The position numbers were made by a program, and so were the translations under genes. From Actinomycetota bacterium (GTDB lineage: Bacteria > Actinomycetota > Actinomycetes > Mycobacteriales > Mycobacteriaceae), in contig JAFDWN010000037.1 in NCBI GenBank assembly GCA_018268465.1, positions 132,600 through 196,599 on the forward strand: 64,000 bases of DNA, given 5' to 3'. How positions within the stretch are numbered: position 1 is the first letter of the stretch; each line of letters opens with the position of its first letter. Below the pieces are notes generated by a model. It saw only the letters and a list, made by a program, of their open reading frames with translations, searched no databases and was not told the DNA's origin. Of the stretch, positions 1 to 64,000 are shown piece after piece.

Positions 1-801
1 TGCCGGGCCTGTAAGCGCGGACGCCCGTGGTACTGCTTCAACACCTTCAACGCCGAGCAGAAGATGACCCTGACCGACGGCACCGAACTCACCCCGGCGC
101 TGGGGGTCGGCGCCTTCGTCGAGAAGACGCTCGTCCACGAGGGTCAGTGCACCAAGGTCGATCCGGAGGCCGACCCGGCCGTCGCCGGCCTGCTGGGCTG
201 TGGGGTGATGGCGGGGATCGGCGCGGCGATCAACACGGGCGCGGTCTCCCGCGACGACACCGTCGCGGTGATCGGCTGCGGCGGGGTCGGCGATGCCGCC
301 ATCGCCGGCGCGGCGCTGGTCGGCGCCAAGCGCATCATCGCCGTCGACACCGACAACACGAAACTGAACTGGGCGCGCGGGTTCGGCGCCACCCACACCA
401 TCAACGCGCGCGAACTCGACGTGGTCGAGACCATTCAGGACCTCACCGACGGCAACGGCGCCGACGTGGTCATCGACGCCGTCGGCCGCCCCGAAACCTG
501 GAAGCAGGCGTTCTACGCCCGCGACCTTGCCGGGACCGTGGTGCTCGTCGGTGTCCCCACCCCGACCATGACGCTGGAGATGCCGCTCGTCGACTTCTTC
601 TCCCGCGGCGGCTCGCTCAAGTCGTCCTGGTACGGGGATTGCCTGCCCGAACGCGACTTCCCCACCCTGATCAGCCTGTACCTGCAGGGCCGGCTGCCGC
701 TGGAGAAATTCGTCTCCGAACGCATCGGACTGGACGATATCGAAGCCGCTTTCCACAAGATGCACGCCGGTGAGGTGCTGCGCTCGGTGGTGATGCTGTG
801 A
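1..801 (+). CDS. mscR: S-(hydroxymethyl)mycothiol dehydrogenase, 5'-truncated by window edge
   Basis: Zinc-dependent medium-chain alcohol dehydrogenase that oxidises the formaldehyde-mycothiol adduct (also known as a mycothiol S-nitroso reductase). The reading frame is open from the first base, so the N-terminus lies outside the window; about 266 residues remain. The visible start carries the end of the structural-zinc cysteine cluster ([13 protein letters not shown]), followed by the Rossmann NAD(P) motif [13 protein letters not shown] and the C-terminal catalytic fold. The cysteine cluster and the neighbouring MBL hydrolase match the Rv2259-Rv2260 arrangement of M. tuberculosis as I remember it. 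The stop overlaps the next gene's GTG by 4 nt, so the two are probably co-translated. Cytosolic. Confidence in the family is high; the exact start cannot be seen. Confidence 0.93.
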
Positions 802-1424
802 GTGCCGGAATCCAGCGGCTCGTCACCCACGGCGTCTTCGAACTCGACGGGGGCAGCTGGGAAGTCGACAACAACATCTGGGTCGTCGGTGACGACTCCG
901 AGGTCGTCGTATTCGACGCCGCCCATACCGCCGCCCCGATCATCGACGCCGTCGGCGGGCGCAACGTCGTCGCCGTGATCTGCACTCACGGCCACAACGA
1001 CCACGTCACCGTCGCACCCGAACTCGGCCAGGCCCTCGACGCCCCGGTGCTGCTGCACCCCGGGGACGACGTGCTGTGGCGAATGACCCATCCGGACAAG
1101 GACTTCCGTGCCGTGGAGGACGGGCAGACTCTGCGGGCCGGCGGCGTGGAGCTACGGGCGCTGCACACGCCGGGCCATTCGCCGGGGTCGGTGTGCTGGT
1201 ATGCACCCGACCTACATGCGGTGTTCTCCGGGGACACCCTCTTCGAGGGCGGGCCCGGCGCCACCGGCCGGTCGTACTCCGACTTCCCGACCATCCTCGA
1301 TTCGATCTCCAACCGGCTGGGCAGCCTGCCCGGCGACACCGTGGTCTACACCGGCCACGGCGACTCCACCACCGTCGGCGACGAGATCGTCCACTACGAC
1401 GAATGGGTCGCTCGGGGTCACTAG
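798..1424 (+). CDS. MBL-fold metallo-hydrolase downstream of mscR
   Basis: 208-residue metallo-beta-lactamase-fold hydrolase. The metal-binding HxHxDH motif is seen as THGHNDH (His64, His66, Asp68, His69), followed by the further ligands in GHSPGS, FSGDTLF and TGHGDS. The GTG start overlaps the mscR stop, which fixes the start. By position it is the Rv2260-like partner of mscR and plausibly hydrolyses a thioester such as the formyl-mycothiol product, completing formaldehyde detoxification. That role is inferred from the operon and from glyoxalase II-like relatives, not shown by the sequence. Cytosolic. Confidence 0.9.
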
Positions 1425-2546
1425 GTGGACCGACGCCCGCGACGCACGCGGCTGCGGGTGGCACTGAGCGCCGTCGCGGTGACCGTCCTGACCGCCTGCG
1501 CGGGGCAGGCGCCTCCCGACGCCTCCCCCACCGATCTGCCCGCTGAAGCCGCCGGTCGCACCGGCACCTCCGGGACGTCGCTGACCCTCGACGGCAGACC
1601 CTGGTGGCCGATCGGCATCAACGCCTACCAGCTGGGCACGCGATGGGACATCAACGCGGGCTGCGGCGCCCAGGTCGACCTCGACGACTACTTCGGCAGG
1701 CTTCCGGAGAACTCGTTGACCCGGGTCAACGTGTACTCCAGCATGGCGGTCGACAAGGCGACGGGCGCACTGGATTTCCGGGCTCTGGACGCGGTGTTCG
1801 ACGCGGCCGCCCGGCACCGGCAACTACTGGTCGCCGTCCTCACCGGCGGCGAGGGGGCGTGCGAGTCCGGCTACTTCAAGGACCACGACTGGTATGTCCG
1901 CGGCTGGCGTACCGCGGTACCCGACGGTGTCCCGATGTCGTACGCGAACTGGCTGGACACCGCGGTCAGACGCTGGGGCGCGTCACCGGCGCTGGCCGGG
2001 TGGACCGCGGTCGGTGAACCCGAACCGTCCAATTGCACGTCGCGGGAATGCGATTGGGAGTCCCGGGTGTGCCCGCCGGATTCGGCCGCGGTACTTCGCG
2101 AGTTCTTCGACGACGCCGGCGCGCGGATCCGCGCACTGGATCCAGACGCGGTCATCTGGACCGGCCGCGCGGGAGGTGGCCAGTGCGGCTCGATGGGCGA
2201 CGAGTATCAGATGGTCGGCGAATCCCCTGGCGTGGACGTGCTGGAGTTCCACGCCTACGACGACGGGCTGGCATTGCCGGGCGACTCGTTCAACGGCCTG
2301 CAGCGGCGTATCGACCAGGCCCGCGCGGTGAACAAACCCCTGGTGGTCGCCGAACTCGGGATCACCGCCGGTTCGTGTCTGTCGCTGCCGGCGCGGGCGG
2401 CGCAGGTGTCCGATCTGGTCGCCGCCCAGCGTGCGCGCGGAACCGCGGGGGTGCTGTTCTGGTCCTTCGTGCCCGACCCGCGCAAAGACCAGTGCACACT
2501 CGACATCGGTCCGCGCGATCCGCTGTTCGCGATGGTGGGTCACTGA
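1425..2546 (+). CDS. GH5-like secreted lipoprotein (glycoside hydrolase candidate)
   Basis: 373-residue exported protein. Residues 1-25 form a lipoprotein signal (twin-arginine-rich n-region, hydrophobic stretch, lipobox VLTAC with Cys25). The mature part resembles a GH5/mannanase TIM barrel: LTLDGRPWWPIGINAYQ at the barrel entry, candidate acid/base Glu199 in TAVGEPEPSN, His277 in EFHAYDD and candidate nucleophile Glu311 in VVAELGI. Glu199 sits in GEP rather than the usual NEP, so activity is not assured. Several cysteines suggest disulfides. The GTG start directly abuts the preceding stop, so it is the third gene of the mscR operon, an odd partner for detoxification genes. Family call moderate; substrate unknown. 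Confidence 0.75.
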   Translation: MDRRPRRTRLRVALSAVAVTVLTACAGQAPPDASPTDLPAEAAGRTGTSGTSLTLDGRPWWPIGINAYQLGTRWDINAGCGAQVDLDDYFGRLPENSLTRVNVYSSMAVDKATGALDFRALDAVFDAAARHRQLLVAVLTGGEGACESGYFKDHDWYVRGWRTAVPDGVPMSYANWLDTAVRRWGASPALAGWTAVGEPEPSNCTSRECDWESRVCPPDSAAVLREFFDDAGARIRALDPDAVIWTGRAGGGQCGSMGDEYQMVGESPGVDVLEFHAYDDGLALPGDSFNGLQRRIDQARAVNKPLVVAELGITAGSCLSLPARAAQVSDLVAAQRARGTAGVLFWSFVPDPRKDQCTLDIGPRDPLFAMVGH

Positions 2547-2553
2547 ATACCTG

Positions 2554-2617
2554 CGCCGAATGTGCGGTTGTTCGCGGGCATTCTCGCGGAATGCGTATAG
2601 CAACCGTGCTTTCGGCG
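2554..2617. repeat. 64-bp palindromic intergenic repeat, copy E1
   Basis: First of three equal-length copies (others at 12269-12332 and 13244-13307) that align without gaps. The ends are CGCCGA and TCGGCG. The outer ~19 bp are near-perfect inverted repeats (CGCCGAATGTGCGGTTGTT against the far end). Copy E1 also has an inner hairpin, GCATTC-TCGCG-GAATGC. It fills the 72-bp gap between two convergent genes and could also act as a transcription terminator. Whether it is a known REP-like family I cannot say. Confidence 0.85.
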
Positions 2618-2618
2618 G

Positions 2619-3356
2619 TCAGTATCCCTCGAGGATGCGGCGCTTCTCCGCTTCGAACTCCTCCTCGGTCAGCGCCCCCGAATTCCGCAGCGCGGCCAAC
2701 GTCTTGAGTTGTTCGAGCCGGATGCCTTGATCGGTCGGGATGTAACCCGGTGAGGGCGGCGCCCCGAAGGTGAGCACGTCGGCCGTCGGCGGCGCCTCGG
2801 CCACCGGCTCGGCTCGCCTGCCGGCGGATATCGACCAGAACACCGCGCCGAGCAGTCCGAGCACGCTGAGCACGAACAAACCGGCGAACAGCCACACCAG
2901 CCAGCCCATCGAAGCGTCGTGACCGAAAGCCAGCCGGGGGTTGATGTACCCGTTGACGTTGCCGTCGGTGACGATGTCGTAGGCACCGTCCTGGGGTATC
3001 TGCGCCACCCACACCCGAACCCGCACGTCACTGTTGACAGTTGTTGTGCCACCGATACTTTCGGTCAATTCCGGTTCCGGAGCCCCGTCGGGCGGGACGA
3101 TCGTCAACTGCAGGGGCGGGATGGGAAACCCGCCGCCCGGCTGGCCGGTGGTGAAGGTGTGGAAGCTGATCGTCACCTCCCCGGCGGGCAGCTGCAGCGT
3201 GGACCGCCCGGGGATCGGCACCTCACCGTAGGCGTTGAACTTGTCCAGGACGAACACGTTCAGCAGCAGCGACACCACGAACCCGGCGATCGACACCACC
3301 AGCGTCCCTATCGAGACGACGATGGCGACGCGCGCGGCGAGTCGTCCGGTGCTCAT
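2619..3356 (-). CDS. Two-TM membrane protein with C-terminal SHOCT domain
   Basis: 245 residues. Transmembrane helix near residues 10-37 (VAIVVSIGTLVVSIAGFVVS), an outside domain of about 110 residues rich in beta strand, a second helix around 150-175 (WLVWLFAGLFVLSVLGLLGA), then a cytosolic tail ending in a SHOCT-type motif (LEQLKTLAALRNSGALTEEE to the C-terminus). SHOCT tails are common oligomerisation or regulatory add-ons in actinobacterial membrane proteins. The function of the extracytoplasmic domain is not recognised. Single gene, convergent with the GH5-like gene; the repeat E1 lies between them. Confidence 0.78.
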   Translation of the reverse strand: MSTGRLAARVAIVVSIGTLVVSIAGFVVSLLLNVFVLDKFNAYGEVPIPGRSTLQLPAGEVTISFHTFTTGQPGGGFPIPPLQLTIVPPDGAPEPELTESIGGTTTVNSDVRVRVWVAQIPQDGAYDIVTDGNVNGYINPRLAFGHDASMGWLVWLFAGLFVLSVLGLLGAVFWSISAGRRAEPVAEAPPTADVLTFGAPPSPGYIPTDQGIRLEQLKTLAALRNSGALTEEEFEAEKRRILEGY

Positions 3357-3503
3357 GGGCGAAGTGTGTCACGGGTGGGCACCGACCGCCCGGCCTCTGC
3401 CAGACCGCGCCGTGACCGATCCGATGCGTGCTTACCCGGTGCGACGGCAGCGTGGGGGCTACCGTTTGTAGTCGTCGATCGAGCGTGACCGCAGGAGGTT
3501 CCC

Positions 3504-3743
3504 ATGGCCCGCGACGATGTCGCCACACCCCCTGCCGGCGGGAAGGTTCGGCGGTTCGCGCTGCGCTACTGGGTGGCGCTGATCCTCGCCGCTCTGGCGG
3601 CGCTGTTCGTGGCCCAGAACCGTGATCGGGTCGACGTCCACGTGCTGTGGGTGACCGTCAACTCGCCGATGTGGTTCATCCTCGTCATCATCTTCCTCGT
3701 GGGAATTCTCATCGGCCTGCTGCTGCGCCGGCGACGGAAGTAG
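3504..3743 (+). CDS. LapA-like (DUF1049) small membrane protein
   Basis: 79 residues with two hydrophobic helices (about 24-40 and 51-71), a QNRD motif between them and a basic RRRRK end: the LapA/DUF1049 pattern. A clear ribosome-binding site, GCAGGAGG, lies 6 nt before the ATG. Members are inner-membrane proteins linked to envelope assembly in proteobacteria; the role in mycobacteria is unclear. The methyltransferase gene starts 2 nt after its stop, so the two are probably one transcript. Confidence 0.85.
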   Translation: MARDDVATPPAGGKVRRFALRYWVALILAALAALFVAQNRDRVDVHVLWVTVNSPMWFILVIIFLVGILIGLLLRRRRK

Positions 3744-3745
3744 TC

Positions 3746-4837
3746 ATGCGCGAGTCCAGTATCGTCGTGCGCCCGCAGCCGGTGGGTAGCGCGTCCTACA
3801 CCGCGAGTTCACGGCTGCAGGCCGCCGGACTGCGCCCGGCGATCGCATTGTTCGAACGCGCCGCGCACGCCGTGGCGCTGCCCTCCGCACCGCAGCAGCC
3901 GATCGTCATCGCCGACTACGGCGCGTCCAACGGACACAATTCACTTCTGCCGATCTGCGCGGCAATCGCCGTGCTGCGCAAGCGAACCCGCAGTGATCAT
4001 TCGATCCTGGTGACCCACACCGACCTGCCGGACAACGATTTCACCGCGTTGTTCCGAACGTTGTCCGACGACCCCGATTCCTATCTGCGCGTCGACCCGG
4101 CCACCTTCCCCGCGGCCGTCGGACGGTCGTTCTACACCCAGATCCTGCCGTCCGGCACCGTCAACCTGGGTTGGTCGTCGTGGGCGGTGCAGTGGTTGAG
4201 CCGGGTGCCCGCCGAGATACCCGACCATGTGCAGGTGGCCTACAGCGCCGACGAACGCGTGCGGACGGCGTTCGCCAGGCAGGCGGCCCATGACTGGCAC
4301 GAGTTCGTCGCGTTCCGGGGGCGGGAGCTGTGCCCGGGCGGTCGCTTGGTGGTCATGACGATGGCCGTCGACGAGACCGGTGAGTTCGGCTACCGTCCGC
4401 TGCTGTCGGCGCTGATGGCCGAGCTCACCGAGATGGCGGCCCAGGGCGCGATCACCGAGGACGAACTGCGCCGGATGCTGATCCCGGCGGTGGCCCGCCG
4501 CGCCCAGGACTTCCTGGCGCCGTTCGCTCCCTCCGGGCTGTTCGAACGACTGGCAGTCGAACATCTCGAAGTGTTCAACGCCGAGGACCGATTCTGGGCG
4601 CAGTACCAGAAAGACAAGGACGCCAAGTCTTTCGGCGCCAGTTGGGCGGCGTTCTTACGCGCGGCGGTATTCCCGTCGCTGGCGAACGCGCTCACCGGGG
4701 GCGCCGACGGACCGCGGGTGGCGCCGCTATTCGGCCGGCTGGAGAGCGGTGTGGCGCAACGGCTGGCCGCCGCACCAGAGGAGACGCAGCTTCCGATGGC
4801 CCACGTCGTGCTCGTCAAGCGGCCGAAGGCCCGCTGA
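3746..4837 (+). CDS. SABATH-type SAM-dependent carboxyl methyltransferase
   Basis: 363 residues when started at the ATG 2 nt after the LapA stop; the frame is open further upstream but that would overlap the LapA gene by about 100 nt. Diagnostic features of the SABATH family (plant salicylate/jasmonate methyltransferases, PF03492) are the SAM motif IADYGASNGHNSL (residues 55-67) and SSWAVQWLSRVP, which matches the SSYSL-x-WLS-x-VP signature of the acceptor pocket. Such enzymes methylate carboxyl groups of small acids or nitrogen atoms of alkaloids. The substrate here is unknown. Cytosolic, translationally linked to the LapA-like protein. Confidence 0.82.
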   Translation: MRESSIVVRPQPVGSASYTASSRLQAAGLRPAIALFERAAHAVALPSAPQQPIVIADYGASNGHNSLLPICAAIAVLRKRTRSDHSILVTHTDLPDNDFTALFRTLSDDPDSYLRVDPATFPAAVGRSFYTQILPSGTVNLGWSSWAVQWLSRVPAEIPDHVQVAYSADERVRTAFARQAAHDWHEFVAFRGRELCPGGRLVVMTMAVDETGEFGYRPLLSALMAELTEMAAQGAITEDELRRMLIPAVARRAQDFLAPFAPSGLFERLAVEHLEVFNAEDRFWAQYQKDKDAKSFGASWAAFLRAAVFPSLANALTGGADGPRVAPLFGRLESGVAQRLAAAPEETQLPMAHVVLVKRPKAR

Positions 4838-4846
4838 GCCCCCGCG

Positions 4847-6592
4847 TCAGGGCCCACCCCCGCCGGGTTGGGGGATGAACGGCGGCAACCCGGGGATCGT
4901 CGGGATCGGCGGGATGGTCGGAATCGTCGGAATGAGCGGTGGCCGAGTCGTCGGCGGGGGTTCGGTCGGCGGCGGCGGCACGACGCTGGTCGGCGGCGGC
5001 TCGACGCTGGTCGGCGGGGGTTCGACGCTGGTCGGCGGGGGTTCGGTCGGCGGCGGCGGCTCGACGGTAGCCGGCGGCGGCGCTTGCGTCTCGGTCTGCG
5101 GCGGCGCCTCTCGGGTGACCGTCTGGGTCTGCGGCGGCTGCGGTGTCTGTGCGGGCGGCGGCTCACCCGTCGTCGGGGGCACCTCGGTGGTCGTGGCCGC
5201 GGGTGGCGTGGTCGATGCCGGTGGCGCCGTCCCGCCCTCGCGGGTGAGGAATAGCAGCCCTCCGACCGCCGCGGCCAGGGCGAGCAGTCCAGCGCCGAGC
5301 AGCACCGCCTTGCGGCGATACCACGGAACCACCCCGGCTTCGCCGTCACCAGCGGACTCCTCCGCGCCGAACATCAGATCGGGGCGCGCGGCGGCCGGGC
5401 CGCCGGACCACGCGGTGACGTCGTCGTAGGGGTTCGGCTCCGGCACGTCGTCGGCCTGCGACCACGCCAGCGCGCCGACGCCGCCCGACGCGGCGGGTGG
5501 ATCGACCGGCGCGGGGGCCATCATCGTGGCCGGCGCGGGCGACATCGCGGTGGTGGCGTCGACGGCCGTGCTCCGTGCCGCTATGAGGCCCGCACCGAGG
5601 GCCGCGGTCAGCTCGGGCCTTGCGGTCGTGATCACCGGCACCCGCAGGTCTTCGGACAGTGCCGTCGTGAGGAACGGAATACTCGCCCCGCCACCCGACG
5701 TCGCCACCGCCGCCAGGTTCTCGGGTCGAATCCCGTTGCGTTCCAGAGTGTCCCGTAGTGCTGCCCGGAAATCGGCGACCGCGGGACGGATCGCGTCCAC
5801 CAGTTCGGTCCTGGTCAGCCGCACCTCGCCGCGATGGCCGGGAAGATCGGCGTACAGCGAGGTCACCGTGGCCGCGGACAACCGCTCCTTGGCGTCCCGG
5901 CATTGGGCGCGCAGGCGGCTCAGCGAGCCCAGGGCGGATGTGCCGCTCAGGTCCACCGCGCCCGCCGCGGACAGGTCGCCGACGACGTGGGTCAGCAATA
6001 CCCGGTCGACAAGGTCACCGGACAGTTCTCGGTGGCGCAGCGTCGGGGCGACTGCTCGATATCCGCGGCCCACGTCCAGCAGGGTGACGCTGGTCCCGGA
6101 CCCGCCGAAGTCGCACACCGCGATCACACCGCGGGCCGGCACGCCCGGATCGTGCTGCAGCGCCGTCAGCGCCGCGAAGGCGTCGGAGACCACGACCGGA
6201 GTTGCCTGCCCACCGAACTCCCGCAACGCGGCCCGCAGAGCCTCGACGGCGCCGTCGCGCCAATGCGCCGGATGGGTGACCACCGGCGGCGGGGTCACCC
6301 CGCCGGCCGTCACCGCGCCCAGCATCGTCCGCAGCGCCTCTGCGACCAGCGCCGCGCCGTGGTGCGTGGAGCCGTCGGCGGCCACGATGGGGACCGGATC
6401 ACCCACCCGGTCGACGAAGTCGGTGACGACGAGTCCGCGCGCGTCCAGCGCGGGATTCTCGGCGGGCAGCCCGACCTCGGGCGGGCGGTGACCGAACACC
6501 GTGATCACCGAGGTGCGCAGCACCGCGGTGCGCCCCGGCACGACCGCGGCCAGGTTCGTCGCGCCGACCGACAGCCCGACCCCGTCCGTCAT
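4847..6592 (-). CDS. Hsp70-like ATPase with transmembrane helix and proline-rich tail
   Basis: 581 residues from the ATG at 6592 (MTDGVGLSVGATNLAAV), preferred because the phosphate-1 loop then sits at the N-terminus as in DnaK. Residues 1-340 are an actin/Hsp70 nucleotide-binding domain: DFGGSGTSV at 161-169 (phosphate 2), CRDAKERLS at 231-239, ATSGGGASIPF at 297-307 (adenosine). There is no DnaK substrate-binding domain. A linker leads to a single helix at about 429-449 and then about 130 residues dominated by proline, with heptad copies of SVEPPPT. The topology is therefore a cytosolic ATPase with an extracytoplasmic proline-rich tail. Function unknown; an envelope-linked regulatory role is inference. 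Confidence 0.82.
   Translation of the reverse strand: MTDGVGLSVGATNLAAVVPGRTAVLRTSVITVFGHRPPEVGLPAENPALDARGLVVTDFVDRVGDPVPIVAADGSTHHGAALVAEALRTMLGAVTAGGVTPPPVVTHPAHWRDGAVEALRAALREFGGQATPVVVSDAFAALTALQHDPGVPARGVIAVCDFGGSGTSVTLLDVGRGYRAVAPTLRHRELSGDLVDRVLLTHVVGDLSAAGAVDLSGTSALGSLSRLRAQCRDAKERLSAATVTSLYADLPGHRGEVRLTRTELVDAIRPAVADFRAALRDTLERNGIRPENLAAVATSGGGASIPFLTTALSEDLRVPVITTARPELTAALGAGLIAARSTAVDATTAMSPAPATMMAPAPVDPPAASGGVGALAWSQADDVPEPNPYDDVTAWSGGPAAARPDLMFGAEESAGDGEAGVVPWYRRKAVLLGAGLLALAAAVGGLLFLTREGGTAPPASTTPPAATTTEVPPTTGEPPPAQTPQPPQTQTVTREAPPQTETQAPPPATVEPPPPTEPPPTSVEPPPTSVEPPPTSVVPPPPTEPPPTTRPPLIPTIPTIPPIPTIPGLPPFIPQPGGGGP
4981..5044 (-). repeat. 21-bp tandem repeats coding the SVEPPPT heptads
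   Basis: Three tandem units of about 21 bp (core ACGCTGGTCGGCGG on the plus strand) encode PPPTSVE heptads in the proline-rich tail of the Hsp70-like protein. Copies are nearly identical at the DNA level, so unit number may vary between strains. Confidence 0.8.
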
Positions 6593-6650
6593 GTCATCTG
6601 GGTACGACCTCATCGGTTACCAATCTCGCGCGGGACGGCGCGAATGTTAC

Positions 6651-7724
6651 TCAGCGGATGGTGCCCGCCCCCGCGATCAGCGGCAGATCCAGCGCGGTGA
6701 CCCACCCCGGCGGCAAGGCGTTGACCGCCGGCACGGCGTTGAGGGCACGCATCCCGGTGGCCAGGCAGCCCGCCGTCGCCGCGTCACGGCCCGATCGATC
6801 GGTGAACCGGAACGCCGTCTCCTGGAAGATGCTCGGGGTGCCTTCGATGTCGACGCGGTAGACGTCGTTGTCGTTGCCCGAGGGCCAGTCGGGAGCGGCG
6901 TCGGCGCCGATCCGGTTGACATGTTCGAGCTGGATTCGCGTTTCACCCCGGAACACGCCGTTGATCGTGAACCGCACCGCGGCCACGTTGCCCGGCGCGA
7001 TGACGCCCTTCGCGGTCTTGCGTTCCTCGGGAGTGACCCACTTGTCCCACGTCGTGGTGATCTCGTCGAGCGTGATCCCCGCGGCGTGCGCGATCATCGG
7101 AACCGTCGCCCCCCACGCCAGGACGAGGATATCGGGCGTCTCGAACAGCGGCCGGTACTCCGGCGGCTTGCCGATGCCCATCTCGAAGTCATAGTCACCC
7201 TCGTAGTTGGTGTAGTCCAGCAGTTCCGAGGCGCGCACCCGCCGCACCTGCGAGCACAGCCCCATCAACGTCATCGGGAACAGATCGTTGGCGAAGCCCG
7301 GGTCGATACCGGTGGTGAAACACGACGCTCCACCACGTGCGCACGCCTCGGTGACGGGCTCGATCCAGCTGGGCGGGTTGAGATGCATCGACGGCCACAC
7401 CCACGGTGTCATGGCCGTCGAGCACACGTCGATGCCGGCCCGCAGGAAGCGGGTGATGAGCGCGATGTTGTCCCCGGCGTGCGCCGCGGTGGGGCCGTAG
7501 TGCACCAGCGCGTCGGGACGCAGCGCGATGAGGGCGTCGACGTCGTCGGTGGCGGCCAACCCCAGCGGGGCGCCCAGCCCGCAGATTTCGCCGACATCGC
7601 GGCCGACCTTGTCCGGGTTGCTCACCCCCACGCCGACCAGGTCGAAACGCGGATGTCCGACGATCTCGGCGATGACCATCCTGCCGACGAAACCCTTGCC
7701 CCAGACCACGATTCGTTTGGACAT
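6651..7724 (-). CDS. Dihydrodipicolinate reductase-like NAD(P)H-dependent oxidoreductase
   Basis: 357 residues from the ATG at 7724 (MSKRIVVWGKGFVGRMVI), chosen because it places the Rossmann motif at the N-terminus; an in-frame ATG further upstream would add an unstructured extension. The N-terminal domain resembles dihydrodipicolinate reductase, and the length fits the 2,4-diaminopentanoate/amine dehydrogenase-like branch often annotated as dihydrodipicolinate reductase in mycobacteria. The essential lysine-pathway enzyme DapB is much shorter, so this is not dapB. Substrate unknown. It lies 58 bp upstream of the Hsp70-like gene on the same strand. Confidence 0.8.
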   Translation of the reverse strand: MSKRIVVWGKGFVGRMVIAEIVGHPRFDLVGVGVSNPDKVGRDVGEICGLGAPLGLAATDDVDALIALRPDALVHYGPTAAHAGDNIALITRFLRAGIDVCSTAMTPWVWPSMHLNPPSWIEPVTEACARGGASCFTTGIDPGFANDLFPMTLMGLCSQVRRVRASELLDYTNYEGDYDFEMGIGKPPEYRPLFETPDILVLAWGATVPMIAHAAGITLDEITTTWDKWVTPEERKTAKGVIAPGNVAAVRFTINGVFRGETRIQLEHVNRIGADAAPDWPSGNDNDVYRVDIEGTPSIFQETAFRFTDRSGRDAATAGCLATGMRALNAVPAVNALPPGWVTALDLPLIAGAGTIR

Positions 7725-7833
7725 ATCCGCCTTCCGCCCGGCCCCCGCATCAATTCGGCCCTCCGCCAACACCATAGGCGGCGCACCGCGGTGATCCGGG
7801 GCGAACGGGGCGACCGGTTCGAACCCGACCTGG

Positions 7834-8382
7834 TCAGCGGTCGGCGCGGGTGCGGAACGTCATCCGAGACAGCATGCCGTCGCGAAGCGTCACGGTGTGC
7901 AGCAGCACGGCCGACACGTGCGCGGCGATCACCGCCACGAGGCTGAAGGCGAGGATCGTGTGGATGCGCCGCAGCACGCCGTACAGTTCGGCGTCGAACG
8001 GCGCGATCCGCGGTAAGTCCACGGCACCGAACACGACGATCGGATTCCCCGCCGCCGACAGCATCGCCCAGCCCACCAGCGGTTGCGCCAGGAGCAGTGC
8101 GTACATGGCCAGCTCCGAGAGCAGGACGACTTTGCGTTCCAGCGCGCCGACCGTCGACGGCAGCGGAGGCGGGCGCCGGACGAAACGGTCGGCGACCCGG
8201 TTGACGATCCGCACCACCACCACCGTCAAGATCAGTACCCCGAGGGCCTTGTGCACGACGAGCAGGGTGGCGTAGTCGGCCACGGAGTTGACCATGGCAA
8301 CTCCGACGATCAGCGTGGTGAACACGAGCACCGCGGTCAGCCAGTGCAGGATCCGGGTCGGTCGCGAATACCGCTCGCTCAC
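7834..8382 (-). CDS. Cytochrome b561-family membrane protein
   Basis: 182 residues from a GTG at 8382 that overlaps the stop of the catalase-like gene by 4 nt, which decides the start. Four hydrophobic helices, with histidines placed for haem b: RILHWLTA (helix 1), VVHKALGVL (helix 2), RRIHTILAFSL and AAHVSAVLLH (helix 4). This is the di-haem cytochrome b561 layout, which transfers electrons across the inner membrane. With the exported catalase-type peroxidase encoded just upstream, it plausibly supplies or accepts electrons for that protein; such pairs recur in bacteria. Confidence 0.9.
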   Translation of the reverse strand: MSERYSRPTRILHWLTAVLVFTTLIVGVAMVNSVADYATLLVVHKALGVLILTVVVVRIVNRVADRFVRRPPPLPSTVGALERKVVLLSELAMYALLLAQPLVGWAMLSAAGNPIVVFGAVDLPRIAPFDAELYGVLRRIHTILAFSLVAVIAAHVSAVLLHTVTLRDGMLSRMTFRTRADR

Positions 8383-9500
8383 GACGTCACCTCCTCGACA
8401 CGCACGGCGGGCGCTTCGGTGGCGGTCTCCTGGGTGCGCAGCCGATACGACGCGGCGTACGCGGCCGACCGCGCGCTGAGCAGCGGGTCCTCGGAGGGTT
8501 CGATGCCCGTCGGCAGCACCATGGGGTCGAAGTTGATGTCGCCGGCATTGCCGACACCATCGGTCTCGATTCCGGTCAGGGTGAGGATGCCGGCATCGAC
8601 GTTCCTGCGGTTGGTCGGCCAGGGCAGCGTCGCGTCCCGGGTGGGATCCTCGGGCTGCCCCACGATCAGCACCAAACGCCAGCGCAGGGGTCCCGCGTCC
8701 AGCTGACGGATCAGGGCGTCGAACAGCGCGTTGCGCGGGTCGGTGCCGGTGCGTGGCGGCAGGGCACGTTGTAGCGGCTCGAACCACCACCGCACCGGTG
8801 TCCGCACCCCCGATGCGGATACCGCGTAGAAGGCGATCAGACCCCCGAACCTGCTGTCGGCGAACCCCGGGCTCGGCGGCTTCGCCTTGATGAGGGCCAT
8901 GGCCTTCGCGGTCTCGGGATGCGCGGCGAGAAACCGTGCCATCTCCGCCGGATCGGGTTTTCCGGTGGCCGGGTCGGCCTCGGAGGCCAGCAGCCGGTCG
9001 TAGAAGCCCTGCGGCGAGTTGTCCGGGAAGACAGGGAGATTCAACATCGCCGTCCGCCACTGGCCGTCGCCGGGGAAGCCGAGCGCCAGCCCCAGCCCGC
9101 GTGCCGTCGCCGGCGCGTCGGCGACACCGGGATTGCCGCCCGACAGTGAGAAACGCCCGAGGACGGGTGTGCGGCCGACCTCGAAGACCGCGGCCTTCGA
9201 CAGTGCACGCCCCTCGCCGCTGCCGTCGAAGTAGCCCGACACCGCGACGCCCTTGGCATGGTTCCTCCGAAAGCCCGGATGCAGGCCGTTCACGCGCGCG
9301 AAGCCGTCCATGAAGGTTTGCGGTGTCAACCTGGCCGGACCGATCAGGTTGGCCGCCGCCAGCAGCGCTCCGGCATCGAGCGCGAGGAAGCCGCCGACGG
9401 CGGCCGCCCCGAGCAACAGCCTGCGCCGGTTGATTATGGGCCCGCCCCGATCGCCGACGTGCCGTCCCTGTGAAGTCATCCTCCGAGATGACGTCTGCAA
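8379..9500 (-). CDS. Exported catalase-family peroxidase (SrpA-like)
   Basis: 373 residues, short for a catalase and typical of the catalase-related peroxidase family. The N-terminus has a twin-arginine type signal (INRRRLLLGAAAVGG followed by a hydrophobic stretch), pointing to Tat export with haem. The distal histidine lies in RRNHAKGVAVSGYF, and the C-terminal ARSAAYAASYRLR carries the candidate proximal tyrosine. Two in-frame ATGs exist (9500 and 9479); the second would shorten the leader but keep the RR motif. First gene of a two-gene unit with cytochrome b561. A CRP-like site lies just upstream. Confidence 0.88.
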   Translation of the reverse strand: MQTSSRRMTSQGRHVGDRGGPIINRRRLLLGAAAVGGFLALDAGALLAAANLIGPARLTPQTFMDGFARVNGLHPGFRRNHAKGVAVSGYFDGSGEGRALSKAAVFEVGRTPVLGRFSLSGGNPGVADAPATARGLGLALGFPGDGQWRTAMLNLPVFPDNSPQGFYDRLLASEADPATGKPDPAEMARFLAAHPETAKAMALIKAKPPSPGFADSRFGGLIAFYAVSASGVRTPVRWWFEPLQRALPPRTGTDPRNALFDALIRQLDAGPLRWRLVLIVGQPEDPTRDATLPWPTNRRNVDAGILTLTGIETDGVGNAGDINFDPMVLPTGIEPSEDPLLSARSAAYAASYRLRTQETATEAPAVRVEEVTS

Positions 9501-9535
9501 GGGCGGTGATAGTTCACGATCGGCCTGGTATCGAG

Positions 9536-9551
9536 AGTGATCTGAATCACA
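9536..9551 (-). promoter_or_regulatory. Candidate CRP-type operator upstream of the peroxidase operon
   Basis: On the minus strand it reads TGTGATTCAGATCACT, i.e. TGTGA-N6-TCACT, one mismatch from the TGTGA-N6-TCACA consensus of mycobacterial CRP (Rv3676). It ends 36 nt before the ATG at 9500. No -10/-35 was assigned with confidence, so activation versus repression cannot be told. Confidence 0.55.
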
Positions 9552-9576
9552 TCACCATAGACCCTACCGCGCAGCA

Positions 9577-10662
9577 CTACAGGTTCACCGCATCCTGCGG
9601 CGGGACCGTTTTGGTGGTATCCCGCAGGGCGCCCTTGAATTGCATTGCCCGATAAGGCCATCCGGTCGCCGTCCGCCATTGGGACACCACCAGGCCGACG
9701 CCGCCCGCCACGCCGAAGCGCGACCCCGGCAGCACATATCCCCCGTAGAGTTGGGCAACCCGGTTCCCGGCGTGATCCTCCCCCTGCCAGTCCGTTCCGA
9801 CGACCGGGGTCTGCACCGGGGTGGTGTGCAGGTTGGCCACGGGTGACGCGACGACGCGATAGCCAAGCGCATAGCGCGACGACAGAAACCCGCCGAGGAT
9901 CCACTTGCCCCGAGCAATCCGGCGCAGCGACAGCTCACCCCATGTCTCACCGGCGGGGGTGATGGGTGTGGGCGTGGCACCCCACGACCAGCGCCCGTCG
10001 GCGAAACCCCAGCACCGGTAGAGGTTCCGGTCACCGATGAAGCGTGGACGGACGCGCCGCAGGATGATCCCCTTGTCGCGCTGGAACCCCGTCGACACCA
10101 CGTACACCCACCCGTCGCCGGGGTCGTAATCCCACGACCAGCACTGGGCGTAGCCGCCGTGCAGATCGCCGGGGAATTTCGCATCCTCACCCAGATGCGT
10201 CCAGGAGACTCCGCTGTCCCCGGACCGCCAAATCTCGGTCCAGATGACGTTGCCGAGCCCGCGGTTGACGATCGCGTGCAGGTAGAGCGATCCGCCCACG
10301 CGCAGCAGATCCGACGGGATCACGGTGCTGATGCCGCCGCGGGTCCAGCCGGTGGACGCGTCGTCGTGGATGTAGTGCCACAGCTGGCGGGCATAGCCGG
10401 GATCGCCGCCGCCGGCGCGGTCGTAGGTGATCTCGTGAGCGGCGTCTCCGGAGCCGATCAGCAGGATCGGCGAACGCCAGTCCCCTTCGCCGACCCTGCG
10501 ACCGGAGAAGGTGTCGCCGAACACCGAGACCAGCGCGCCGTTGGGCGCGATGACCGAGGCCCCCAGGTCGGTGCAGGTCGCGCCGAAGCGTTCGGTGATC
10601 CCGGGCCCCGTCAGGTCGGCGACTTTGCCATTGCGCAGTGGCGCCCTCGCGGGTGGGGCCAT
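9577..10662 (-). CDS. DUF4185 domain protein (beta-propeller type), possibly 5'-frameshifted
   Basis: 361 residues that are almost entirely a DUF4185 domain: GATCTDLGASVIAPNGALVS, SVFGDTF, WRSPILL, WTHLGED and the C-terminal WPYRAMQFKG. These proteins look like sialidase-type beta propellers and are usually exported in mycobacteria. Unusually, this copy begins directly at the domain with no signal peptide. A GTG with a good Shine-Dalgarno (GAAGGGA) at 10739 opens another frame that stops at 10671, only 9 nt before this ATG; a single-base shift would join the two. Function unknown. Neighbour of a second DUF4185 gene on the same strand. Confidence 0.78.
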   Translation of the reverse strand: MAPPARAPLRNGKVADLTGPGITERFGATCTDLGASVIAPNGALVSVFGDTFSGRRVGEGDWRSPILLIGSGDAAHEITYDRAGGGDPGYARQLWHYIHDDASTGWTRGGISTVIPSDLLRVGGSLYLHAIVNRGLGNVIWTEIWRSGDSGVSWTHLGEDAKFPGDLHGGYAQCWSWDYDPGDGWVYVVSTGFQRDKGIILRRVRPRFIGDRNLYRCWGFADGRWSWGATPTPITPAGETWGELSLRRIARGKWILGGFLSSRYALGYRVVASPVANLHTTPVQTPVVGTDWQGEDHAGNRVAQLYGGYVLPGSRFGVAGGVGLVVSQWRTATGWPYRAMQFKGALRDTTKTVPPQDAVNL

Positions 10663-10787
10663 CGGGTCGACTACCTGCCGAGTCTGCTCAACGCCGCCGC
10701 GGCGAACGGACCGCCGCTGCGGGTGCCGATGGCCGTCACGGTGGCCGTCCCTTCGCCGGCGGGTCGATACCCCAGACTATGTCGGGG

Positions 10788-12122
10788 TCAGCCCGTTGTG
10801 TTCGACAGCGTCGTGCGTAGCAGCATGACGCTGTAGTTCGACCACAGCGACAGGGTGAAGTACAGGTCCTGACCCTTCGACCACGGATGGATGTACGGCG
10901 CGTAGATGCCGCCGGGGATGTCGGTGGTCTTGACGATGGTGGCGGCCTTGCTCCACGGCCCCTCGGGTTTGTCCGCCGTGCGCAGCACCACGTCGTTGAG
11001 GGTGTTGGTGTAGAGCATGACGAATTTCTTCAGGTAGTCGTTCCAGGCCACCGACATCTCGCTGCCGGGCGCCCACACCACCTGGACCGCCAGGAACGGT
11101 AGGCCCTTGATCCAGCCCAACGGCGTGTAGTACTCGTAGGCGGATTTGTCGGCCACGGAGTTCTCGGCGACGCGGTAGAGGAACGGCATGCCGCCGCGGC
11201 CCGCGCCGGTGCCGTAGGCGTAGACGTAGCCGCCGGAGCGCAGGTATGCGGCCATCTGGAAATTCTGGTCGCCCCAGACGAATTGGACGCCGGGCACGGT
11301 GTTGAACCAGCTCGGCCGGATGCTCGATTGCGGCACCGTCCAGGTTTCTCCGTTGTCGTCGGAGACCGCGACGGCGGAGAAGTTCGTCGACCACTGCCCG
11401 GGGTTGCCCCATTGGCTCACCGACATGAAGTTGACGTATTGCCTTGTGCCGACGGAGATCCCGGCCGTGGGGATCACGGTGACCTCGGTGGCCGCCAGGC
11501 CCAGGCTGCTGATCACCTGACGGGAGAAGTTGGTCCGGCTCGCCGAGATGACCGGGGACCCCGCATAGCGGTCGTTGAACCGCGTCGGCGGAATCGTCAT
11601 CCCGTCGGACAGGTCGGTGTCGGCGCTGCGGAACAACGTGTTGTTGCGCCACTGCTGGTCGGGGGTGCTGCAGTCGCCGAAGGTGTCGCCGAAGGCGATC
11701 AGCACCTGTTTGTTCGCGCCGGTCTGGCCGTTGTCCCACATGATGCCCAGGTCGGCGCCGGAGATGGTGAACCGCTGATAGGAGTCCGTGTTGGGTCCGG
11801 TCAGCCAGTCGACCACTGTGGCGGTCGCCGCCGACGGTGCGGCCGCGGCCCTGGCGGCGGTGTTGGGCGCCACGGCGGTGTCGGCCGCCTGTTCGGGCGT
11901 GCTGGTCACCCCGGCCAGGATCGCCGGCTTGCGCCCGATCGGCAGGTGCAGCACCGAGATGATCTGCGACAGCGACGGCGTCGCCGATCGCGAGGATGCG
12001 CTGGCGGTGGGCACCGAACACGGATCGGCGGCCGCCGGTGGCGCGGCGACGAGAGGGACGACGAGGGCGACCGCCGCCGCCGACGCAATCGACATCGTGG
12101 CGAGTCGCCGGGGGCCGGGCAT
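10788..12122 (-). CDS. Secreted DUF4185 domain protein
   Basis: 444 residues. A Sec signal peptide spans about 1-32 (hydrophobic core SIASAAAVALVVPLVAAPPA, AXA-type end PAAADP). A 60-residue linker precedes a DUF4185 domain with VVDWLTGPNTD, DLGIMWDNG, LIAFGDTFGDC, ISVGTRQYVNFMSV, FVWGDQNFQMA and the closing WSKGQDLYFTLSLWSNYSVM. The same motif order occurs in the 21633-23894 protein. GAAAGG 7 nt before the ATG is a suitable ribosome-binding site. No catalytic residues are recognised. Divergent from the DUF559 gene. Confidence 0.87.
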   Translation of the reverse strand: MPGPRRLATMSIASAAAVALVVPLVAAPPAAADPCSVPTASASSRSATPSLSQIISVLHLPIGRKPAILAGVTSTPEQAADTAVAPNTAARAAAAPSAATATVVDWLTGPNTDSYQRFTISGADLGIMWDNGQTGANKQVLIAFGDTFGDCSTPDQQWRNNTLFRSADTDLSDGMTIPPTRFNDRYAGSPVISASRTNFSRQVISSLGLAATEVTVIPTAGISVGTRQYVNFMSVSQWGNPGQWSTNFSAVAVSDDNGETWTVPQSSIRPSWFNTVPGVQFVWGDQNFQMAAYLRSGGYVYAYGTGAGRGGMPFLYRVAENSVADKSAYEYYTPLGWIKGLPFLAVQVVWAPGSEMSVAWNDYLKKFVMLYTNTLNDVVLRTADKPEGPWSKAATIVKTTDIPGGIYAPYIHPWSKGQDLYFTLSLWSNYSVMLLRTTLSNTTG

Positions 12123-12268
12123 GTCACACCTTTCGCAGGGCGCTTCGGGCGACTCGTCAGCGGATGAGCCAGAAGCGGGAACGATGTGACTCTAGTGACT
12201 GAAGTGATTGCTGCGCCAAATGAGGAGGGCAACCGGAATGGTTCCGTTACCGTGTCGAGACTCGCCGC

Positions 12269-12332
12269 CGCCGACTGCACGGTTGTTTGCGGGCTCTCTC
12301 GCGAAACGCGTACACCTTCCGTACGGTCGGCG
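12269..12332. repeat. 64-bp palindromic intergenic repeat, copy E2
   Basis: Same length and ends (CGCCGA...TCGGCG) as copies at 2554-2617 and 13244-13307, in the same orientation. It lies 50 bp upstream of the DUF559 start, so that gene is bracketed by E2 and E3 as direct copies. Confidence 0.85.
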
Positions 12333-12382
12333 AGGAAAAATTGGTGCGGTCGAGGCACTCCCGGCCCGGTGACGATCGAGGA

Positions 12383-13237
12383 GTGCGCATCGTCGTCGCC
12401 ACCGAAGTGCTCGCCAGCGGGGCCCTCACCCGCCGCGACCTCACCCGGCGGTACACCAAGGTGTATCGCAACGTCTACGTCCGCAACGATGCGGAAGTGA
12501 CCGCGCTGGACCGGGTGCATGCCGCATGGCTGTGGTCGGGACGGCAGGCGACGATGGTCGGGCACTCCGCGGCGCTGTTGCTCGGCAGCAAGTGGATCCC
12601 GGCCGACACACCCGTCGAACTGGTGCACCGCCGCCGCCCGGGCGCCAGGGGAATCCTGGTGCGTAGCGACCGGATCGCCGACGACGAGGTGTGCGTCCAG
12701 CGTCGGATCCGGTGCACCACGACGGCGCGCACGGCCTACGACCTCGGCAGGCGGCTGGACGGGGAGGAAGGCGTGATCCGCATCGACGCACTGCTGAACT
12801 CGACGCGGGTCGGCATCGACGAGATCGCCTCTCTCGCGACGCGTTACCCGGGCGCCAGGGGAATCCGGCAGCTGCGCAGCACCCTGAGCCTGGTCGACGG
12901 CGGCGCCGAATCCCCGCAGGAAAGCAGGCTGCGGCTGCTGCTCATCCGATCCGGGCTGCCGCGACCCACCGTCCAGATACCGGTACGCGACGCGACCGGA
13001 CGCGTGGTGCGCCGACTCGACATGGGCTGGCCCCGGTGGCTGGTCGCCGTGGAGTACGACGGTGCACACCACTGGACGGACCCGGTGCGGCATTCCGCGG
13101 ATATCGAGCGCCTGGAGTTCCTCGCGTCGCTGGGCTGGACGATCGTGCGGGTCAGCGCCACCCAGCTGCGCAGCCAGCCCCGCGCCGTCGTCGACCGGAC
13201 GCGGAACGCGTTGCGGCGGGCTGGCTTTCCCGGGTGA
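12383..13237 (+). CDS. DUF559 endonuclease-like protein with AbiEi-type N-terminal domain
   Basis: 284 residues from the GTG at 12383; an in-frame GTG at 12344 is also possible. The N-terminus (VLASGALTRRDLTRRYTKVY) resembles the winged-helix region annotated as type IV toxin-antitoxin AbiEi in mycobacteria. The C-terminal third is DUF559, a Vsr/PD-(D/E)XK nuclease relative: RRLDMGWPRW supplies an Asp, VAVEYDGAHHW the E-x-D plus His, and WTIVRVSATQL the last strand. Key acidic residues look intact. It is a stand-alone gene, without a cognate toxin or methylase next to it, and is tightly enclosed by two copies of a 64-bp repeat (E2 and E3). That suggests a mobile or repeat-associated cassette. 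Confidence 0.82.
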   Translation: MRIVVATEVLASGALTRRDLTRRYTKVYRNVYVRNDAEVTALDRVHAAWLWSGRQATMVGHSAALLLGSKWIPADTPVELVHRRRPGARGILVRSDRIADDEVCVQRRIRCTTTARTAYDLGRRLDGEEGVIRIDALLNSTRVGIDEIASLATRYPGARGIRQLRSTLSLVDGGAESPQESRLRLLLIRSGLPRPTVQIPVRDATGRVVRRLDMGWPRWLVAVEYDGAHHWTDPVRHSADIERLEFLASLGWTIVRVSATQLRSQPRAVVDRTRNALRRAGFPG

Positions 13238-13243
13238 TACGCC

Positions 13244-13307
13244 CGCCGAAAGTACGGCTGTTCACGGGCTCACTCGGGAGACGTGTGCGGCAACGGTGCA
13301 CTCGGCG
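13244..13307. repeat. 64-bp palindromic intergenic repeat, copy E3
   Basis: Third copy of the repeat, beginning 6 nt after the DUF559 stop. Its right 46 bp lie inside the reading frame of the convergent MMPL gene and supply that protein's last 15 codons and stop. This implies that the element entered or was acquired at an existing gene end. Confidence 0.85.
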
Positions 13308-15496
13308 CGGCGGCCGACAGCACGCCAGGGCTGCGGGGCCCACCAGTTCAGGCGGCCGAGCACCTTCATCGAGGCGGGCAGCAGCACCATCCGCACCAGC
13401 GTCGCGTCGACCAGCACCGCCAGCGTCACCCCGACGCCGAACATCCGCATGATCGACACGTGCGCGGCGATCAGCGCCGAGAAGGTGACCGCCATCAGCA
13501 CTGCCGCGGCGGTGACGACCCGCCCGGTGTGGGCGAGTCCGAGGGCCACACTGTTCTCGTTGTCGGCGCGGGTCTGCCCGGAGGCCAACCAGAATTCGCG
13601 GATCCGCGAAATGAGGAAGACCTCGTAGTCCATCGACAACCCGAACACCAGACAGAACAACAACACCGGAACGCTCGCGACGACCGTGCCCGTGGGTGTG
13701 GTGCCGAATGCGCCCAGGTGGCCGTCCTGGAACACCCACACCAGCGCACCGAATGCGGCGGTCAGCGATAAGACGTTGAGCAGCAGCGCTTTCAGTGGCA
13801 GGACCAGGCTGCCCGAAAGCACGAACAGCAAGACGAAGCTGACCGCGCCGATGATCGCGAGCACGTAGGGCAGCCGTGACGTCACCGCGTCGGCGCTGTC
13901 GCGGTTGATCTGCGCCCACCCCGTCATCAGCGCCTGGCTGCCGTCGGGTACCGGCACGGCGTGGATGTCGTCGAGTTGCCGCTCCGATTCGGGCGTGTAG
14001 AGCGGCGCGGTGGAGTTGACCGTCAGGAATGCGCTGCCGTTCGACAGACCCGTTGCCGACGAGGGCGGTCCCGCCGGAGCACCACCGACGAATGCGCCAG
14101 CAGGCGAGGAGACCGCCGAAACACCCGGGACCCGGGACAGATCCGCGGCGTAGCGGGTGAGATCGGCCGCCGACACGCCGGTGACGTCGGGCAGGACGAC
14201 GGTCACGTCGGTCAGGGTGTTGACGGCGAAGCCCTCGCGCAGTTCGTCGCCGACCTGCCGCGCGCTGGCCGAGGCGGGCAGCAACCGGTCGTCGGGGTAA
14301 CCGAATGCGACGCCCAGGAACGGCGCACCCGCGACCAGCAGCAGCGCGACGACCGCCAAGCCGATCGGAATTGCCCGCCGCATCACCGTTTTCGACCATC
14401 GGTACCAGAACGTCGCCTCCGCGGGCAGCGGTAGCGGTGCCGGGCGTCCGCGAAGGCGACGCACGGCCGCCCGCACATCCCAGCTGTCGAGCCGCGGTCC
14501 GAGCAGGACGATCACCGCCGGTGTCACCAGCATGGAGGCGGCCGCCGCGAACACCACGACGGCAACCCCGGCGTAGGCGAACGACCTGAGGAAGTTCATC
14601 GGGAACAACGCCAGCGCGATCATCGACAGCGACACCGTCGTCGCCGAGAACAGCACGGTCCGCCCGGCGGTGCCCATGGTGCGCGCCAGCGCATCGTCCT
14701 TTCCGGCGCCGGCGGCGAGTTCGTCGCGGAAACGGCTCACGATCAAAAGCGTGTAGTCGATGGCCAGCGCCAGCCCCAGGGCAAGACTGAGATTCAGCGC
14801 GAACACCGACACCTCGGTGACGTAGGTCAGGACGCGCAAGGCGGCCATCGAGCCGACGACCGCGAAGACCCCGACGGTCAGGGGCAGCGCGGCGGCGAGC
14901 AGCCCGCCGAACACCCAGACCAGCACGGCGAAACTCACCGGTACCGCGATCGCCTCCATCACCAGCAGGTCTTTTTTGGTCTGGTCGACGATCTGGAGGT
15001 ATCCCATGACATCACCGCCGGCCCGCACCGTCACCCCGTCCGGATGTGGCAGCAGCTCACTGAGCTCCCTGGCGTGCGACTGCGCGGCGGATTCCCCGCC
15101 GGATACCCCGGCGACGATCAGCCCGGTGTTCCCGTTCCTGCTGACGAGTGCGTGCGCGGCCGCCGGCGGCGCCGTCCAGGCCGACTGCACCGCGGTCACG
15201 TAGGGCAGGCGGGTCAGCGTCGCGACGATGTCGGCGGCTGCCGCCCGCGCGGCCGCGCTGTGGACGCCGTCGTCACCGGTGACGGCGATGACGACGTGCA
15301 TATCGCCCTGGCCGTGCGTCGTCGCGAGCAGGTGGGAAGCACGCCAGGACTCCGACGTGGGGTCACGAAACCCGCCGTTGGACAGATCGCCGACGACCGG
15401 CGCCCCGAACACGGCCGCGGCCGTGAGCACCAGCAGCGCGACGGCGATGATCCGCCGGGGTGCCGTGATCGCGAGGCGGGCGACTGCCTGCAGCAT
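13262..15496 (-). CDS. MMPL/RND-family membrane transporter
   Basis: 744 residues, the short MMPL type. TM1 is at the N-terminus (RIIAVALLVLTAAAVFGAPV), followed by an outside loop domain, then TM2-6 with the proton-relay motif ALAIDYTLLIVSRFRDE. A second loop domain follows, then TM7-12 with GLSMDYEVFLISRIREFW. The two DY pairs are the conserved proton-relay residues of MmpL proteins. Such transporters export lipids or drugs across the inner membrane; the substrate is unknown and no MmpS is encoded nearby. The extreme C-terminus (RRAECTVAAHVSRVSP) is encoded by repeat E3 and is probably not functional. An unlinked mmpL lies at 56550. Confidence 0.93.
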   Translation of the reverse strand: MLQAVARLAITAPRRIIAVALLVLTAAAVFGAPVVGDLSNGGFRDPTSESWRASHLLATTHGQGDMHVVIAVTGDDGVHSAAARAAAADIVATLTRLPYVTAVQSAWTAPPAAAHALVSRNGNTGLIVAGVSGGESAAQSHARELSELLPHPDGVTVRAGGDVMGYLQIVDQTKKDLLVMEAIAVPVSFAVLVWVFGGLLAAALPLTVGVFAVVGSMAALRVLTYVTEVSVFALNLSLALGLALAIDYTLLIVSRFRDELAAGAGKDDALARTMGTAGRTVLFSATTVSLSMIALALFPMNFLRSFAYAGVAVVVFAAAASMLVTPAVIVLLGPRLDSWDVRAAVRRLRGRPAPLPLPAEATFWYRWSKTVMRRAIPIGLAVVALLLVAGAPFLGVAFGYPDDRLLPASASARQVGDELREGFAVNTLTDVTVVLPDVTGVSAADLTRYAADLSRVPGVSAVSSPAGAFVGGAPAGPPSSATGLSNGSAFLTVNSTAPLYTPESERQLDDIHAVPVPDGSQALMTGWAQINRDSADAVTSRLPYVLAIIGAVSFVLLFVLSGSLVLPLKALLLNVLSLTAAFGALVWVFQDGHLGAFGTTPTGTVVASVPVLLFCLVFGLSMDYEVFLISRIREFWLASGQTRADNENSVALGLAHTGRVVTAAAVLMAVTFSALIAAHVSIMRMFGVGVTLAVLVDATLVRMVLLPASMKVLGRLNWWAPQPWRAVGRRAECTVAAHVSRVSP

Positions 15497-15546
15497 GTAA
15501 GCAACGTAGGAATCGCCGCGCGGCGCGTCACGCGTAGTCGACTACC

Positions 15547-15783
15547 TCAGTGTGGCGCCCGGTGCCGCTGAGCCCGCTCCTCGGCGGCCTGCTGTTCCTG
15601 GGCCGTGACGACGATGGCGTCCGGCCCCGGATACACCGTGGAGTCGTGTTCGTCGCCGAGCCAGTGCACGACATAGGGCGGGGAACCGTCCTGGGTGCGC
15701 ACCTCGGTGATCAGGCCGCGCACGTCGGCGTGGTCGACCGTCGTCCCCTTGATCACCAGCCAGTCTCCCACCTTGGCCTTCAT
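15547..15783 (-). CDS. DUF1918 small protein
   Basis: 78 residues from the ATG at 15783 (MKAKVGDWLVIKGTTVDH). The N-terminal 60 residues are DUF1918, a small SH3-like beta barrel with the signature GDWLVIKG and PYVVHWLGDEH; the tail is a charged helix (QEQQAAEERAQRHRAPH). GAGTCGGTG precedes the start. DUF1918 proteins are common in actinobacteria and of unknown function. Divergent from glgP with about 210 bp between. Confidence 0.87.
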   Translation of the reverse strand: MKAKVGDWLVIKGTTVDHADVRGLITEVRTQDGSPPYVVHWLGDEHDSTVYPGPDAIVVTAQEQQAAEERAQRHRAPH

Positions 15784-15995
15784 CACCGACTCCTTCCACT
15801 CGCCTCCTCCCATGGTGCGCGCATCGGGTCGCCCAGGGAATAGGCGCTCGGTGCGGACCCCTGACCGGCGTCGTGGCCACCCACAGTTCACGTGGCCGAC
15901 TTCAACCAAACGCATCGCGTAACACGCGGGTGCCATACTTGCCCGTCTTGTCGGAGGTCGGCCCGGCCCGGGTAACAGTGATGAGGAGTGTTCAA

Positions 15996-18524
<2,529 letters not shown>

Positions 18525-18531
18525 GGCGGAC

Positions 18532-18783
18532 TCAGCCGGGCAGCCCCTGCTCTTCGGCGGGCAGGGGCGCCGGCCCCTTGATATCGGGAACCGCTTGGGG
18601 CAGTTCGGCCTTGGTCGGGCCCGCCGACTTGGTGATGGTCACCCCGGTGCTCATATCGGAACTCAACACCGAGCCGCCGGCCCGGTCCTGCCCTACTGCC
18701 ACACCCACCGCGGCCAGCGCCACGAATGCGCTGCCGGCGATCACAGCGAGCAATCGAGCCTTGTTCGTCGTCTCCCTGGTCAC
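18532..18783 (-). CDS. Small exported or membrane-anchored protein, conserved-looking, unknown
   Basis: 83 residues from the GTG at 18783, preceded by AAAGGAACG. A short basic N-terminus (VTRETTNKAR) leads into a hydrophobic helix (LLAVIAGSAFVALAAVGVAV), then a low-complexity outside tail ending PLPAEEQGLPG. It could be an uncleaved anchor or a signal peptide. The frame is open far upstream, but that extension is antisense to the Ag85-like gene. No family recognised. Convergent with glgP, divergent from the mycolyltransferase-like gene. Confidence 0.7.
   Translation of the reverse strand: MTRETTNKARLLAVIAGSAFVALAAVGVAVGQDRAGGSVLSSDMSTGVTITKSAGPTKAELPQAVPDIKGPAPLPAEEQGLPG
18543..18568. terminator. 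GC hairpin usable as glgP terminator, inside the convergent gene
   Basis: Perfect 8-bp stem GCCCCTGC / GCAGGGGC with a 10-nt loop, 18 nt after the glgP stop. It lies within the last codons of the convergent small gene and has no U-tract. Terminator function is inferred. Confidence 0.4.
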
Positions 18784-18903
18784 GTTGAACCGTTCCTTTC
18801 GGTAACTACCTACTTTTGGTCTAGCGAAACGCAGAGCCCACGTATTCCGGCTGCGCAGAATTTCTTTCGCCGGCCAGGTCACAGTCCGCCACGCAGTTGA
18901 TAA

Positions 18904-20055
<1,152 letters not shown>

Positions 20056-20104
20056 CACCAGACGCGCCGAGCCCGCCACAAACACGACAGCCCATGTAGC
20101 ACAA

Positions 20105-20143
20105 GAACTTCCCGCGGGGGCGGGTTGCCCACGCGGGAAGTTC
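20105..20143. terminator. Bidirectional terminator-like hairpin between convergent genes
   Basis: Perfect 12-bp inverted repeat GAACTTCCCGCG / CGCGGGAAGTTC around a 15-nt loop. It is centred in the 98-bp gap between the mycolyltransferase-like gene (+) and the DUF pair (-). Position and stability fit a shared terminator. Confidence 0.75.
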
Positions 20144-20153
20144 GGTTGGGGTC

Positions 20154-20804
20154 TCAGACCGACAGCAGCCGTTCGAAGAACGCCCGGTAGCGTTTGAGCG
20201 CGATACGAAGATCCTCGGTGGACGCTTCCTCGCCGCGCGCCCACTGCTCCTCCAATCGCGAGCGCGCGTGGGTGAAGTTGTCCGTCAGCTGATCGACCAC
20301 GGCCGAAACGAGCGCATCGGCCTTTTGTACGCATTCCCTGGGGTCGTCGACGAACGCGGCTTGCACGTCGTCCCAGCGGGAGCGCAGCCCGGGTAGGTCG
20401 CGGTCGTCGAAGAGGGCGGTGTCGGTGGATGTTTCGGCGCCGGACGCCGACGGGCGCACGCCCCCGTTCGGAATGTCAGAACGCAGGGAGTGGTCCCCGC
20501 CCCTCCCCTCTGCGGGGTCGGTGTCGTAGGCCCCGGGGTCGCGCTGACCCCCAGACCGGTCGCGAGTTTCGTACACACCGGGCGCCTGCGGATCAGGCTG
20601 CCGGGTCGACGGGTCGTAGGACTGGGCCACTGACGGATCGTCCTGCCCGACGGGGTAGGGCTCCTCGGGTCTGGCCTCACGTGTCGCGGCCGCGCCGCGG
20701 GGGTCGTCCGGATACGGGGCGTCCGGGTAGGCCGCGTCGGACCTGTCGGTTCGGGTGGCGTCGGCGGGACGGTCGGGTTGGATCTGCGGACCGGATGTGG
20801 TCAT
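20154..20804 (-). CDS. Soluble protein with disordered N-half and shared C-terminal helical domain
   Basis: 216 residues. Residues 1-120 are Asp/Pro/Gly/Thr-rich and probably disordered. Residues 130-216 match the second half of the preceding gene's product: DDVQAAFVDDPRECVQKADA against MVQTAFVDSPASAVGDADR, then a closing YRAFFERLL against YRALFEKLL. The start ATG overlaps the stop of that gene (20801-20804), so the two proteins are likely made together and may interact through the common domain. No enzymatic motif seen; function unknown. Confidence 0.75.
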   Translation of the reverse strand: MTTSGPQIQPDRPADATRTDRSDAAYPDAPYPDDPRGAAATREARPEEPYPVGQDDPSVAQSYDPSTRQPDPQAPGVYETRDRSGGQRDPGAYDTDPAEGRGGDHSLRSDIPNGGVRPSASGAETSTDTALFDDRDLPGLRSRWDDVQAAFVDDPRECVQKADALVSAVVDQLTDNFTHARSRLEEQWARGEEASTEDLRIALKRYRAFFERLLSV

Positions 20805-21370
20805 GCTCGTGCCTCCTTGTGGGTGTCGTTGTCGGTTTCGAGCAACTTCTCGAACAGCGCGCGGTAGTGCACGAGGGCTTCGCGCTGGACCTCCGTGCCC
20901 ACATCCCCGCTCTGCTGCGACAAGTAGATGGCGTGCGCGGCCCGGTAGTCCTGGACCACCGACGGATGGTCGACCGAGATATCGGCGGCGCGTTGCTCGA
21001 AATCGTCGATGGGATAACCGCGTTCGCGCATCACCTGGGTGACGAGGCGGTCTGCGTCACCCACTGCGCTGGCCGGACTGTCGACGAACGCGGTCTGCAC
21101 CATGCGCCAGTGCTGGGCATAGTTGGCGTGCGCCGCGGCCGACAGGGGCACGATATCGAGCTTCTTTCTGTTGCGTTCGCGGGCGGCGAGTTCGCTTTCG
21201 GCCGCCTGCTGGTCACCCATCACGCCGACCGTGCGGTCGTACTCGGGCCCGAAATGTTCTTTCAGCCGTTCACTTCTCTTGCGTGTGCCCGCCGCACGTG
21301 CCGCGAGGGCGATCGCCACCACGGCGACCACGGCCAGCGCTGCGATCAGAATCCAACCCCAGTCAGGCAT
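20801..21370 (-). CDS. Single-TM protein with the same C-terminal domain as its downstream neighbour
   Basis: 189 residues from the ATG at 21370, selected for its strong AAGGAGGT ribosome-binding site. Residues 4-26 are a transmembrane helix (WGWILIAALAVVAVVAIALA), then a basic linker (GTRKRSERLK) and a charged helical region (QQAAESELAARERNRKK). The C-terminal domain (from about 90) is HWRMVQTAFVDSPASAVGDA ... LVHYRALFEKLLE, the domain shared with the next gene. It looks like a membrane anchor for a two-component assembly. Function unknown; the two genes probably arose by duplication. Confidence 0.8.
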   Translation of the reverse strand: MPDWGWILIAALAVVAVVAIALAARAAGTRKRSERLKEHFGPEYDRTVGVMGDQQAAESELAARERNRKKLDIVPLSAAAHANYAQHWRMVQTAFVDSPASAVGDADRLVTQVMRERGYPIDDFEQRAADISVDHPSVVQDYRAAHAIYLSQQSGDVGTEVQREALVHYRALFEKLLETDNDTHKEARA

Positions 21371-21632
21371 TGTGAGGACCTCCTTGTCCGCCCTCTGGAG
21401 TACCCACGCCCGCACGCGGGAAACTCATCCCCCGATCGCGGTGGCGGAGGGGACCGGGCCGCGCTTTCCCGGCGGGCCACCGGCCATCCCGCGTGGTGCG
21501 GTCGCGCCGTTCGATGGTCAGCAAAGAGTCACCGCGCACCCGTGTGTCGGTGTCACGCGAACACGTTTGCTGCGGATATGTTCGTTGCTCACAGGGTTCT
21601 GTCAGGTTCGGGCCGCGGCGAAAAGAGCACGC

Positions 21633-23894
21633 ATGGGAATGTCATTGCACGTGGGGCGGATCGGTGCGCTGGCGGTCGCACTGGGGATCGGCGCGGCGGT
21701 GGCGACCGGCGGACACGGCGTCGCCTGGGCCGACACCTCGTCGTCGGACACCGCGGCATCCGGAGAGACGCCCGCAAAGGACTCCCCCGCCACCTCGTCG
21801 GGCCCGTCGGGTCAGGCGCCGACATCCACCGTGGGCGGCACGGGCGCCGGGCAGGTGAGCGCCGGCGGCGCGACGAGGTCCGCGGGCAGCCCCGCCGCGC
21901 CGGGTGTGAAGAAACCGAAGCGCTGGCCCGGGCCGGGCGTGGCCATCAGCTCCGGTGGCGCCCTGACCAGTTCGAGGGTCACCGGCGCGGGTCCCGACCG
22001 CAAACCCCGCATCGGCGTGCGCAAACCGGCCGGCACCGGCTCGGCACCCACGCCCGACACCGATCCGAAACCCCAGCCGGAACCCGACACCACGACCCGC
22101 GACGAGACCGCACCGACACCCGAACCGGACACCACGCGGGCCGCCCCCGTTGCGGTGGCTCCGAAACCGGCGCGTACGGGCACCCGTGCGCCCGCCCCCG
22201 AGTGGCGGCCGAAGGTGACGGCGGCCGAACCGGCCCCGGTGCGCGCGACCACGGTCGTCGGGGCGATAAAGGACGCGGTCGACCGCGCCGGAGACGTCGC
22301 GCGCCGAGTCGTCGACGCTCCGGCATCCGCGCCCGCCACGTTCACCCCGCCGCCGGCGACGGACATCGCGCCGATCTCGAAGACCCCGTCGGCCACCACC
22401 CCGCTCGTCGCGCAGACCATTCCCGATCCGCCCGCCGCCCAGCCGACCACCAGGACGGTCGTCACGGGTCTACTCGCCGCGGTCGGCATCGCGCCCCTGG
22501 CCACCGGCACGCCGCTGACGCCGGCTCAACCCCCCGCCGCGTGGGCTCTGCTGGCCTGGGCACGGCGGGAGTTCGAACGCGGGTTCGGCCGCTCCGGCAC
22601 ACCGGTGACATCGGTGGCGACCACTGTCCCCGTTGCCACCGCCATGGCCACCGAAGCCGTGCCCACCGCGGCGGTCGCCGCCGCGCCAGCCGTCGGCACC
22701 ACCCGCTCTCTCGGCTGGATCACCGGACCGGGCATCACCGGCGGGTTCAACATCGGGGGCACCGACCTCGGCATCATGTGGGACGACGGCAACGGCAACA
22801 TCCTCACCATCTTCGGCGACACCTTCCGCGAACCCGCCATGGTCAACGACTGGCGGTCCAATGTGCTGCTGCGCAGCAGCACCCGGGATCTGTCCAACGG
22901 CATGACCTTCGACGCCGCGGTGGTCGGATCGGGCGTCTGGTCGGCGCAGGGCCCGGCCGTCCAGGTCATCAAGGATCCCGGGTTCCTGGGCTTGTTCGGG
23001 TCGACCACGACCATCATCCCGACGGCCGGCATTTCGGTCACCGACGCCCAGGGCAACACCACCCAGTACGTGAACTTCATGTCGGTGCGGACCTGGGACA
23101 GCCCGGGGCGCTGGACCACCAACTACTCGGCCATCGCCTACTCCACCGACGGTGGGCAGACCTGGCAGGTCGACCCCGGTACGGTGCGTTCCTCGGGATG
23201 GCTGCGGGCCAGTTCGTCCTACCAGCCCGGTAACCAGAACTTCCAGCAGGGCGCCTACACCTACGGCGATCCCGACGACGCGAATTCCTATAACGCGCAG
23301 GGTGTTCCGTATATCTACTCCTACGGCACACCCTCCGGGCGCGGCGGCTCGGCGTACCTGTCGCGGGTGCCCGAGGACCGGATCCTGCAGCAGGGTGAGT
23401 ACGAATACTGGAACGGTTCGACGTGGGTGAAGGGCGACCCGTCGGCGGCCGTGCCGGTGATCGGCGCGACCGACCAGTCCGCGCCGCTGCCCGGCGTCTT
23501 CGGCTGGATCCAGAAGATCGTCACCGACTTCCTCGGCGGGATCGTGGTCGGCGGGCTGACCGGCGGCAACGTCAGCGAGATGTCCGTTCAGTACAACCAG
23601 TACCTGGACCAGTACGTGGTGCTCTACACCGACGGCAGCAACAACGTCGTGATGCGCACCGCGGACTCTCCGCAGGGCGAGTGGTCCGAGCCGACCACCC
23701 TGGCCACCTCGGCGCAGTACCCGGGGCTGTACGCCCCGATGATCCATCCGTGGTCGGGGACGGCCAACGCCGGCGAGGGCAACGAGCAGTACCTGTACTG
23801 GAATCTGTCGCAGTGGACGCCGTACTACAACGTGAGGTTCATGGAGACCGACCTGGAACCCACCCGCCAGCAGCAGAACGTCGTCCTGGTGTAG
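21633..23894 (+). CDS. Large exported surface protein with C-terminal DUF4185 domain
   Basis: 753 residues from ATG 21633 (an ATG 6 nt later is equally possible). Signal peptide about 1-33 (GRIGALAVALGIGAAVATGG, VAWADT). Residues 35-270 are a Pro/Thr/Ala/Gly-rich linker. A short mycobacterial motif follows (TPLTPAQPPAAWALLAWARR), the kind found in large mycobacterial surface proteins. The DUF4185 domain fills the last 390 residues (RSLGWITGPGITGGFNIGGT, DLGIMWDDGNGNILTIFGDT, QYVNFMSVRTWDSPGRWTTN, YLYWNLSQWTPYYNVRFM). Third DUF4185 gene within 15 kb; its domain order matches the 10788-12122 protein. Likely cell-surface; ligand or activity unknown. Confidence 0.87.
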   Translation: MGMSLHVGRIGALAVALGIGAAVATGGHGVAWADTSSSDTAASGETPAKDSPATSSGPSGQAPTSTVGGTGAGQVSAGGATRSAGSPAAPGVKKPKRWPGPGVAISSGGALTSSRVTGAGPDRKPRIGVRKPAGTGSAPTPDTDPKPQPEPDTTTRDETAPTPEPDTTRAAPVAVAPKPARTGTRAPAPEWRPKVTAAEPAPVRATTVVGAIKDAVDRAGDVARRVVDAPASAPATFTPPPATDIAPISKTPSATTPLVAQTIPDPPAAQPTTRTVVTGLLAAVGIAPLATGTPLTPAQPPAAWALLAWARREFERGFGRSGTPVTSVATTVPVATAMATEAVPTAAVAAAPAVGTTRSLGWITGPGITGGFNIGGTDLGIMWDDGNGNILTIFGDTFREPAMVNDWRSNVLLRSSTRDLSNGMTFDAAVVGSGVWSAQGPAVQVIKDPGFLGLFGSTTTIIPTAGISVTDAQGNTTQYVNFMSVRTWDSPGRWTTNYSAIAYSTDGGQTWQVDPGTVRSSGWLRASSSYQPGNQNFQQGAYTYGDPDDANSYNAQGVPYIYSYGTPSGRGGSAYLSRVPEDRILQQGEYEYWNGSTWVKGDPSAAVPVIGATDQSAPLPGVFGWIQKIVTDFLGGIVVGGLTGGNVSEMSVQYNQYLDQYVVLYTDGSNNVVMRTADSPQGEWSEPTTLATSAQYPGLYAPMIHPWSGTANAGEGNEQYLYWNLSQWTPYYNVRFMETDLEPTRQQQNVVLV

Positions 23895-23987
23895 CGCACC
23901 CGGCGTATCCGCGCCCCCGATCGGTGTAACCCCGGTGCCTATCTCTGGATGAGGCGCCGAACCGGTCGACGCCGGAAAGGCGCTCCG

Positions 23988-24485
23988 ATGCTCCAGCGTG
24001 AATTGTCACTGACCCAACTGACCGCCACCCGCGCGTCCGGCGCGGTCGTGCTCATCCGCCTCTACGTGGGGCTCATCTTCGCCGGCGAAGGCGTGCTCAA
24101 ATTCCTGCGGCCCGATTCCCTGGGCACGGGCCGGTTCGAGAAAGCCGGCATCCCCGCCGGCGCGTTCTTCGCCAACCTCGACGCCGTCTTCGAAATCGGT
24201 TGCGGCGTACTCATTCTGGTGGGTCTGATCACCAGGCTCGCGGCCGTGCCGATGATCGTCGACATGCTGGGCGCCCTGTTCATCACCAAGGTGCCGATCC
24301 TTTGGGGTGCCGCCCCGCTCTACCCCAAGGAGCAGGGCTTCTGGGACTTCTTCCACGAGGGGCGCCTGGAGGTGGCGATGCTCTGCGGCTCGGTGTTCCT
24401 GCTCATCGTCGGCGCGGGCACGCTGTCCCTCGACGCGCGGCGGGGTACCGACGAACGGGCGGCCGCGAGAGCGGGCGTCCGCTGA
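23988..24485 (+). CDS. DoxX-family integral membrane protein
   Basis: 165 residues from the ATG at 23988 with GAAAGG upstream. Four hydrophobic helices, with family marks LIRLYVGLIFAGEGVLKF at the first helix and AVFEIGCGVLILVGLITRLA at the second. DoxX proteins in mycobacteria have been linked to thiol-redox balance at the membrane with superoxide dismutase and a thiosulfate sulfurtransferase; neither partner is here. It lies 150 bp upstream of the sigma factor gene on the same strand. Confidence 0.9.
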   Translation: MLQRELSLTQLTATRASGAVVLIRLYVGLIFAGEGVLKFLRPDSLGTGRFEKAGIPAGAFFANLDAVFEIGCGVLILVGLITRLAAVPMIVDMLGALFITKVPILWGAAPLYPKEQGFWDFFHEGRLEVAMLCGSVFLLIVGAGTLSLDARRGTDERAAARAGVR

Positions 24486-24635
24486 CCATCCGGTCACAGC
24501 ATCCAGACGCCGGATACACAGCGATCTCCAAGGCCGAAAGAGTGACGGTGGCGGGTGATTCCGAGCAACAATGAGGCGCGCCGTGCCCGATCCGGGCGGG
24601 CGGACGTGCTGCGGTCTGGGAGAGGGCTGCAATCG

Positions 24636-25130
24636 GTGACGGATGCGGCGTATCCGGATTGGGATGCGGTGTACCGCGACAACGTCACCTGGGTATACCG
24701 GCTGATGTACGGCAAGGTCGGAAACCAGCCCGACGCCGAGGATCTGACCGCCGAGGTGTTCATGACGGCGTTACGTCCGCTGCGGGTGTCGGCCACCGTC
24801 CCCGAGGTACGCCGCTACCTGCGGATGACGGCGCGTACAGTGCTGGCGGCCTACTGGGCGGACCGGATGGGCCGTGAGGTGACCACGATCGAGGACGACG
24901 TTCCCGAGCCGGATCGGCCGGGGACTCCCGCCGATCCCCCGGACATGGTGGGACCGTTGTTGGCGAGTCTGCCGGACAACTACCGGCGGATCCTGGAACT
25001 GCGCTTCCTGCAGGCGTTCTCGATCCGGGAGGCGGCCAGCCAGATGGGCGTGAGTGTCGCCAATGCGAAGGTGTTGCAGTACCGTGCGCTGCGGATGGCG
25101 GCACGGACGGGTGAGGAGTGGTCACGGTGA
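24636..25130 (+). CDS. ECF-type sigma-70 family factor
   Basis: 164 residues from the GTG at 24636 (AGAGGG 9 nt upstream); other in-frame starts lie upstream. Region 2 is VYRLMYGKVGNQPDAEDLTA followed by EVFMTAL, and region 4 is LPDNYRRILELRFLQAFSIR with the helix-turn-helix EAASQMGVSVANAKVLQYRA. No extra C-terminal domain. The stop overlaps the start of a membrane Rieske protein, the position where a cognate anti-sigma factor is normally encoded. The promoter it recognises was not identified. Confidence 0.9.
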   Translation: MTDAAYPDWDAVYRDNVTWVYRLMYGKVGNQPDAEDLTAEVFMTALRPLRVSATVPEVRRYLRMTARTVLAAYWADRMGREVTTIEDDVPEPDRPGTPADPPDMVGPLLASLPDNYRRILELRFLQAFSIREAASQMGVSVANAKVLQYRALRMAARTGEEWSR

Positions 25131-25831
25131 ACAAGCCGATCGTGCCCCGCTTCGTCGAAGGTCTGCTCAAGGGCCGCCCGACCGAACGTGCGCGGCCGGA
25201 CGACGCCGACGCCCGGGACATGAAGACCGCCATCGAACTGCGCGCCGCCCGGTTGGGCAGCGACGCGCCGCGTGAAGAGTTCGTCACCGGCCTGCATCGG
25301 CGGCTGGCGAATGCGATGGCCGACGCACCGGCGCCGACCTCCGGACGCGGCCCGATGGGCACCCGCCGGCAGGTGGTGATCGGGACGGGCCTGGCCGCGG
25401 CGTCGGCTGCCGCCGGACTCGTCGTCGGCCGTGCCCTGCCGGGCGATACCCCGAAGGAGACCACCCCTGCCGCGCCGCCGGCACAGGGCGAGCTCCAGCC
25501 CAACGACGGTGTGTGGCAGGCCGTCGGCGCCGGCGCCGACCTGACCGACGGGCAGGCCATGGCGTTCGATCTCGGTTCGGTGCGGGGGTTCGTGCACCGC
25601 AACGGCCCGCAGCTGCGGGCGGTGTCGGGCAGCTGCACCCACCAGGGGTGCGCACTGTGGCTGGATGCCGCCGCGGCGCGGTTGCGGTGCCCGTGTCATA
25701 CGACGTCGTTCTCGCTGGACGGTGTGACACTGACCCACCAACTGCCGATCGCCCCGGCCCCGCTACCGACGCTGCAGGTCCGCGAGACCGACGGACGGAT
25801 CGAGGTCTTCGCGCCGACCGAGCCCGCGTGA
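25127..25831 (+). CDS. Membrane-anchored Rieske [2Fe-2S] protein, candidate anti-sigma factor
   Basis: 234 residues; the GTG overlaps the sigma factor stop by 4 nt. Residues 1-75 are a charged soluble segment. Residues 80-103 are a twin-arginine signal/anchor (TRRQVVIGTGLAAASAAAGL). Residues 125-230 are a Rieske domain with both cluster boxes, C170-T-H172-QGC175 and C188-P-C190-H191, including the two extra cysteines of the stabilising disulfide. The layout is cytosolic N-domain, anchor, outside redox domain. The overlap and topology resemble sigma/anti-sigma pairs, so redox control of the sigma factor is a reasonable inference; simple electron transfer is the alternative. Confidence 0.87.
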   Translation: MNKPIVPRFVEGLLKGRPTERARPDDADARDMKTAIELRAARLGSDAPREEFVTGLHRRLANAMADAPAPTSGRGPMGTRRQVVIGTGLAAASAAAGLVVGRALPGDTPKETTPAAPPAQGELQPNDGVWQAVGAGADLTDGQAMAFDLGSVRGFVHRNGPQLRAVSGSCTHQGCALWLDAAAARLRCPCHTTSFSLDGVTLTHQLPIAPAPLPTLQVRETDGRIEVFAPTEPA

Positions 25832-25853
25832 CACGGCGTCCCTCGGATTCCGG

Positions 25854-27470
25854 TCAGCCGGATGCGTACTCCAGCACCCGTTCGGAGGAATCGACACGGC
25901 CGTTGCTGATGATCGTGAGCCGGTCGGGCCGCACCTCGTAGCGGGTGCCGTCGGCGGTGTTGACCACGTCGAAGCCGCCCCCGGAGCGCACCGCGTCGGC
26001 CAGTTCGATGCTGGCGCCGTCGCGGAGCCGTTCACCCCGGTAGTAGTAGCTTCCGGGCGACGTCTCGCAGACCACGGCCAGTGACTGTGCCGTGCGCACC
26101 ATCGCCGCGGGCGTGGTGCCCGCGTCGCAGCGGGCGGAATGACCGACGAATCCTTGTGCGTCGGCTCCCGCCATGTCGGGCCGGGCGGTCGCCGACGTGG
26201 AGGTGGTGGTCGAGGGCGTGGTGGTCGTGGTGGACGGAGTCGTCGTCGCGGTCGTGGTCTGGGTGGTGGTGGTGGTGGTCGTCGTCGGGGCGGTGGTCGT
26301 GGTGTCGAACTCCGGCTCGGTGACCGAGGTGGTGACCGGCGCCGCACGCGGTGCCTGCTGCGATCCGCCGGTATCCCCGCTGATGAGGATCGCGCCCAGC
26401 AGCGCGGCGATACCGAACAGCACCACCGTGACGGCACCGAGCACCACCTGGGTACGGCCGAAGCGCGCACGCCTGACCGGTACCTGCGGCGGGGGCGGCG
26501 GTGGCGCCGGCAGCGCCTGCGGATAGGGCGTGAATCCGGTCGCGGCCGGATTCGGGTACAGCGCCGAGAATTGCCGGGTGGCCGGCGGCGCGGCGGCCGC
26601 AGGCGGCGGGGAGCTCGCCGCGGGCACCTCCGGTGCCGAGGCGGCCGCGGTAGCTGCCCGGGCCAGCTCACCGGCAGTGGCGTAGCGCACCGACGGGTTC
26701 TTGGCCATCCCCCTGGCGACGACGTCGTCGAAGGCACGACCGACACCGTGGCGCGCCGCGGAGGGCCGCGGAGGCGGCGCGAACATATGCGCGCTCATCA
26801 TCTGGCGCACGTCACCGTTGTCGAACGGCGGCCGGCCGGTCAGGGACTCATAGAGCAGGCAGGCCAGTGAGTACACGTCGGCCTGCGGGCCCACCGGTTC
26901 GCCGCCGAATCGTTCCGGCGCCATGTAGGCACAGGAACCGATGACCAGCCCGGTCATCGTGACACTCGCGTCACCGCCGGCATGGGCGATGCCGAAATCG
27001 ACGAGATAGGCGAAGTCGTCGGGGGTGAGCAGCACGTTCTCCGGTTTGATGTCGCGGTGGACCAGCCCGTCGGCGTGGGCGGCGTCCAGCGCGGACGCGA
27101 CCTGCGCGATGATCGACACCGCGCGCCGGGGTTGGAGTCCGCCCTGTGCGCGCAGCACGTCGTGCAGACTGGCCCCCTCGACCAGACGCATGTCGATGTA
27201 GAGCACGCCGTCGATGTCACCGAAGTCGTGGACGGGGATGACGTGCGGCTCCTGCAGACGTGCGGCCACCCGGGATTCGCGCCGGAACCGTTCCTGGAAA
27301 TTGGGGTCCGCCGCCAGTTCTGCCCGCAGCAGTTTCACCGCGACCATGCGGTCCCTGACCGTGTCGTAGGCGCGGTACACCTCACCCATCCCGCCCATGC
27401 CGATCAGCGACCGCAGCTCGTACGGCCCGAAGCGGGTACCGAGACGTGAGCCACGGTACGGGGAGGACAT
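25854..27470 (-). CDS. PknE-like receptor Ser/Thr protein kinase
   Basis: 538 residues from the ATG at 27470. Kinase domain about 15-275: glycine loop GMGGMGEVYRAYD, Lys46 in VAVKLL, catalytic HRDIKPEN at 138-145, DFG at 158-160, activation-loop Thr171/Thr173, APE at 184-186. The sequence around LQEPHVIPVHDFGDIDG and DMRLVEG follows PknE of M. tuberculosis. A Pro-rich juxtamembrane segment, one helix (341-363) and a Thr-rich outside linker precede a small extracytoplasmic domain with two cysteines (HSARCDAGTT, AVVCETSPG). PknE's own outside domain is thioredoxin-like; this one looks different. Divergent from the phosphofructokinase gene. Confidence 0.9.
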   Translation of the reverse strand: MSSPYRGSRLGTRFGPYELRSLIGMGGMGEVYRAYDTVRDRMVAVKLLRAELAADPNFQERFRRESRVAARLQEPHVIPVHDFGDIDGVLYIDMRLVEGASLHDVLRAQGGLQPRRAVSIIAQVASALDAAHADGLVHRDIKPENVLLTPDDFAYLVDFGIAHAGGDASVTMTGLVIGSCAYMAPERFGGEPVGPQADVYSLACLLYESLTGRPPFDNGDVRQMMSAHMFAPPPRPSAARHGVGRAFDDVVARGMAKNPSVRYATAGELARAATAAASAPEVPAASSPPPAAAAPPATRQFSALYPNPAATGFTPYPQALPAPPPPPPQVPVRRARFGRTQVVLGAVTVVLFGIAALLGAILISGDTGGSQQAPRAAPVTTSVTEPEFDTTTTAPTTTTTTTTQTTTATTTPSTTTTTPSTTTSTSATARPDMAGADAQGFVGHSARCDAGTTPAAMVRTAQSLAVVCETSPGSYYYRGERLRDGASIELADAVRSGGGFDVVNTADGTRYEVRPDRLTIISNGRVDSSERVLEYASG

Positions 27471-27864
27471 CGTGGTGATCCCTTCGATCCGGCTGTGTGA
27501 TTCGTGTCGTTCGCCGGCCCCGGCGCATCGGCGGACACCGGTCTGCCCGGTCCGGACCCCCACTGACCGCGTCGGCGAGGCAGCGGAACCTCGTGCGTTC
27601 GGTGCTCCACCCTAGCGACTCCGGGGCGCCGTTTCCGACCATGCGCCGCCCGATCCGGGCCCGCGACATTGCTGCGTGCGGACCGGCGTGGGCGCCTCGA
27701 TACCGAACAGGTCGGCACGGTGTTTGCCGTACGCTCACCGCGGTGTGATACACCCGCTGGTGGCGACCCGGAATGACGCCGGGCGGTCGCGGGCAGCCAG
27801 TAACCTACCGGTACACCACGATGAGGACTCTCGATGCGCCTGAGATCTCGGACACCATTGACGC
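27471..27864. other. 394-bp divergent intergenic region, no gene found
   Basis: Lies between the oppositely oriented kinase and phosphofructokinase genes and must hold both promoters. Short open frames exist but none shows a ribosome-binding site with sensible composition. A small interrupted palindrome GGTGT-GAT-ACACC (27742-27754) is the only symmetric site noticed. No -10/-35 assigned. Confidence 0.5.
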
Positions 27865-30108
27865 GTGAATACGGACCGGGCCGCCGCCGTGGCTAGGGCA
27901 GGCGCCGCGCCCGCCAGCATCGGGGTCCTCACCAGCGGGGGCGACGCCCCGGGGATGAACGCGGCCGTCCGCGCCGTCATCCGCACCGGGCTGCATCACG
28001 GCATCGACGTGTACGCCGTCCACGAGGGGTACCAGGGCCTGGTCAAAGGCGGCGAGCTGATCCAGCGGATGGAAGCCGAGGACGCCGACGGCATCCTGCA
28101 CCGGGGCGGCACGGCGATCGGCACCGCCCGGTCCCAGCAGTTCAGGACCCGCGAGGGCCGCCTGGCGGCCGCGAGGAACATGCTCGAACGGGGTATCGAC
28201 GCGCTGGTCGTGATCGGCGGAGACGGCAGCCTCACCGGCGCCGACCTGTTCCGGCAGGAATGGCCGGACCTGCTCACCGAACTGGTCGACGCCGGCGAGG
28301 TTTCCGCGCCGGTCGCCGCGGATCATCCGTTTCTGCGCCTGGTCGGACTGGTCGGATCCATCGACAACGACATGTCGGGTACCGATATGACGATCGGCGC
28401 CGATACCGCACTGCACCGCATCGTCGACGCGATGGACGCATTGCGCAGCACCGCCTCCAGCCACCAGCGCACGTTCGTCGTCGAGGTGATGGGCCGGCAC
28501 TGCGGTTACCTGGCGCTGATGGCGTCTCTTGCCACAGCGGCGAACTGGCTGATGATCCCCGAGCAGCCGCCCGAGGCGGATTGGGCGCAGCGGTTGTGCA
28601 AAGCCGTCGAGGAGGGTCGCACGATCGGGCGGCGGCAGAGTGTGATCATCGTCGCCGAGGGCGCGCGGGACCGCGACGGCAACGCGATCACCGCCGCGCA
28701 TATCAAGTCGCTGCTGGAGCAGGAACTCGGCGAGGACACCAGGATCACCATCCTGGGTCATGTCCAGCGCGGCGGTGCGCCGAGCGCCTTCGACCGGGTG
28801 CTGGCCACCCTGCTGGCCCATGCCGCCGTGGAGCGGCTGCTCACCGACGAACGCGATGCACCGGCGCAGCTCGTCGGCATGGGTGGCAACCGGGTGGTGT
28901 ATTCACCGCTGATGGACTGTGTGGCGCAGACAAAGGCAGTTGCCGAACGGATTAAGGCGCAGGACTTCGAAGGCGCGATGTTGTTGCGCGGCGGCAGTTT
29001 CCGCGACTCCTATCAGATCCTGCGGACCATGCAGCAGGCCGCGCCGCGGCCCACCCCCGCGGGCAGGCGGCGTTTCCGGCTCGCGGTGGTGCACGGCGGC
29101 GGGCCGGCCCCGGGAATGAATAACGCGGTGCGCACCGCCGTGCGGCTCGGCCTGGACCGCGGCTACACGGTGCTGGCCGTCAAGAACGGGTTCCGCGGGC
29201 TGCGCGACGGCGACATCCACGAACTGGGCTGGATGGACGTGAGCGGGTGGGTGTCCGACGGTGGCGCCGAGATCGGCACCAACCGGTACGTCCCGCGCGG
29301 GGACGCCGTCGCACAGATCGCCAAACAGGTTGCCGCCCATCGCATCAACGGACTGCTGATGGCCGGCGGGTGGGCCGGATACCAGGCCGCGCACGAACTG
29401 CACCGGCACCGGCAGCGCCATGCGGCGCTGGATATCCCGATCGTCTGCCTGCCGATGACCATCAACAACGACGTGCCGGGAACCGAATTGAGCATCGGCG
29501 CCGACACCGCGCTGAACAGCATCGTGTCCGACGTGGACAAGATCCGGCAGTCCGCGGTCGCCTCGCGGCGGGTGTTCGTGGTCGAGGTGATGGGCCGGGA
29601 CTGCGGCTATCTGGCGCTGCTGAGCGGGTTGGCCACCGGCGCGGAGCGCGTCTACCTTCCGGAGGAGGGTATTACGCTCGACGATCTGACCGCCGATGTG
29701 CACGGCCTCTCCGACGGCTTCCGATCGGGTAAACGACTCGGCCTGATCATCCGCAGCGAGAATGCCGACCCGGTCTACACCACGGGTTTCATCACCTCGC
29801 TGTTCGAGAAGGAGGGTGGCGACCTGTTCGACGCCCGCCAGGCCATCCTCGGGCACATCCAGGAGGGTGGCGATCCCTCGGCGTTCGACCGGATACAGGC
29901 GACCCGGCTGACGGCCCGCTGTATCGAATTCCTGTCCGAGCAGCTCGAATCCGGCGGACGAGCCAGCGCCATGATCGGATTCCAGTCAGGTCGGCTGCAA
30001 TTCACCGATCTCACCTCCTACCCGCAACTCATCGAGCAGGATGTGCAACGCCCGCTGGAACAGCGGTGGATGGAACGCCGCCGCCTGGCCGAGATCATGC
30101 GGGGGTAA
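27865..30108 (+). CDS. Double-domain 6-phosphofructokinase with degenerate second half
   Basis: 747 residues, twice the bacterial PfkA length, made of two PFK domains in tandem (about 17-390 and 402-747), as in eukaryotic PFKs. Domain 1 keeps SGGDAPGMNAAVRAV, the nucleotide-binding IGGDGSLTGA (118-122; Gly after GGD favours ATP), catalytic Asp167 in GSIDNDMSGTD and EVMGRHCGYLAL. Domain 2 has HGGGPAPGMNNAVRTAV, lacks GGDGS (AGGWAG at 500-505) and has TINND at 532-536, so the catalytic Asp is Asn534. Domain 2 is thus probably regulatory. Expected reaction: fructose 6-phosphate to fructose 1,6-bisphosphate. GTG start. Convergent with the HDAC-like gene. Confidence 0.9.
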   Translation: MNTDRAAAVARAGAAPASIGVLTSGGDAPGMNAAVRAVIRTGLHHGIDVYAVHEGYQGLVKGGELIQRMEAEDADGILHRGGTAIGTARSQQFRTREGRLAAARNMLERGIDALVVIGGDGSLTGADLFRQEWPDLLTELVDAGEVSAPVAADHPFLRLVGLVGSIDNDMSGTDMTIGADTALHRIVDAMDALRSTASSHQRTFVVEVMGRHCGYLALMASLATAANWLMIPEQPPEADWAQRLCKAVEEGRTIGRRQSVIIVAEGARDRDGNAITAAHIKSLLEQELGEDTRITILGHVQRGGAPSAFDRVLATLLAHAAVERLLTDERDAPAQLVGMGGNRVVYSPLMDCVAQTKAVAERIKAQDFEGAMLLRGGSFRDSYQILRTMQQAAPRPTPAGRRRFRLAVVHGGGPAPGMNNAVRTAVRLGLDRGYTVLAVKNGFRGLRDGDIHELGWMDVSGWVSDGGAEIGTNRYVPRGDAVAQIAKQVAAHRINGLLMAGGWAGYQAAHELHRHRQRHAALDIPIVCLPMTINNDVPGTELSIGADTALNSIVSDVDKIRQSAVASRRVFVVEVMGRDCGYLALLSGLATGAERVYLPEEGITLDDLTADVHGLSDGFRSGKRLGLIIRSENADPVYTTGFITSLFEKEGGDLFDARQAILGHIQEGGDPSAFDRIQATRLTARCIEFLSEQLESGGRASAMIGFQSGRLQFTDLTSYPQLIEQDVQRPLEQRWMERRRLAEIMRG

Positions 30109-30116
30109 CCGACCTC

Positions 30117-31172
30117 TCAGCGTCCGGCGCCGTCGGCGAACCCGGCCAGCGCGGCGCCGACGAGCCGGCCCAGGGTCGGCAGGTGATAGCCGCCCTCCTG
30201 CACCACCACCGTGGGCAGCCCCAATGCGCCCAGCAGGGCGCCGGCCCGGCGATAGCCCTCCACGGTCACCTGCAGCGGGCTTTCGGGGTCGTCGGCGGCG
30301 GCGTCCACCCCGAGGCCGACTACCAGCGCGGCGGCGCCGCGGTCGACGACGGCTTGCGCGGCCCGTTCGACGGCCGCCAGCCACCCCACGTCACCGGTTC
30401 CGGGCGCCAGCGCCACGTTGAGGTTCGCCTCCGACCCGAGCCCGCGCCCGGTCTCGTCGGGGAATCCGACATAGTGCGGAAACCAGCCGGCGCCGGGGTC
30501 GACGTGCACCGATGCGGTGAAGACGTCGGGGCGATCGTAGAAGATCGCCTGGGTGCCGTTGCCGTGGTGGGCGTCGACATCGACGACCGCGACCTCGGCG
30601 AAGCCGCCGTCGCGCAGCGCCTGCGCGGCGACGGCGGCGTTGTTGAGGTAGCACGAGCCGCCGTAGGCCGACCGCGTCGCGTGGTGACCCGGCGGGCGGG
30701 TCAGCGCGTAGGCCGCGGGCCGGCCCGACGTCACGACCTCGGCCGCGGTGCGGGCCACCCGGGTGGCGGCGCGGATGGCGCCCCAGCTACCCGGCCCGAC
30801 CAGTGTCATCGTGTCGTAGCAGTACAGGCCCGCCTTGGCGTGCAGCGCCGCCGGCATCCGGCGCGGAAGCCCTTGGCACAGTTCGGGACTGGGGAACAAG
30901 TAGGGCACGACCCGGTGTGCGCCCTGGTCCGGGTAGCCGCCAGCGACCCAGCGGTCCCACACCCCGGCCAGGTGGTCGAGGAGTTCGGGTGAGTGCACGC
31001 AGGTGAGCCAGTTGTCGTCGTATTCGCGGGCGGGCACGATCTGGTAGTCCAGCGATCGCAGCGCCGACTCGATGACCGTGACCCGTTCGGCGACCTCGGC
31101 TGCCGCGGTGGGGACCCCGATCCAGATCTCCGACGCGGGGTCGTGATCCCGGCACCGTGGGTCGACGATCAC
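30117..31172 (-). CDS. Histone deacetylase-family (acetylpolyamine amidohydrolase-like) enzyme
   Basis: 351 residues from the GTG at 31172; a GTG at 31199 is an alternative, and longer forms would run into the divergent peptidase gene. Zinc-hydrolase fold with LTRPPGHHAT, SCYLNNAAVAA, VDVDAHHGNGTQ (zinc Asp/His), GLGVDAAADDP (second zinc Asp) and the closing EGGYHLPTLG with the catalytic Tyr. These bacterial class II HDAC-like enzymes deacetylate small acetylated amines or acetoin-related compounds rather than histones. Substrate unknown. It starts 52 bp from the P1 peptidase gene on the other strand, suggesting a shared control region. Confidence 0.88.
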   Translation of the reverse strand: MIVDPRCRDHDPASEIWIGVPTAAAEVAERVTVIESALRSLDYQIVPAREYDDNWLTCVHSPELLDHLAGVWDRWVAGGYPDQGAHRVVPYLFPSPELCQGLPRRMPAALHAKAGLYCYDTMTLVGPGSWGAIRAATRVARTAAEVVTSGRPAAYALTRPPGHHATRSAYGGSCYLNNAAVAAQALRDGGFAEVAVVDVDAHHGNGTQAIFYDRPDVFTASVHVDPGAGWFPHYVGFPDETGRGLGSEANLNVALAPGTGDVGWLAAVERAAQAVVDRGAAALVVGLGVDAAADDPESPLQVTVEGYRRAGALLGALGLPTVVVQEGGYHLPTLGRLVGAALAGFADGAGR

Positions 31173-31224
31173 GGGAATACCGGGAACACTCCGGGCCACC
31201 CGGGCAGCATGGCACGATGCGCGG

Positions 31225-32304
31225 ATGAGCGGAAGGACCCGGCTGGCCGACTGGTCGGTTACCGTCGGGGCGTTGCCGCGCGGCGCCACCAACTCCGTGT
31301 TGGACGTGCCGGGTGTCGGGCTCGGGCATGCGACGGTGCTCGCCGACGACGCCGAACCGCCGGTGGGCGCGGGCATCGCACGCACCGGCGTCACCGTTCT
31401 CGACCCCGGCGGTGACGTGTGGGCCGCTCCCGTCCCCGCCGGGGTGTCGGTGCTCAACGGGGCGGGCGAGCTGACCGGCCGCTCCCAGGTCGAAGAGTGG
31501 GGTGTGGTCGAGAGTCCGGTTTTTCTCACCTCGACCATGCAGGTCGGCCGGGTTTACGACGCGGCGTGCCGTCTGCTGATCGCCGAGCAGCCGCGGATCG
31601 GGATCGACGACGTCGTCATCCCGATCGTCGGCGAATGCGACGATTCGTGGCTGACCGACGCCCGCACCATGCACGTGCAGTACGCCGACGTGGCGGCCGC
31701 ACTGGCCGGCGCCAGGCGCTCGGCCGGCGGGGACGGGCCGATGCTCGGTGCGGTCGGCGCCGGCACCGGGATGTGCTGTTACGGATGGAAGGGCGGAGTC
31801 GGGTCGTCCTCGCGGGTGCTTCCCGACGGTCACGTCGTCGCGACACTGGTGCTCGCCAATTTCGGGTGGTGGGACCGGCTGACGATTGCCGGGGTGGCGG
31901 TGGGCCGCGCATTGGGCCCGCCGCTGCACATCGTCCCGCCCCCTGCCGGATCATGTATCGGTGTGGTGATCACCGACGCGCCGATCGACGCCGCTGGCTG
32001 CGCCCGGCTGGCCACCAGGATGGGCCTGGGACTGGCGCGCACCGGCTCGACGGCCCATCATGCCTCCGGTGAGTTATTTCTGGGCCTGGCAACGGGTTTG
32101 CGCGCGGACCGCTCGGCGCCGGCCGTGTCGGGGGCGGTACTGTCCGGGACCGGCCTCGACCCCTATTTCGAAGCCACCGTCGATGCCACCGAGGAGGCGG
32201 TGATCGATGCGTTGCTGGCCGCGACCACCACCACCGGGGTCGGCGGCCGGACGGTCGAAGCGCTGCCCCTCGACCGGGTGCGGGCGCTGCTGAGGGTGCC
32301 GTGA
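31225..32304 (+). CDS. P1 family (DmpA-type) Ntn aminopeptidase
   Basis: 359 residues. Members are made as an inactive chain and cut themselves before a serine that becomes the N-terminal nucleophile; here the G-S in PPPAGSCIGVVITDAP places the cut between Gly242 and Ser243. Further family marks are ATNSVLDVPGVGLGHATV and GGVGSSSRVLPDG. Known relatives remove N-terminal residues from D-amino-acid or beta-peptides. M. tuberculosis Rv1333 is a member. The stop overlaps the next gene's GTG, linking it with a CocE-type hydrolase. Confidence 0.88.
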   Translation: MSGRTRLADWSVTVGALPRGATNSVLDVPGVGLGHATVLADDAEPPVGAGIARTGVTVLDPGGDVWAAPVPAGVSVLNGAGELTGRSQVEEWGVVESPVFLTSTMQVGRVYDAACRLLIAEQPRIGIDDVVIPIVGECDDSWLTDARTMHVQYADVAAALAGARRSAGGDGPMLGAVGAGTGMCCYGWKGGVGSSSRVLPDGHVVATLVLANFGWWDRLTIAGVAVGRALGPPLHIVPPPAGSCIGVVITDAPIDAAGCARLATRMGLGLARTGSTAHHASGELFLGLATGLRADRSAPAVSGAVLSGTGLDPYFEATVDATEEAVIDALLAATTTTGVGGRTVEALPLDRVRALLRVP

Positions 32305-34247
32305 CGGGCGTGAGCCGCCGCGAATGGATCCCGATGGCCGACGGCGCCCGGCTCGCGGTGACGCTGTACCTGCCGGAGGGCGGCCCGCAGCCGTGCATCC
32401 TGGAGGCGCTGCCGTACCGCAAGGACGACCTGACGGCCTCGTACCGCCCCGAATACGTCCGGCTGTCCCAGGAGTTCGGCTATGCGGTGGCACGGTTGGA
32501 TGTCCGCGGCACCGGCAGCAGCGGTGGGCGGGCCACCGACGAGTACCCGGTCTCCGAGCAACGGGATCTGGCCGAGGTGATTGCGTGGCTCGCCGCGCAG
32601 GACTGGTGCGACGGCAACGTCGGCATGTACGGCACGTCCTACAGCGGTTTCAACTCGCTGCATATGGCCGCCGAACGCGTTGCGGCGCTCAAGGCCGTGA
32701 TCGCAATCTACGCCACCGACGACCGCTTCACCGACGACGTGCACCTCAGCGGCGGCTCACGGCGATGGCTGGACCTCGTCGACTACTGCCACTACATGAC
32801 GCCGATGAATGCGCTGCCGCCGGTACCCGCACTGTGGGGCGAGGGTTGGCGCGACGAGTGGGCGGCGCGGATCGCCGAACACGAACCGTGGCTGTGGCAC
32901 TGGCTCGGCCACACCCGCCGCGACGAATACTGGGCACACGGCTCGATCCGGCCGTCCTACGACGACATCGAGTGTCCGGTACTGATCGTGGCCGGTTGGG
33001 CGGACGGCTACCGCAACAACTCGTTTCGCACCGTGGCGGCGTTGCGCGCCGCCGGGCGCCACGCCGAATTGCTGGCCGGGCCGTGGCCGCATGCGGCCAC
33101 CTCGTCGTGCCTGCCCGGGCCGCGTATCGACCTGGTCCCGGAGATGGTGGCGTGGTGGGACCGGTGGCTGCGCGGACGCGCGCCGGCGGCCGAACCGCCG
33201 ACGGCACGCTGGTATACGCGCGCCTCCCACCGTCCCGCCCCCGACCTCGACCACGTGCCCGGCGTGTGGCGGGCCGACGACTGGCCGACCACGCGAAGCG
33301 CCGAGCAAACCTGGGCGTTGGCACCGAGACCGCCGTACGACGTGGTCGCCGACATCGGGCTCACCGCCTGGCTGTCGTGCAGCGGGCATCTGCCATGGGG
33401 CCAGCCCGACGACCAGCGGGTCGACGACGCCCGGTCGGTGACATGGGACTGGCCGCTGCCCGACGGTCTGGAGATCGTGGGGTATCCGTCTGTGCGGCTG
33501 AGCATCTCGTCATCCGCACCGGTTGCCGCCGTTGCGCTGCGGGTGTGCGACGTGGCGCCGGACGGCACGTCGACGCTGGTGTGCCGCGGTTTCCTCAATC
33601 TCACCCGCCGCTCCGGAATGGCAACGGCCGCACCGCTGGTCGCGGGCGAGGTGTACGACGTGGACATCGTCCTCGACGCCACCGCGTGGCGGTGGACACC
33701 CGGACATGTTTTGCGGCTGGCGCTCGCCGGGGCGGACTGGCCCAACGTCATCGCGCCGCCGGCCCCGCCGACCCTGACCGTCCACGGCGGCGATCTGCGC
33801 CTACCCGTCTATGATCCGGCGACAAATCCTTATCCCCCACCGGTTTTCGCACCCGGAGACGAGACGGCGGCCGAGGATCCGGCCGTCACGTGGCGGATCA
33901 CCCGCGATGTGTTGGCACGGGTTACCGGCGCGTACGTCGAACACGGCGGCGAACCCTACGACACGCCGTTCGGATGGGCACACGAGCGCTACGTCGGCGA
34001 GGTGAGCGTGCAAACCCGGACATTCGGGCAGACGGCGCGCTCCGACGTCACGTTCACCGTCCACTACGACGACGACGGGTCGGGCGCGCCGGTGGACTGT
34101 TCCGTCTCCTCGGTCATGCAGATCGACGCCGACGGAACCGATCTCGACGTGGCGATCCGGATGACCTGCACCGAGGCGGGCCCGTCCGGTGACCGTGTCG
34201 CCGGCGAGCGGTCCTGGCGGCGCCGGTTCCCCCGCGACCTCGCGTGA
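32301..34247 (+). CDS. CocE/NonD-family serine hydrolase (Xaa-Pro dipeptidyl-peptidase type)
   Basis: 648 residues; the GTG overlaps the peptidase stop by 4 nt. An alpha/beta hydrolase domain occupies the first half (RREWIPMADGARLAVTLYLP, DVRGTGSSGG, nucleophile Ser113 in MYGTSYSGF, GWADGYRNN with the acid, GPWPHA with the His). A C-terminal jelly-roll domain follows. Family members include cocaine esterase, glutaryl-acylases and X-Pro peptidases, so the call is limited to ester or amide hydrolysis. No signal peptide. Co-expression with the P1 aminopeptidase suggests peptide or amide breakdown. Confidence 0.88.
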   Translation: MTGVSRREWIPMADGARLAVTLYLPEGGPQPCILEALPYRKDDLTASYRPEYVRLSQEFGYAVARLDVRGTGSSGGRATDEYPVSEQRDLAEVIAWLAAQDWCDGNVGMYGTSYSGFNSLHMAAERVAALKAVIAIYATDDRFTDDVHLSGGSRRWLDLVDYCHYMTPMNALPPVPALWGEGWRDEWAARIAEHEPWLWHWLGHTRRDEYWAHGSIRPSYDDIECPVLIVAGWADGYRNNSFRTVAALRAAGRHAELLAGPWPHAATSSCLPGPRIDLVPEMVAWWDRWLRGRAPAAEPPTARWYTRASHRPAPDLDHVPGVWRADDWPTTRSAEQTWALAPRPPYDVVADIGLTAWLSCSGHLPWGQPDDQRVDDARSVTWDWPLPDGLEIVGYPSVRLSISSSAPVAAVALRVCDVAPDGTSTLVCRGFLNLTRRSGMATAAPLVAGEVYDVDIVLDATAWRWTPGHVLRLALAGADWPNVIAPPAPPTLTVHGGDLRLPVYDPATNPYPPPVFAPGDETAAEDPAVTWRITRDVLARVTGAYVEHGGEPYDTPFGWAHERYVGEVSVQTRTFGQTARSDVTFTVHYDDDGSGAPVDCSVSSVMQIDADGTDLDVAIRMTCTEAGPSGDRVAGERSWRRRFPRDLA

Positions 34248-34259
34248 CCTCCACCAGCG

Positions 34260-35093
34260 TCAGCGAGTTGACTTGCGCGCCTGCAGCGTATAGCTCAGCG
34301 GCACCCGCTCGGGCCGCTCCCGCAGATGCCACTCCTCGTGCTCGTCGCGGACCAGATGACCAGGCAGCCCCTCCGAGGGCATGCTGCGGTGCTCCTCGAA
34401 CGCGATAAGCTCCATACCTTCCTGGAGTAGCCCGCCGATGATCTCGCCCAACCCGTGATTCCATACGTGCATCGTGGTGTGCGCGAACGCCACATCGGTC
34501 TCGACATAGGTGCCGTCGTCCGAGAACTCATCGGGTTCGGGCGTCTCGAAGTGCGGGTATCGGACAACCAGCAGATCGCTGCGCTCGTCGTCCAGGCTCC
34601 ACAGCATCGGGTGGAACTCCCGGATGAACAGCCGTCCGCCCGGGCGCAGCAGGCCGGCGACGGTTCGCGCCCAGCGCCGGGCATCCGGCAGCCAGCACAA
34701 TGCGCCGACGCCGGTGTACACCAGGTCGAAGCCGCCCGCGCCGAGGACGGACACCGCGTCGTAGACGTCGGCGTGGACGAAGTCCACATCCGCACCGGAC
34801 TGCGCTGCTATCCTCCGTGCCTCGTCGAGGGCCGCGGACGAGAAGTCGAGCCCGGTCATCCGGGCGCCGAGACGGGCGAGCGACACGGTGTCCGTGCCGA
34901 TGTGGCACTGCAGGTGCACGCCGCGCAGCCCGGCGACATTCCCCAGCCGTGGCACGTCGAATCGCACCACGTAGCTCAGGAATTCCGGGTCCTGCGCAAA
35001 CTCCGCGACGTGGTAGTCCGGTGAGGCCGCGTGGGCGGGTGCGCGCTCGTCCCATTGCAACCGGTTGACCTCCGCGGAATCCACGGTGCTCAC
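34260..35093 (-). CDS. Class I SAM-dependent methyltransferase, last gene of the transport/demethylation operon
   Basis: 277 residues; the GTG at 35093 overlaps the upstream oxidase stop. SAM-binding motif I is GLRGVHLQCHIGTDTVSLA, with an acidic loop at GLDFSSAALDEARR and post-motif DLVYTGVGALCWLPD. The glycine-rich loop is LQCHIGTDT rather than GxGxG, typical of this actinobacterial subgroup. The substrate is unknown. In an operon otherwise devoted to removing N-methyl groups, a methyltransferase is unexpected; it might remethylate a product or move methyl groups to another acceptor (inference). Confidence 0.85.
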   Translation of the reverse strand: MSTVDSAEVNRLQWDERAPAHAASPDYHVAEFAQDPEFLSYVVRFDVPRLGNVAGLRGVHLQCHIGTDTVSLARLGARMTGLDFSSAALDEARRIAAQSGADVDFVHADVYDAVSVLGAGGFDLVYTGVGALCWLPDARRWARTVAGLLRPGGRLFIREFHPMLWSLDDERSDLLVVRYPHFETPEPDEFSDDGTYVETDVAFAHTTMHVWNHGLGEIIGGLLQEGMELIAFEEHRSMPSEGLPGHLVRDEHEEWHLRERPERVPLSYTLQARKSTR

Positions 35094-36250
35094 ACCATCC
35101 AGTTTCCGACATAGGAGGGATCGGTGAGGCCGGGGCGATCGAGGCGGAACGCCGAGAGGTCATACCGGCTTTCGCCCTCGACAGCCATGTCCGTGAGCAG
35201 GCCTCCGAATGCGGCGGCGAATTTGAAGCCGTGCGCCGCACCGAGACCGACGGTGGCGCCCGGATGGCCGGGGACCCGGTCGGCGACGAAGTCGCGGTCC
35301 GGTGTCAAGGTGTACAGGCAGCGTTTGGAGCGCACCGGTGTGCCCGAGCCGGGAATCACCGCGCGCAGAAACGACGAAAGCCGTTCGCGCATCACGTCAT
35401 CGGGCTGGCCGCTGCGCTCGTCGGCGGTGACGGTGGGCCCGCCGCAGTCCTGCGCTGCTTTGACGGTCGCCTCACCATAGGTCGGGAAGCCGTAGTAGGA
35501 CGGCTCGTCCATCCAGATCCAGACGGGGAAGGCCTCGGGTGCGAACAGTTCGGGTCGGGGCGGCGCGAAGTAGGTGACCTGTTCTTCGGTGACGGTCAGG
35601 GGGATATCGACGCCGAGCGGGGCGAGCAACCCGGCGGTCCACGCGTCGGCGGTGACGACCACCCGGCCAACGCTGAACACACCGGCCGGCGTGACCAGGT
35701 CGGCGCCGTCGGCGCGGGGCGTGATCGCCTGTACGGGTGTGTTGTCGCACAGGGTCGCGCCCAGTTCCCGCGCCCGCCGCGTCATCGCGGCCGTCCCACG
35801 GGCGGCGGGCACGATACCGGTACGCGCCTGGTGCAAGGCGACCGTGCCGTCCGGCAGCGTGAACGCCGGCCACCGCTGCCGGACCGCATCGGCGTCAAGC
35901 ACGTCGTAGGCGACACCCCGGGCGTCCATCGAGCCGGTGTAGTCCTCGATCGCAATCTGGGCGCCGGCCGGGAACAGGTCGAGTCCGCCCGTCACCGTCA
36001 CGAACCGCTCACCGGTCTCGTCCTCCAGGCGTGACCACGCGTCGTAGGCGGCGAACGTCAGGTCGACATACGCCGGCGTGTGGTAGCTGTGCCGGATGAT
36101 CCGCGAGGTGTCATGCGAGGCGCCACGATCGTGGCCGAATTCGAACGCTTCCAAACCCACCACCCGCAGGCCGCGGCCGGCGGCGTGCCATGCGGTCGAC
36201 GCGCCGAGGGCACCGAGGCCGACGACGGCCAGGTCGTAGATCTCAGCCAC
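35090..36250 (-). CDS. MTOX/monomeric sarcosine oxidase-type flavoprotein
   Basis: 386 residues from a GTG at 36250 that overlaps the oxygenase stop by 8 nt; longer forms would intrude further into that gene. FAD-binding GLGALGASTAWHAAGRG at the N-terminus, then ASHDTSRIIRHSY. The C-terminal KRCLYTLTPDRDF contains the cysteine that carries covalent FAD in monomeric sarcosine and N-methyltryptophan oxidases. The reaction oxidises a secondary N-methyl amine to the primary amine plus formaldehyde and H2O2. Its partner oxygenase would provide the less methylated substrate. The exact amine is unknown. Confidence 0.88.
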   Translation of the reverse strand: MAEIYDLAVVGLGALGASTAWHAAGRGLRVVGLEAFEFGHDRGASHDTSRIIRHSYHTPAYVDLTFAAYDAWSRLEDETGERFVTVTGGLDLFPAGAQIAIEDYTGSMDARGVAYDVLDADAVRQRWPAFTLPDGTVALHQARTGIVPAARGTAAMTRRARELGATLCDNTPVQAITPRADGADLVTPAGVFSVGRVVVTADAWTAGLLAPLGVDIPLTVTEEQVTYFAPPRPELFAPEAFPVWIWMDEPSYYGFPTYGEATVKAAQDCGGPTVTADERSGQPDDVMRERLSSFLRAVIPGSGTPVRSKRCLYTLTPDRDFVADRVPGHPGATVGLGAAHGFKFAAAFGGLLTDMAVEGESRYDLSAFRLDRPGLTDPSYVGNWMV

Positions 36251-37427
36251 GGGTATCCGTCCCGCTGCGGTCGAGGCGGGGAAGCAGCCAGCGGCGGATA
36301 TCCAGGGACGCATCCTCCATCGGGGCGAACCAGCCCTGTGAATAGTGCCGCGACGTCATCCCGCGCTGCACCGACTCGCAGATCGCCCAGTCCTGGCGGT
36401 TGACCAGATCCCAGAGGTCGCCGGCGTCGCTGGGGTCGAAACCCGGTTTGGCGGCCTCCTCGGGGGCGAACAGCAGATCGCACCGCACCTCGGTGCGGTC
36501 GACGGCGGCTGGGCGCAGCACGAAGGCGGCGACATGTTCGGCCGACAGTGACAAGAACAGGTTCGGGTAGGCCAGTTCGCCTTTGTGCCTGACCTTTTCG
36601 GCGTCGTCCAGATCCGGGAACGGGGCGCGGTCGGTGGTGCCCGACAGCGTGAAGGTCCAGGCGCCCTCACGGTGCGGGATGCCGTCGTCCCACTCCAGTC
36701 CCGCGCCGCCACCGGCGAAGGCAGGCACCAGCCGGGACAGTTCCGGGTGCACCGGCCCGCAGTGGTAGCACTCGTTGTAGTTCTCGGCGATCACCTTCCA
36801 GTTCGCCTTGACCGAGTAGTCCAGACGCAGACCGACCACGAGGGTGTCCAGTGGGTAACGCCGCACCCGGGCGGGCAGCGGCGACAACTCCTCGGCGACC
36901 GGCGGCGCCGCCAGATCCTCGGTGAGCCAGAGGAATCCGCCCCACACGTCGGCGCGCAGCGCCTTCAGGCCGAAGGCCGAGGCGTCGAATTCGACGTCCT
37001 CGGTGTGCGGGGCGTGCAGCAGCCGGCCGTCCAGTCCGTAGGTCCACGAGTGATACGGGCAGCGCAGCGACTTCGCCTCGCAGGGTTCGGGCGCCGCGCC
37101 CGGTTCGACGGGCACGACCTGGGCACCCCGATGCCGGCACACATTCGCGACGGCGTGCAGCGCCCCTGCCGCGTCGGCGGTGACGATGATCGACTCGCCG
37201 CCGAAGTCCACGACGGCGCGGCGATGGTGCAGCGTCCGGCCGGACGCCGCCAGACCGAGATCGTCGAGGCGGCCGATGCAGGTCCACTCGCGACGCAGCA
37301 TGGCCGCCTCACGCTCGAACGATGCCGCCTCGACGTAGTGATGCCGATCGAGGGCCGGCTGCAGAGCCCCCGCAGAGCTGTCCGACACAGCCGACCTCCC
37401 GTGCTGATCTCCGTGGTCGTCCGTCAT
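36243..37427 (-). CDS. Rieske non-haem iron oxygenase, alpha subunit (GbcA/betaine demethylase-like)
   Basis: 394 residues from the ATG at 37427, which overlaps the ABC ATPase stop by 4 nt. Rieske domain: CRHRGAQVV and CPYHSWTYG. Catalytic iron ligands: His pair in NYNECYHCGPVHPEL, with the C-terminal Asp in DLVNRQDW. The NYNECYHC-GPVHPE form is shared with glycine betaine, stachydrine and carnitine oxygenases, which demethylate quaternary amines. No ferredoxin reductase gene is in the operon, so electrons must come from elsewhere. The inferred role is the first demethylation step after uptake. Confidence 0.88.
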   Translation of the reverse strand: MTDDHGDQHGRSAVSDSSAGALQPALDRHHYVEAASFEREAAMLRREWTCIGRLDDLGLAASGRTLHHRRAVVDFGGESIIVTADAAGALHAVANVCRHRGAQVVPVEPGAAPEPCEAKSLRCPYHSWTYGLDGRLLHAPHTEDVEFDASAFGLKALRADVWGGFLWLTEDLAAPPVAEELSPLPARVRRYPLDTLVVGLRLDYSVKANWKVIAENYNECYHCGPVHPELSRLVPAFAGGGAGLEWDDGIPHREGAWTFTLSGTTDRAPFPDLDDAEKVRHKGELAYPNLFLSLSAEHVAAFVLRPAAVDRTEVRCDLLFAPEEAAKPGFDPSDAGDLWDLVNRQDWAICESVQRGMTSRHYSQGWFAPMEDASLDIRRWLLPRLDRSGTDTRG

Positions 37428-38434
37428 GGGTTCGCGTTCGCCGCGACGAGATGACAGGCGCTGGCATGGTGGTCCCCGCGCCCGTCGGCACCGAGGATGG
37501 GCAGATCGACGGTGCGGCAACGCACCTCGACTCCAGCCGCGGCGGCCGTCCCGTCCGCCAGAGCCGGGCAGCGGGTGTGGAATCGGCAGCCCGGCGGAAC
37601 CCGGGTGGGGTCGGGCGTCTCGCCGGTGAGGACGATCCGTTCGTGGCGGCCCATCTCCGGCACGACCGAGAGCAGCGCCGCGGTGTACGGGTGTTCGGGG
37701 GCGGACAGGATCTTCTCGGTGGGGCCGACCTCGATGATGCGACCGAGGTACATCACCGCCACCCGGTCGGCGATATTCCACGCCAGGCCGAGGTCGTGGG
37801 TGACCACCAGCAGCGTCAGGTCGAGTTCGGTGCGCAGGCGCAGCAGCAGCGCCAGGATCTCACCCCGCACCGATGCGTCGAGACTGGACACGGGTTCGTC
37901 CGCGACGATGATCTGCGGATCCAGCACGAGCGCGCCCGCGATGACCACCCGCTGACGCTGGCCGCCGGACAGTTCGTGCGGATACCGCAGGTAGAAGCGT
38001 TCGGGTGGGCGCAATCCCGCCCGCGAAAGGGCATCGGCCACCTTGGCTTCCTCGCCATCGTGCAGGCCGTGCACCCGCAGACCCTCGGCGACCGCCTCAT
38101 AGACGGTGTGGCGGGGATTGAGCGCCCCCGACGGATCCTGCAGGATCAGCTGGACCCGGCGCCGGTAGGCCTTCAGATCGCGGGCACGGTAGGACAACGG
38201 TTCGCCCCCGACGTACACACCGCCGGCTCCCGGTTTCTGCAGGCCCAGTATCGTTCGGGCCAATGTCGTCTTGCCGCAGCCGCTTTCGCCGACAAGGGCG
38301 AGAATCTCCCCGTGCCGCACCGCGAGGTCGACGCCGTCGACGGCATGCGCCACACCCCCGCCGCGGATCGGGAAACCGACTGTCAGGCCCCGTGTTTCGA
38401 CCGCCGGCTGGCCGGATTCCCGCGTCGCCGTCAC
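37424..38434 (-). CDS. ABC transporter ATP-binding protein, OppF/DppF type
   Basis: 336 residues from the GTG at 38434, overlapping the previous ATPase stop by 4 nt. Walker A GESGCGKTT, Q-loop LILQDPSGALNPRHT, signature LSGGQRQRV, Walker B IIVADEPVSSLD and H-loop VVTHDLG. The C-terminal oligopeptide-transporter extension carries the cysteines (GCRFHTRCPA ... ACHLVA) that bind an iron-sulfur cluster in characterised DppD/DppF. Energises import together with the preceding ATPase and the two permeases. Confidence 0.92.
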   Translation of the reverse strand: MTATRESGQPAVETRGLTVGFPIRGGGVAHAVDGVDLAVRHGEILALVGESGCGKTTLARTILGLQKPGAGGVYVGGEPLSYRARDLKAYRRRVQLILQDPSGALNPRHTVYEAVAEGLRVHGLHDGEEAKVADALSRAGLRPPERFYLRYPHELSGGQRQRVVIAGALVLDPQIIVADEPVSSLDASVRGEILALLLRLRTELDLTLLVVTHDLGLAWNIADRVAVMYLGRIIEVGPTEKILSAPEHPYTAALLSVVPEMGRHERIVLTGETPDPTRVPPGCRFHTRCPALADGTAAAAGVEVRCRTVDLPILGADGRGDHHASACHLVAANANP

Positions 38435-39396
38435 ACGCCCACCTCCAGCGCGCGATGGCACGCGGCCCCGCGCGCACCATGGGCGAGCAGTGACGGCTCC
38501 TCGGTCGAGCACCTGTCGTTGGCCATCGGGCAGCGGGGATGGAACGGGCAACCCGACGGCAGGTCGCCGGGAAACGGCGGATCCCCGGGCAGCCCGGCCG
38601 GCGCATAGCGGAACGTGGCGTCGCCGATGCGGGGAAAGGCGCCCGCAAGCGCCCTGGCGTAGGGATGCATCGGCCGGACGAACACGTCCGCGGCGGCGCC
38701 TTCTTCGACGATGCGCCCGGCATACATGACAGCGACCCGGTCGCAGGCGCGGGCCAGCACCGACAGATCGTGGCTGATGAACACCACGCCCAGCCCGAAC
38801 TGCTTCACCAGAGAGGACAGCAGGTCGAGCACCTGCGCCTGAACCATGACGTCCAGAGCGGTGGTGGGTTCGTCGGCGATGAGCAGCTGGGGCCGGCACG
38901 CCAGGGCCATCGCGATCATGATGCGCTGCTTCTGCCCGCCGGAGAGCTGGTGCGGATAGGCGCGCGCCCGGCCCGGCGGCAGGCCCACCTGCTCCAACAG
39001 CCCCCCCACCCGTATGCGCGCCGCCCTGGCGTCGACGTCCTCGTGCAACAGGATCGGTTCGGCGAGCTGCGTCTCGATGCGCTGCACCGGGTTGAGCGCG
39101 TGCATCGCACCCTGGAAGACCACCGCTGCCTTGGCCCACCGGGCGGCACGCAACCGGCCGAAGGACATCCCCATGACATCTTCGCCGTCCAGCCGGATGT
39201 GGCCGGTCACCTCGGCGGACTTGGGCAGCAGCCGCAGCACCGAACTCGTCAGAGTCGTCTTGCCGCAGCCCGATTCGCCGGCGATCCCCAGCGTCTGCGC
39301 CAGCGGGACGCGCAGCGACACGTTGCGCACCGCCGGCACCGGGCCGTGCCGGGACCGGTAGGTGATGCTGACGTCGTCGAATTCGAGCAGGGTCAT
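38431..39396 (-). CDS. ABC transporter ATP-binding protein, OppD/DppD type
   Basis: 321 residues from the ATG at 39396, overlapping the permease stop. Walker A GESGCGKTT, Q-loop VVFQGAMHALNP, signature LSGGQKQRI, Walker B LLIADEPTTALD, H-loop FISHDLS. The oligopeptide-family C-terminal cysteine segment is GCPFHPRCPMANDRC. The Q-loop GAMHALNP form is the DppD/OppD hallmark. Forms the heterodimeric motor with the following ATPase. Confidence 0.92.
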   Translation of the reverse strand: MTLLEFDDVSITYRSRHGPVPAVRNVSLRVPLAQTLGIAGESGCGKTTLTSSVLRLLPKSAEVTGHIRLDGEDVMGMSFGRLRAARWAKAAVVFQGAMHALNPVQRIETQLAEPILLHEDVDARAARIRVGGLLEQVGLPPGRARAYPHQLSGGQKQRIMIAMALACRPQLLIADEPTTALDVMVQAQVLDLLSSLVKQFGLGVVFISHDLSVLARACDRVAVMYAGRIVEEGAAADVFVRPMHPYARALAGAFPRIGDATFRYAPAGLPGDPPFPGDLPSGCPFHPRCPMANDRCSTEEPSLLAHGARGAACHRALEVGV

Positions 39397-40301
39397 TCGT
39401 GAGCTCTCCGCGGATCGAGGATGCCTTCCAGCGCGCGCCCGACGAGGTTGAAGGCCAGCACGACCAGCACCACGCAGATACCCGGCGCCGCCAGGTACCA
39501 CCACGCGCCGGCGGAGATCGCGCCGCCGGCGAACGCGTCGTCGAGGATCGTGCCCCACGACACCGCGGTGGGATCACCCAGACCGAGGAAGGACAACGTC
39601 GTCTCGGACAGGATGCAGATCGACACGGCCAGTGTGGTGTTCGCCAGCACGAGCGGCATCACGTTGGGCAGGACGTGACGCGTCATCTGGTGCAGGTCGC
39701 CCGATCCGAGGGCCTTGGCCCGTTCCAGATAGGGCCTGCCCTCCACGGACAGGGTCTGGGCGCGGATGAGGCGGGCCGTGGCGGGCCACGACGTCACGCC
39801 GATCACGATGATGATGTTGAGCAGGCTTTTGCCCAGGACGGTGGCCAGCACGATCGCCAGCGGCAGGAATGGGATCACGAGGAACCAGTCGGTGAGACGG
39901 TCCAGCACTCCCCCGGCCAGCCCGCGGTAGTGCCCCGACGCGATGCCGACGGCGGTTCCGATGAACATCGACAGCACGGTGGCGCACAACCCGACCAGCA
40001 GCGAGATGCGGGCGCCCCACACCACCAGCGCCAGCACGTTGCGCCCGGAGTCGTCGGTGCCCAGCCAGAACTGCGCCGACGGCGCTTCGTAGACCTGGCC
40101 GGTGGCTTTGGTGACGTCGAGCTGGGAATGGTCGAACAGGATGGGCGCCAGCAGCGCCAGTGCGGCGAAGACGGCGATGACACCGAGGCCGAGCATCCCC
40201 GACCGCGACCGGCGGAACTGTCCCCACAGGTTCTGCCAGGACCGGCGCCGGCGTTCCCAGACGATCGCGCGAGCCGACACCGCGGGCCGCCGGCCCGTCA
40301 T
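39393..40301 (-). CDS. ABC transporter permease, DppC/OppC type
   Basis: 302 residues from the ATG at 40301, overlapping the other permease's stop. N-terminal OppC_N segment (FRRSRSGMLGLGVIAVFAAL), then the LGTDDSGRNVLALVVWGAR loop of this family, five further helices and the EAA-type coupling loop ERAKALGSGDLHQMTRHVLP. Inner-membrane half of the import channel. Confidence 0.92.
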   Translation of the reverse strand: MTGRRPAVSARAIVWERRRRSWQNLWGQFRRSRSGMLGLGVIAVFAALALLAPILFDHSQLDVTKATGQVYEAPSAQFWLGTDDSGRNVLALVVWGARISLLVGLCATVLSMFIGTAVGIASGHYRGLAGGVLDRLTDWFLVIPFLPLAIVLATVLGKSLLNIIIVIGVTSWPATARLIRAQTLSVEGRPYLERAKALGSGDLHQMTRHVLPNVMPLVLANTTLAVSICILSETTLSFLGLGDPTAVSWGTILDDAFAGGAISAGAWWYLAAPGICVVLVVLAFNLVGRALEGILDPRRAHE

Positions 40302-41335
40302 GTTCGCACCCGCGGATCCAGCCGGGCGTACAGCAGGTCGGCGATCAGATTGGCGGCGATCACGGCGGCCGAGAACAGCAGGAACAGCGTCTGCAGCAGG
40401 GGGATGTCCGGTCCGCGCAGGGCTTGCACGGTCAGCGAGCCGAGTCCGTTGATCGAGAACACGTACTCGATGGTGATCGCGCCGCCGACGACGAACCCGA
40501 GGTTGAGGAAGATCAGTGTCGTCGTCGGTAGCAATGCGTTGGGCACCGCGTGCCTGCGGCGCACGTCGGCGTCGCGAAGTCCCTTGGCGCGTGCGGTCTG
40601 CAGGTAGTCCTGGCCCATCTCGTCGATCAGTGAGGCGCGCATCACCAGGGAGTACTCGGCCAGGTAGATCACGGTCAGCGTGAACACCGGCAGAGTGAGA
40701 TGCCATGCGACATCGGCAATTCCGGCTAGCGAGCCGATATCCACACCGGGCGTGGACAGGCCGCCGACGGGAAAGATGCCGGGCAGGCCGAATACCCCGA
40801 CGGAGAAGACGATGAGCAGGATCATCCCGAACCAGAATTCCGGCATCGAGTACAGGATGAGAGTGGTTGTGGTGGCGACCTTGTCGAAACGCTGGCCGCG
40901 CTTCCACGCGCTGCGCACCCCGAGCCACACCCCGAAGATCGTCGCCAGCACTGTCGCCGTTCCCACCAGCAGCAGCGTCGGCCAGACCCGCGGCAGGATG
41001 ACATCCCATACGGGCGCGCTGAACTGCTGTGACGGCAGTTCGGGAACGAACGGGTTCTTCAGGTACTGGAGGAACTGCTCACCGATGGGCGCGTTGAACT
41101 TCGCCTGCAGTTGTCTCTTGATCTCCGGATCCACATCGCGCCCACGCGTGTAGAGGGCGATCGGGTCGCCGGGCAGCAGCCGGAAGAGGAAGAAGTTGAA
41201 CAGGATGACGAAGACCAGCGTGCCCAGCGCGGACAGCAGCCGGAACAGCGTGAAGCGCGACCCCGCGCCCAGCACCCGCCCGCGACCGGGGGCGGGCGGG
41301 GTGGGTGCGGCGTCGGGTGCGTCGATCAGCGCCAT
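40298..41335 (-). CDS. ABC transporter permease, DppB/OppB type
   Basis: 345 residues from the ATG at 41335, 7 nt after the substrate-binding protein stop. Six transmembrane helices. The first periplasmic loop carries RLLPGDPIALYTRGRD, a DppB family mark. The coupling loop is QTARAKGLRDADVRRRHAVP. It has a longer proline-rich N-terminus than usual (about 20 residues). Confidence 0.92.
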   Translation of the reverse strand: MALIDAPDAAPTPPAPGRGRVLGAGSRFTLFRLLSALGTLVFVILFNFFLFRLLPGDPIALYTRGRDVDPEIKRQLQAKFNAPIGEQFLQYLKNPFVPELPSQQFSAPVWDVILPRVWPTLLLVGTATVLATIFGVWLGVRSAWKRGQRFDKVATTTTLILYSMPEFWFGMILLIVFSVGVFGLPGIFPVGGLSTPGVDIGSLAGIADVAWHLTLPVFTLTVIYLAEYSLVMRASLIDEMGQDYLQTARAKGLRDADVRRRHAVPNALLPTTTLIFLNLGFVVGGAITIEYVFSINGLGSLTVQALRGPDIPLLQTLFLLFSAAVIAANLIADLLYARLDPRVRT

Positions 41336-41342
41336 ACTCGCG

Positions 41343-43175
41343 TCACTCCTGGTCGTCGGCTCCCACGGCGCGGCGCCGTCTCAGCAGCAGGAAGGCGACA
41401 CCGCCGAGGACCACGACCGCCGCCACGATCCCGCCGATGAGTGCGGGGGACGTCCCGCCGCCGGATTCACCCGAACCCGCCGCCGCGATGGGCTTGAGGT
41501 TCTCGTAGGTCCACGTCCCGTACTGGAACAGGTACGACCCGTCCGGATCCGGCTGTGCGACGAACCCCTCGAATCTGTCGGTGCGGTAGGCCAGCAGGTC
41601 GTCGTAGTAGTAGGTCAGTGCGTAGGGCCAGTCGTCGTAGAGGATCTGCTGCATCTGCTTGACGATCTCGGTGCGTTTGGCGTTGTCGGTCTCGGTGCCC
41701 TGGGCGGCGAACAGCTCGTCGTAGGCGGGATTGCAATAGAACGAGTCCGACAGGTTGGCCAGGATGTTGTCGCCGTCCTTGTAGGACCTGTTCGCGCAGG
41801 TGAACGTGGACAGCTGATAGTTCGCGTCGGGTTCGACGACCCAGCCCCATTCGAAGATGTCGAACTCGCCCTGACCGACCCTCTCGGTGACGGCGTCCTC
41901 CGAGATCAGCGTCACGTCCAGCGCGATCCCCACATCGGCCGCGTAGTTCTTGATGAACTCGACGGCCTTTTTCGACGTCGGGGAATCCGAGCGGCCGAAG
42001 AGGCGGAACCGCAGCGGTGCGCCGTTCTCGGCGTGCCGGATGCCGTCGGAGCCCATCCGGTATCCGGCCGCGTCCAGCAGGGACCTGGCCTTGTCCGGGT
42101 CATAGGTGACCTCGTTGGGCGGACTGAGATGCAAGTTGGCATAGATCGGCGGAATGATCGTGGAGCCGGGACTGCCGTGCCCGCCGAACACCTTGTCCAC
42201 CAGCGTCTTCCGATCCAGCGACCACCCGATCGCCTCGCGGATGCGCTTGTCTTTCAACAGCGGGTTGCCGTCCCCGATCGGGGTGCCGTCGTCGAGGGCC
42301 GCCCCGGTGTTGAACGCCAGCTGGTTGAACCCCGAATAGATCGCCGACTTGCGCTCGATGTTGGGCGCGTCGGCCAGCGATTCGAAGACGTTGGCCTCCA
42401 GGCTGTCGGCGTAGTCGATCTCACCCTTGCGCAGCGCCTGGCCGAGCGCGTCGGGGTTGGCGTAGGTCTTGAAGACGACTTCGTCCACCGCGGGCTTGCC
42501 GCGGTAGAAGTTCGGATTGGCAACCATCCGGACGAACTGGCCGACCTGCCGCTCGGCGACCAGATAGGGCCCGGCGCCGACGATGGGCTTACCGTCCACC
42601 GGTTCGTTCTTGTAGGTCTGGATCGCGGTTCCGTCGATCTTGGAGTAGACGTGCTCGGGCAGGATGTAGACCACGAGCTTCTCCATGATCGGCGACGGCT
42701 TGTCGACCCGCAGGATCAGCGTCGTGTCGTCGGGCGCCTCGGCGGCGGTGATGTTCTCGACGTAACTGCCGAAGTTGGTCCGTTCGAACGTTCCGTTGAT
42801 GATCCGGTTGAACGTGTATGCCGCATCCTTGGCCGTCAGCGGGACGTCGTCGCTCCATTTCAGGCCCGGCCTGATCTTGTAGGTCCAGAACGTCTTGTCC
42901 GGGGATTCCTCCCAGGATTCCGCGAGCCCGGGCACGATGCTGAAGTCCTTGGCCGAGTATTCGGTGAGGGTCGGGTAGACCATCTGGAAGATCTCGTAGG
43001 ACGCGTTGGCGATCCCGATGAACGGGTTGAGCGAGTCGACATCCTGGACCACTCCGACCGTGAACACCGACTTCTCCGGAGGCGGTTGGGCGCTCGCGAG
43101 TCCGATTGCCGGCAGGAGAAGCGTCACAACGCAGACGATCGCGGCGACGAGGCGGGCGGGTCTGTGTGCCATCAC
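41343..43175 (-). CDS. Family 5 (dipeptide-type) substrate-binding protein with C-terminal membrane anchor
   Basis: 610 residues (a second ATG follows immediately). Sec signal about 1-30 (VAAIVCVVTLLLPAIGLASA) with no lipobox cysteine at the cleavage region. SBP_bac_5 body: FTVGVVQDVDSLNPFIGIAN, SWEESPDKTFWTYKIRPGLK, KDKRIREAIGWSLDRKTLV and EFDIFEWGWV. At the C-terminus, after a Gly/Ser linker, comes a transmembrane helix (ALIGGIVAAVVVLGGVAFLL) and the basic end RRRR. So the binding protein is held to the membrane by its C-terminus instead of a lipid. Promoter-proximal gene of the operon; ligand unknown. Confidence 0.92.
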   Translation of the reverse strand: MMAHRPARLVAAIVCVVTLLLPAIGLASAQPPPEKSVFTVGVVQDVDSLNPFIGIANASYEIFQMVYPTLTEYSAKDFSIVPGLAESWEESPDKTFWTYKIRPGLKWSDDVPLTAKDAAYTFNRIINGTFERTNFGSYVENITAAEAPDDTTLILRVDKPSPIMEKLVVYILPEHVYSKIDGTAIQTYKNEPVDGKPIVGAGPYLVAERQVGQFVRMVANPNFYRGKPAVDEVVFKTYANPDALGQALRKGEIDYADSLEANVFESLADAPNIERKSAIYSGFNQLAFNTGAALDDGTPIGDGNPLLKDKRIREAIGWSLDRKTLVDKVFGGHGSPGSTIIPPIYANLHLSPPNEVTYDPDKARSLLDAAGYRMGSDGIRHAENGAPLRFRLFGRSDSPTSKKAVEFIKNYAADVGIALDVTLISEDAVTERVGQGEFDIFEWGWVVEPDANYQLSTFTCANRSYKDGDNILANLSDSFYCNPAYDELFAAQGTETDNAKRTEIVKQMQQILYDDWPYALTYYYDDLLAYRTDRFEGFVAQPDPDGSYLFQYGTWTYENLKPIAAAGSGESGGGTSPALIGGIVAAVVVLGGVAFLLLRRRRAVGADDQE

Positions 43176-43262
43176 GAGCCCTTCGGTGGGGGTACGGCGA
43201 TGCGCCTTGACTGACTGATCAGACCAGAATCGCAGGATTCGCGCATATCGTCGCGCGATCTT

Positions 43263-43274
43263 TACGAATTCGTA
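43263..43274. promoter_or_regulatory. Palindrome in the divergent promoter region of the ABC operon and oligopeptidase
   Basis: Perfect 12-bp palindrome TACGAATTCGTA in the 210-bp gap between the two divergent start codons, with a second site CTGATCAG at 43213-43220. Possible regulator sites; no regulator gene is adjacent. Symmetry of this length can arise by chance. Confidence 0.3.
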
Positions 43275-43385
43275 GCGTTGGACCTCGAATTCTCACGAAT
43301 CCGTCGAGTGGGACGTATCGTTCCCCACGCCATCCGCGCCGACCGCCCACGTCGGCGATTCCCGTCCAACCGTCCTGGAGGTTGT

Positions 43386-45515
43386 GTGCCGCCCGGCAAC
43401 GACGTCGATGCCGGCCCCACCGCGGGGCCGCCGCTGGCGCGCGCCGCATCGCCGCGCGACCCGTTCGGCTGGATCGCCGAGCCGACGGCCGAGCTGATCG
43501 GGCTGCTCGACGCCGAACGTGGGTACTACCTCTCGCGGACCGCCCCGCTGGGCGCGCTGCGCGCCACCCTCGCCGCCGAGATGGCCGCGCGGGTCCCGGA
43601 CCGGTCGGAATCCGCACCGTGGCAGTCCGGCTCCCACACCTATCGCGAAGTCCACGCGCCGGGTGCGGAATTCCCGGCGGTGCTGCGACGTATCGGCGAC
43701 GGCCCCGACGAGACGGTGCTCGACCTGCAGGCGGTCGCCGACGCCCATCCCGGTGCGGAGTTCCACCGCGGTGAACTCGAGGTCAGCCCCGACGGGAGGA
43801 TGCTGGCCTGGTCGTATGACGTCGTCGGCGACGAGCGGTACCGGCTGCGGTTCCGCGATCTGCAGACCGGGTCGGATCTGCCCGGCGTCCTGGAGGCGAC
43901 CTTTCCCAGCGGAGGGTGGAGTGCCGATGCGTCGGCGTATCTGTACCTGCGCACCGACCAGGTCAATCGCCCACACCAGGTGTGGGTACACGTGCTGGGC
44001 ACCGACTCCGCCGCCGACCGGCTGATCTTCGCCGAACCCGACGAACGCTTCGAAGTCGGCGTCGAGGTCACCCGCTCGGGCGCGTGGTTCGTCATCACCG
44101 CCGCGTCGCGCGACACCGCCGAGGCGCATCTGCTCCCGACCGCGGACCCGACCGGCACTCCTGTCCTCGTACGCAGGCGTGAACGCGGCATCGAATACTC
44201 CGTCGAGCATGCGCCCGGACCCGACGGCGACCGCTTCCTCGTGGTCACCAACCTCGGCGCCGAATCGTTCCGCGTCGCCACCGCTCCCGTCGACACCCCC
44301 GGCGACTGGAGCGACTACCTCGCCGGCGACCCGACGGTGCGCATCCACCGGGTCGACGCATTCGCCGCCGCGGTGGTGCTGTCGGTGCGGCGCGCCGGTG
44401 TCGGCATGGTGACGGTGCACCCGTACGGGGCCACCGAGTTCGACGTGTGGCCCGACGCCCCCGGCGGCCTGGTGTCGCTGGGACGCAACGAGGTGTTCGA
44501 CGCCGATGCCGTCACCGTCGTCCAGCAGTCGTTCATCGCACCCACCCGGTGCGAAGACGTCGACTTCGCGTCGGCGGCGCGCCGCCCGCGTCACATCGAG
44601 CGGATCGTCGGGGTGGACCACGACGCATACGTCCAGGAGCGGCATCTCGCGCCGGCCGGCGACGGCACGCAGGTGCCCGTCGTGGTGGTGCGCCGCCGCG
44701 ACGTCGAGTTGGACGGCAGCGCACCGCTGTACCTGTACGGATACGGGGCCTACGAGGCGTGCACCGACCCGGATTTCGGATACGACTGGTGGCGCTCACT
44801 GCCGTCGCTGCTCGACCGGGGCGCCGTCTGCGCGTTCGGCCAGCCCCGCGGTGGCGGCGAGTTGGGCAGGCGCTGGTGGCTCGACGGCCATCTGCGTGCC
44901 AAACCCAACACCTTCGACGACCAGGCCGCCGTCGCCGACCACCTGGCCGCCGGTCGGGTGGACGGGTGCCGGATCGTGACGCGGGGACTGTCCGCCGGCG
45001 GGCTGTTGCAGGGCGCGCTGTATTCGCGCCGGCCCGAACGGTTCGCCGGGGTGGTGGCCGAGGTGCCGTTCGTCGACGTGGTGACCACCATGGCCGATGC
45101 GTCGCTGCCGCTGACCGTCACGGAATGGGACGAGTGGGGGAACCCCGCCGACCCGGGCGACCGCGCGGTCATGGCGTCCTACTCACCCGTCGACAACCCG
45201 CCTGCGGTGCGTCTGCGGCCGGCCTTGCTCGTCACGGGCGCGGTGCACGACACCAGGGTGCTGGTGCGGGAGCCGGCGAAGTGGGTGGCGACGCTGCGGG
45301 CCGGTGACCCCGGTCGGGGCGCCGGTGTCGACCCCGGTTCGCCGGTATCGCGGGGCACGGTGCTGTTTCGCGCCGAGACCGGCTCGGGTGCACACGCGGG
45401 CCCGTCCGGGCGATTCTCCCAGCTGGACTACGAGGCCGAGATTTTCGCGTGGGTGCTGACGTGTTTCACCGACGAGTCCGCACGGGCAGGGGCCGCCTCG
45501 CCGACTGTGAGCTGA
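43386..45515 (+). CDS. S9A oligopeptidase B-type serine peptidase
   Basis: 709 residues from the GTG at 43386, just after GGAGGT; upstream in-frame codons lie in a region rich in regulatory-looking sequence. N-terminal beta propeller (RDPFGWIAEPTAELIGLLDA, SPDGRMLAWSYDVVGDE) followed by the catalytic alpha/beta hydrolase domain: Ser in TRGLSAGGLLQGA, Asp in AVHDTRVLVREPAKWVA, His in GSGAHAGPSGR. Cleaves short peptides, usually after basic residues in oligopeptidase B; specificity here is not proven. Cytosolic. Divergent from the peptide-type ABC importer, so the two may be co-regulated. Confidence 0.9.
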   Translation: MPPGNDVDAGPTAGPPLARAASPRDPFGWIAEPTAELIGLLDAERGYYLSRTAPLGALRATLAAEMAARVPDRSESAPWQSGSHTYREVHAPGAEFPAVLRRIGDGPDETVLDLQAVADAHPGAEFHRGELEVSPDGRMLAWSYDVVGDERYRLRFRDLQTGSDLPGVLEATFPSGGWSADASAYLYLRTDQVNRPHQVWVHVLGTDSAADRLIFAEPDERFEVGVEVTRSGAWFVITAASRDTAEAHLLPTADPTGTPVLVRRRERGIEYSVEHAPGPDGDRFLVVTNLGAESFRVATAPVDTPGDWSDYLAGDPTVRIHRVDAFAAAVVLSVRRAGVGMVTVHPYGATEFDVWPDAPGGLVSLGRNEVFDADAVTVVQQSFIAPTRCEDVDFASAARRPRHIERIVGVDHDAYVQERHLAPAGDGTQVPVVVVRRRDVELDGSAPLYLYGYGAYEACTDPDFGYDWWRSLPSLLDRGAVCAFGQPRGGGELGRRWWLDGHLRAKPNTFDDQAAVADHLAAGRVDGCRIVTRGLSAGGLLQGALYSRRPERFAGVVAEVPFVDVVTTMADASLPLTVTEWDEWGNPADPGDRAVMASYSPVDNPPAVRLRPALLVTGAVHDTRVLVREPAKWVATLRAGDPGRGAGVDPGSPVSRGTVLFRAETGSGAHAGPSGRFSQLDYEAEIFAWVLTCFTDESARAGAASPTVS

Positions 45516-45550
45516 TGTCGCCGAAAGGTTTCGCGGGGGCGCGGCCGCTG

Positions 45551-45615
45551 CGTCGAATGTGAATCCTGTGCGAGATTTCCGCCGCGGTTCTCTGGCGATG
45601 GGTTCACACTCGGTG
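45551..45615. repeat. Second repeat family, copy F1
   Basis: About 65 bp with inverted ends (CGAATGTGAATCC near the left, GGGTTCACACTCG at the right) and the core GCGAGATTTCCGCC. Shares roughly 48 bp with F2 at 47211-47273 in the same orientation. Located in the 158-bp gap after the oligopeptidase gene. Confidence 0.7.
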
Positions 45616-45673
45616 CGATTCGCCCGAACTCAACCGGCGAGGGAGCACCGTTTGACCGCGGCGCTCCAGATCG

Positions 45674-46495
45674 TCAGGGCCGCTCGAAGTGCGACATGAG
45701 CGTGAGCGCCGCCCAGGGCCGCCGGCCACCAACGATCCGCAGACCGCGACGGGCGGCGGTCAGCGGGCCGATGCGCTGGTACAGCAGTTGCGTCAGCGTC
45801 GAACCCGGGACACGCAGGACCGCATCGGGACGGTCGGCCGCTCGGCGCTCCCGCATGTCCACGACGCCGTCGTGGATGTGGATGAGATAGGGCTGAGCGT
45901 CGGGAATCTGAACGGCCACCGAGATATTCGTCTCGGTATCCGTGCCGGACCGCAGATACCGCGGCGCCAGTTCACAGGCACCGCGCAGGATCAGCAGCAT
46001 GTCGCGTTCGGCGAGTGGCCATGGGATATGGACCGCCCGCGCGATGTCCTCGCCGTGCAGGAGCAGTTCGCCGAGCCAGCTGGTCTGTCCGGTGATCCCG
46101 GATACCATCCCGAACGAGTGGAAGGGAAAAACCGGCCGGTCGTCGGAGTTGGCATCGAAGAACCCGTCGATCTCCGCGGACACGGAGCGAAGTTCCTCGG
46201 CGAGTTCGGCGACCGGCGCCATCGCCGCCTCGAGTTCAGCCTGATTGAGTGTCGCGGTGTCGCGCGGGTCGGCGGCATGGTGATAGTCACTGCCACGGGC
46301 AAGCTGTCGATAGCGGTACCCGACGGTGACCACGTGGGCAAGGATCTGGTGGACCGTCCAGCGGTGGCCCGGCGGCCGGGCGGCGGGATCGGCCGTGCGC
46401 ACGAGATCGTCGAACCGACTGTGCGCCAATGAAATACGATCCCGGAGCTCATCACGGGAGGTGTCGACGAGCGGTACGGATCCAGTGTCACTCAT
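45674..46495 (-). CDS. Maleylpyruvate isomerase-family (MDMPI/DinB-like) mycothiol-dependent type protein
   Basis: 273 residues. N-terminal four-helix DinB/MDMPI domain with the metal histidines in WTVHQILAHVVT and GELLLHGEDIARAVH. The C-terminal SCP2-like MDMPI domain includes DAVLRVPGSTLTQLLYQ. The family includes mycothiol-dependent maleylpyruvate isomerase and many uncharacterised mycothiol S-transferase-like proteins. Divergently transcribed from a PadR repressor, with a perfect inverted repeat centred between both starts, so it is very likely the PadR target. Substrate unknown; a role in detoxification is inferred. Confidence 0.85.
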   Translation of the reverse strand: MSDTGSVPLVDTSRDELRDRISLAHSRFDDLVRTADPAARPPGHRWTVHQILAHVVTVGYRYRQLARGSDYHHAADPRDTATLNQAELEAAMAPVAELAEELRSVSAEIDGFFDANSDDRPVFPFHSFGMVSGITGQTSWLGELLLHGEDIARAVHIPWPLAERDMLLILRGACELAPRYLRSGTDTETNISVAVQIPDAQPYLIHIHDGVVDMRERRAADRPDAVLRVPGSTLTQLLYQRIGPLTAARRGLRIVGGRRPWAALTLMSHFERP

Positions 46496-46504
46496 GACGC
46501 TCCC

Positions 46505-46543
46505 TTACTCCAGTGTGGAGTATGGTACTCCACACTGGAGTAA
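46505..46543. promoter_or_regulatory. Perfect 18-bp inverted repeat, candidate PadR operator
   Basis: TTACTCCAGTGTGGAGTA, then a 3-nt spacer TGG, then the exact reverse complement. Each arm also contains the smaller palindrome ACTCC-AGTGT-GGAGT, giving two operator-like half sites. It fills nearly the whole 58-bp gap between the divergent start codons (9 and 10 nt from each). One repressor bound here would block both genes. Confidence 0.85.
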
Positions 46544-46553
46544 AGTCAACGGA

Positions 46554-47204
46554 ATGACGTCCCGGCCGACCGCTACCTCGTTCGCCATACTCGGATTGCT
46601 CGGGATCCAGCCCTGGACGGCCTATGAATTGGTCGCACAATCACGACGCAGCCTGCACTGGTTCTGGCCCCGGTCCGAGGCGCATCTGTACGCAGAACTC
46701 AAGCGCATCGTGGAACGCGGGCACGCCGAAGCCGCGGTGGTGCACGGCCGCAGCGAACGCAGCCAGCGCACCCGTTACACCATCACCGCCGAAGGCCGTG
46801 TCGCACTTGCGGACTGGCTGCGGACGGAGCCGGCCCCGGCGACACTCGAAGTCGAGGGGATGCTGCGGGTGCTGTTCGCCGACCAGAGCAGCACCGCCGA
46901 CCTGCGCGCCGCGATCGAAACGACCGCCCGCCAGACACTGCAACGACGCAGGGAGGGATTGCCTCTCATCGAGGAGCTCCTGAGCAACGGCGGGCACTTC
47001 CCCCAGCGGGCCCACCTCACCGAGCGCCTGGTCGCGTTCTACGACGAGTTCAACCACCTGCTGCTGCAATGGTGCGACGAGACATTGGCCGAGATCGACA
47101 CCTGGCCGGACACCCGCGATGTCGGACTGACGCCCCGCGGACGCGAACGGCTCGAGCGCGTGGTCGACCACGAACCGGATTCCCCACGGGGTGCGCGCGG
47201 CTGA
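46554..47204 (+). CDS. PadR-family transcriptional regulator
   Basis: 216 residues from the ATG at 46554, placed just after the inverted repeat; the frame is open upstream, but that would run through the operator and the divergent gene. The winged helix is SFAILGLLGIQPWTAYELVA then FWPRSEAHLYAELKRIVERG and RTRYTITAEGRVALADWL. The C-terminal helical domain (about 95-215) is the dimerisation part of PadR subfamily 1. Probably represses itself and the divergent MDMPI-family gene until a small-molecule ligand binds. Confidence 0.9.
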   Translation: MTSRPTATSFAILGLLGIQPWTAYELVAQSRRSLHWFWPRSEAHLYAELKRIVERGHAEAAVVHGRSERSQRTRYTITAEGRVALADWLRTEPAPATLEVEGMLRVLFADQSSTADLRAAIETTARQTLQRRREGLPLIEELLSNGGHFPQRAHLTERLVAFYDEFNHLLLQWCDETLAEIDTWPDTRDVGLTPRGRERLERVVDHEPDSPRGARG

Positions 47205-47210
47205 AACGCC

Positions 47211-47273
47211 CGCGACGACCGGATCTGCGAGATTTCCGCCCGCGATTTCTTCGCAGTAGGTGCACACTCGGCG
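47211..47273. repeat. Second repeat family, copy F2
   Basis: Matches F1 (45551-45615) in its right 48 bp, with the shared core TGCGAGATTTCCGCC and end CACACTCGG; its left end is degenerate. Same orientation as F1, so the divergent MDMPI-PadR pair is bracketed by direct copies. The rest of the 294-bp gap up to the FHA gene shows nothing else I could support. Confidence 0.65.
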
Positions 47274-47498
47274 AGCAGTACGGGCGACACACCCGGACCA
47301 ACGGGGCGAGGGCCCTCCAGAGCGACGGCCACCGCGGCCGGTTCGGCGGGTCGGCGAGTGGAACGGATCCAGTGACGCTGTCCGCTGTGCCAATGCGGCA
47401 CAAACCGGCTGCGCCCGGCGGGACGGCGCGGTAATTTCCAGAACACGTTTCGACAGGGCGATGGCCCTGCAACAGCGCCCGACGGCCCAGGACGGCAA

Positions 47499-47942
47499 GT
47501 GAACCACAACGATGATGGACAGAAGTACGAAGATGCGAAGGACATCACCTACGCGTACCCGGCTCACCTTCTCGGCGAACTGGATGCCCCGGCGGCTGAC
47601 GGTGTCGACGCCCGCGCCTCGGCCGGGCTGGGATCTGGACCGCGGGCCCGGCTACTCGTCACGCGCGGTCCCAACGCGGGAACTCAATTCCTGCTCGATC
47701 GAGCCGTGATATCCGCCGGTAGGCACCCGGACTGCGACATCTGCCTCGACGACGCCACCGTCAGCCGCCGCCACGTCGAATTCCGGCTGGAAGACGGACA
47801 GTTTCTGCTCGTCGACCTCGACAGCCTCAACCAGACCTACGTCAATCACGAACCGATCGGCTCGGCGACGCTGGTCGACGGTGACGAGATCCAGATCGGC
47901 AAGTTCCGTCTGATGTTCCTGACCAGACCGGCCACCCGCTGA
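47499..47942 (+). CDS. GarA-like FHA-domain protein
   Basis: 147 residues, GTG start. FHA domain about 50-141 with the phosphothreonine-binding set GRHPDCDICLDDATVSRRHV (Arg75, Ser89, His92) and SLNQTYVN. Overall it follows mycobacterial GarA (Rv1827), including the ELDAP and RGPNAG blocks. Two differences matter. The phospho-acceptor motif ETTS of GarA is DITY here: Thr17 aligns with the PknB site (Thr22), while the PknG site (Thr21) is Ile16. And NGTYVN is NQTYVN. GarA controls 2-oxoglutarate and glutamate enzymes. This looks like a second, divergent copy rather than the main garA. Confidence 0.85.
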   Translation: MNHNDDGQKYEDAKDITYAYPAHLLGELDAPAADGVDARASAGLGSGPRARLLVTRGPNAGTQFLLDRAVISAGRHPDCDICLDDATVSRRHVEFRLEDGQFLLVDLDSLNQTYVNHEPIGSATLVDGDEIQIGKFRLMFLTRPATR

Positions 47943-47985
47943 CGGACCGACCACGATCTGCCGTCTGCCGCGATGGAACGGGCCG

Positions 47986-48225
47986 TCAGCTTGCCAGCGG
48001 GGTCTCGGCAGCGCCGTCGTCGGCCCGGTCATCCCTCTGCAGAAGCTGCCGCCGCCAGGCCAATGCCGTCTGGGCATTCATCTGGTAATAGTCCAGCCAC
48101 GACAGGTTCGCGTCGCCAACACATCGGTGGGCGGTGCCCAGCCATGCCGGCCGTTCCGCACCGCAGCGGCGGCACAGGGAGTGCGGCCCCCGCCGTGTCG
48201 TCGTCACGCTCGGTGTGGTGTCCAT
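47986..48225 (-). CDS. Small putative zinc-binding protein
   Basis: 79 residues. CRRCGAERPAWLGTAHRC (CxxC then HxC) suggests a zinc knuckle, followed by SWLDYYQMNAQTALAWRRQL, a probable helix. GAGTGACC precedes the ATG weakly. No family recognised. The stop is 41 nt from the stop of the FHA gene on the other strand. It is short and could be spurious, but the cysteine pattern and composition favour a gene. Confidence 0.5.
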   Translation of the reverse strand: MDTTPSVTTTRRGPHSLCRRCGAERPAWLGTAHRCVGDANLSWLDYYQMNAQTALAWRRQLLQRDDRADDGAAETPLAS

Positions 48226-48336
48226 TGGTCACTCCCTCCGCCCGGTGAACGTGCTCTCAGAACAACACACCGAACGGCGCCGCACATGCCCGTGAGGCTG
48301 TCCTGGCCCCCTACCTACCTGCGTCCACCGATCGCC

Positions 48337-48351
48337 GAGCACAATGTGCTC
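48337..48351. promoter_or_regulatory. Palindrome in the 291-bp gap upstream of the small zinc-knuckle gene
   Basis: GAGCACA-A-TGTGCTC, a 7-bp inverted repeat around one base, 112 bp upstream of the start at 48225. No other recognisable feature in 48226-48516. Regulatory meaning is only suggested by symmetry. Confidence 0.3.
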
Positions 48352-48516
48352 ATTGCGACGCTGACCTGCATCGATCGGTCTGTATCCGGTGCGGACGCTC
48401 CACCGCCCGCGCCGCTGAGCCGATCCGGACAGGTGACGAACCTCATACCGTGGGAGAGTCGACCCTGGGTGTGGGCCCCCCGATACCGTCGCGGAAGCCC
48501 GACGTCTACGCCCCAG

Positions 48517-49041
48517 TTACCAGCGCAGCATTGGCAGTGGCCGCAGCGGGTGCTTCACCGCCCAGCCCGCCGCGGTCCTCGCCAGCAGCGCGTGGAAGCC
48601 GATAAACGGGAACGCCTGGACCACCTGCGCAACGTCGGACCGAGACAGTGCGCCGCGGAGCAGGCCGCGTGACACGTCGATGCGATCGGCCACCCGAAAC
48701 GTCTCAACCCACGTGTCCGAGCACGGACGCAGTTTGTGGTGCAACTCCACCATCTGCCGCACCCGCGCCACGTCCTCGACGCCGTAGGCGGAGGCGAGCT
48801 CGTCGACGTACTGAACCGACGGCCCGATGTAGTCCCAGCCCGCGGTCCACACTCCGATGTCGTGCAGCGCCCAGGCCAGCGCCACCTCATCGGGGATCTC
48901 GTTCACGTGCAGCAAGATTCGCTGATAGTTCAGGCAGCGGTACACGTGATTGCGATAGCGGTCCGCATCGGGGCCCAGCGGATCCCGAAACCGTTCCAGC
49001 ACATCGTCGATGACCGCGTTGGCCGTCAGTAATTGCGTCAT
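48517..49041 (-). CDS. HD-domain hydrolase-like protein
   Basis: 174 residues. Metal-binding HD pattern: His32 in RYRNHVYRCL, His60-Asp61 in ALHDIGVWT, His101-His102 in ELHHKL and Asp in RVADRIDVS. The family covers phosphohydrolases and cyanamide hydratase-like enzymes; the short length with the second His pair fits a small-molecule hydrolase. The start overlaps the preceding stop by 4 nt (49038-49041). Last gene of the six-gene unit starting at 52766. Substrate unknown. Confidence 0.8.
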   Translation of the reverse strand: MTQLLTANAVIDDVLERFRDPLGPDADRYRNHVYRCLNYQRILLHVNEIPDEVALAWALHDIGVWTAGWDYIGPSVQYVDELASAYGVEDVARVRQMVELHHKLRPCSDTWVETFRVADRIDVSRGLLRGALSRSDVAQVVQAFPFIGFHALLARTAAGWAVKHPLRPLPMLRW

Positions 49042-49583
49042 CGTTCGCCTTCTTCGGTTGCCGCGCGCGCCTTACGCTCGATGCTCTTCGCGAACAGGGG
49101 TGTCTCCACATTGTTGTGGCGATAGATGGCTGCCTGGCTTTCGGCGGCCGCCTGATCGGCCTGGATGCCGTTTCTTTCCAGGAACGAAAGATACTCGTCG
49201 GTGGGTAGTATCACGACCCGATTGGTCAGGACGCATCGGCGCGCCCCGGCCGCGGTGACGGTGAGCTCCCAGGTGACGTGCAAAGTGGTGCGGCCGATCG
49301 GGGTGAAGGAATCCGACAGCGAGACCAGTCGGCAATGTGACGGCCCGGCGACTTCGCCGACGTAATGCTGGACGGCAAGGGCTGTTCCGACCTGCTCCAC
49401 GTTGATCGACATCGGACGTCCGTCATCCGCCGTGGTGGCACCGGCGGCAATGTGTTCACCCGGGGCGCACCGTTGGTACTCGGTGTCGCCGAGGGTGAAC
49501 AGCCAGTCGGCGAGATCGACCGCCTCGACAGGGGCATCGATGACCGCCGTCGCAGTCGAGTCCGCGAGAACCGTGGGTGCCAC
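49038..49583 (-). CDS. SRPBCC-like ligand-binding protein
   Basis: 181 residues from a GTG at 49583 with AAAGGAG upstream. N-terminal DSTATAVIDAPVEAVDLADW and the alternating strands LHVTWELTVTAAGARRCVLT with a long C-terminal helix (QAAAESQAAIYRHNNVETPL) suggest the START/SRPBCC hydrophobic-cavity fold. Such proteins bind or cyclise lipophilic small molecules. The domain match is weak, so the call is tentative. Middle of the hydrolase operon. Confidence 0.6.
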   Translation of the reverse strand: MAPTVLADSTATAVIDAPVEAVDLADWLFTLGDTEYQRCAPGEHIAAGATTADDGRPMSINVEQVGTALAVQHYVGEVAGPSHCRLVSLSDSFTPIGRTTLHVTWELTVTAAGARRCVLTNRVVILPTDEYLSFLERNGIQADQAAAESQAAIYRHNNVETPLFAKSIERKARAATEEGER

Positions 49584-49599
49584 GAGGGGCTCCTTTCTG

Positions 49600-50229
49600 T
49601 CAGTGACTGAGGAGTGCGACGAGTTCGGTCGTCGTGACGATCGCGTGGGCGTATGTGGGTCCGTTCAGTTCGTGCGCGGCATGCATCGCCTCGACACCGA
49701 AGGCCGCGGTCGCATCGCGCACCAGGGTGACGTGGTAGCCCAGTTCCATCGCGAAGCGTCCGGTCGACTCGACACAGGTATTCGCAAGGACGCCGACCAG
49801 AATGACGTGGGTGATACCCCGTTGCGTGAGTTGGGCGTCCAGATCGGTGTTGGCAAAGCCACTCTGCGCCCAATGTTCGGTCACCACCACCTCACCCGGA
49901 CGCGGCTGGAAGTCGGTGTGAAACTCTCCACCCCAACTGCCGCGAGCGAAGATCTGCTGTTGGTTCACGCCGACCTGATTGGGATTCGGATGGTCCCAGC
50001 CGACGTAATTCGTTTCCTCCCAACGCCGGTGGGGCACGAAGAGCACCGCCACGCCGGAAGCTCGCGCGGCCGCGACCGCAGCACGCAGATTGCCCAGCAG
50101 ACCCACTTCGGTGGCCACGGGTTGGAGGAGTGGCCACAGCTTGCCGCCGTCGGAGAGGAAGTCGTTGTAGGGGTCGACCAACAGCACACCCGTCCTGCTG
50201 AGGTCGTAGCCACGTGTCGCGTCAGCCAT
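49600..50229 (-). CDS. Isochorismatase-family cysteine hydrolase
   Basis: 209 residues. Nucleophile Cys152 in LANTCVESTGRFA and Asp19 in GVLLVDPYNDF. The place of the usual catalytic Lys is taken by His119 in VTEHWAQSGFANTDLD. The EHWxxSGFANTDLD form recurs in one branch of the family as I remember it, so this may be subfamily-specific rather than a defect. Members hydrolyse amides, carbamates or vinyl ethers. It starts 6 nt before the crotonase stop in the operon. Substrate unknown. Confidence 0.87.
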   Translation of the reverse strand: MADATRGYDLSRTGVLLVDPYNDFLSDGGKLWPLLQPVATEVGLLGNLRAAVAAARASGVAVLFVPHRRWEETNYVGWDHPNPNQVGVNQQQIFARGSWGGEFHTDFQPRPGEVVVTEHWAQSGFANTDLDAQLTQRGITHVILVGVLANTCVESTGRFAMELGYHVTLVRDATAAFGVEAMHAAHELNGPTYAHAIVTTTELVALLSH

Positions 50230-50235
50230 CGACGT

Positions 50236-51051
50236 TCACCTCGCCAATTGGTCGGGAAGATTGAGCTCGAAATCGCCTGCCTGTTGCAGGCCGCTGGACA
50301 GGAAACCGCCGACACGCTGTTGCACATGCGGCTGCGCCAGCAGATCGAAGAACGCCTGCTGCGTCGGCGAAAACCAGGACACCTCCGGAAGCCCGCCGTG
50401 GTCGTTGAGGGTGCGTTTGGCCAGTGCGATGGCACTCCGATCGAACGTCGCCACCCGGCGTGCCCAGTTGTCGACGAACTCTTCGAAGTCGTCATCGGCG
50501 ACGGCGCGGTTGATCCAGCCGTACCGTTCGGCAGTGTCGGCGTCAAAGTCGCTGGCGGCCACGATGATCTCCAACGCCCGGGCGCGTCCGGTGTTCAGCG
50601 ACAGCCGCTCCAGGCCGCCGCCACCGGGCGGAAATCCGAATCCGACCTCCGGTTGACACAGAATCGCTTTCTCGCGGCTGGCGAACCTGATGTCGGTCGC
50701 CAACGCGAACTCGCTGCCTACACCACGGGCACGACCGCGGATCGCCGACACGGTGACGAACGGTGCGCGTTCCATGCGGATCGCCATATCCGGCCAGACC
50801 GCCAGTCCGGTTGTCGGCTGCGGAGTCAGGTCGAACTGGTCAGCCTTCACCAGGTCGACGTGGGCGATGAAATAGTCGGGATTCGCCGAATCGAAGACGA
50901 CAACCCGGGTTTCGTCGTCACCTTCGACGACGGTCATGAACTGCTGCAGTTCGGCCACCAACTCGGGGTCGAACAGGTTCAACGGCGGATTGTCGATGGT
51001 GGCGCGGTAGTAGCCGGGCACCGGTCGGCGGATGTGCAGGATCTCAGGCAC
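50236..51051 (-). CDS. Enoyl-CoA hydratase/isomerase (crotonase) family protein
   Basis: 271 residues from the GTG at 51051 with AGGAAGGG upstream. Crotonase fold: oxyanion-hole segments NPDYFIAHVDL and SAIRGRARGVGSEFALATDI, followed by the usual CQPEVGFGFPPGGGG. The glutamate pair of hydratases is not evident: RARGVGSEFAL has one Glu and LSLNTGRARAL follows, so hydratase activity is uncertain. It sits between an alpha/beta hydrolase and an isochorismatase-like gene, indicating breakdown of an organic acid or ring-derived compound. Confidence 0.87.
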   Translation of the reverse strand: MPEILHIRRPVPGYYRATIDNPPLNLFDPELVAELQQFMTVVEGDDETRVVVFDSANPDYFIAHVDLVKADQFDLTPQPTTGLAVWPDMAIRMERAPFVTVSAIRGRARGVGSEFALATDIRFASREKAILCQPEVGFGFPPGGGGLERLSLNTGRARALEIIVAASDFDADTAERYGWINRAVADDDFEEFVDNWARRVATFDRSAIALAKRTLNDHGGLPEVSWFSPTQQAFFDLLAQPHVQQRVGGFLSSGLQQAGDFELNLPDQLAR

Positions 51052-51064
51052 GACGCGGCCCTTC

Positions 51065-51904
51065 CTATGCGGTGTGCAGGCCGCGGGGCTTGGTGTCGGC
51101 GTACGCCAGCGCCCAGTCCAGCGCGTAGTCGGCGACGGCCTCCCACCCTGGCGCCCCGCACGTCCAGTGATCACGGCCGGCGAATTCGTAGTATTCGGTG
51201 ACGGCCGGCGACTTGTCGTAGTGCTTGGCGTTGGACTTGTTGACCGAAGGAGGCATGATGTGGTCCTTCTCCCCGCCGATGAACAGCAGCGGTGCGCGGT
51301 CGGCACGGTAGTCGACCCACGTCTCCTGGTGTCCCGGCGTGAAGTTGGCGAGCAGGCCGTATACCCACACCCAATTGCCCGGCGCCGCAATCGCGTAACG
51401 CTCCCACACCTTGTCCGACTCGTCGCGGGTCAGCGTGTTGGTGAACGCGTAGTGGAATTCCTCCTTGGTGAAGCCGACGGCTCGATGAATGTTGGCCGGA
51501 TTCTTCAGGGCGGGGAACAGCGACCTTGCCTGGGACAACGGGGTCACGCGTACGCCTTCGGTCGGCGCCGAGTCCATGACCACCGCGGCGGCGCCCAGAC
51601 CACGAGACAGCAGCAGTTGGGTCAGCGTGCCACCGAACGAATGGCCCATGATGATGGGTGGCACCGCAAGTGATTCGATGACGGCGGCGAGGTGGTCGAC
51701 CGTTTCGGGCACCGTCAACTTCGCGATGACCTCGGGATTCTTGCGCAGTTCCTCGACCTCGATGTCGAATCCGGGATATGCCGGGGTCAGCACCCGGTAG
51801 CCCTTCGCCTCGTAGTGGGCCTTCCAGCCTTCCCAGCTCCTTGGGGTCATCCACAGCCCGTGCACCAGCACGATCGTGTCGCACGCGGGAGAGGCGTCGG
51901 TCAT
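51065..51904 (-). CDS. Alpha/beta hydrolase
   Basis: 279 residues from the ATG at 51904. HGLWMTPRSWEGWKAHYEAK (oxyanion hole), nucleophile Ser89 in IIMGHSFGGTLTQ, acid in FIGGEKDHIMP and His in AGRDHWTCGAPGW. Strikingly similar in layout and wording to the hydrolase at 62136-62945 (HGLW, GHSFGG, AFGNTL/AFTNTL, EDHVVP/KDHIMP), so the two are paralogues 10 kb apart. Second gene of the operon. Substrate unknown. Confidence 0.87.
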   Translation of the reverse strand: MTDASPACDTIVLVHGLWMTPRSWEGWKAHYEAKGYRVLTPAYPGFDIEVEELRKNPEVIAKLTVPETVDHLAAVIESLAVPPIIMGHSFGGTLTQLLLSRGLGAAAVVMDSAPTEGVRVTPLSQARSLFPALKNPANIHRAVGFTKEEFHYAFTNTLTRDESDKVWERYAIAAPGNWVWVYGLLANFTPGHQETWVDYRADRAPLLFIGGEKDHIMPPSVNKSNAKHYDKSPAVTEYYEFAGRDHWTCGAPGWEAVADYALDWALAYADTKPRGLHTA

Positions 51905-51932
51905 CGTCAGCTCGCTTTCGCTCGGCAGGTTG

Positions 51933-52766
51933 TCAGGAATCAATGAAGTCGAGAAGGTCGGCGTGCAGCCTTTCCCGGTCGGTATCGGGCAGTCCGTGCG
52001 GACGGTCGGCGTAGACCTTGAGTTCAGCGCCCGCGATCAGCTCCACGGATCGCTTGCCGCCGACATCGAACGGCACGATCTGATCGTCGCTGCCGTGGAT
52101 CACCAGCGTGGGGACGTCGATGCTGCGCAGATCTGCGCGGAAATCGGTGGCCGAGAATGCGGCAATGCACTCGTAGGCGGCGCGATGCCCGCACGCCATG
52201 CTCTGTAGCCAGAACGCGTCGCGAACACCCTGGGACACATCATTGTCGGGGGTGTTGCGGTTGTTGCCGAAAAAGGGGCCATCCGCCAGGTCGCGGTAGA
52301 GCTGGGACCGGTCGGCCAGTTCGGCGGCGCGGATTCCGTCGAAGGTGCCGATCGGCAATCCCGCGTCGTTGTCCTCGGTGCGCAGCATCAGCGGTGGCAC
52401 CGCGGCGACCAGCACCAGTTTGGCCACCCGGGCGGTGCCGTGTCTGCCGACATAGCGCACGATCTCGCCGCCGCCGGTGGAATGGCCGACCAGGATGACA
52501 CCGGTCAGGTCCAGCGCGTCGATCAGCGTCGCCAAATCGTCGGCATAGGTGTCCATCTCATTGCCGTGCCACGTCTGCGAGGACCTCCCGTGACCGCGGC
52601 GGTCGTGCGCGATCGCGCGGTGGCCGTTGCCGGCGAGGAACATCGCCGCGGCTTCCCAGGCGTCGGAATTCAGCGGCCAGCCGTGGCTGAGGATGACCGT
52701 GGTTCCCGTCGTGCCCCAGTCCCGGTAGAAGATCTGCGCACCGTCCTCGCAGCGGATGTACGGCAT
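51933..52766 (-). CDS. Alpha/beta hydrolase, arylesterase/non-haem chloroperoxidase type
   Basis: 277 residues from the ATG at 52766; an upstream GTG in frame is less likely. [29 protein letters not shown], nucleophile Ser96 in [18 protein letters not shown], Asp in [11 protein letters not shown] and His in [10 protein letters not shown] are all hallmarks of the cofactor-free haloperoxidase/arylesterase group. Hydrolyses small esters or lactones. First gene of the operon, 52 bp after the LuxR-type regulator gene. Confidence 0.9.
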
Positions 52767-52818
52767 GGCTGAAGTCTGCGGCCTTCGCGCGCGGCAGCGC
52801 ACCACGCACGGCTCGTAG

Positions 52819-55557
52819 TCACGACGGCGGATCGGTGGCCAGGCGTTTGGCGAGTTGGCGCCGCGAGGAGATGCCGAGCTTCCCGAAAACCTTGCGCAGG
52901 TGGTAGTCGACTGTGTTGGTGCTGATGAACAGGGCCGCGCCGATTTCGGCGTTGGTGTTGCCGTCGGCCGCCATCCGGGCGATCGTCGCCTCCTGCGGCG
53001 ACATCTCCACCCCCGCCACCACGTGACGCGGGCCCGGTTTCTCGCCGGTGGCGGCGAGTTCGGTGCGGGCGCGTTCGGCGAATGCGGTCGCCTCGGCCCG
53101 ATCGAGGATGTCCACCGCCGCGCGGAGCTGCGTACGCGCGTCGCGGCGCCGCTTCAGCCTGCGCAGCCATTCCCCGTACAGCAGGTGTGACCGGCCCAGA
53201 TCGACGGGGACGTTTGCGACACTGAGCACTTCGATTGCCTCGCGGTAGTGGACCTCGGCCGCGCTGTCGGTGGCAAGCAACGCCCGGCAGCGTTGGTCCA
53301 GCCCCCGCAGCCAGGGCGTCCCGCTGGCGGCCGCCATGCCGGCGAGGGTCCGGGCGGTGTCCACGGCCTCCGGCAGATGGCCGCTGCGTACCGAGGCCTC
53401 GACGTAGTCGGCCAGCCGGATGTAGGTGACCTGGAGAAATGGCGGGTCGATCATGGGTTTCAGCCGGGTGTAAGCGTCGCGATAGTGCCCCTCGGCGATA
53501 TCGCGGATGCCGAGTGCCGTTGTCGCCGAGCGATATACACCCCCGAACCCCATGCTGCGGGTCGCGTCGGCAAAGAGCTCCACCTGCTGGCGAGGCGCCC
53601 CGGTCCAGGCCAGGTAGGCGACGTTGACGACGTGCTCCGCGGCGTAGCCGATCGCTTGGCGCAGCTCGCGCACTTGTTTCATGTACAGTCCCCCGGCCGC
53701 CGGGTCGCCATGGTCGACGGTGAACAGCGATCGGACCCAGAGCACCGAGTCCAGAGTGCGCAGTGCGCCGGAATCCCGCGCGATTCGAGCCAGCCGATCC
53801 AGGTAGCAGTCACCCGCCTGCTCGTCGAACAGGGCGGTAGCCAGGATGATTCCGACATAGCCGAATCGGGCGAGCTCGTCGTCGGGCAGTGCGAGCAGTA
53901 GCTGCATGGCCTCCCGCATCAGCGGGACCGCGGTCGCGTAGGGCTGCAGCAGGTGGGCGGCCATTGCGCGGAACACGATTCCGAGAGGTTCGTCGTTGGA
54001 CTGTGCGGCCGCGTCGATCCGGTGCCCTATCGTGGCCGGATCCGTACCTTGCATCAGCGAATCGGTATTGAACATGCACTCGAAAGCACGTCGCAGCGCC
54101 TTGTGCTCCAGGTCGGCCGCGAGCCCGTGGAACGCCTCCGCCGCGCGCAACATGTCGGCAGGGCCGCGCAGCATCGGCGCGGGATCGGCGACAAACAGCG
54201 CCAATTCGGCACGGGTGGTGATCAATCGGCCCCCCTGCACGGAGTCGAGATCGGCCGGCTCGATCCTGTCGAGAAGTTGGCGCGCCAGCTGCGCTGCACC
54301 CGCATCCATGGCCGCCTCGGCCGCAGAGAGCAGCCTGCCGTTTCGCACCGGGCTCGGCGGAGTGAGGTCCGCGGAACGGGCCAGCAGTCGTGCCTGCGAG
54401 ACGCGTCCGCCGCGCCGGGCAGCCAGCCCCGCGACTGACTCGAGCCGGTCGGCGACCTCGTCATCGAGGCCCGGGGTGGCTTCGGCGGCGTGCCACGCCT
54501 CCAGTTCGACCAGCCCTAACCGGCGTGCCTCGTTGGCGAGCACACCGTGGGTGTGACGCCGATCGGTGCCCGTGGCGGCTCCATACACCGCCGACCGCAC
54601 CAGGGGATGGCGGAACGCCACCGTGTCGCGCACTGTCACCAGGCCGGCGCGTTCGGCGTCGGCTGCGCAGTCGGGCGAAAGCCCAAGGGCAGCAGCGGCA
54701 GTCGCGATGAGATTCGGTTCGCCGGTGGATTCGGCGGCGGCAACTAGCAACCACTGTTGCACGTCGGAGGACATCTCGCGCACCTGCCGCAGGTAGTGTG
54801 CTTCGAGTTTGCGGCTCAGCGGTACGGGATCGAACGACAGCGACAACTCACCCAACTGCCGGATGCTCAGGTCACGCGCCAGGTCGATGAGCGCCAGTGG
54901 ATTGCCGCCCGTGGCCACGGCGATCTGGCTCGCCGCATACGGGTCGACCGTGTCGGACGCCTGTGTGGTCAACAATTGCACCGCCGAACGGGTGTCCAAA
55001 CCGCTCAGCCGCAGCGAGGGCACGCCGGCCAGCGCGACATCGGACTCCTCACTGTCGCGCACGGCGAACAGCAGCACCGTCGATTCCGCCTGCAGTCGCC
55101 TGGCGACGAACGCGAGCACATCGAGCGACTCCGGATCGATCCAATGGGCATCATCCACGACGCAGACGACGGGCCGGCTGCCGCCCGCCTCCGCGAACAG
55201 ACCAAGCATGCCCAGCCCGACCAGGTACCGCTCGGGGGCAGGACCGTCGTCCATCCCCCACGCGACGCGCAGTGCCTGCTGCTGGCGGGGCGCCAGCGCA
55301 CCCGCGTACTCGATCAACGACACCCCGATGCGCTGAAGCGCGGCATAGGGCATTGACAGTTCCGCCTCGAAACCGTCGGAGCGGATGACGGTGGCACCGG
55401 TGAGATTGGCGGTGGCGCCGGCCAGCAGGGCCGACTTGCCGATACCCGGATCGCCCCGGACGACCAGTGCCCCGCCGCCCCCGTTACGACCCCGGGTCAG
55501 CAGAGCGCGGAGCGCCCCGAGTTCGTCGGCCCGGCCGAACAGTGCTGCCGCGTCCAT
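52819..55557 (-). CDS. Large ATP-binding LuxR-family (LAL/MalT-type) regulator
   Basis: 912 residues. N-terminal NTPase with Walker A GDPGIGKS (35-42) and Walker [13 protein letters not shown], a middle of TPR-like helical repeats, and a C-terminal LuxR helix-turn-helix ([20 protein letters not shown] then [16 protein letters not shown]). The LAL class activates catabolic or secondary-metabolism operons on binding an inducer and ATP. It is encoded directly upstream of, and on the same strand as, the hydrolase operon, its likely target. GTG/ATG choice: the ATG at 55557 places the ATPase at the N-terminus as usual. Confidence 0.92.
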
Positions 55558-55681
55558 GTGCTCGATGCGTTGAAGAATAGGGCGGCACCCCTAACGCGGC
55601 CACACGACGATCGAGCGCCGGACCGTAACGGCGCTGCCACCGCCCCTGTCCGCGACGGTGCCGCACGCCCAGACGCGTCCG

Positions 55682-56164
55682 TCAGGCGGCGGGCCGCTCG
55701 TTGGGCCCCCAGTTCCACACGGTCGGATCGACCGGCGGGTAGTTCATGCAGACGTCGGTGGCATGTGCCACGACGCCCTTGTTGTTGAAGAACAGCTTGG
55801 CCCAGTTACCCCAGCGGGTGGCCACCTGCTCGTAGTAGACGTTGGTGGCGGTGTCCTCGGAGTACTGCCTGCGGCCGGCGTAGTCGAGCGAGAAGAACCA
55901 GTAGATGCGATCCCGCGCCGCGTTCTCCACGTCGACCGGCCTGTTGTTGTAGTCGATCATGTACCGCTGGTAATAGATGGGCGAGGTATCGCGCGCCGCC
56001 GCCATGTACTGGTCCACCGTGCAGGTGGTCTTGAGCATCCGATTGGGAATCGGGTAGTCGTCGGTGGCGTCGGCGGACGCAATCCCCGGAGTGGCTGCCA
56101 GGCTGGCGACCACAGCAGCTCCCACCACACTGTTACGGATCACGCGCTTCAAACGGTGTGCCAC
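55682..56164 (-). CDS. Secreted DUF5078 protein
   Basis: 160 residues. Signal peptide 1-32 (SVVGAAVVASLAATPGIASA). Mature part with DDYPIPNRMLKTTCTVDQYM, YQRYMIDYNNRP, DRIYWFFSLDYAGRRQYSED and TDVCMNYPP, the DUF5078 pattern of mycobacteria with two cysteines likely forming a disulfide. Follows mmpS-mmpL-DUF732 on the same strand with 35 bp spacing, so it is probably part of that transcript. Function unknown; an accessory to the MmpL export system is inferred from the location. Confidence 0.85.
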   Translation of the reverse strand: MAHRLKRVIRNSVVGAAVVASLAATPGIASADATDDYPIPNRMLKTTCTVDQYMAAARDTSPIYYQRYMIDYNNRPVDVENAARDRIYWFFSLDYAGRRQYSEDTATNVYYEQVATRWGNWAKLFFNNKGVVAHATDVCMNYPPVDPTVWNWGPNERPAA

Positions 56165-56199
56165 GGTGTGCTTCCAATCGTCGATCTGGATGGTCGGTG

Positions 56200-56553
56200 T
56201 CAGCTCGGCTGCTGTTCGGCGACCTGCTGTAGCAAAGCCTGTTTGGCCGGGCAGTAGGTCTGGAAGGCCAGCGCCATGAACTGCCAGGCCTGCTCGGTGG
56301 TGCTGCCCTTCTGCAGCTGCATCGAGATGAATTTGGCTGAGTCGTAGGCGTTCTTATCGACACCGCGATCCAGCCGTTCGCAGGCGATCTTCCCGATCCA
56401 CGCGTTGTAGTCCTTCTGGCCGTAGATGCCGTAGGCATGCAACGCGTTGGCGAAATCGGTGTCGGGGTCGGCGTGCGCGACCGCCGGTGCGGCCACCGCG
56501 AACGCGGCGACGGCACCTGCGAGGATCGCGGCGCGAATACGTCGCCCGATCAT
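56200..56553 (-). CDS. Secreted DUF732 protein
   Basis: 117 residues from the ATG at 56553 that overlaps the mmpL stop by 4 nt. Signal peptide about 1-28 ([20 protein letters not shown]). DUF732 signature: [28 protein letters not shown] and [18 protein letters not shown], with two cysteines. DUF732 proteins are small helical mycobacterial secreted proteins of unknown role, frequently next to mmpL genes. Confidence 0.9.
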
Positions 56554-59444
56554 GATTGCGCCCCCTCGAGTTGACGGACGGGTTGGGGCCAGGGTATCGG
56601 ACGGGGGCGCTGGCGGACGTGCTGTGGCCACCAGAACCAGCGTCCGAGGAGCGCGGCGATGGACGGAGTCATCAGCGACCGCACCACCACGGTGTCGAAC
56701 AGCAGCCCCAGCCCGATGGTCGTGCCGACCTGGCCGATGACGATCAGGCTGCTGACCGCCATCGATCCCATGGTGAAGGCGAACACCAGCCCGGCGGCGG
56801 TGACCACGGAGCCGGTTCCGACCATCGCGCGGATGATGCCGGTATTCAACCCGGCGTGCAGCTCTTCCTTCATTCTTGAGACCAGGAGGAGGTTGTAGTC
56901 CGCGCCGACGGCGAGCAGCACGATCACCGACATCGGCAGCACCATCCAGTGCAGCGGGATGCCGACGATGTGTTGCCACAGCAGCACGGACAGGCCGAAG
57001 GAGGTGGCCAGGCTCAGCACCACCGTTCCGACGATGACGGCCGCGGCCACCACCGCCCGCGTGAGCAGCACCATGATGATGAAGATCAGGATGAGCGCGG
57101 CGACGGCGGCGATGATGAGGTCGTAGTCGGCGCCCTGCTGCATGTCCTTGTACGTCGCCGAACTGCCGCCGACATAGATGCTGGAGCCCTCCAGGGGTGT
57201 GCCCTTGATGGCGTCGGCCGCGGCGACCTTGAGCGGTTCGATGCGCGAGGTTCCCTCCTCCGTCAGCGGATCGCCCTGGTGGATGATGGTGAACCGGACC
57301 GCGTGGCCGTCGGGGGACATGAACAGTTTGATGCCGCGTTTGAAGTCGTCGTTCTCGAAGGCCTCCGGCGGCAGGTAGAACGAATCGTCGTTGCGCGCGG
57401 CGTCGAAGGCCTCGCCCATCGCCGTCGCATTGTCCTGCGCCGCCATGGTCTGGTCCTGCTGCGCCTTCTGCGCCTGATACTGGTTGAGCATCAGCTGCTT
57501 CTGCGTCTTCATGGTTTGGATCATCGGCGGCATCACCGCGACCATCCGGCCCGTGAGATCGGCCATCTGGTTGATGTCGGGAACGATGTCCTGGAAATCG
57601 TCGGACATCGTCGAAATTCCGTCGAGGCTGTCGAAGACCGAGCGCAGCGACCAGCACATCGGGATGTCGAAGCAGTGCGGTTCCCAATAGAAGTAGTTGC
57701 GCAGCGGCCGGAACTGGTCGTCGAAGTCGGCGAGGTGATCGCGCACGGTGGCGATGTCGTCGGATGTGACCGCCATCTTGTCGGACATCCTGCGGGTGAC
57801 CTCGGACAGCTGCTGGGTGATGCCCTGCATCTCGGTCATCGAGTCGATGGTGACCTGCATCTCGTCGGCCTGTACGAGGATGTTGTCGAGCACCTTCTGC
57901 TGATAGTCGTTGTTCATCAGCTGGCCGTTGCTGTTCTGGCTGATCGAGTAGGGAATCGTGGAGTGCTCGATCGGCTTTCCCTCGGGCCGGGTGATCGTCT
58001 GCACCTGGGCGATACCGTGCACCCGCGACATCGCCTTGGCGATCTTGTCGATGACCAGGAAATCGGCCGGGTTGCGCATGTCGTGGTCGGTTTCGATCAT
58101 CACCAGGTCGGGGTTCATCTTGGCCTGGGAGAAGTGCCGGTCGGCGGCCGCGTAGCCGACATTGGCCGGCACGTCGTCGGGTAGGTAGATGCGGTCGTTG
58201 TAGGTCGTGTAGTAGCCGGGCAGTGTGAGCAGGCCGACGAGCGACACGACGACGGCCGACACCAGGACGGCGCCGGGCCAGCGGACGGTCGCCGTGCCCA
58301 CCCGATGCCACAACCGTTGCCGCCCGGCCCGTTTGGGTTCCAGCACGCGACCGAACCTGCTGCACACCGCGATCACCGCCGGACCGAGGGTGAGCGCAGC
58401 GGCGACGACGATGATCATGCCGACCGACAGCGGGATGCCCATCGTCTGGAAATAGGGCAGCCGGGTGAAGTGCAGGCAGAACGTGGCTCCGGCGATCGTC
58501 AGGCCCGACGCCAGGACGACGTGCGCAGTCCCGTGGAACATGGTGTAGTAGGCCGATTCCCGGTCCTCGCCGGCCCGGCGCGCCTCCTGGTAGCGCCCGA
58601 TGAGGAAGATCGCGTAATCCGTCGCCGCGGCGATCGCCAACGTCACCACCATGTTGGTCGCGAACGTCGTCAACCCGAACACGTTGTGGTAGCCCAAGAA
58701 TGCCACCAGGCCGCGGGCACCGGACAGTCCGAGCAGCACCATGCCCAGCACGATGACCGTCGTCACGATCGACCGGTACACCAGCAGCAGCATGAGGGTG
58801 ATGACGCCGAAGGTGACCAACTCGATCATCTTCATGCTCGCGTCGCCAACCTCGTTCTGGTCGGTGGAGGTCGCCGCGGGACCCGTGACGTAAGCCTTCA
58901 CGCCGGGCGGCGCCGGCGTCTCGGAGGCGATCTGGCGGACCGTCGCCACCGACTCGTTGGCCAGGGCTTCGCCCTGGTCACCGGCGATATACACCTGGAC
59001 GTAGGCGGCTTTGTTGTCGGTGCTCTGGGCTCCGGACGCGGTGAAGGAGTCGCCCCAGAAGTCCTGGACATGCTGGACGTGCTTGGTGTCGGCGCGCAGG
59101 TCGCGAACGATCTTGTCGTAGAAGGCGTGCGCCTCGGCGCCCAAGGGTGCGTCGCCTTCGATCACGATCATCACCGAACTGCTGGTGTCGTACTCCTGGA
59201 ACACCTGGCCGACCCGTTTGGTCGCGATCATCGACGGCGCGTCGTTGGGGCTCATCGACACCGCACGCAGCTTGCCGACCTCTTCCAGCGTCGGCACCGC
59301 GGTGTTGAGCACGGCGATGAGGGCGATCCAGCCCAGGATGATCGGCACGGCGAACATCCGGATGAACCGCGCGATCCGCGGACGTTCCCGATGTCGCTGG
59401 GTCGGGATGGCGTCGGTCGTGACGTCGTCCACCGATGTGGTCAT
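56550..59444 (-). CDS. MmpL-type RND transporter (MmpL4/5-like)
   Basis: 964 residues, the full MmpL size. TM1 near 30-50 ([20 protein letters not shown]), first outside domain, TM2-6 with the proton-relay [16 protein letters not shown]. The second outside domain contains long coiled-coil-like helices ([40 protein letters not shown]), then TM7-12 with [15 protein letters not shown]. The large helical second domain and the overlapping upstream mmpS place it with MmpL4/MmpL5, exporters of siderophores, lipids and drugs. Flanked by DUF732/DUF5078 genes and a divergent TetR gene. Confidence 0.95.
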
Positions 59445-59869
59445 GCCGACTTCACCAGGCAGAAGGTTTCGGCGTTCACGCCCGTAGCGGTCCTCTCGTC
59501 CTTGACCACGTCATCGACGGTGACCCGGCAGCTGATGGAATGCCCGTCACCCTGGGCGACGATGTTCGGCGACGCCGATGGTGAGGTGGTGCTCAGGGTC
59601 AGCGACCATGGCAGTGCGACGCTGCCGGTGCGCTGCGGCTTGCCCTCGAGATCCAGGTAGTTGATGACCGCCGACCCGCCCGAGCCGAACACCTCGTAGG
59701 TCACCACTTTCGGGTTGAAGTCCTCGGCGCTGTCGGAGCTCTTGGGTGTCACGATGACGGGGTCGGCACCGAATACGGAGCGCGCGTTCGTCACCGCGAC
59801 CGCTCCGACGGCAGCGGCGGCGACCACCAGCATCGGGATCCACACACGGCCCAGGGCTTTCAGCATCAC
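59441..59869 (-). CDS. MmpS-family membrane-anchored accessory protein
   Basis: 142 residues. One N-terminal helix ([20 protein letters not shown]), then the MmpS beta domain with [40 protein letters not shown] and [15 protein letters not shown]. MmpS proteins dock on MmpL on the outside of the membrane. The stop overlaps the mmpL start by 4 nt. Two adjacent ATGs (59869, 59866) could start it. First gene of the export operon. Confidence 0.93.
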
Positions 59870-60005
59870 GAGCGCCCGTCGCGGCCTGTCGCGGCGGCTG
59901 CTGGCGGCATGTCTACGACGGCGGTCATTGTTCGGCCTTTCAGCGTTCGAAGCCTCCCCGGATTCGGCAGCCCGGCGCAGCGCTAGACAGATAAGCTAAC
60001 GATTT

Positions 60006-60028
60006 AAGTGGATAAGGTCAATCCACTT
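60006..60028. promoter_or_regulatory. Candidate TetR operator in the mmpS/tetR gap
   Basis: Inverted repeat AAGTGGAT-N7-ATCCACTT, 8-bp perfect arms, 30 bp before the tetR GTG in an unusually AT-rich stretch. Size and position between the divergent genes fit a TetR-family operator. Confidence 0.65.
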
Positions 60029-60057
60029 CGACTGTTGCGCCCGTTACACTCGGTTCA

Positions 60058-60744
60058 GTGAGCTCCCACCCGACGGCTGATCGGCCGCTGCGCAAGGATG
60101 CGCAGCGCAACCGGCAGCGTGTCATCGACGCCGCCCGCGAACTGTTCGCGGAAAAGGGTCTGGAGCCCAACCTCAACGATGTCGCCCGCCACGCCGGCGT
60201 GGGAGTGGGCACCGTCTACCGGCGCTTCGCCAGCAAGGAGGAGCTCCTCGAGGCGATCTTCGAGGACGGCCTCAACCAGATCACCGCGCTCGCCGAAGTC
60301 GCTCTGCGCCATCAAGATTCGTGGCGGGGTTTCGTGTGGTTCGTCGAGCAGATGTGCCAGATCACCGCCACCGACCGGGGTCTGCGCGAGATCGCCTTCA
60401 GCAAGGCCTACGGCGGCTCCCGCGTGAACGCCGCCCAGGATTGCCTCAGTCCGGTCGTCACCAGAATCGTCGAGCGCGCGCAGGCCGACGGCTATCTCCG
60501 TCCCGGCCTGTCCTCGACCGACATGCCGATCATCAGCCTGCTGGCGGGCACGGTCAGCGAGTTCGCCGGCCACGTCGATGGCGAGCTGTGGCGCCGCTAT
60601 GTGGCGATTCTGATCGACGGCATGCGCTGCCGCCCCGGCCAGGCGCCGCTGCGCGTCGATGCGCTCGACGAGCCGGGCCTGGACGCCGCGATGCGAACCT
60701 GGGAGCCGGCAGGATCGCCCGCCCGGGCGCTGCCGACACAGTAG
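60058..60744 (+). CDS. TetR-family regulator divergent from mmpS-mmpL
   Basis: 228 residues, GTG start. N-terminal helix-turn-helix: RVIDAARELFAEKGLEPNLN followed by DVARHAGVGVGTVYRRFAS. The C-terminal ligand-binding helices run to a Pro/Ala-rich end. The divergent layout with mmpS-mmpL and the operator between them make it the probable local repressor of the exporter, comparable to TetR-controlled MmpS5/MmpL5 systems reported in other mycobacteria. Inducer unknown. Confidence 0.9.
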   Translation: MSSHPTADRPLRKDAQRNRQRVIDAARELFAEKGLEPNLNDVARHAGVGVGTVYRRFASKEELLEAIFEDGLNQITALAEVALRHQDSWRGFVWFVEQMCQITATDRGLREIAFSKAYGGSRVNAAQDCLSPVVTRIVERAQADGYLRPGLSSTDMPIISLLAGTVSEFAGHVDGELWRRYVAILIDGMRCRPGQAPLRVDALDEPGLDAAMRTWEPAGSPARALPTQ

Positions 60745-60989
60745 CCCCGCGATCCCGGCGGCTCGCAGCTCGCCCGCAACGCGCGAGGACAGATTCGCCG
60801 GCCACCACGTCGCTACTGGTCGAGCCGAGCACGCGCGCCGCTCCCGCCGGCCGCGCGCTTTCGCTGATTGTCGCTGCCGGCGATGGCAAAATGTGAGGCT
60901 CATCGCCGTGAGAACAGGTTGGGGCGCACGTTGCACTACGACACCCGTCGCAAAGGCCCAGACCTGCAGGGGGTTGCGAGGGCGGCGCG

Positions 60990-61949
60990 GTGACGATCAG
61001 ATTCGACGCTCGGACAATCCCGGTTGCCGATCGCGAAGAAGTGGTACGTGCCATTATCTCGCGAACTCTTGTGCCGCTGGAGATCGACTTCATGGCCGAT
61101 CGCGGCCCGGCTGCGACGAGCTTGGCGATCACGGACCTGACCGAGCTCACGGTGTGGTCCGTCACCTCGACTGCCAACAAGGTCCACTACAGGGCGTTGC
61201 CCCGCGACGACACCAGGCCGAGCCTCATCCTGGGGATGCAGGTGGCAGGGTCCTGCGTGGTTGCCCAGCGCGACCGCGAAATGACCCTGCGCCCAGGTGA
61301 TTTGGCCGTCTGGGACTCAACAACGCCATTCGCCATCGCTGATGCGGACGGCATCTCCCAGCATAAGTTCCGAATACCCCTGGATAGACTGGCATTACCA
61401 GTCGACGTCATCCGGCAGATCAGCACGGTTCGATTGTGCCCAGACCACCCGATCTCAGACATGACCGTCGATTACTTCCAGCGACTGGCCGCCAAGCCGG
61501 GAGCGTTTGATCGCCCGGGCGGCGACGTGGTCAGTCAGCCTGGTCTCGACTTGCTTCGCGCGGCGATCACGACCCATCTCGACGCCGTCGAGTTGGGCAA
61601 GGAGGCGCTCCAGGCCACTCTCTTCCTGCGAATCATGGAGTACGTCCAACTGCACGTGCAGGAACCAGACCTCGACGCCGGCCGCATCGCCGCTGAACAC
61701 CACATATCGGTGCGGCAGCTGTACCGAATCCTGGCGGCCGAAGGCGTCTCGCTCGGGGACTGGATCCGAACGCGACGACTCGAAGGAGCACGCAGAGACC
61801 TCGCCGTGGCATTTCTGCAGGATCCAATCTCCGCAGTCGCCCGGCGGTGGGGGTTTACCGATGCCTCCAGTTTTGCGCGAATGTTCCGAGCCACCTACGG
61901 CGTGTCCCCGAGCGAATGGCGAGACCAGGCCCGGCAAGCATCTGCCTGA
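60990..61949 (+). CDS. AraC-family transcriptional regulator
   Basis: 319 residues, GTG start. N-terminal AraC-binding-like cupin domain about 1-190 (SLILGMQVAGSCVVAQRDRE, LRPGDLAVWDSTTPF). C-terminal double HTH about 215-315 (DAGRIAAEHHISVRQLYRIL, then AVARRWGFTDASSFARMFRA and YGVSPSEWR). The layout matches the AraC-binding-like/NphR group that controls aromatic or xenobiotic degradation genes. It stands 186 bp upstream of an alpha/beta hydrolase gene on the same strand, a possible target. The 245 bp before it show no gene I could support. Confidence 0.9.
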   Translation: MTIRFDARTIPVADREEVVRAIISRTLVPLEIDFMADRGPAATSLAITDLTELTVWSVTSTANKVHYRALPRDDTRPSLILGMQVAGSCVVAQRDREMTLRPGDLAVWDSTTPFAIADADGISQHKFRIPLDRLALPVDVIRQISTVRLCPDHPISDMTVDYFQRLAAKPGAFDRPGGDVVSQPGLDLLRAAITTHLDAVELGKEALQATLFLRIMEYVQLHVQEPDLDAGRIAAEHHISVRQLYRILAAEGVSLGDWIRTRRLEGARRDLAVAFLQDPISAVARRWGFTDASSFARMFRATYGVSPSEWRDQARQASA

Positions 61950-62135
61950 CCGGCGTCCGCCGGCAACCCCGCCGCTAGGACGACGTGCCTCACTGTGTGC
62001 CGAGACATATGCACCCCGTGCCCGACCGGCCGGCGGACGGTTTCGCGTACGCGATCCGACCTAGGGTCGCAATCAAGCGCTCAGCCGACGGCTCGGCGCC
62101 GGATGAACCGACTTCCCGACACGAGGAAACGCCTT

Positions 62136-62945
62136 ATGACATCGCCAGCGAAACCCAACCCGGTCATCTTCATTCACGGGCTGTGGATCCACGCGACTGC
62201 TTGGCAACCGTGGCTCGACCACTTCGAGAACAACGGCTACGCGGTGTCCGCACCGGGTTGGCCTGGGGAGCACGCGACAGTCGCACAGACACGCGCGAAC
62301 CCGGACGGAATGAACGATGTCGGTATCCAGCAGATGATCGATCACTACGCGGGAATCATCACCGCGCGCGGCGGCACCAAACCCCTGGTGGTGGGGCACT
62401 CCTTCGGTGGATTGATTGCCCAGGAGTTGCTGGCCCAAGACCTCGTCGCGGCTGCCGTCGCCATCGACCCCGCCCCCATCAAAGGAGTCAAGGCCCTCCC
62501 ACTGGCGCAACTGAGGTCGGCATTCCCCGTCCTCGGCAACCCCGCCAACCGACGCCGCACCGTGTCGCTGACGGCCAAGCAGTTCCACTACGCCTTCGGT
62601 AACACGCTCAGCGAAGGGGAATCGAACGCGCTGCACCAGGCATGGTCAATCCCGGGTGCCGGCAGGCCACTATTCGAGGATGCCAGCGCGAACTTCTCAC
62701 GCCACTCGGCGGCCAAAGTCGATACTCGGCGGGCCGACCGCGGCCCGCTGTTGTTGACATCAGGCACTGAGGACCACGTCGTCCCCTTCAAAGTCACCAA
62801 GGAGGTGGTCGCCATGTACTCAAAAAGCCGGGCAGTCACGGACTTCCACATCTTCGAAGGACGTGGCCACTCCCTCACCATCGACAGTGGCTGGAAAGAC
62901 GTCGCCGGAGTCACGCTCGAGTGGTTCGCAACCATGGGTTTTTGA
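62136..62945 (+). CDS. Alpha/beta hydrolase, paralogue of the one at 51065-51904
   Basis: 269 residues from the ATG at 62136, 9 nt after GAGGAAA. HGLWIHATAWQPWLDHFENN, nucleophile Ser89 in VVGHSFGGLIAQE, acid in TSGTEDHVVPF and His in EGRGHSLTIDSGW. Ser89 is at the same residue number as in the 51065 protein, and intervening blocks match. Cytosolic. Possibly regulated by the upstream AraC protein. Substrate unknown. Confidence 0.87.
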   Translation: MTSPAKPNPVIFIHGLWIHATAWQPWLDHFENNGYAVSAPGWPGEHATVAQTRANPDGMNDVGIQQMIDHYAGIITARGGTKPLVVGHSFGGLIAQELLAQDLVAAAVAIDPAPIKGVKALPLAQLRSAFPVLGNPANRRRTVSLTAKQFHYAFGNTLSEGESNALHQAWSIPGAGRPLFEDASANFSRHSAAKVDTRRADRGPLLLTSGTEDHVVPFKVTKEVVAMYSKSRAVTDFHIFEGRGHSLTIDSGWKDVAGVTLEWFATMGF

Positions 62946-63070
62946 TCCCGAACGCCCTGCCAGCCACCTCGTCCTCCGTCTGCCGTGAACAGCCGCGGCG
63001 ACGAAATAGACGGCGACAACGAGATTTTCACCGCGACGTATGTTCGCGACCCAACAGATTGGAAATTCTG

Positions 63071-63913
63071 ATGTTTGAACGCTCGAGAAAGACCATTCGA
63101 ATTGCGGCACTGGCGAGTGCCGCGGCGATGACGTGTGCCATGGTGGGTCCAATGGCCGCCGCCGCCGGCGAACCCGCCTCGCCTCCGCCGAACGGCGCGA
63201 AGCCCACCATCGTTCTGGTCCACGGTGCCTTTGCCGACGCGTCGAGTTGGGGCGGCGAAGTCGCAGCGTTGCAGAAGCAGGGATACGACGTTCGCGCGAT
63301 CGCCAATCCGTTGGAGAACCTCGACAGCGACGCCGAATCGGTGAAGGACTTCCTCGCCACGTTGAGTGGACCGATCGTGCTGGTCGGGCATTCCTACGGT
63401 GGGTCGGTCATCACGAACGCCGCCGCCGGCAATCCCAACGTCAAAGCGCTGGTCTATGTCGACGCCACAGCTCCCGACGTGGGCGAGTCGACGGCTGCGC
63501 TCAGTGGCGCCGACTCGGTACTGACCAGACCCCAGGGCGAACTGTTCGACCCCGTGCCTTCCCCCGGTGGACCGGACGGAGCGGTGAAGCTCTTGTTGAA
63601 GAAGGACATCTTCCTTCAGCACTTCGGCAACGACCTTCCGCCGGACCTCGCCGCGCGAGCCTGGGCCAGCCAGCGGGCAGTTTCGGCGGCCGCACTGTTC
63701 GCACCGTCCAAGAACGCCGCATGGAAGGACATCCCTTCCTGGTTCTTCATCAGCAGCGGAGATCAGGTCATCACCCCGGCCTCAGAGTCCGCCATGGCCG
63801 CCCGAGCACACTCACAGGTCACACACTTCGACGGCGGCTCACACCTGACACTGGTCACACACCCCGACGCCGTCACACAGGTGATCGACGCCGCGATCGC
63901 ATCCGTGCATTAA
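63071..63913 (+). CDS. Secreted alpha/beta hydrolase
   Basis: 280 residues from the ATG at 63071; only a weak ribosome-binding site (GGAAA) is visible. Signal peptide about 1-32 (IRIAALASAAAMTCAMVGPM). VLVHGAFADASSWGGEVAAL, nucleophile Ser108 in LVGHSYGGSVITNAA, acid in SSGDQVITP and His in DGGSHLTLVTHPD. The HGAFADASSW form marks a common actinobacterial exported esterase-like group. Third gene of the right-end regulator-hydrolase cluster; 125 bp gap before it. Confidence 0.9.
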   Translation: MFERSRKTIRIAALASAAAMTCAMVGPMAAAAGEPASPPPNGAKPTIVLVHGAFADASSWGGEVAALQKQGYDVRAIANPLENLDSDAESVKDFLATLSGPIVLVGHSYGGSVITNAAAGNPNVKALVYVDATAPDVGESTAALSGADSVLTRPQGELFDPVPSPGGPDGAVKLLLKKDIFLQHFGNDLPPDLAARAWASQRAVSAAALFAPSKNAAWKDIPSWFFISSGDQVITPASESAMAARAHSQVTHFDGGSHLTLVTHPDAVTQVIDAAIASVH

Positions 63914-63962
63914 CCGGCGTTGGTGGGGCTGCTGAGACGCTAGTCGAATCTTGCCTAGTAGG

Positions 63963-63980
63963 GCCGACAGTTGCGTCGGC
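63963..63980. terminator. Small hairpin after the last hydrolase gene
   Basis: GCCGAC-AGTTGC-GTCGGC, a 6-bp stem 50 nt after the stop of the secreted hydrolase, without a U-tract. A possible terminator; the downstream context is cut by the window edge. Confidence 0.3.
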
Positions 63981-64000
63981 TAGTACTGCAGCCGTAGATC

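Follow-up and report, generated by a model that had tools for sequence, protein, structure and literature searches.

A DUF559 nuclease gene of mycobacteria enclosed by matching palindromic repeats: a candidate REPtron-like unit

Introduction

What is a nuclease-like gene doing between two copies of the same palindrome? The 64,000 nucleotides of Mycobacteriaceae DNA analysed here (the window), a stretch of a source assembly of 6.9 Mb in 72 contigs, contain a DUF559 gene with one 64-nt palindromic element shortly before it and a second shortly after it. A sequence-only reading of the locus had proposed that gene and repeats form a unit similar in spirit to REP elements and their RAYT enzymes.

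REPs are the most familiar dispersed palindromes of bacteria. In the portion of PMC3733652 used here, they are linked to HUH enzymes, the RAYTs, while some repeat families have no known enzyme. RAYT genes enclosed by REPs are termed REPtrons, and the REPs themselves occur scattered, chiefly where neighbouring genes are convergent or unidirectional. In the two species described in detail in that portion, most REPs between convergent genes lie at most 20 bp from both 3′ ends, and where a genome has several REP families its REPtrons are repeat-specific (PMC3733652). Repeated hairpins are also described from mycobacteria: the Mycobacterium tuberculosis stem-loop families include Myt-1 (72 bp, 75 members) and Myt-8 (92 bp, 33 members), as given in part of PMC2267715, and TRIT terminators are named in the portion of PMC3526491 used here. 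The element of the window resembles these, on a comparison by description only, in being a repeated mycobacterial hairpin, but in the parts of their descriptions used here no enzyme is tied to TRIT, Myt-1 or Myt-8.

Results

Two matching hairpins enclose the gene

The upstream element, E2 (12269..12332, + strand), lies 50 nt 5′ of the GTG start codon of the nuclease gene, and the downstream element, E3 (13244..13307, + strand), lies 6 nt 3′ of its stop (13237). Both are 64 nt long, start with CGCCGA, end with TCGGCG and run in parallel orientation, and they are identical at 45 of 64 positions; among 20,000 shuffles of the E3 letters none reached 45, the best giving 32. The earlier description of two elements of equal length, ends and orientation placed 50 bp before and 6 bp after a single gene was thus confirmed, with the start taken at GTG 12383. 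The longest open frame begins at TTG 12287, a start that falls inside E2. About 10 kb from the unit a single element, E1 (2554..2617, + strand, 64 nt), sits between convergent genes, 7 nt past one stop and 1 nt before the other. It is identical to E2 at 49 of 64 positions and scores 78.4 bits with the profile R1, being one of the seven sequences from which R1 was built. A copy-derived pattern allowing up to three mismatches matches the window at three places and is absent from 100 shuffles. An Rfam search over the stretch around E2 and E3 gave no family at the gathering score. The MMPL-family gene on the other strand (13262..15496, − strand), a neighbour outside the unit, ends at 13262 and has its last codons and stop within E3 (13262-13307), so E3 may have altered the end of the neighbour's protein.

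Twenty copies of the element from the source genome and its relatives, hand-picked for clean ends from 43 listed copies and those of the source genome (alignment A2), align without gaps over 64 columns. A hairpin of 23 pairs laid on this alignment has 91.1% of its cells paired, compared with at most 45% for slid versions. The number of cells changed on both sides is 23 against 10.4 in shuffles (sd 3.1), a comparison that ignores the kinship of the rows; the number of hairpin pairs in A2 with two-sided changes (5 versus 4.1 in shuffles) and the number of further pair types (16 versus 15.3) showed no excess. The loop CTCG, invariant in the A2 rows, and a one-base bulge give the element a direction. 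By eye, a loop motif like ACTCGCAC recurs among hairpins with unrelated stems (for example at loci L099, L117 and L118), and it may be a common recognition feature. Outside the window, at G000:C30:109159-109222, there is a perfect 64-nt palindrome with the CGCCGA/TCGGCG ends and an unrelated stem, for which we propose either a strong terminator or another element family.

The gene encodes a conserved predicted nuclease

The gene (12383..13237, + strand) encodes 284 amino acids from GTG 12383. Residues 23-125 (12449..12757, + strand) match the AbiEi model PDLC02228 of PADLOC at 9.8e-10, and the same model was matched in 30/30 aligned family members. By analogy with AbiEi proteins, this N-terminal region would be the DNA-binding part. 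The C-terminal part holds a PD-(D/E)XK-type (DUF559/MTES_1575) domain at residues 211-277 (13013..13213, + strand), with a DUF559 match (Pfam PF04480) of 24.3 bits, above the curated cut-off of 20.6, and a sub-threshold match to the MTES_1575 REase (Pfam PF18741) of 35.3 bits against a cut-off of 38.2. We take D213, E224, D226 and H230 to be the active-site residues, on our own reading of the motif. In 151 aligned proteins, chosen for a flanking pair scoring at least 15 or for membership of the clade of the window gene, D213 is present in all 151, and H230 and E180 are each present in 150. Position 224 carries E in 143 proteins and D in 7, and position 226 carries D in 139 and E in 12. The dN/dS ratio in 12 pairs of close relatives is 0.08-0.24, indicating purifying selection. 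With the domains matched, the nuclease residues kept and dN/dS low, the product appears functional, with selection acting on its predicted nuclease residues, in agreement with the earlier assignment of an AbiEi-like N-domain joined to a DUF559 domain with intact acidic residues.

The nearest protein matches that carry species names are from Mycobacteriaceae, with identities up to 66%, and among solved structures there was a single weak match, 3hrl (E = 0.81). Pfam found only DUF559 and MTES_1575 on the window protein and no Y1 transposase domain; the two Y1_Tnp matches of the genome are elsewhere, on contigs C4 and C47. The immediate neighbours of the gene are a DUF4185 gene and the MMPL gene, and there is no adjacent AbiEii nucleotidyltransferase toxin, both immediate neighbours belonging to other families. 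Among the family loci compared, DUF4185 was seen only at the window's own copy. The MMPL gene was dropped as a synteny marker, since its family is paralogous.

A restriction-like defence nuclease that uses the hairpins as control or protection sites appears very improbable. PADLOC gave matches to AbiEi and weak ones to defence nucleases, but no methyltransferase or toxin partner is found in the DUF4185 and MMPL neighbours, and in NCBIfam the top match for the window protein (E = 0.0018) has 15.8 bits, far short of the cut-off of 1500 bits. Among the 600 pattern stretches listed, viral contigs contributed two distant relatives, in the nuclease part only. The presence of up to 12 family matches per genome (among the matches listed), many of them with a pair of their own, also fits this reading poorly.

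Matching pairs recur around relatives of the gene

If the two elements belong with the gene, its relatives should be enclosed in the same way. We aligned the 300 nt upstream of each gene to the stretch from −60 to +200 nt around its stop, in both orientations, with open frames from the same stretches, picked by codon-position G+C, as controls. In a first set of 78 loci from 14 chosen genomes, three of which gave one locus each, 58 scored at least 16 (48 directly), compared with 2 of 167 control genes, one of which scored 34 (inverted). The second set comprised 80 named loci, those whose proteins most resemble the window protein, with some strains shared between the two sets; L273 had no stop and was left out, and 62 of the 79 loci tested scored at least 16 (46 directly), compared with 0/151 controls. 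After removal of L260 and L282, which duplicate L058 and L059 (157 to 155), 119 of 155 distinct mycobacterial loci have a matching pair at this threshold versus 2/318 controls, and the proposal of a repeat-nuclease unit was to this extent largely borne out. No pair at threshold was seen in 36/155 mycobacterial loci. Three of the six full-length loci of the source genome are among those with no pair at threshold, one of them just under at 15; a partial seventh paralogue, on contig C27, belongs to the R1 vicinity search described below and is outside the pair test. The DUF559 set of each genome is that among the matches listed, and one match of genome G017, near a contig end (C26), is partial.

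The two copies had been described as direct repeats, which holds for E2 and E3 and fails as a rule for the family. Direct alignment scores higher in 68 of the 119 pairs, inverted alignment in 46, and 5 are ties; direct orientation is thus no family rule, and the elements are nearly palindromic.

The layout extends to other actinomycete loci, whose proteins are 30-41% identical to that of the window. With an upstream region of 350 nt plus 60 nt of the gene, 11 of 16 such loci score at least 20, compared with 1/240 swapped pairings; L335-L337, at contig ends, were left out (16/19 tested). Among the loci from other actinomycete families (L331-L349), some pairs are longer (87 nt aligned in L349) and have no CGCCGA foot. 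Two dispersed repeats that happen to lie around an unrelated gene would be conceivable in a family that is dispersed and favours gene ends, but other loci and other species show the same layout, and so do paralogues whose repeats are different. The recurrence of the layout in the pair tests makes the chance reading untenable, and we give it practically no weight.

How far the hairpin sequence is shared depends on the relatedness of the proteins. Upstream regions match (score at least 16) in 90% of comparisons above 0.70 protein identity, 42% at 0.60-0.70, 10% at 0.55-0.60, and about 1% or less at lower identity. Below 0.55 identity the hairpin sequences are unrelated and the layout is kept. 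Above 0.55, the matching as read from these alignments mixes shared upstream descent with any co-evolution, the two being unseparated. That the hairpin travels with the gene seems better seen at relatives that occupy other loci, such as one in genome G014, which is 64% identical, has different neighbours and carries a like hairpin. Mapping of specificity to parts of the protein by sliding-window correlation gave only weak signals, with partial correlations of at most 0.07 (residues 101-140), and we base no conclusion on them.

Strict pattern delimiting of both elements kept 19/156 loci, and positions in the larger set were therefore taken from alignments. In these 19 units the outer element lies at most 20 nt from the neighbour's stop in 14, and on both sides in 10. 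Target-site duplications were not found in the 19 units: the direct outer flanks scored a mean of 2.95 versus 3.15 when shuffled. The inverted outer flanks scored 4.00 versus 3.61 (sd 0.24), not clearly above the shuffled value. At two loci, L060 and L266, the outer flanks of the unit are mutually complementary, as if it had been inserted into an existing terminator hairpin; such complementarity is not clear across the 19 delimited units. At a further locus (L057 3854-4020, genome G004) the element occurs twice in tandem on one flank of the nuclease gene.

Dispersed copies form private families and track the gene

Of the 44 places in the genome that fit the 64-nt end-to-end pattern, most were judged by eye to be chance, and profile models were used instead. 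The R1 profile finds 13 distinct places in the source genome at E ≤ 1e-5, six of them new relative to the seven copies from which it was built and 11 away from the gene, with weaker matches beyond; hairpins are thereby about ten times commoner than the gene in this genome. When genes were called by a simple codon-usage method, 12 of the 13 places overlapped a stop codon or had one no more than 15 nt away, and 7 were between convergent genes. E2 is the sole exception, with no adjoining stop codon.

The genome has six other DUF559 paralogues, and the best R1 match at most 1.5 kb from any of them had E = 0.33. One of these paralogues, at C1:65001, is 48% identical to the window protein and has its own family of 63-nt hairpins, R3, with 11 copies: the two flanking ones, from which the model was built, and nine elsewhere at E ≤ 1.1e-4. 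According to the crude gene caller, only 4/9 of the dispersed R3 copies lie within 20 nt of a stop. Two weak R3 matches, L385 and L387 (G000 C55:7238 and C38:4522), have stems that by eye are nearer to the hairpins of a gene in genome G017 (L107) than to those of the genome's own paralogue. The sequence-only reading had considered that DUF559 genes elsewhere might lack the element. This particular element is indeed absent near the six paralogues, but most genes of the family have a pair of their own.

The clade of the window gene, delimited at E ≤ 1e-95, is present in 88 of 396 genomes of the genus, with one match in 84 and two in 4. Copies of the hairpin, counted with the profile R2, follow it: at least five copies are found in 44/88 genomes with the clade versus 11/308 without, and at least one copy in 75/88 versus 77/308. 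These comparisons ignore kinship, the counts are lower bounds (from the best candidates, at most 13 per genome), and the E-values are rough. R2 covers one spelling of the hairpin; other clade members, for example that of genome G021, have another. Of the 308 genomes with no clade match at E ≤ 1e-95, 18 still have at least four R2 copies, and two of these 18, G055 and G123, hold fragments of the gene at the PPK2 site described below.

These data bear on a regulatory reading, in which the hairpins are bidirectional terminators or 3′-end structures, the upstream copy is an operator of the AbiEi type, the nuclease is uninvolved, and rare recombination spreads the copies. Such a role would suit first-family elements that lie right behind stops, seven of 13 between convergent genes, and it recalls the binding of AbiEi proteins to inverted repeats in their promoters described in the part of PMC7319586 used here. 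It would also suit the pattern of change: between homologous copies, stems differ at 27/380 sites and loops at 41/260. Two-sided changes were few, which counts against the REPtron-like reading proposed below: among 22 changed stem pairs in the homologous copies, one was two-sided with pairing kept, eight were one-sided with pairing kept, ten had lost or gained pairing, and three were unpaired in both. However, matching hairpins before and after ordinary genes are rare (2/318), the two paralogues have different repeats, both of them present in multiple copies in the genome, and copy number tracks the gene clade (kinship ignored). We therefore consider the regulatory reading quite unlikely as a full account. 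The earlier alternative that the element is scattered over convergent gene ends with no association to the gene was half right: R1 does sit at gene ends and often between convergent genes, but its copies track the gene.

The unit rarely relocates

Many members of the clade lie between two genes that we take, from their sequences, to encode PPK2 and 3-hydroxybutyryl-CoA dehydrogenase. Among 58 genomes compared at this site, 24 have the gene, which runs forward in 20 (truncated at a contig end in one) and is reversed in 4; 3 have a fragment and 31 have no match; the count rests on 59 places, one of two in G123 being left out. We classed 25 of the 31 gene-less sites, five having no match to the 3-hydroxybutyryl-CoA dehydrogenase and that of the source genome holding an unrelated gene. 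In 17 of the 25 the stop of the PPK2 gene overlaps the stop that comes next or is separated from it by at most 17 nt, so these sites hold neither gene nor element. Four have, on our reading, a similar hairpin of other spelling, and the other four have another or no clear structure. The PPK2 site houses 22 of 57 clade members in forward and 13 in reversed orientation; the remaining 22 lie elsewhere. Parsimony on a quick tree of these 57 requires 8 changes of locus class and 2 changes of orientation. The locus labels show strong clustering (shuffled mean 26.3), and the gene therefore keeps its place in most cases; by this tree, relocation of the unit is rare and the clade is mostly inherited in place.

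Single elements can likewise be followed between genomes. Of 20 element stretches taken from five genomes, 16 could be matched to a homologous stretch in at least one of the other four. When 15 single-element loci of the source genome were compared with the flanks of DUF559 loci, one had a gene-filled counterpart, and its element is a degenerate copy (E = 0.03 with R1, outside the 13 clear places). At this site genomes G307 and G312 carry the gene and the source genome carries the one degenerate element, with left flanks 78-79% and right flanks 65-68% identical; in the G312 unit the upstream element alone is recognisable. As to the empty sites that the earlier reading had envisaged, with one copy and no gene, gene-less sites exist and one has a single degenerate element, but most have no element at all.

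The main rival reading is homing into a single hairpin: the gene would be mobile with the hairpin as its target, repair would turn one hairpin into hairpin-gene-hairpin, and recombination loss would restore one hairpin. A PD-(D/E)XK-type domain in the protein is what such a reading calls for, and a palindromic target suits both orientations at one site. It also accommodates the single-element site of the source genome that is filled with the gene in two relatives, and the G014 unit, which, when the gene and one element are removed in thought, becomes the usual layout of stop, hairpin and stop. However, 17 of the 25 classable gene-less PPK2 sites are too tight for a hairpin, the roughly tenfold excess of hairpins over genes goes unexplained if only the gene homes, and the single elements would still need an agent that spreads them. 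On balance we regard homing as unlikely.

Discussion

We consider it probable that the unit works in the manner of a REPtron, with a PD-(D/E)XK enzyme in place of the RAYT. The REPtron is the nearest working model, used here by analogy. Several results count against the reading: relocation is rare and most compared element stretches (16/20) have homologous counterparts; 36 of 155 loci have no pair at threshold; few dispersed R3 copies adjoin stops; some genomes with no clade match hold many copies; one of 15 single-element loci has a gene-filled counterpart; target-site duplications were not found in the 19 delimited units; two-sided changes among the A2 hairpin pairs show no excess; and above 0.55 identity shared descent is mixed with co-evolution. 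As in REPtrons, the gene is enclosed by its own palindromes (119/155 loci versus 2/318 controls), and the repeats are dispersed near gene 3′ ends, clearly for R1 (12/13) and in only 4/9 cases for R3. The enzyme gene of a REPtron is mostly single copy and vertically inherited; the nuclease gene here is likewise mostly single copy (84/88 genomes), and its locus class is clustered on the tree. The differences lie in the enzyme, which is of the PD-(D/E)XK type with an AbiEi-like N-terminal part and no HUH/Y1 protein, and in the hairpin, which is about 64 nt long with the foot CGCCGA/TCGGCG and carries neither a GTAG nor a CGTC tag in the A2 consensus. The unit falls outside REPtrons proper because the defining HUH enzyme is missing.

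Three other systems share single traits with the unit. Vsr-like (EDxHD) homing endonucleases would have a related nuclease fold, but no intron or intein is seen here and whole palindromes stand on both sides of the gene. IS200/IS605 elements have secondary structures near both unit ends, as described in the portion of PMC6006769 used here, and so does this unit, but no Y1 transposase domain was found, and the element, a complete repeat, also occurs dispersed by itself. AbiEi antitoxins, one of them mycobacterial, bind inverted repeats of 23 bp that lie upstream of the antitoxin gene itself, according to the part of PMC7319586 used here. The N-terminal region resembles that of these antitoxins (type IV toxin-antitoxin AbiE, Rv2827c), whereas the C-terminal domain is of nuclease type, the immediate neighbours include no toxin partner, and the repeats lie on both sides of the gene and are dispersed.

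What is established for the mechanism is that the repeats go with the gene, and nothing beyond this; that the protein binds, cuts and mobilises the hairpin is what we infer. In the REPtron-like scheme, the AbiEi-like N-terminal part would recognise the cognate hairpin, and the copy just upstream of the gene could double as an operator, like the inverted repeats bound by AbiEi antitoxins. The PD-(D/E)XK part would then nick or cut at the hairpin. Repair of the break by copying or by recombination between hairpins would keep pairs alike and seed single hairpins at new sites, and it could occasionally move, invert or delete the nuclease gene. Recombination across a pair would leave one hairpin. 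Elements right behind stops would persist because they do little harm there, and perhaps hairpins are retained as 3′-end structures of transcripts.

A wider proposal, which we put forward tentatively and hold with less confidence than the REPtron likeness, is that these units are a separate kind of repeat-spreading machine. A PD-(D/E)XK nuclease with an AbiEi-type reader would process its own hairpin and mobilise or copy it in trans, and the family would have diversified across actinobacteria, up to about ten times per genome, into private enzyme-hairpin pairs, becoming a source of many palindromic repeats with no HUH enzyme. In the titles and abstract openings of a mostly open-access literature, we found no paper tying DUF559 or AbiEi-like nucleases to palindromic repeats, and this looks like an enzyme kind with no earlier link to such hairpin repeats.

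The unit provides a concrete candidate enzyme of a non-HUH kind for dispersed palindromes in a large bacterial group, and its cognate enzyme-hairpin pairs can be pitted one against another. If the nuclease acts on its hairpin, the origin of many actinobacterial hairpin repeats would be explained, a "domain of unknown function" would gain a function, and the family would constitute a natural set of enzymes and sites with evolving specificity.
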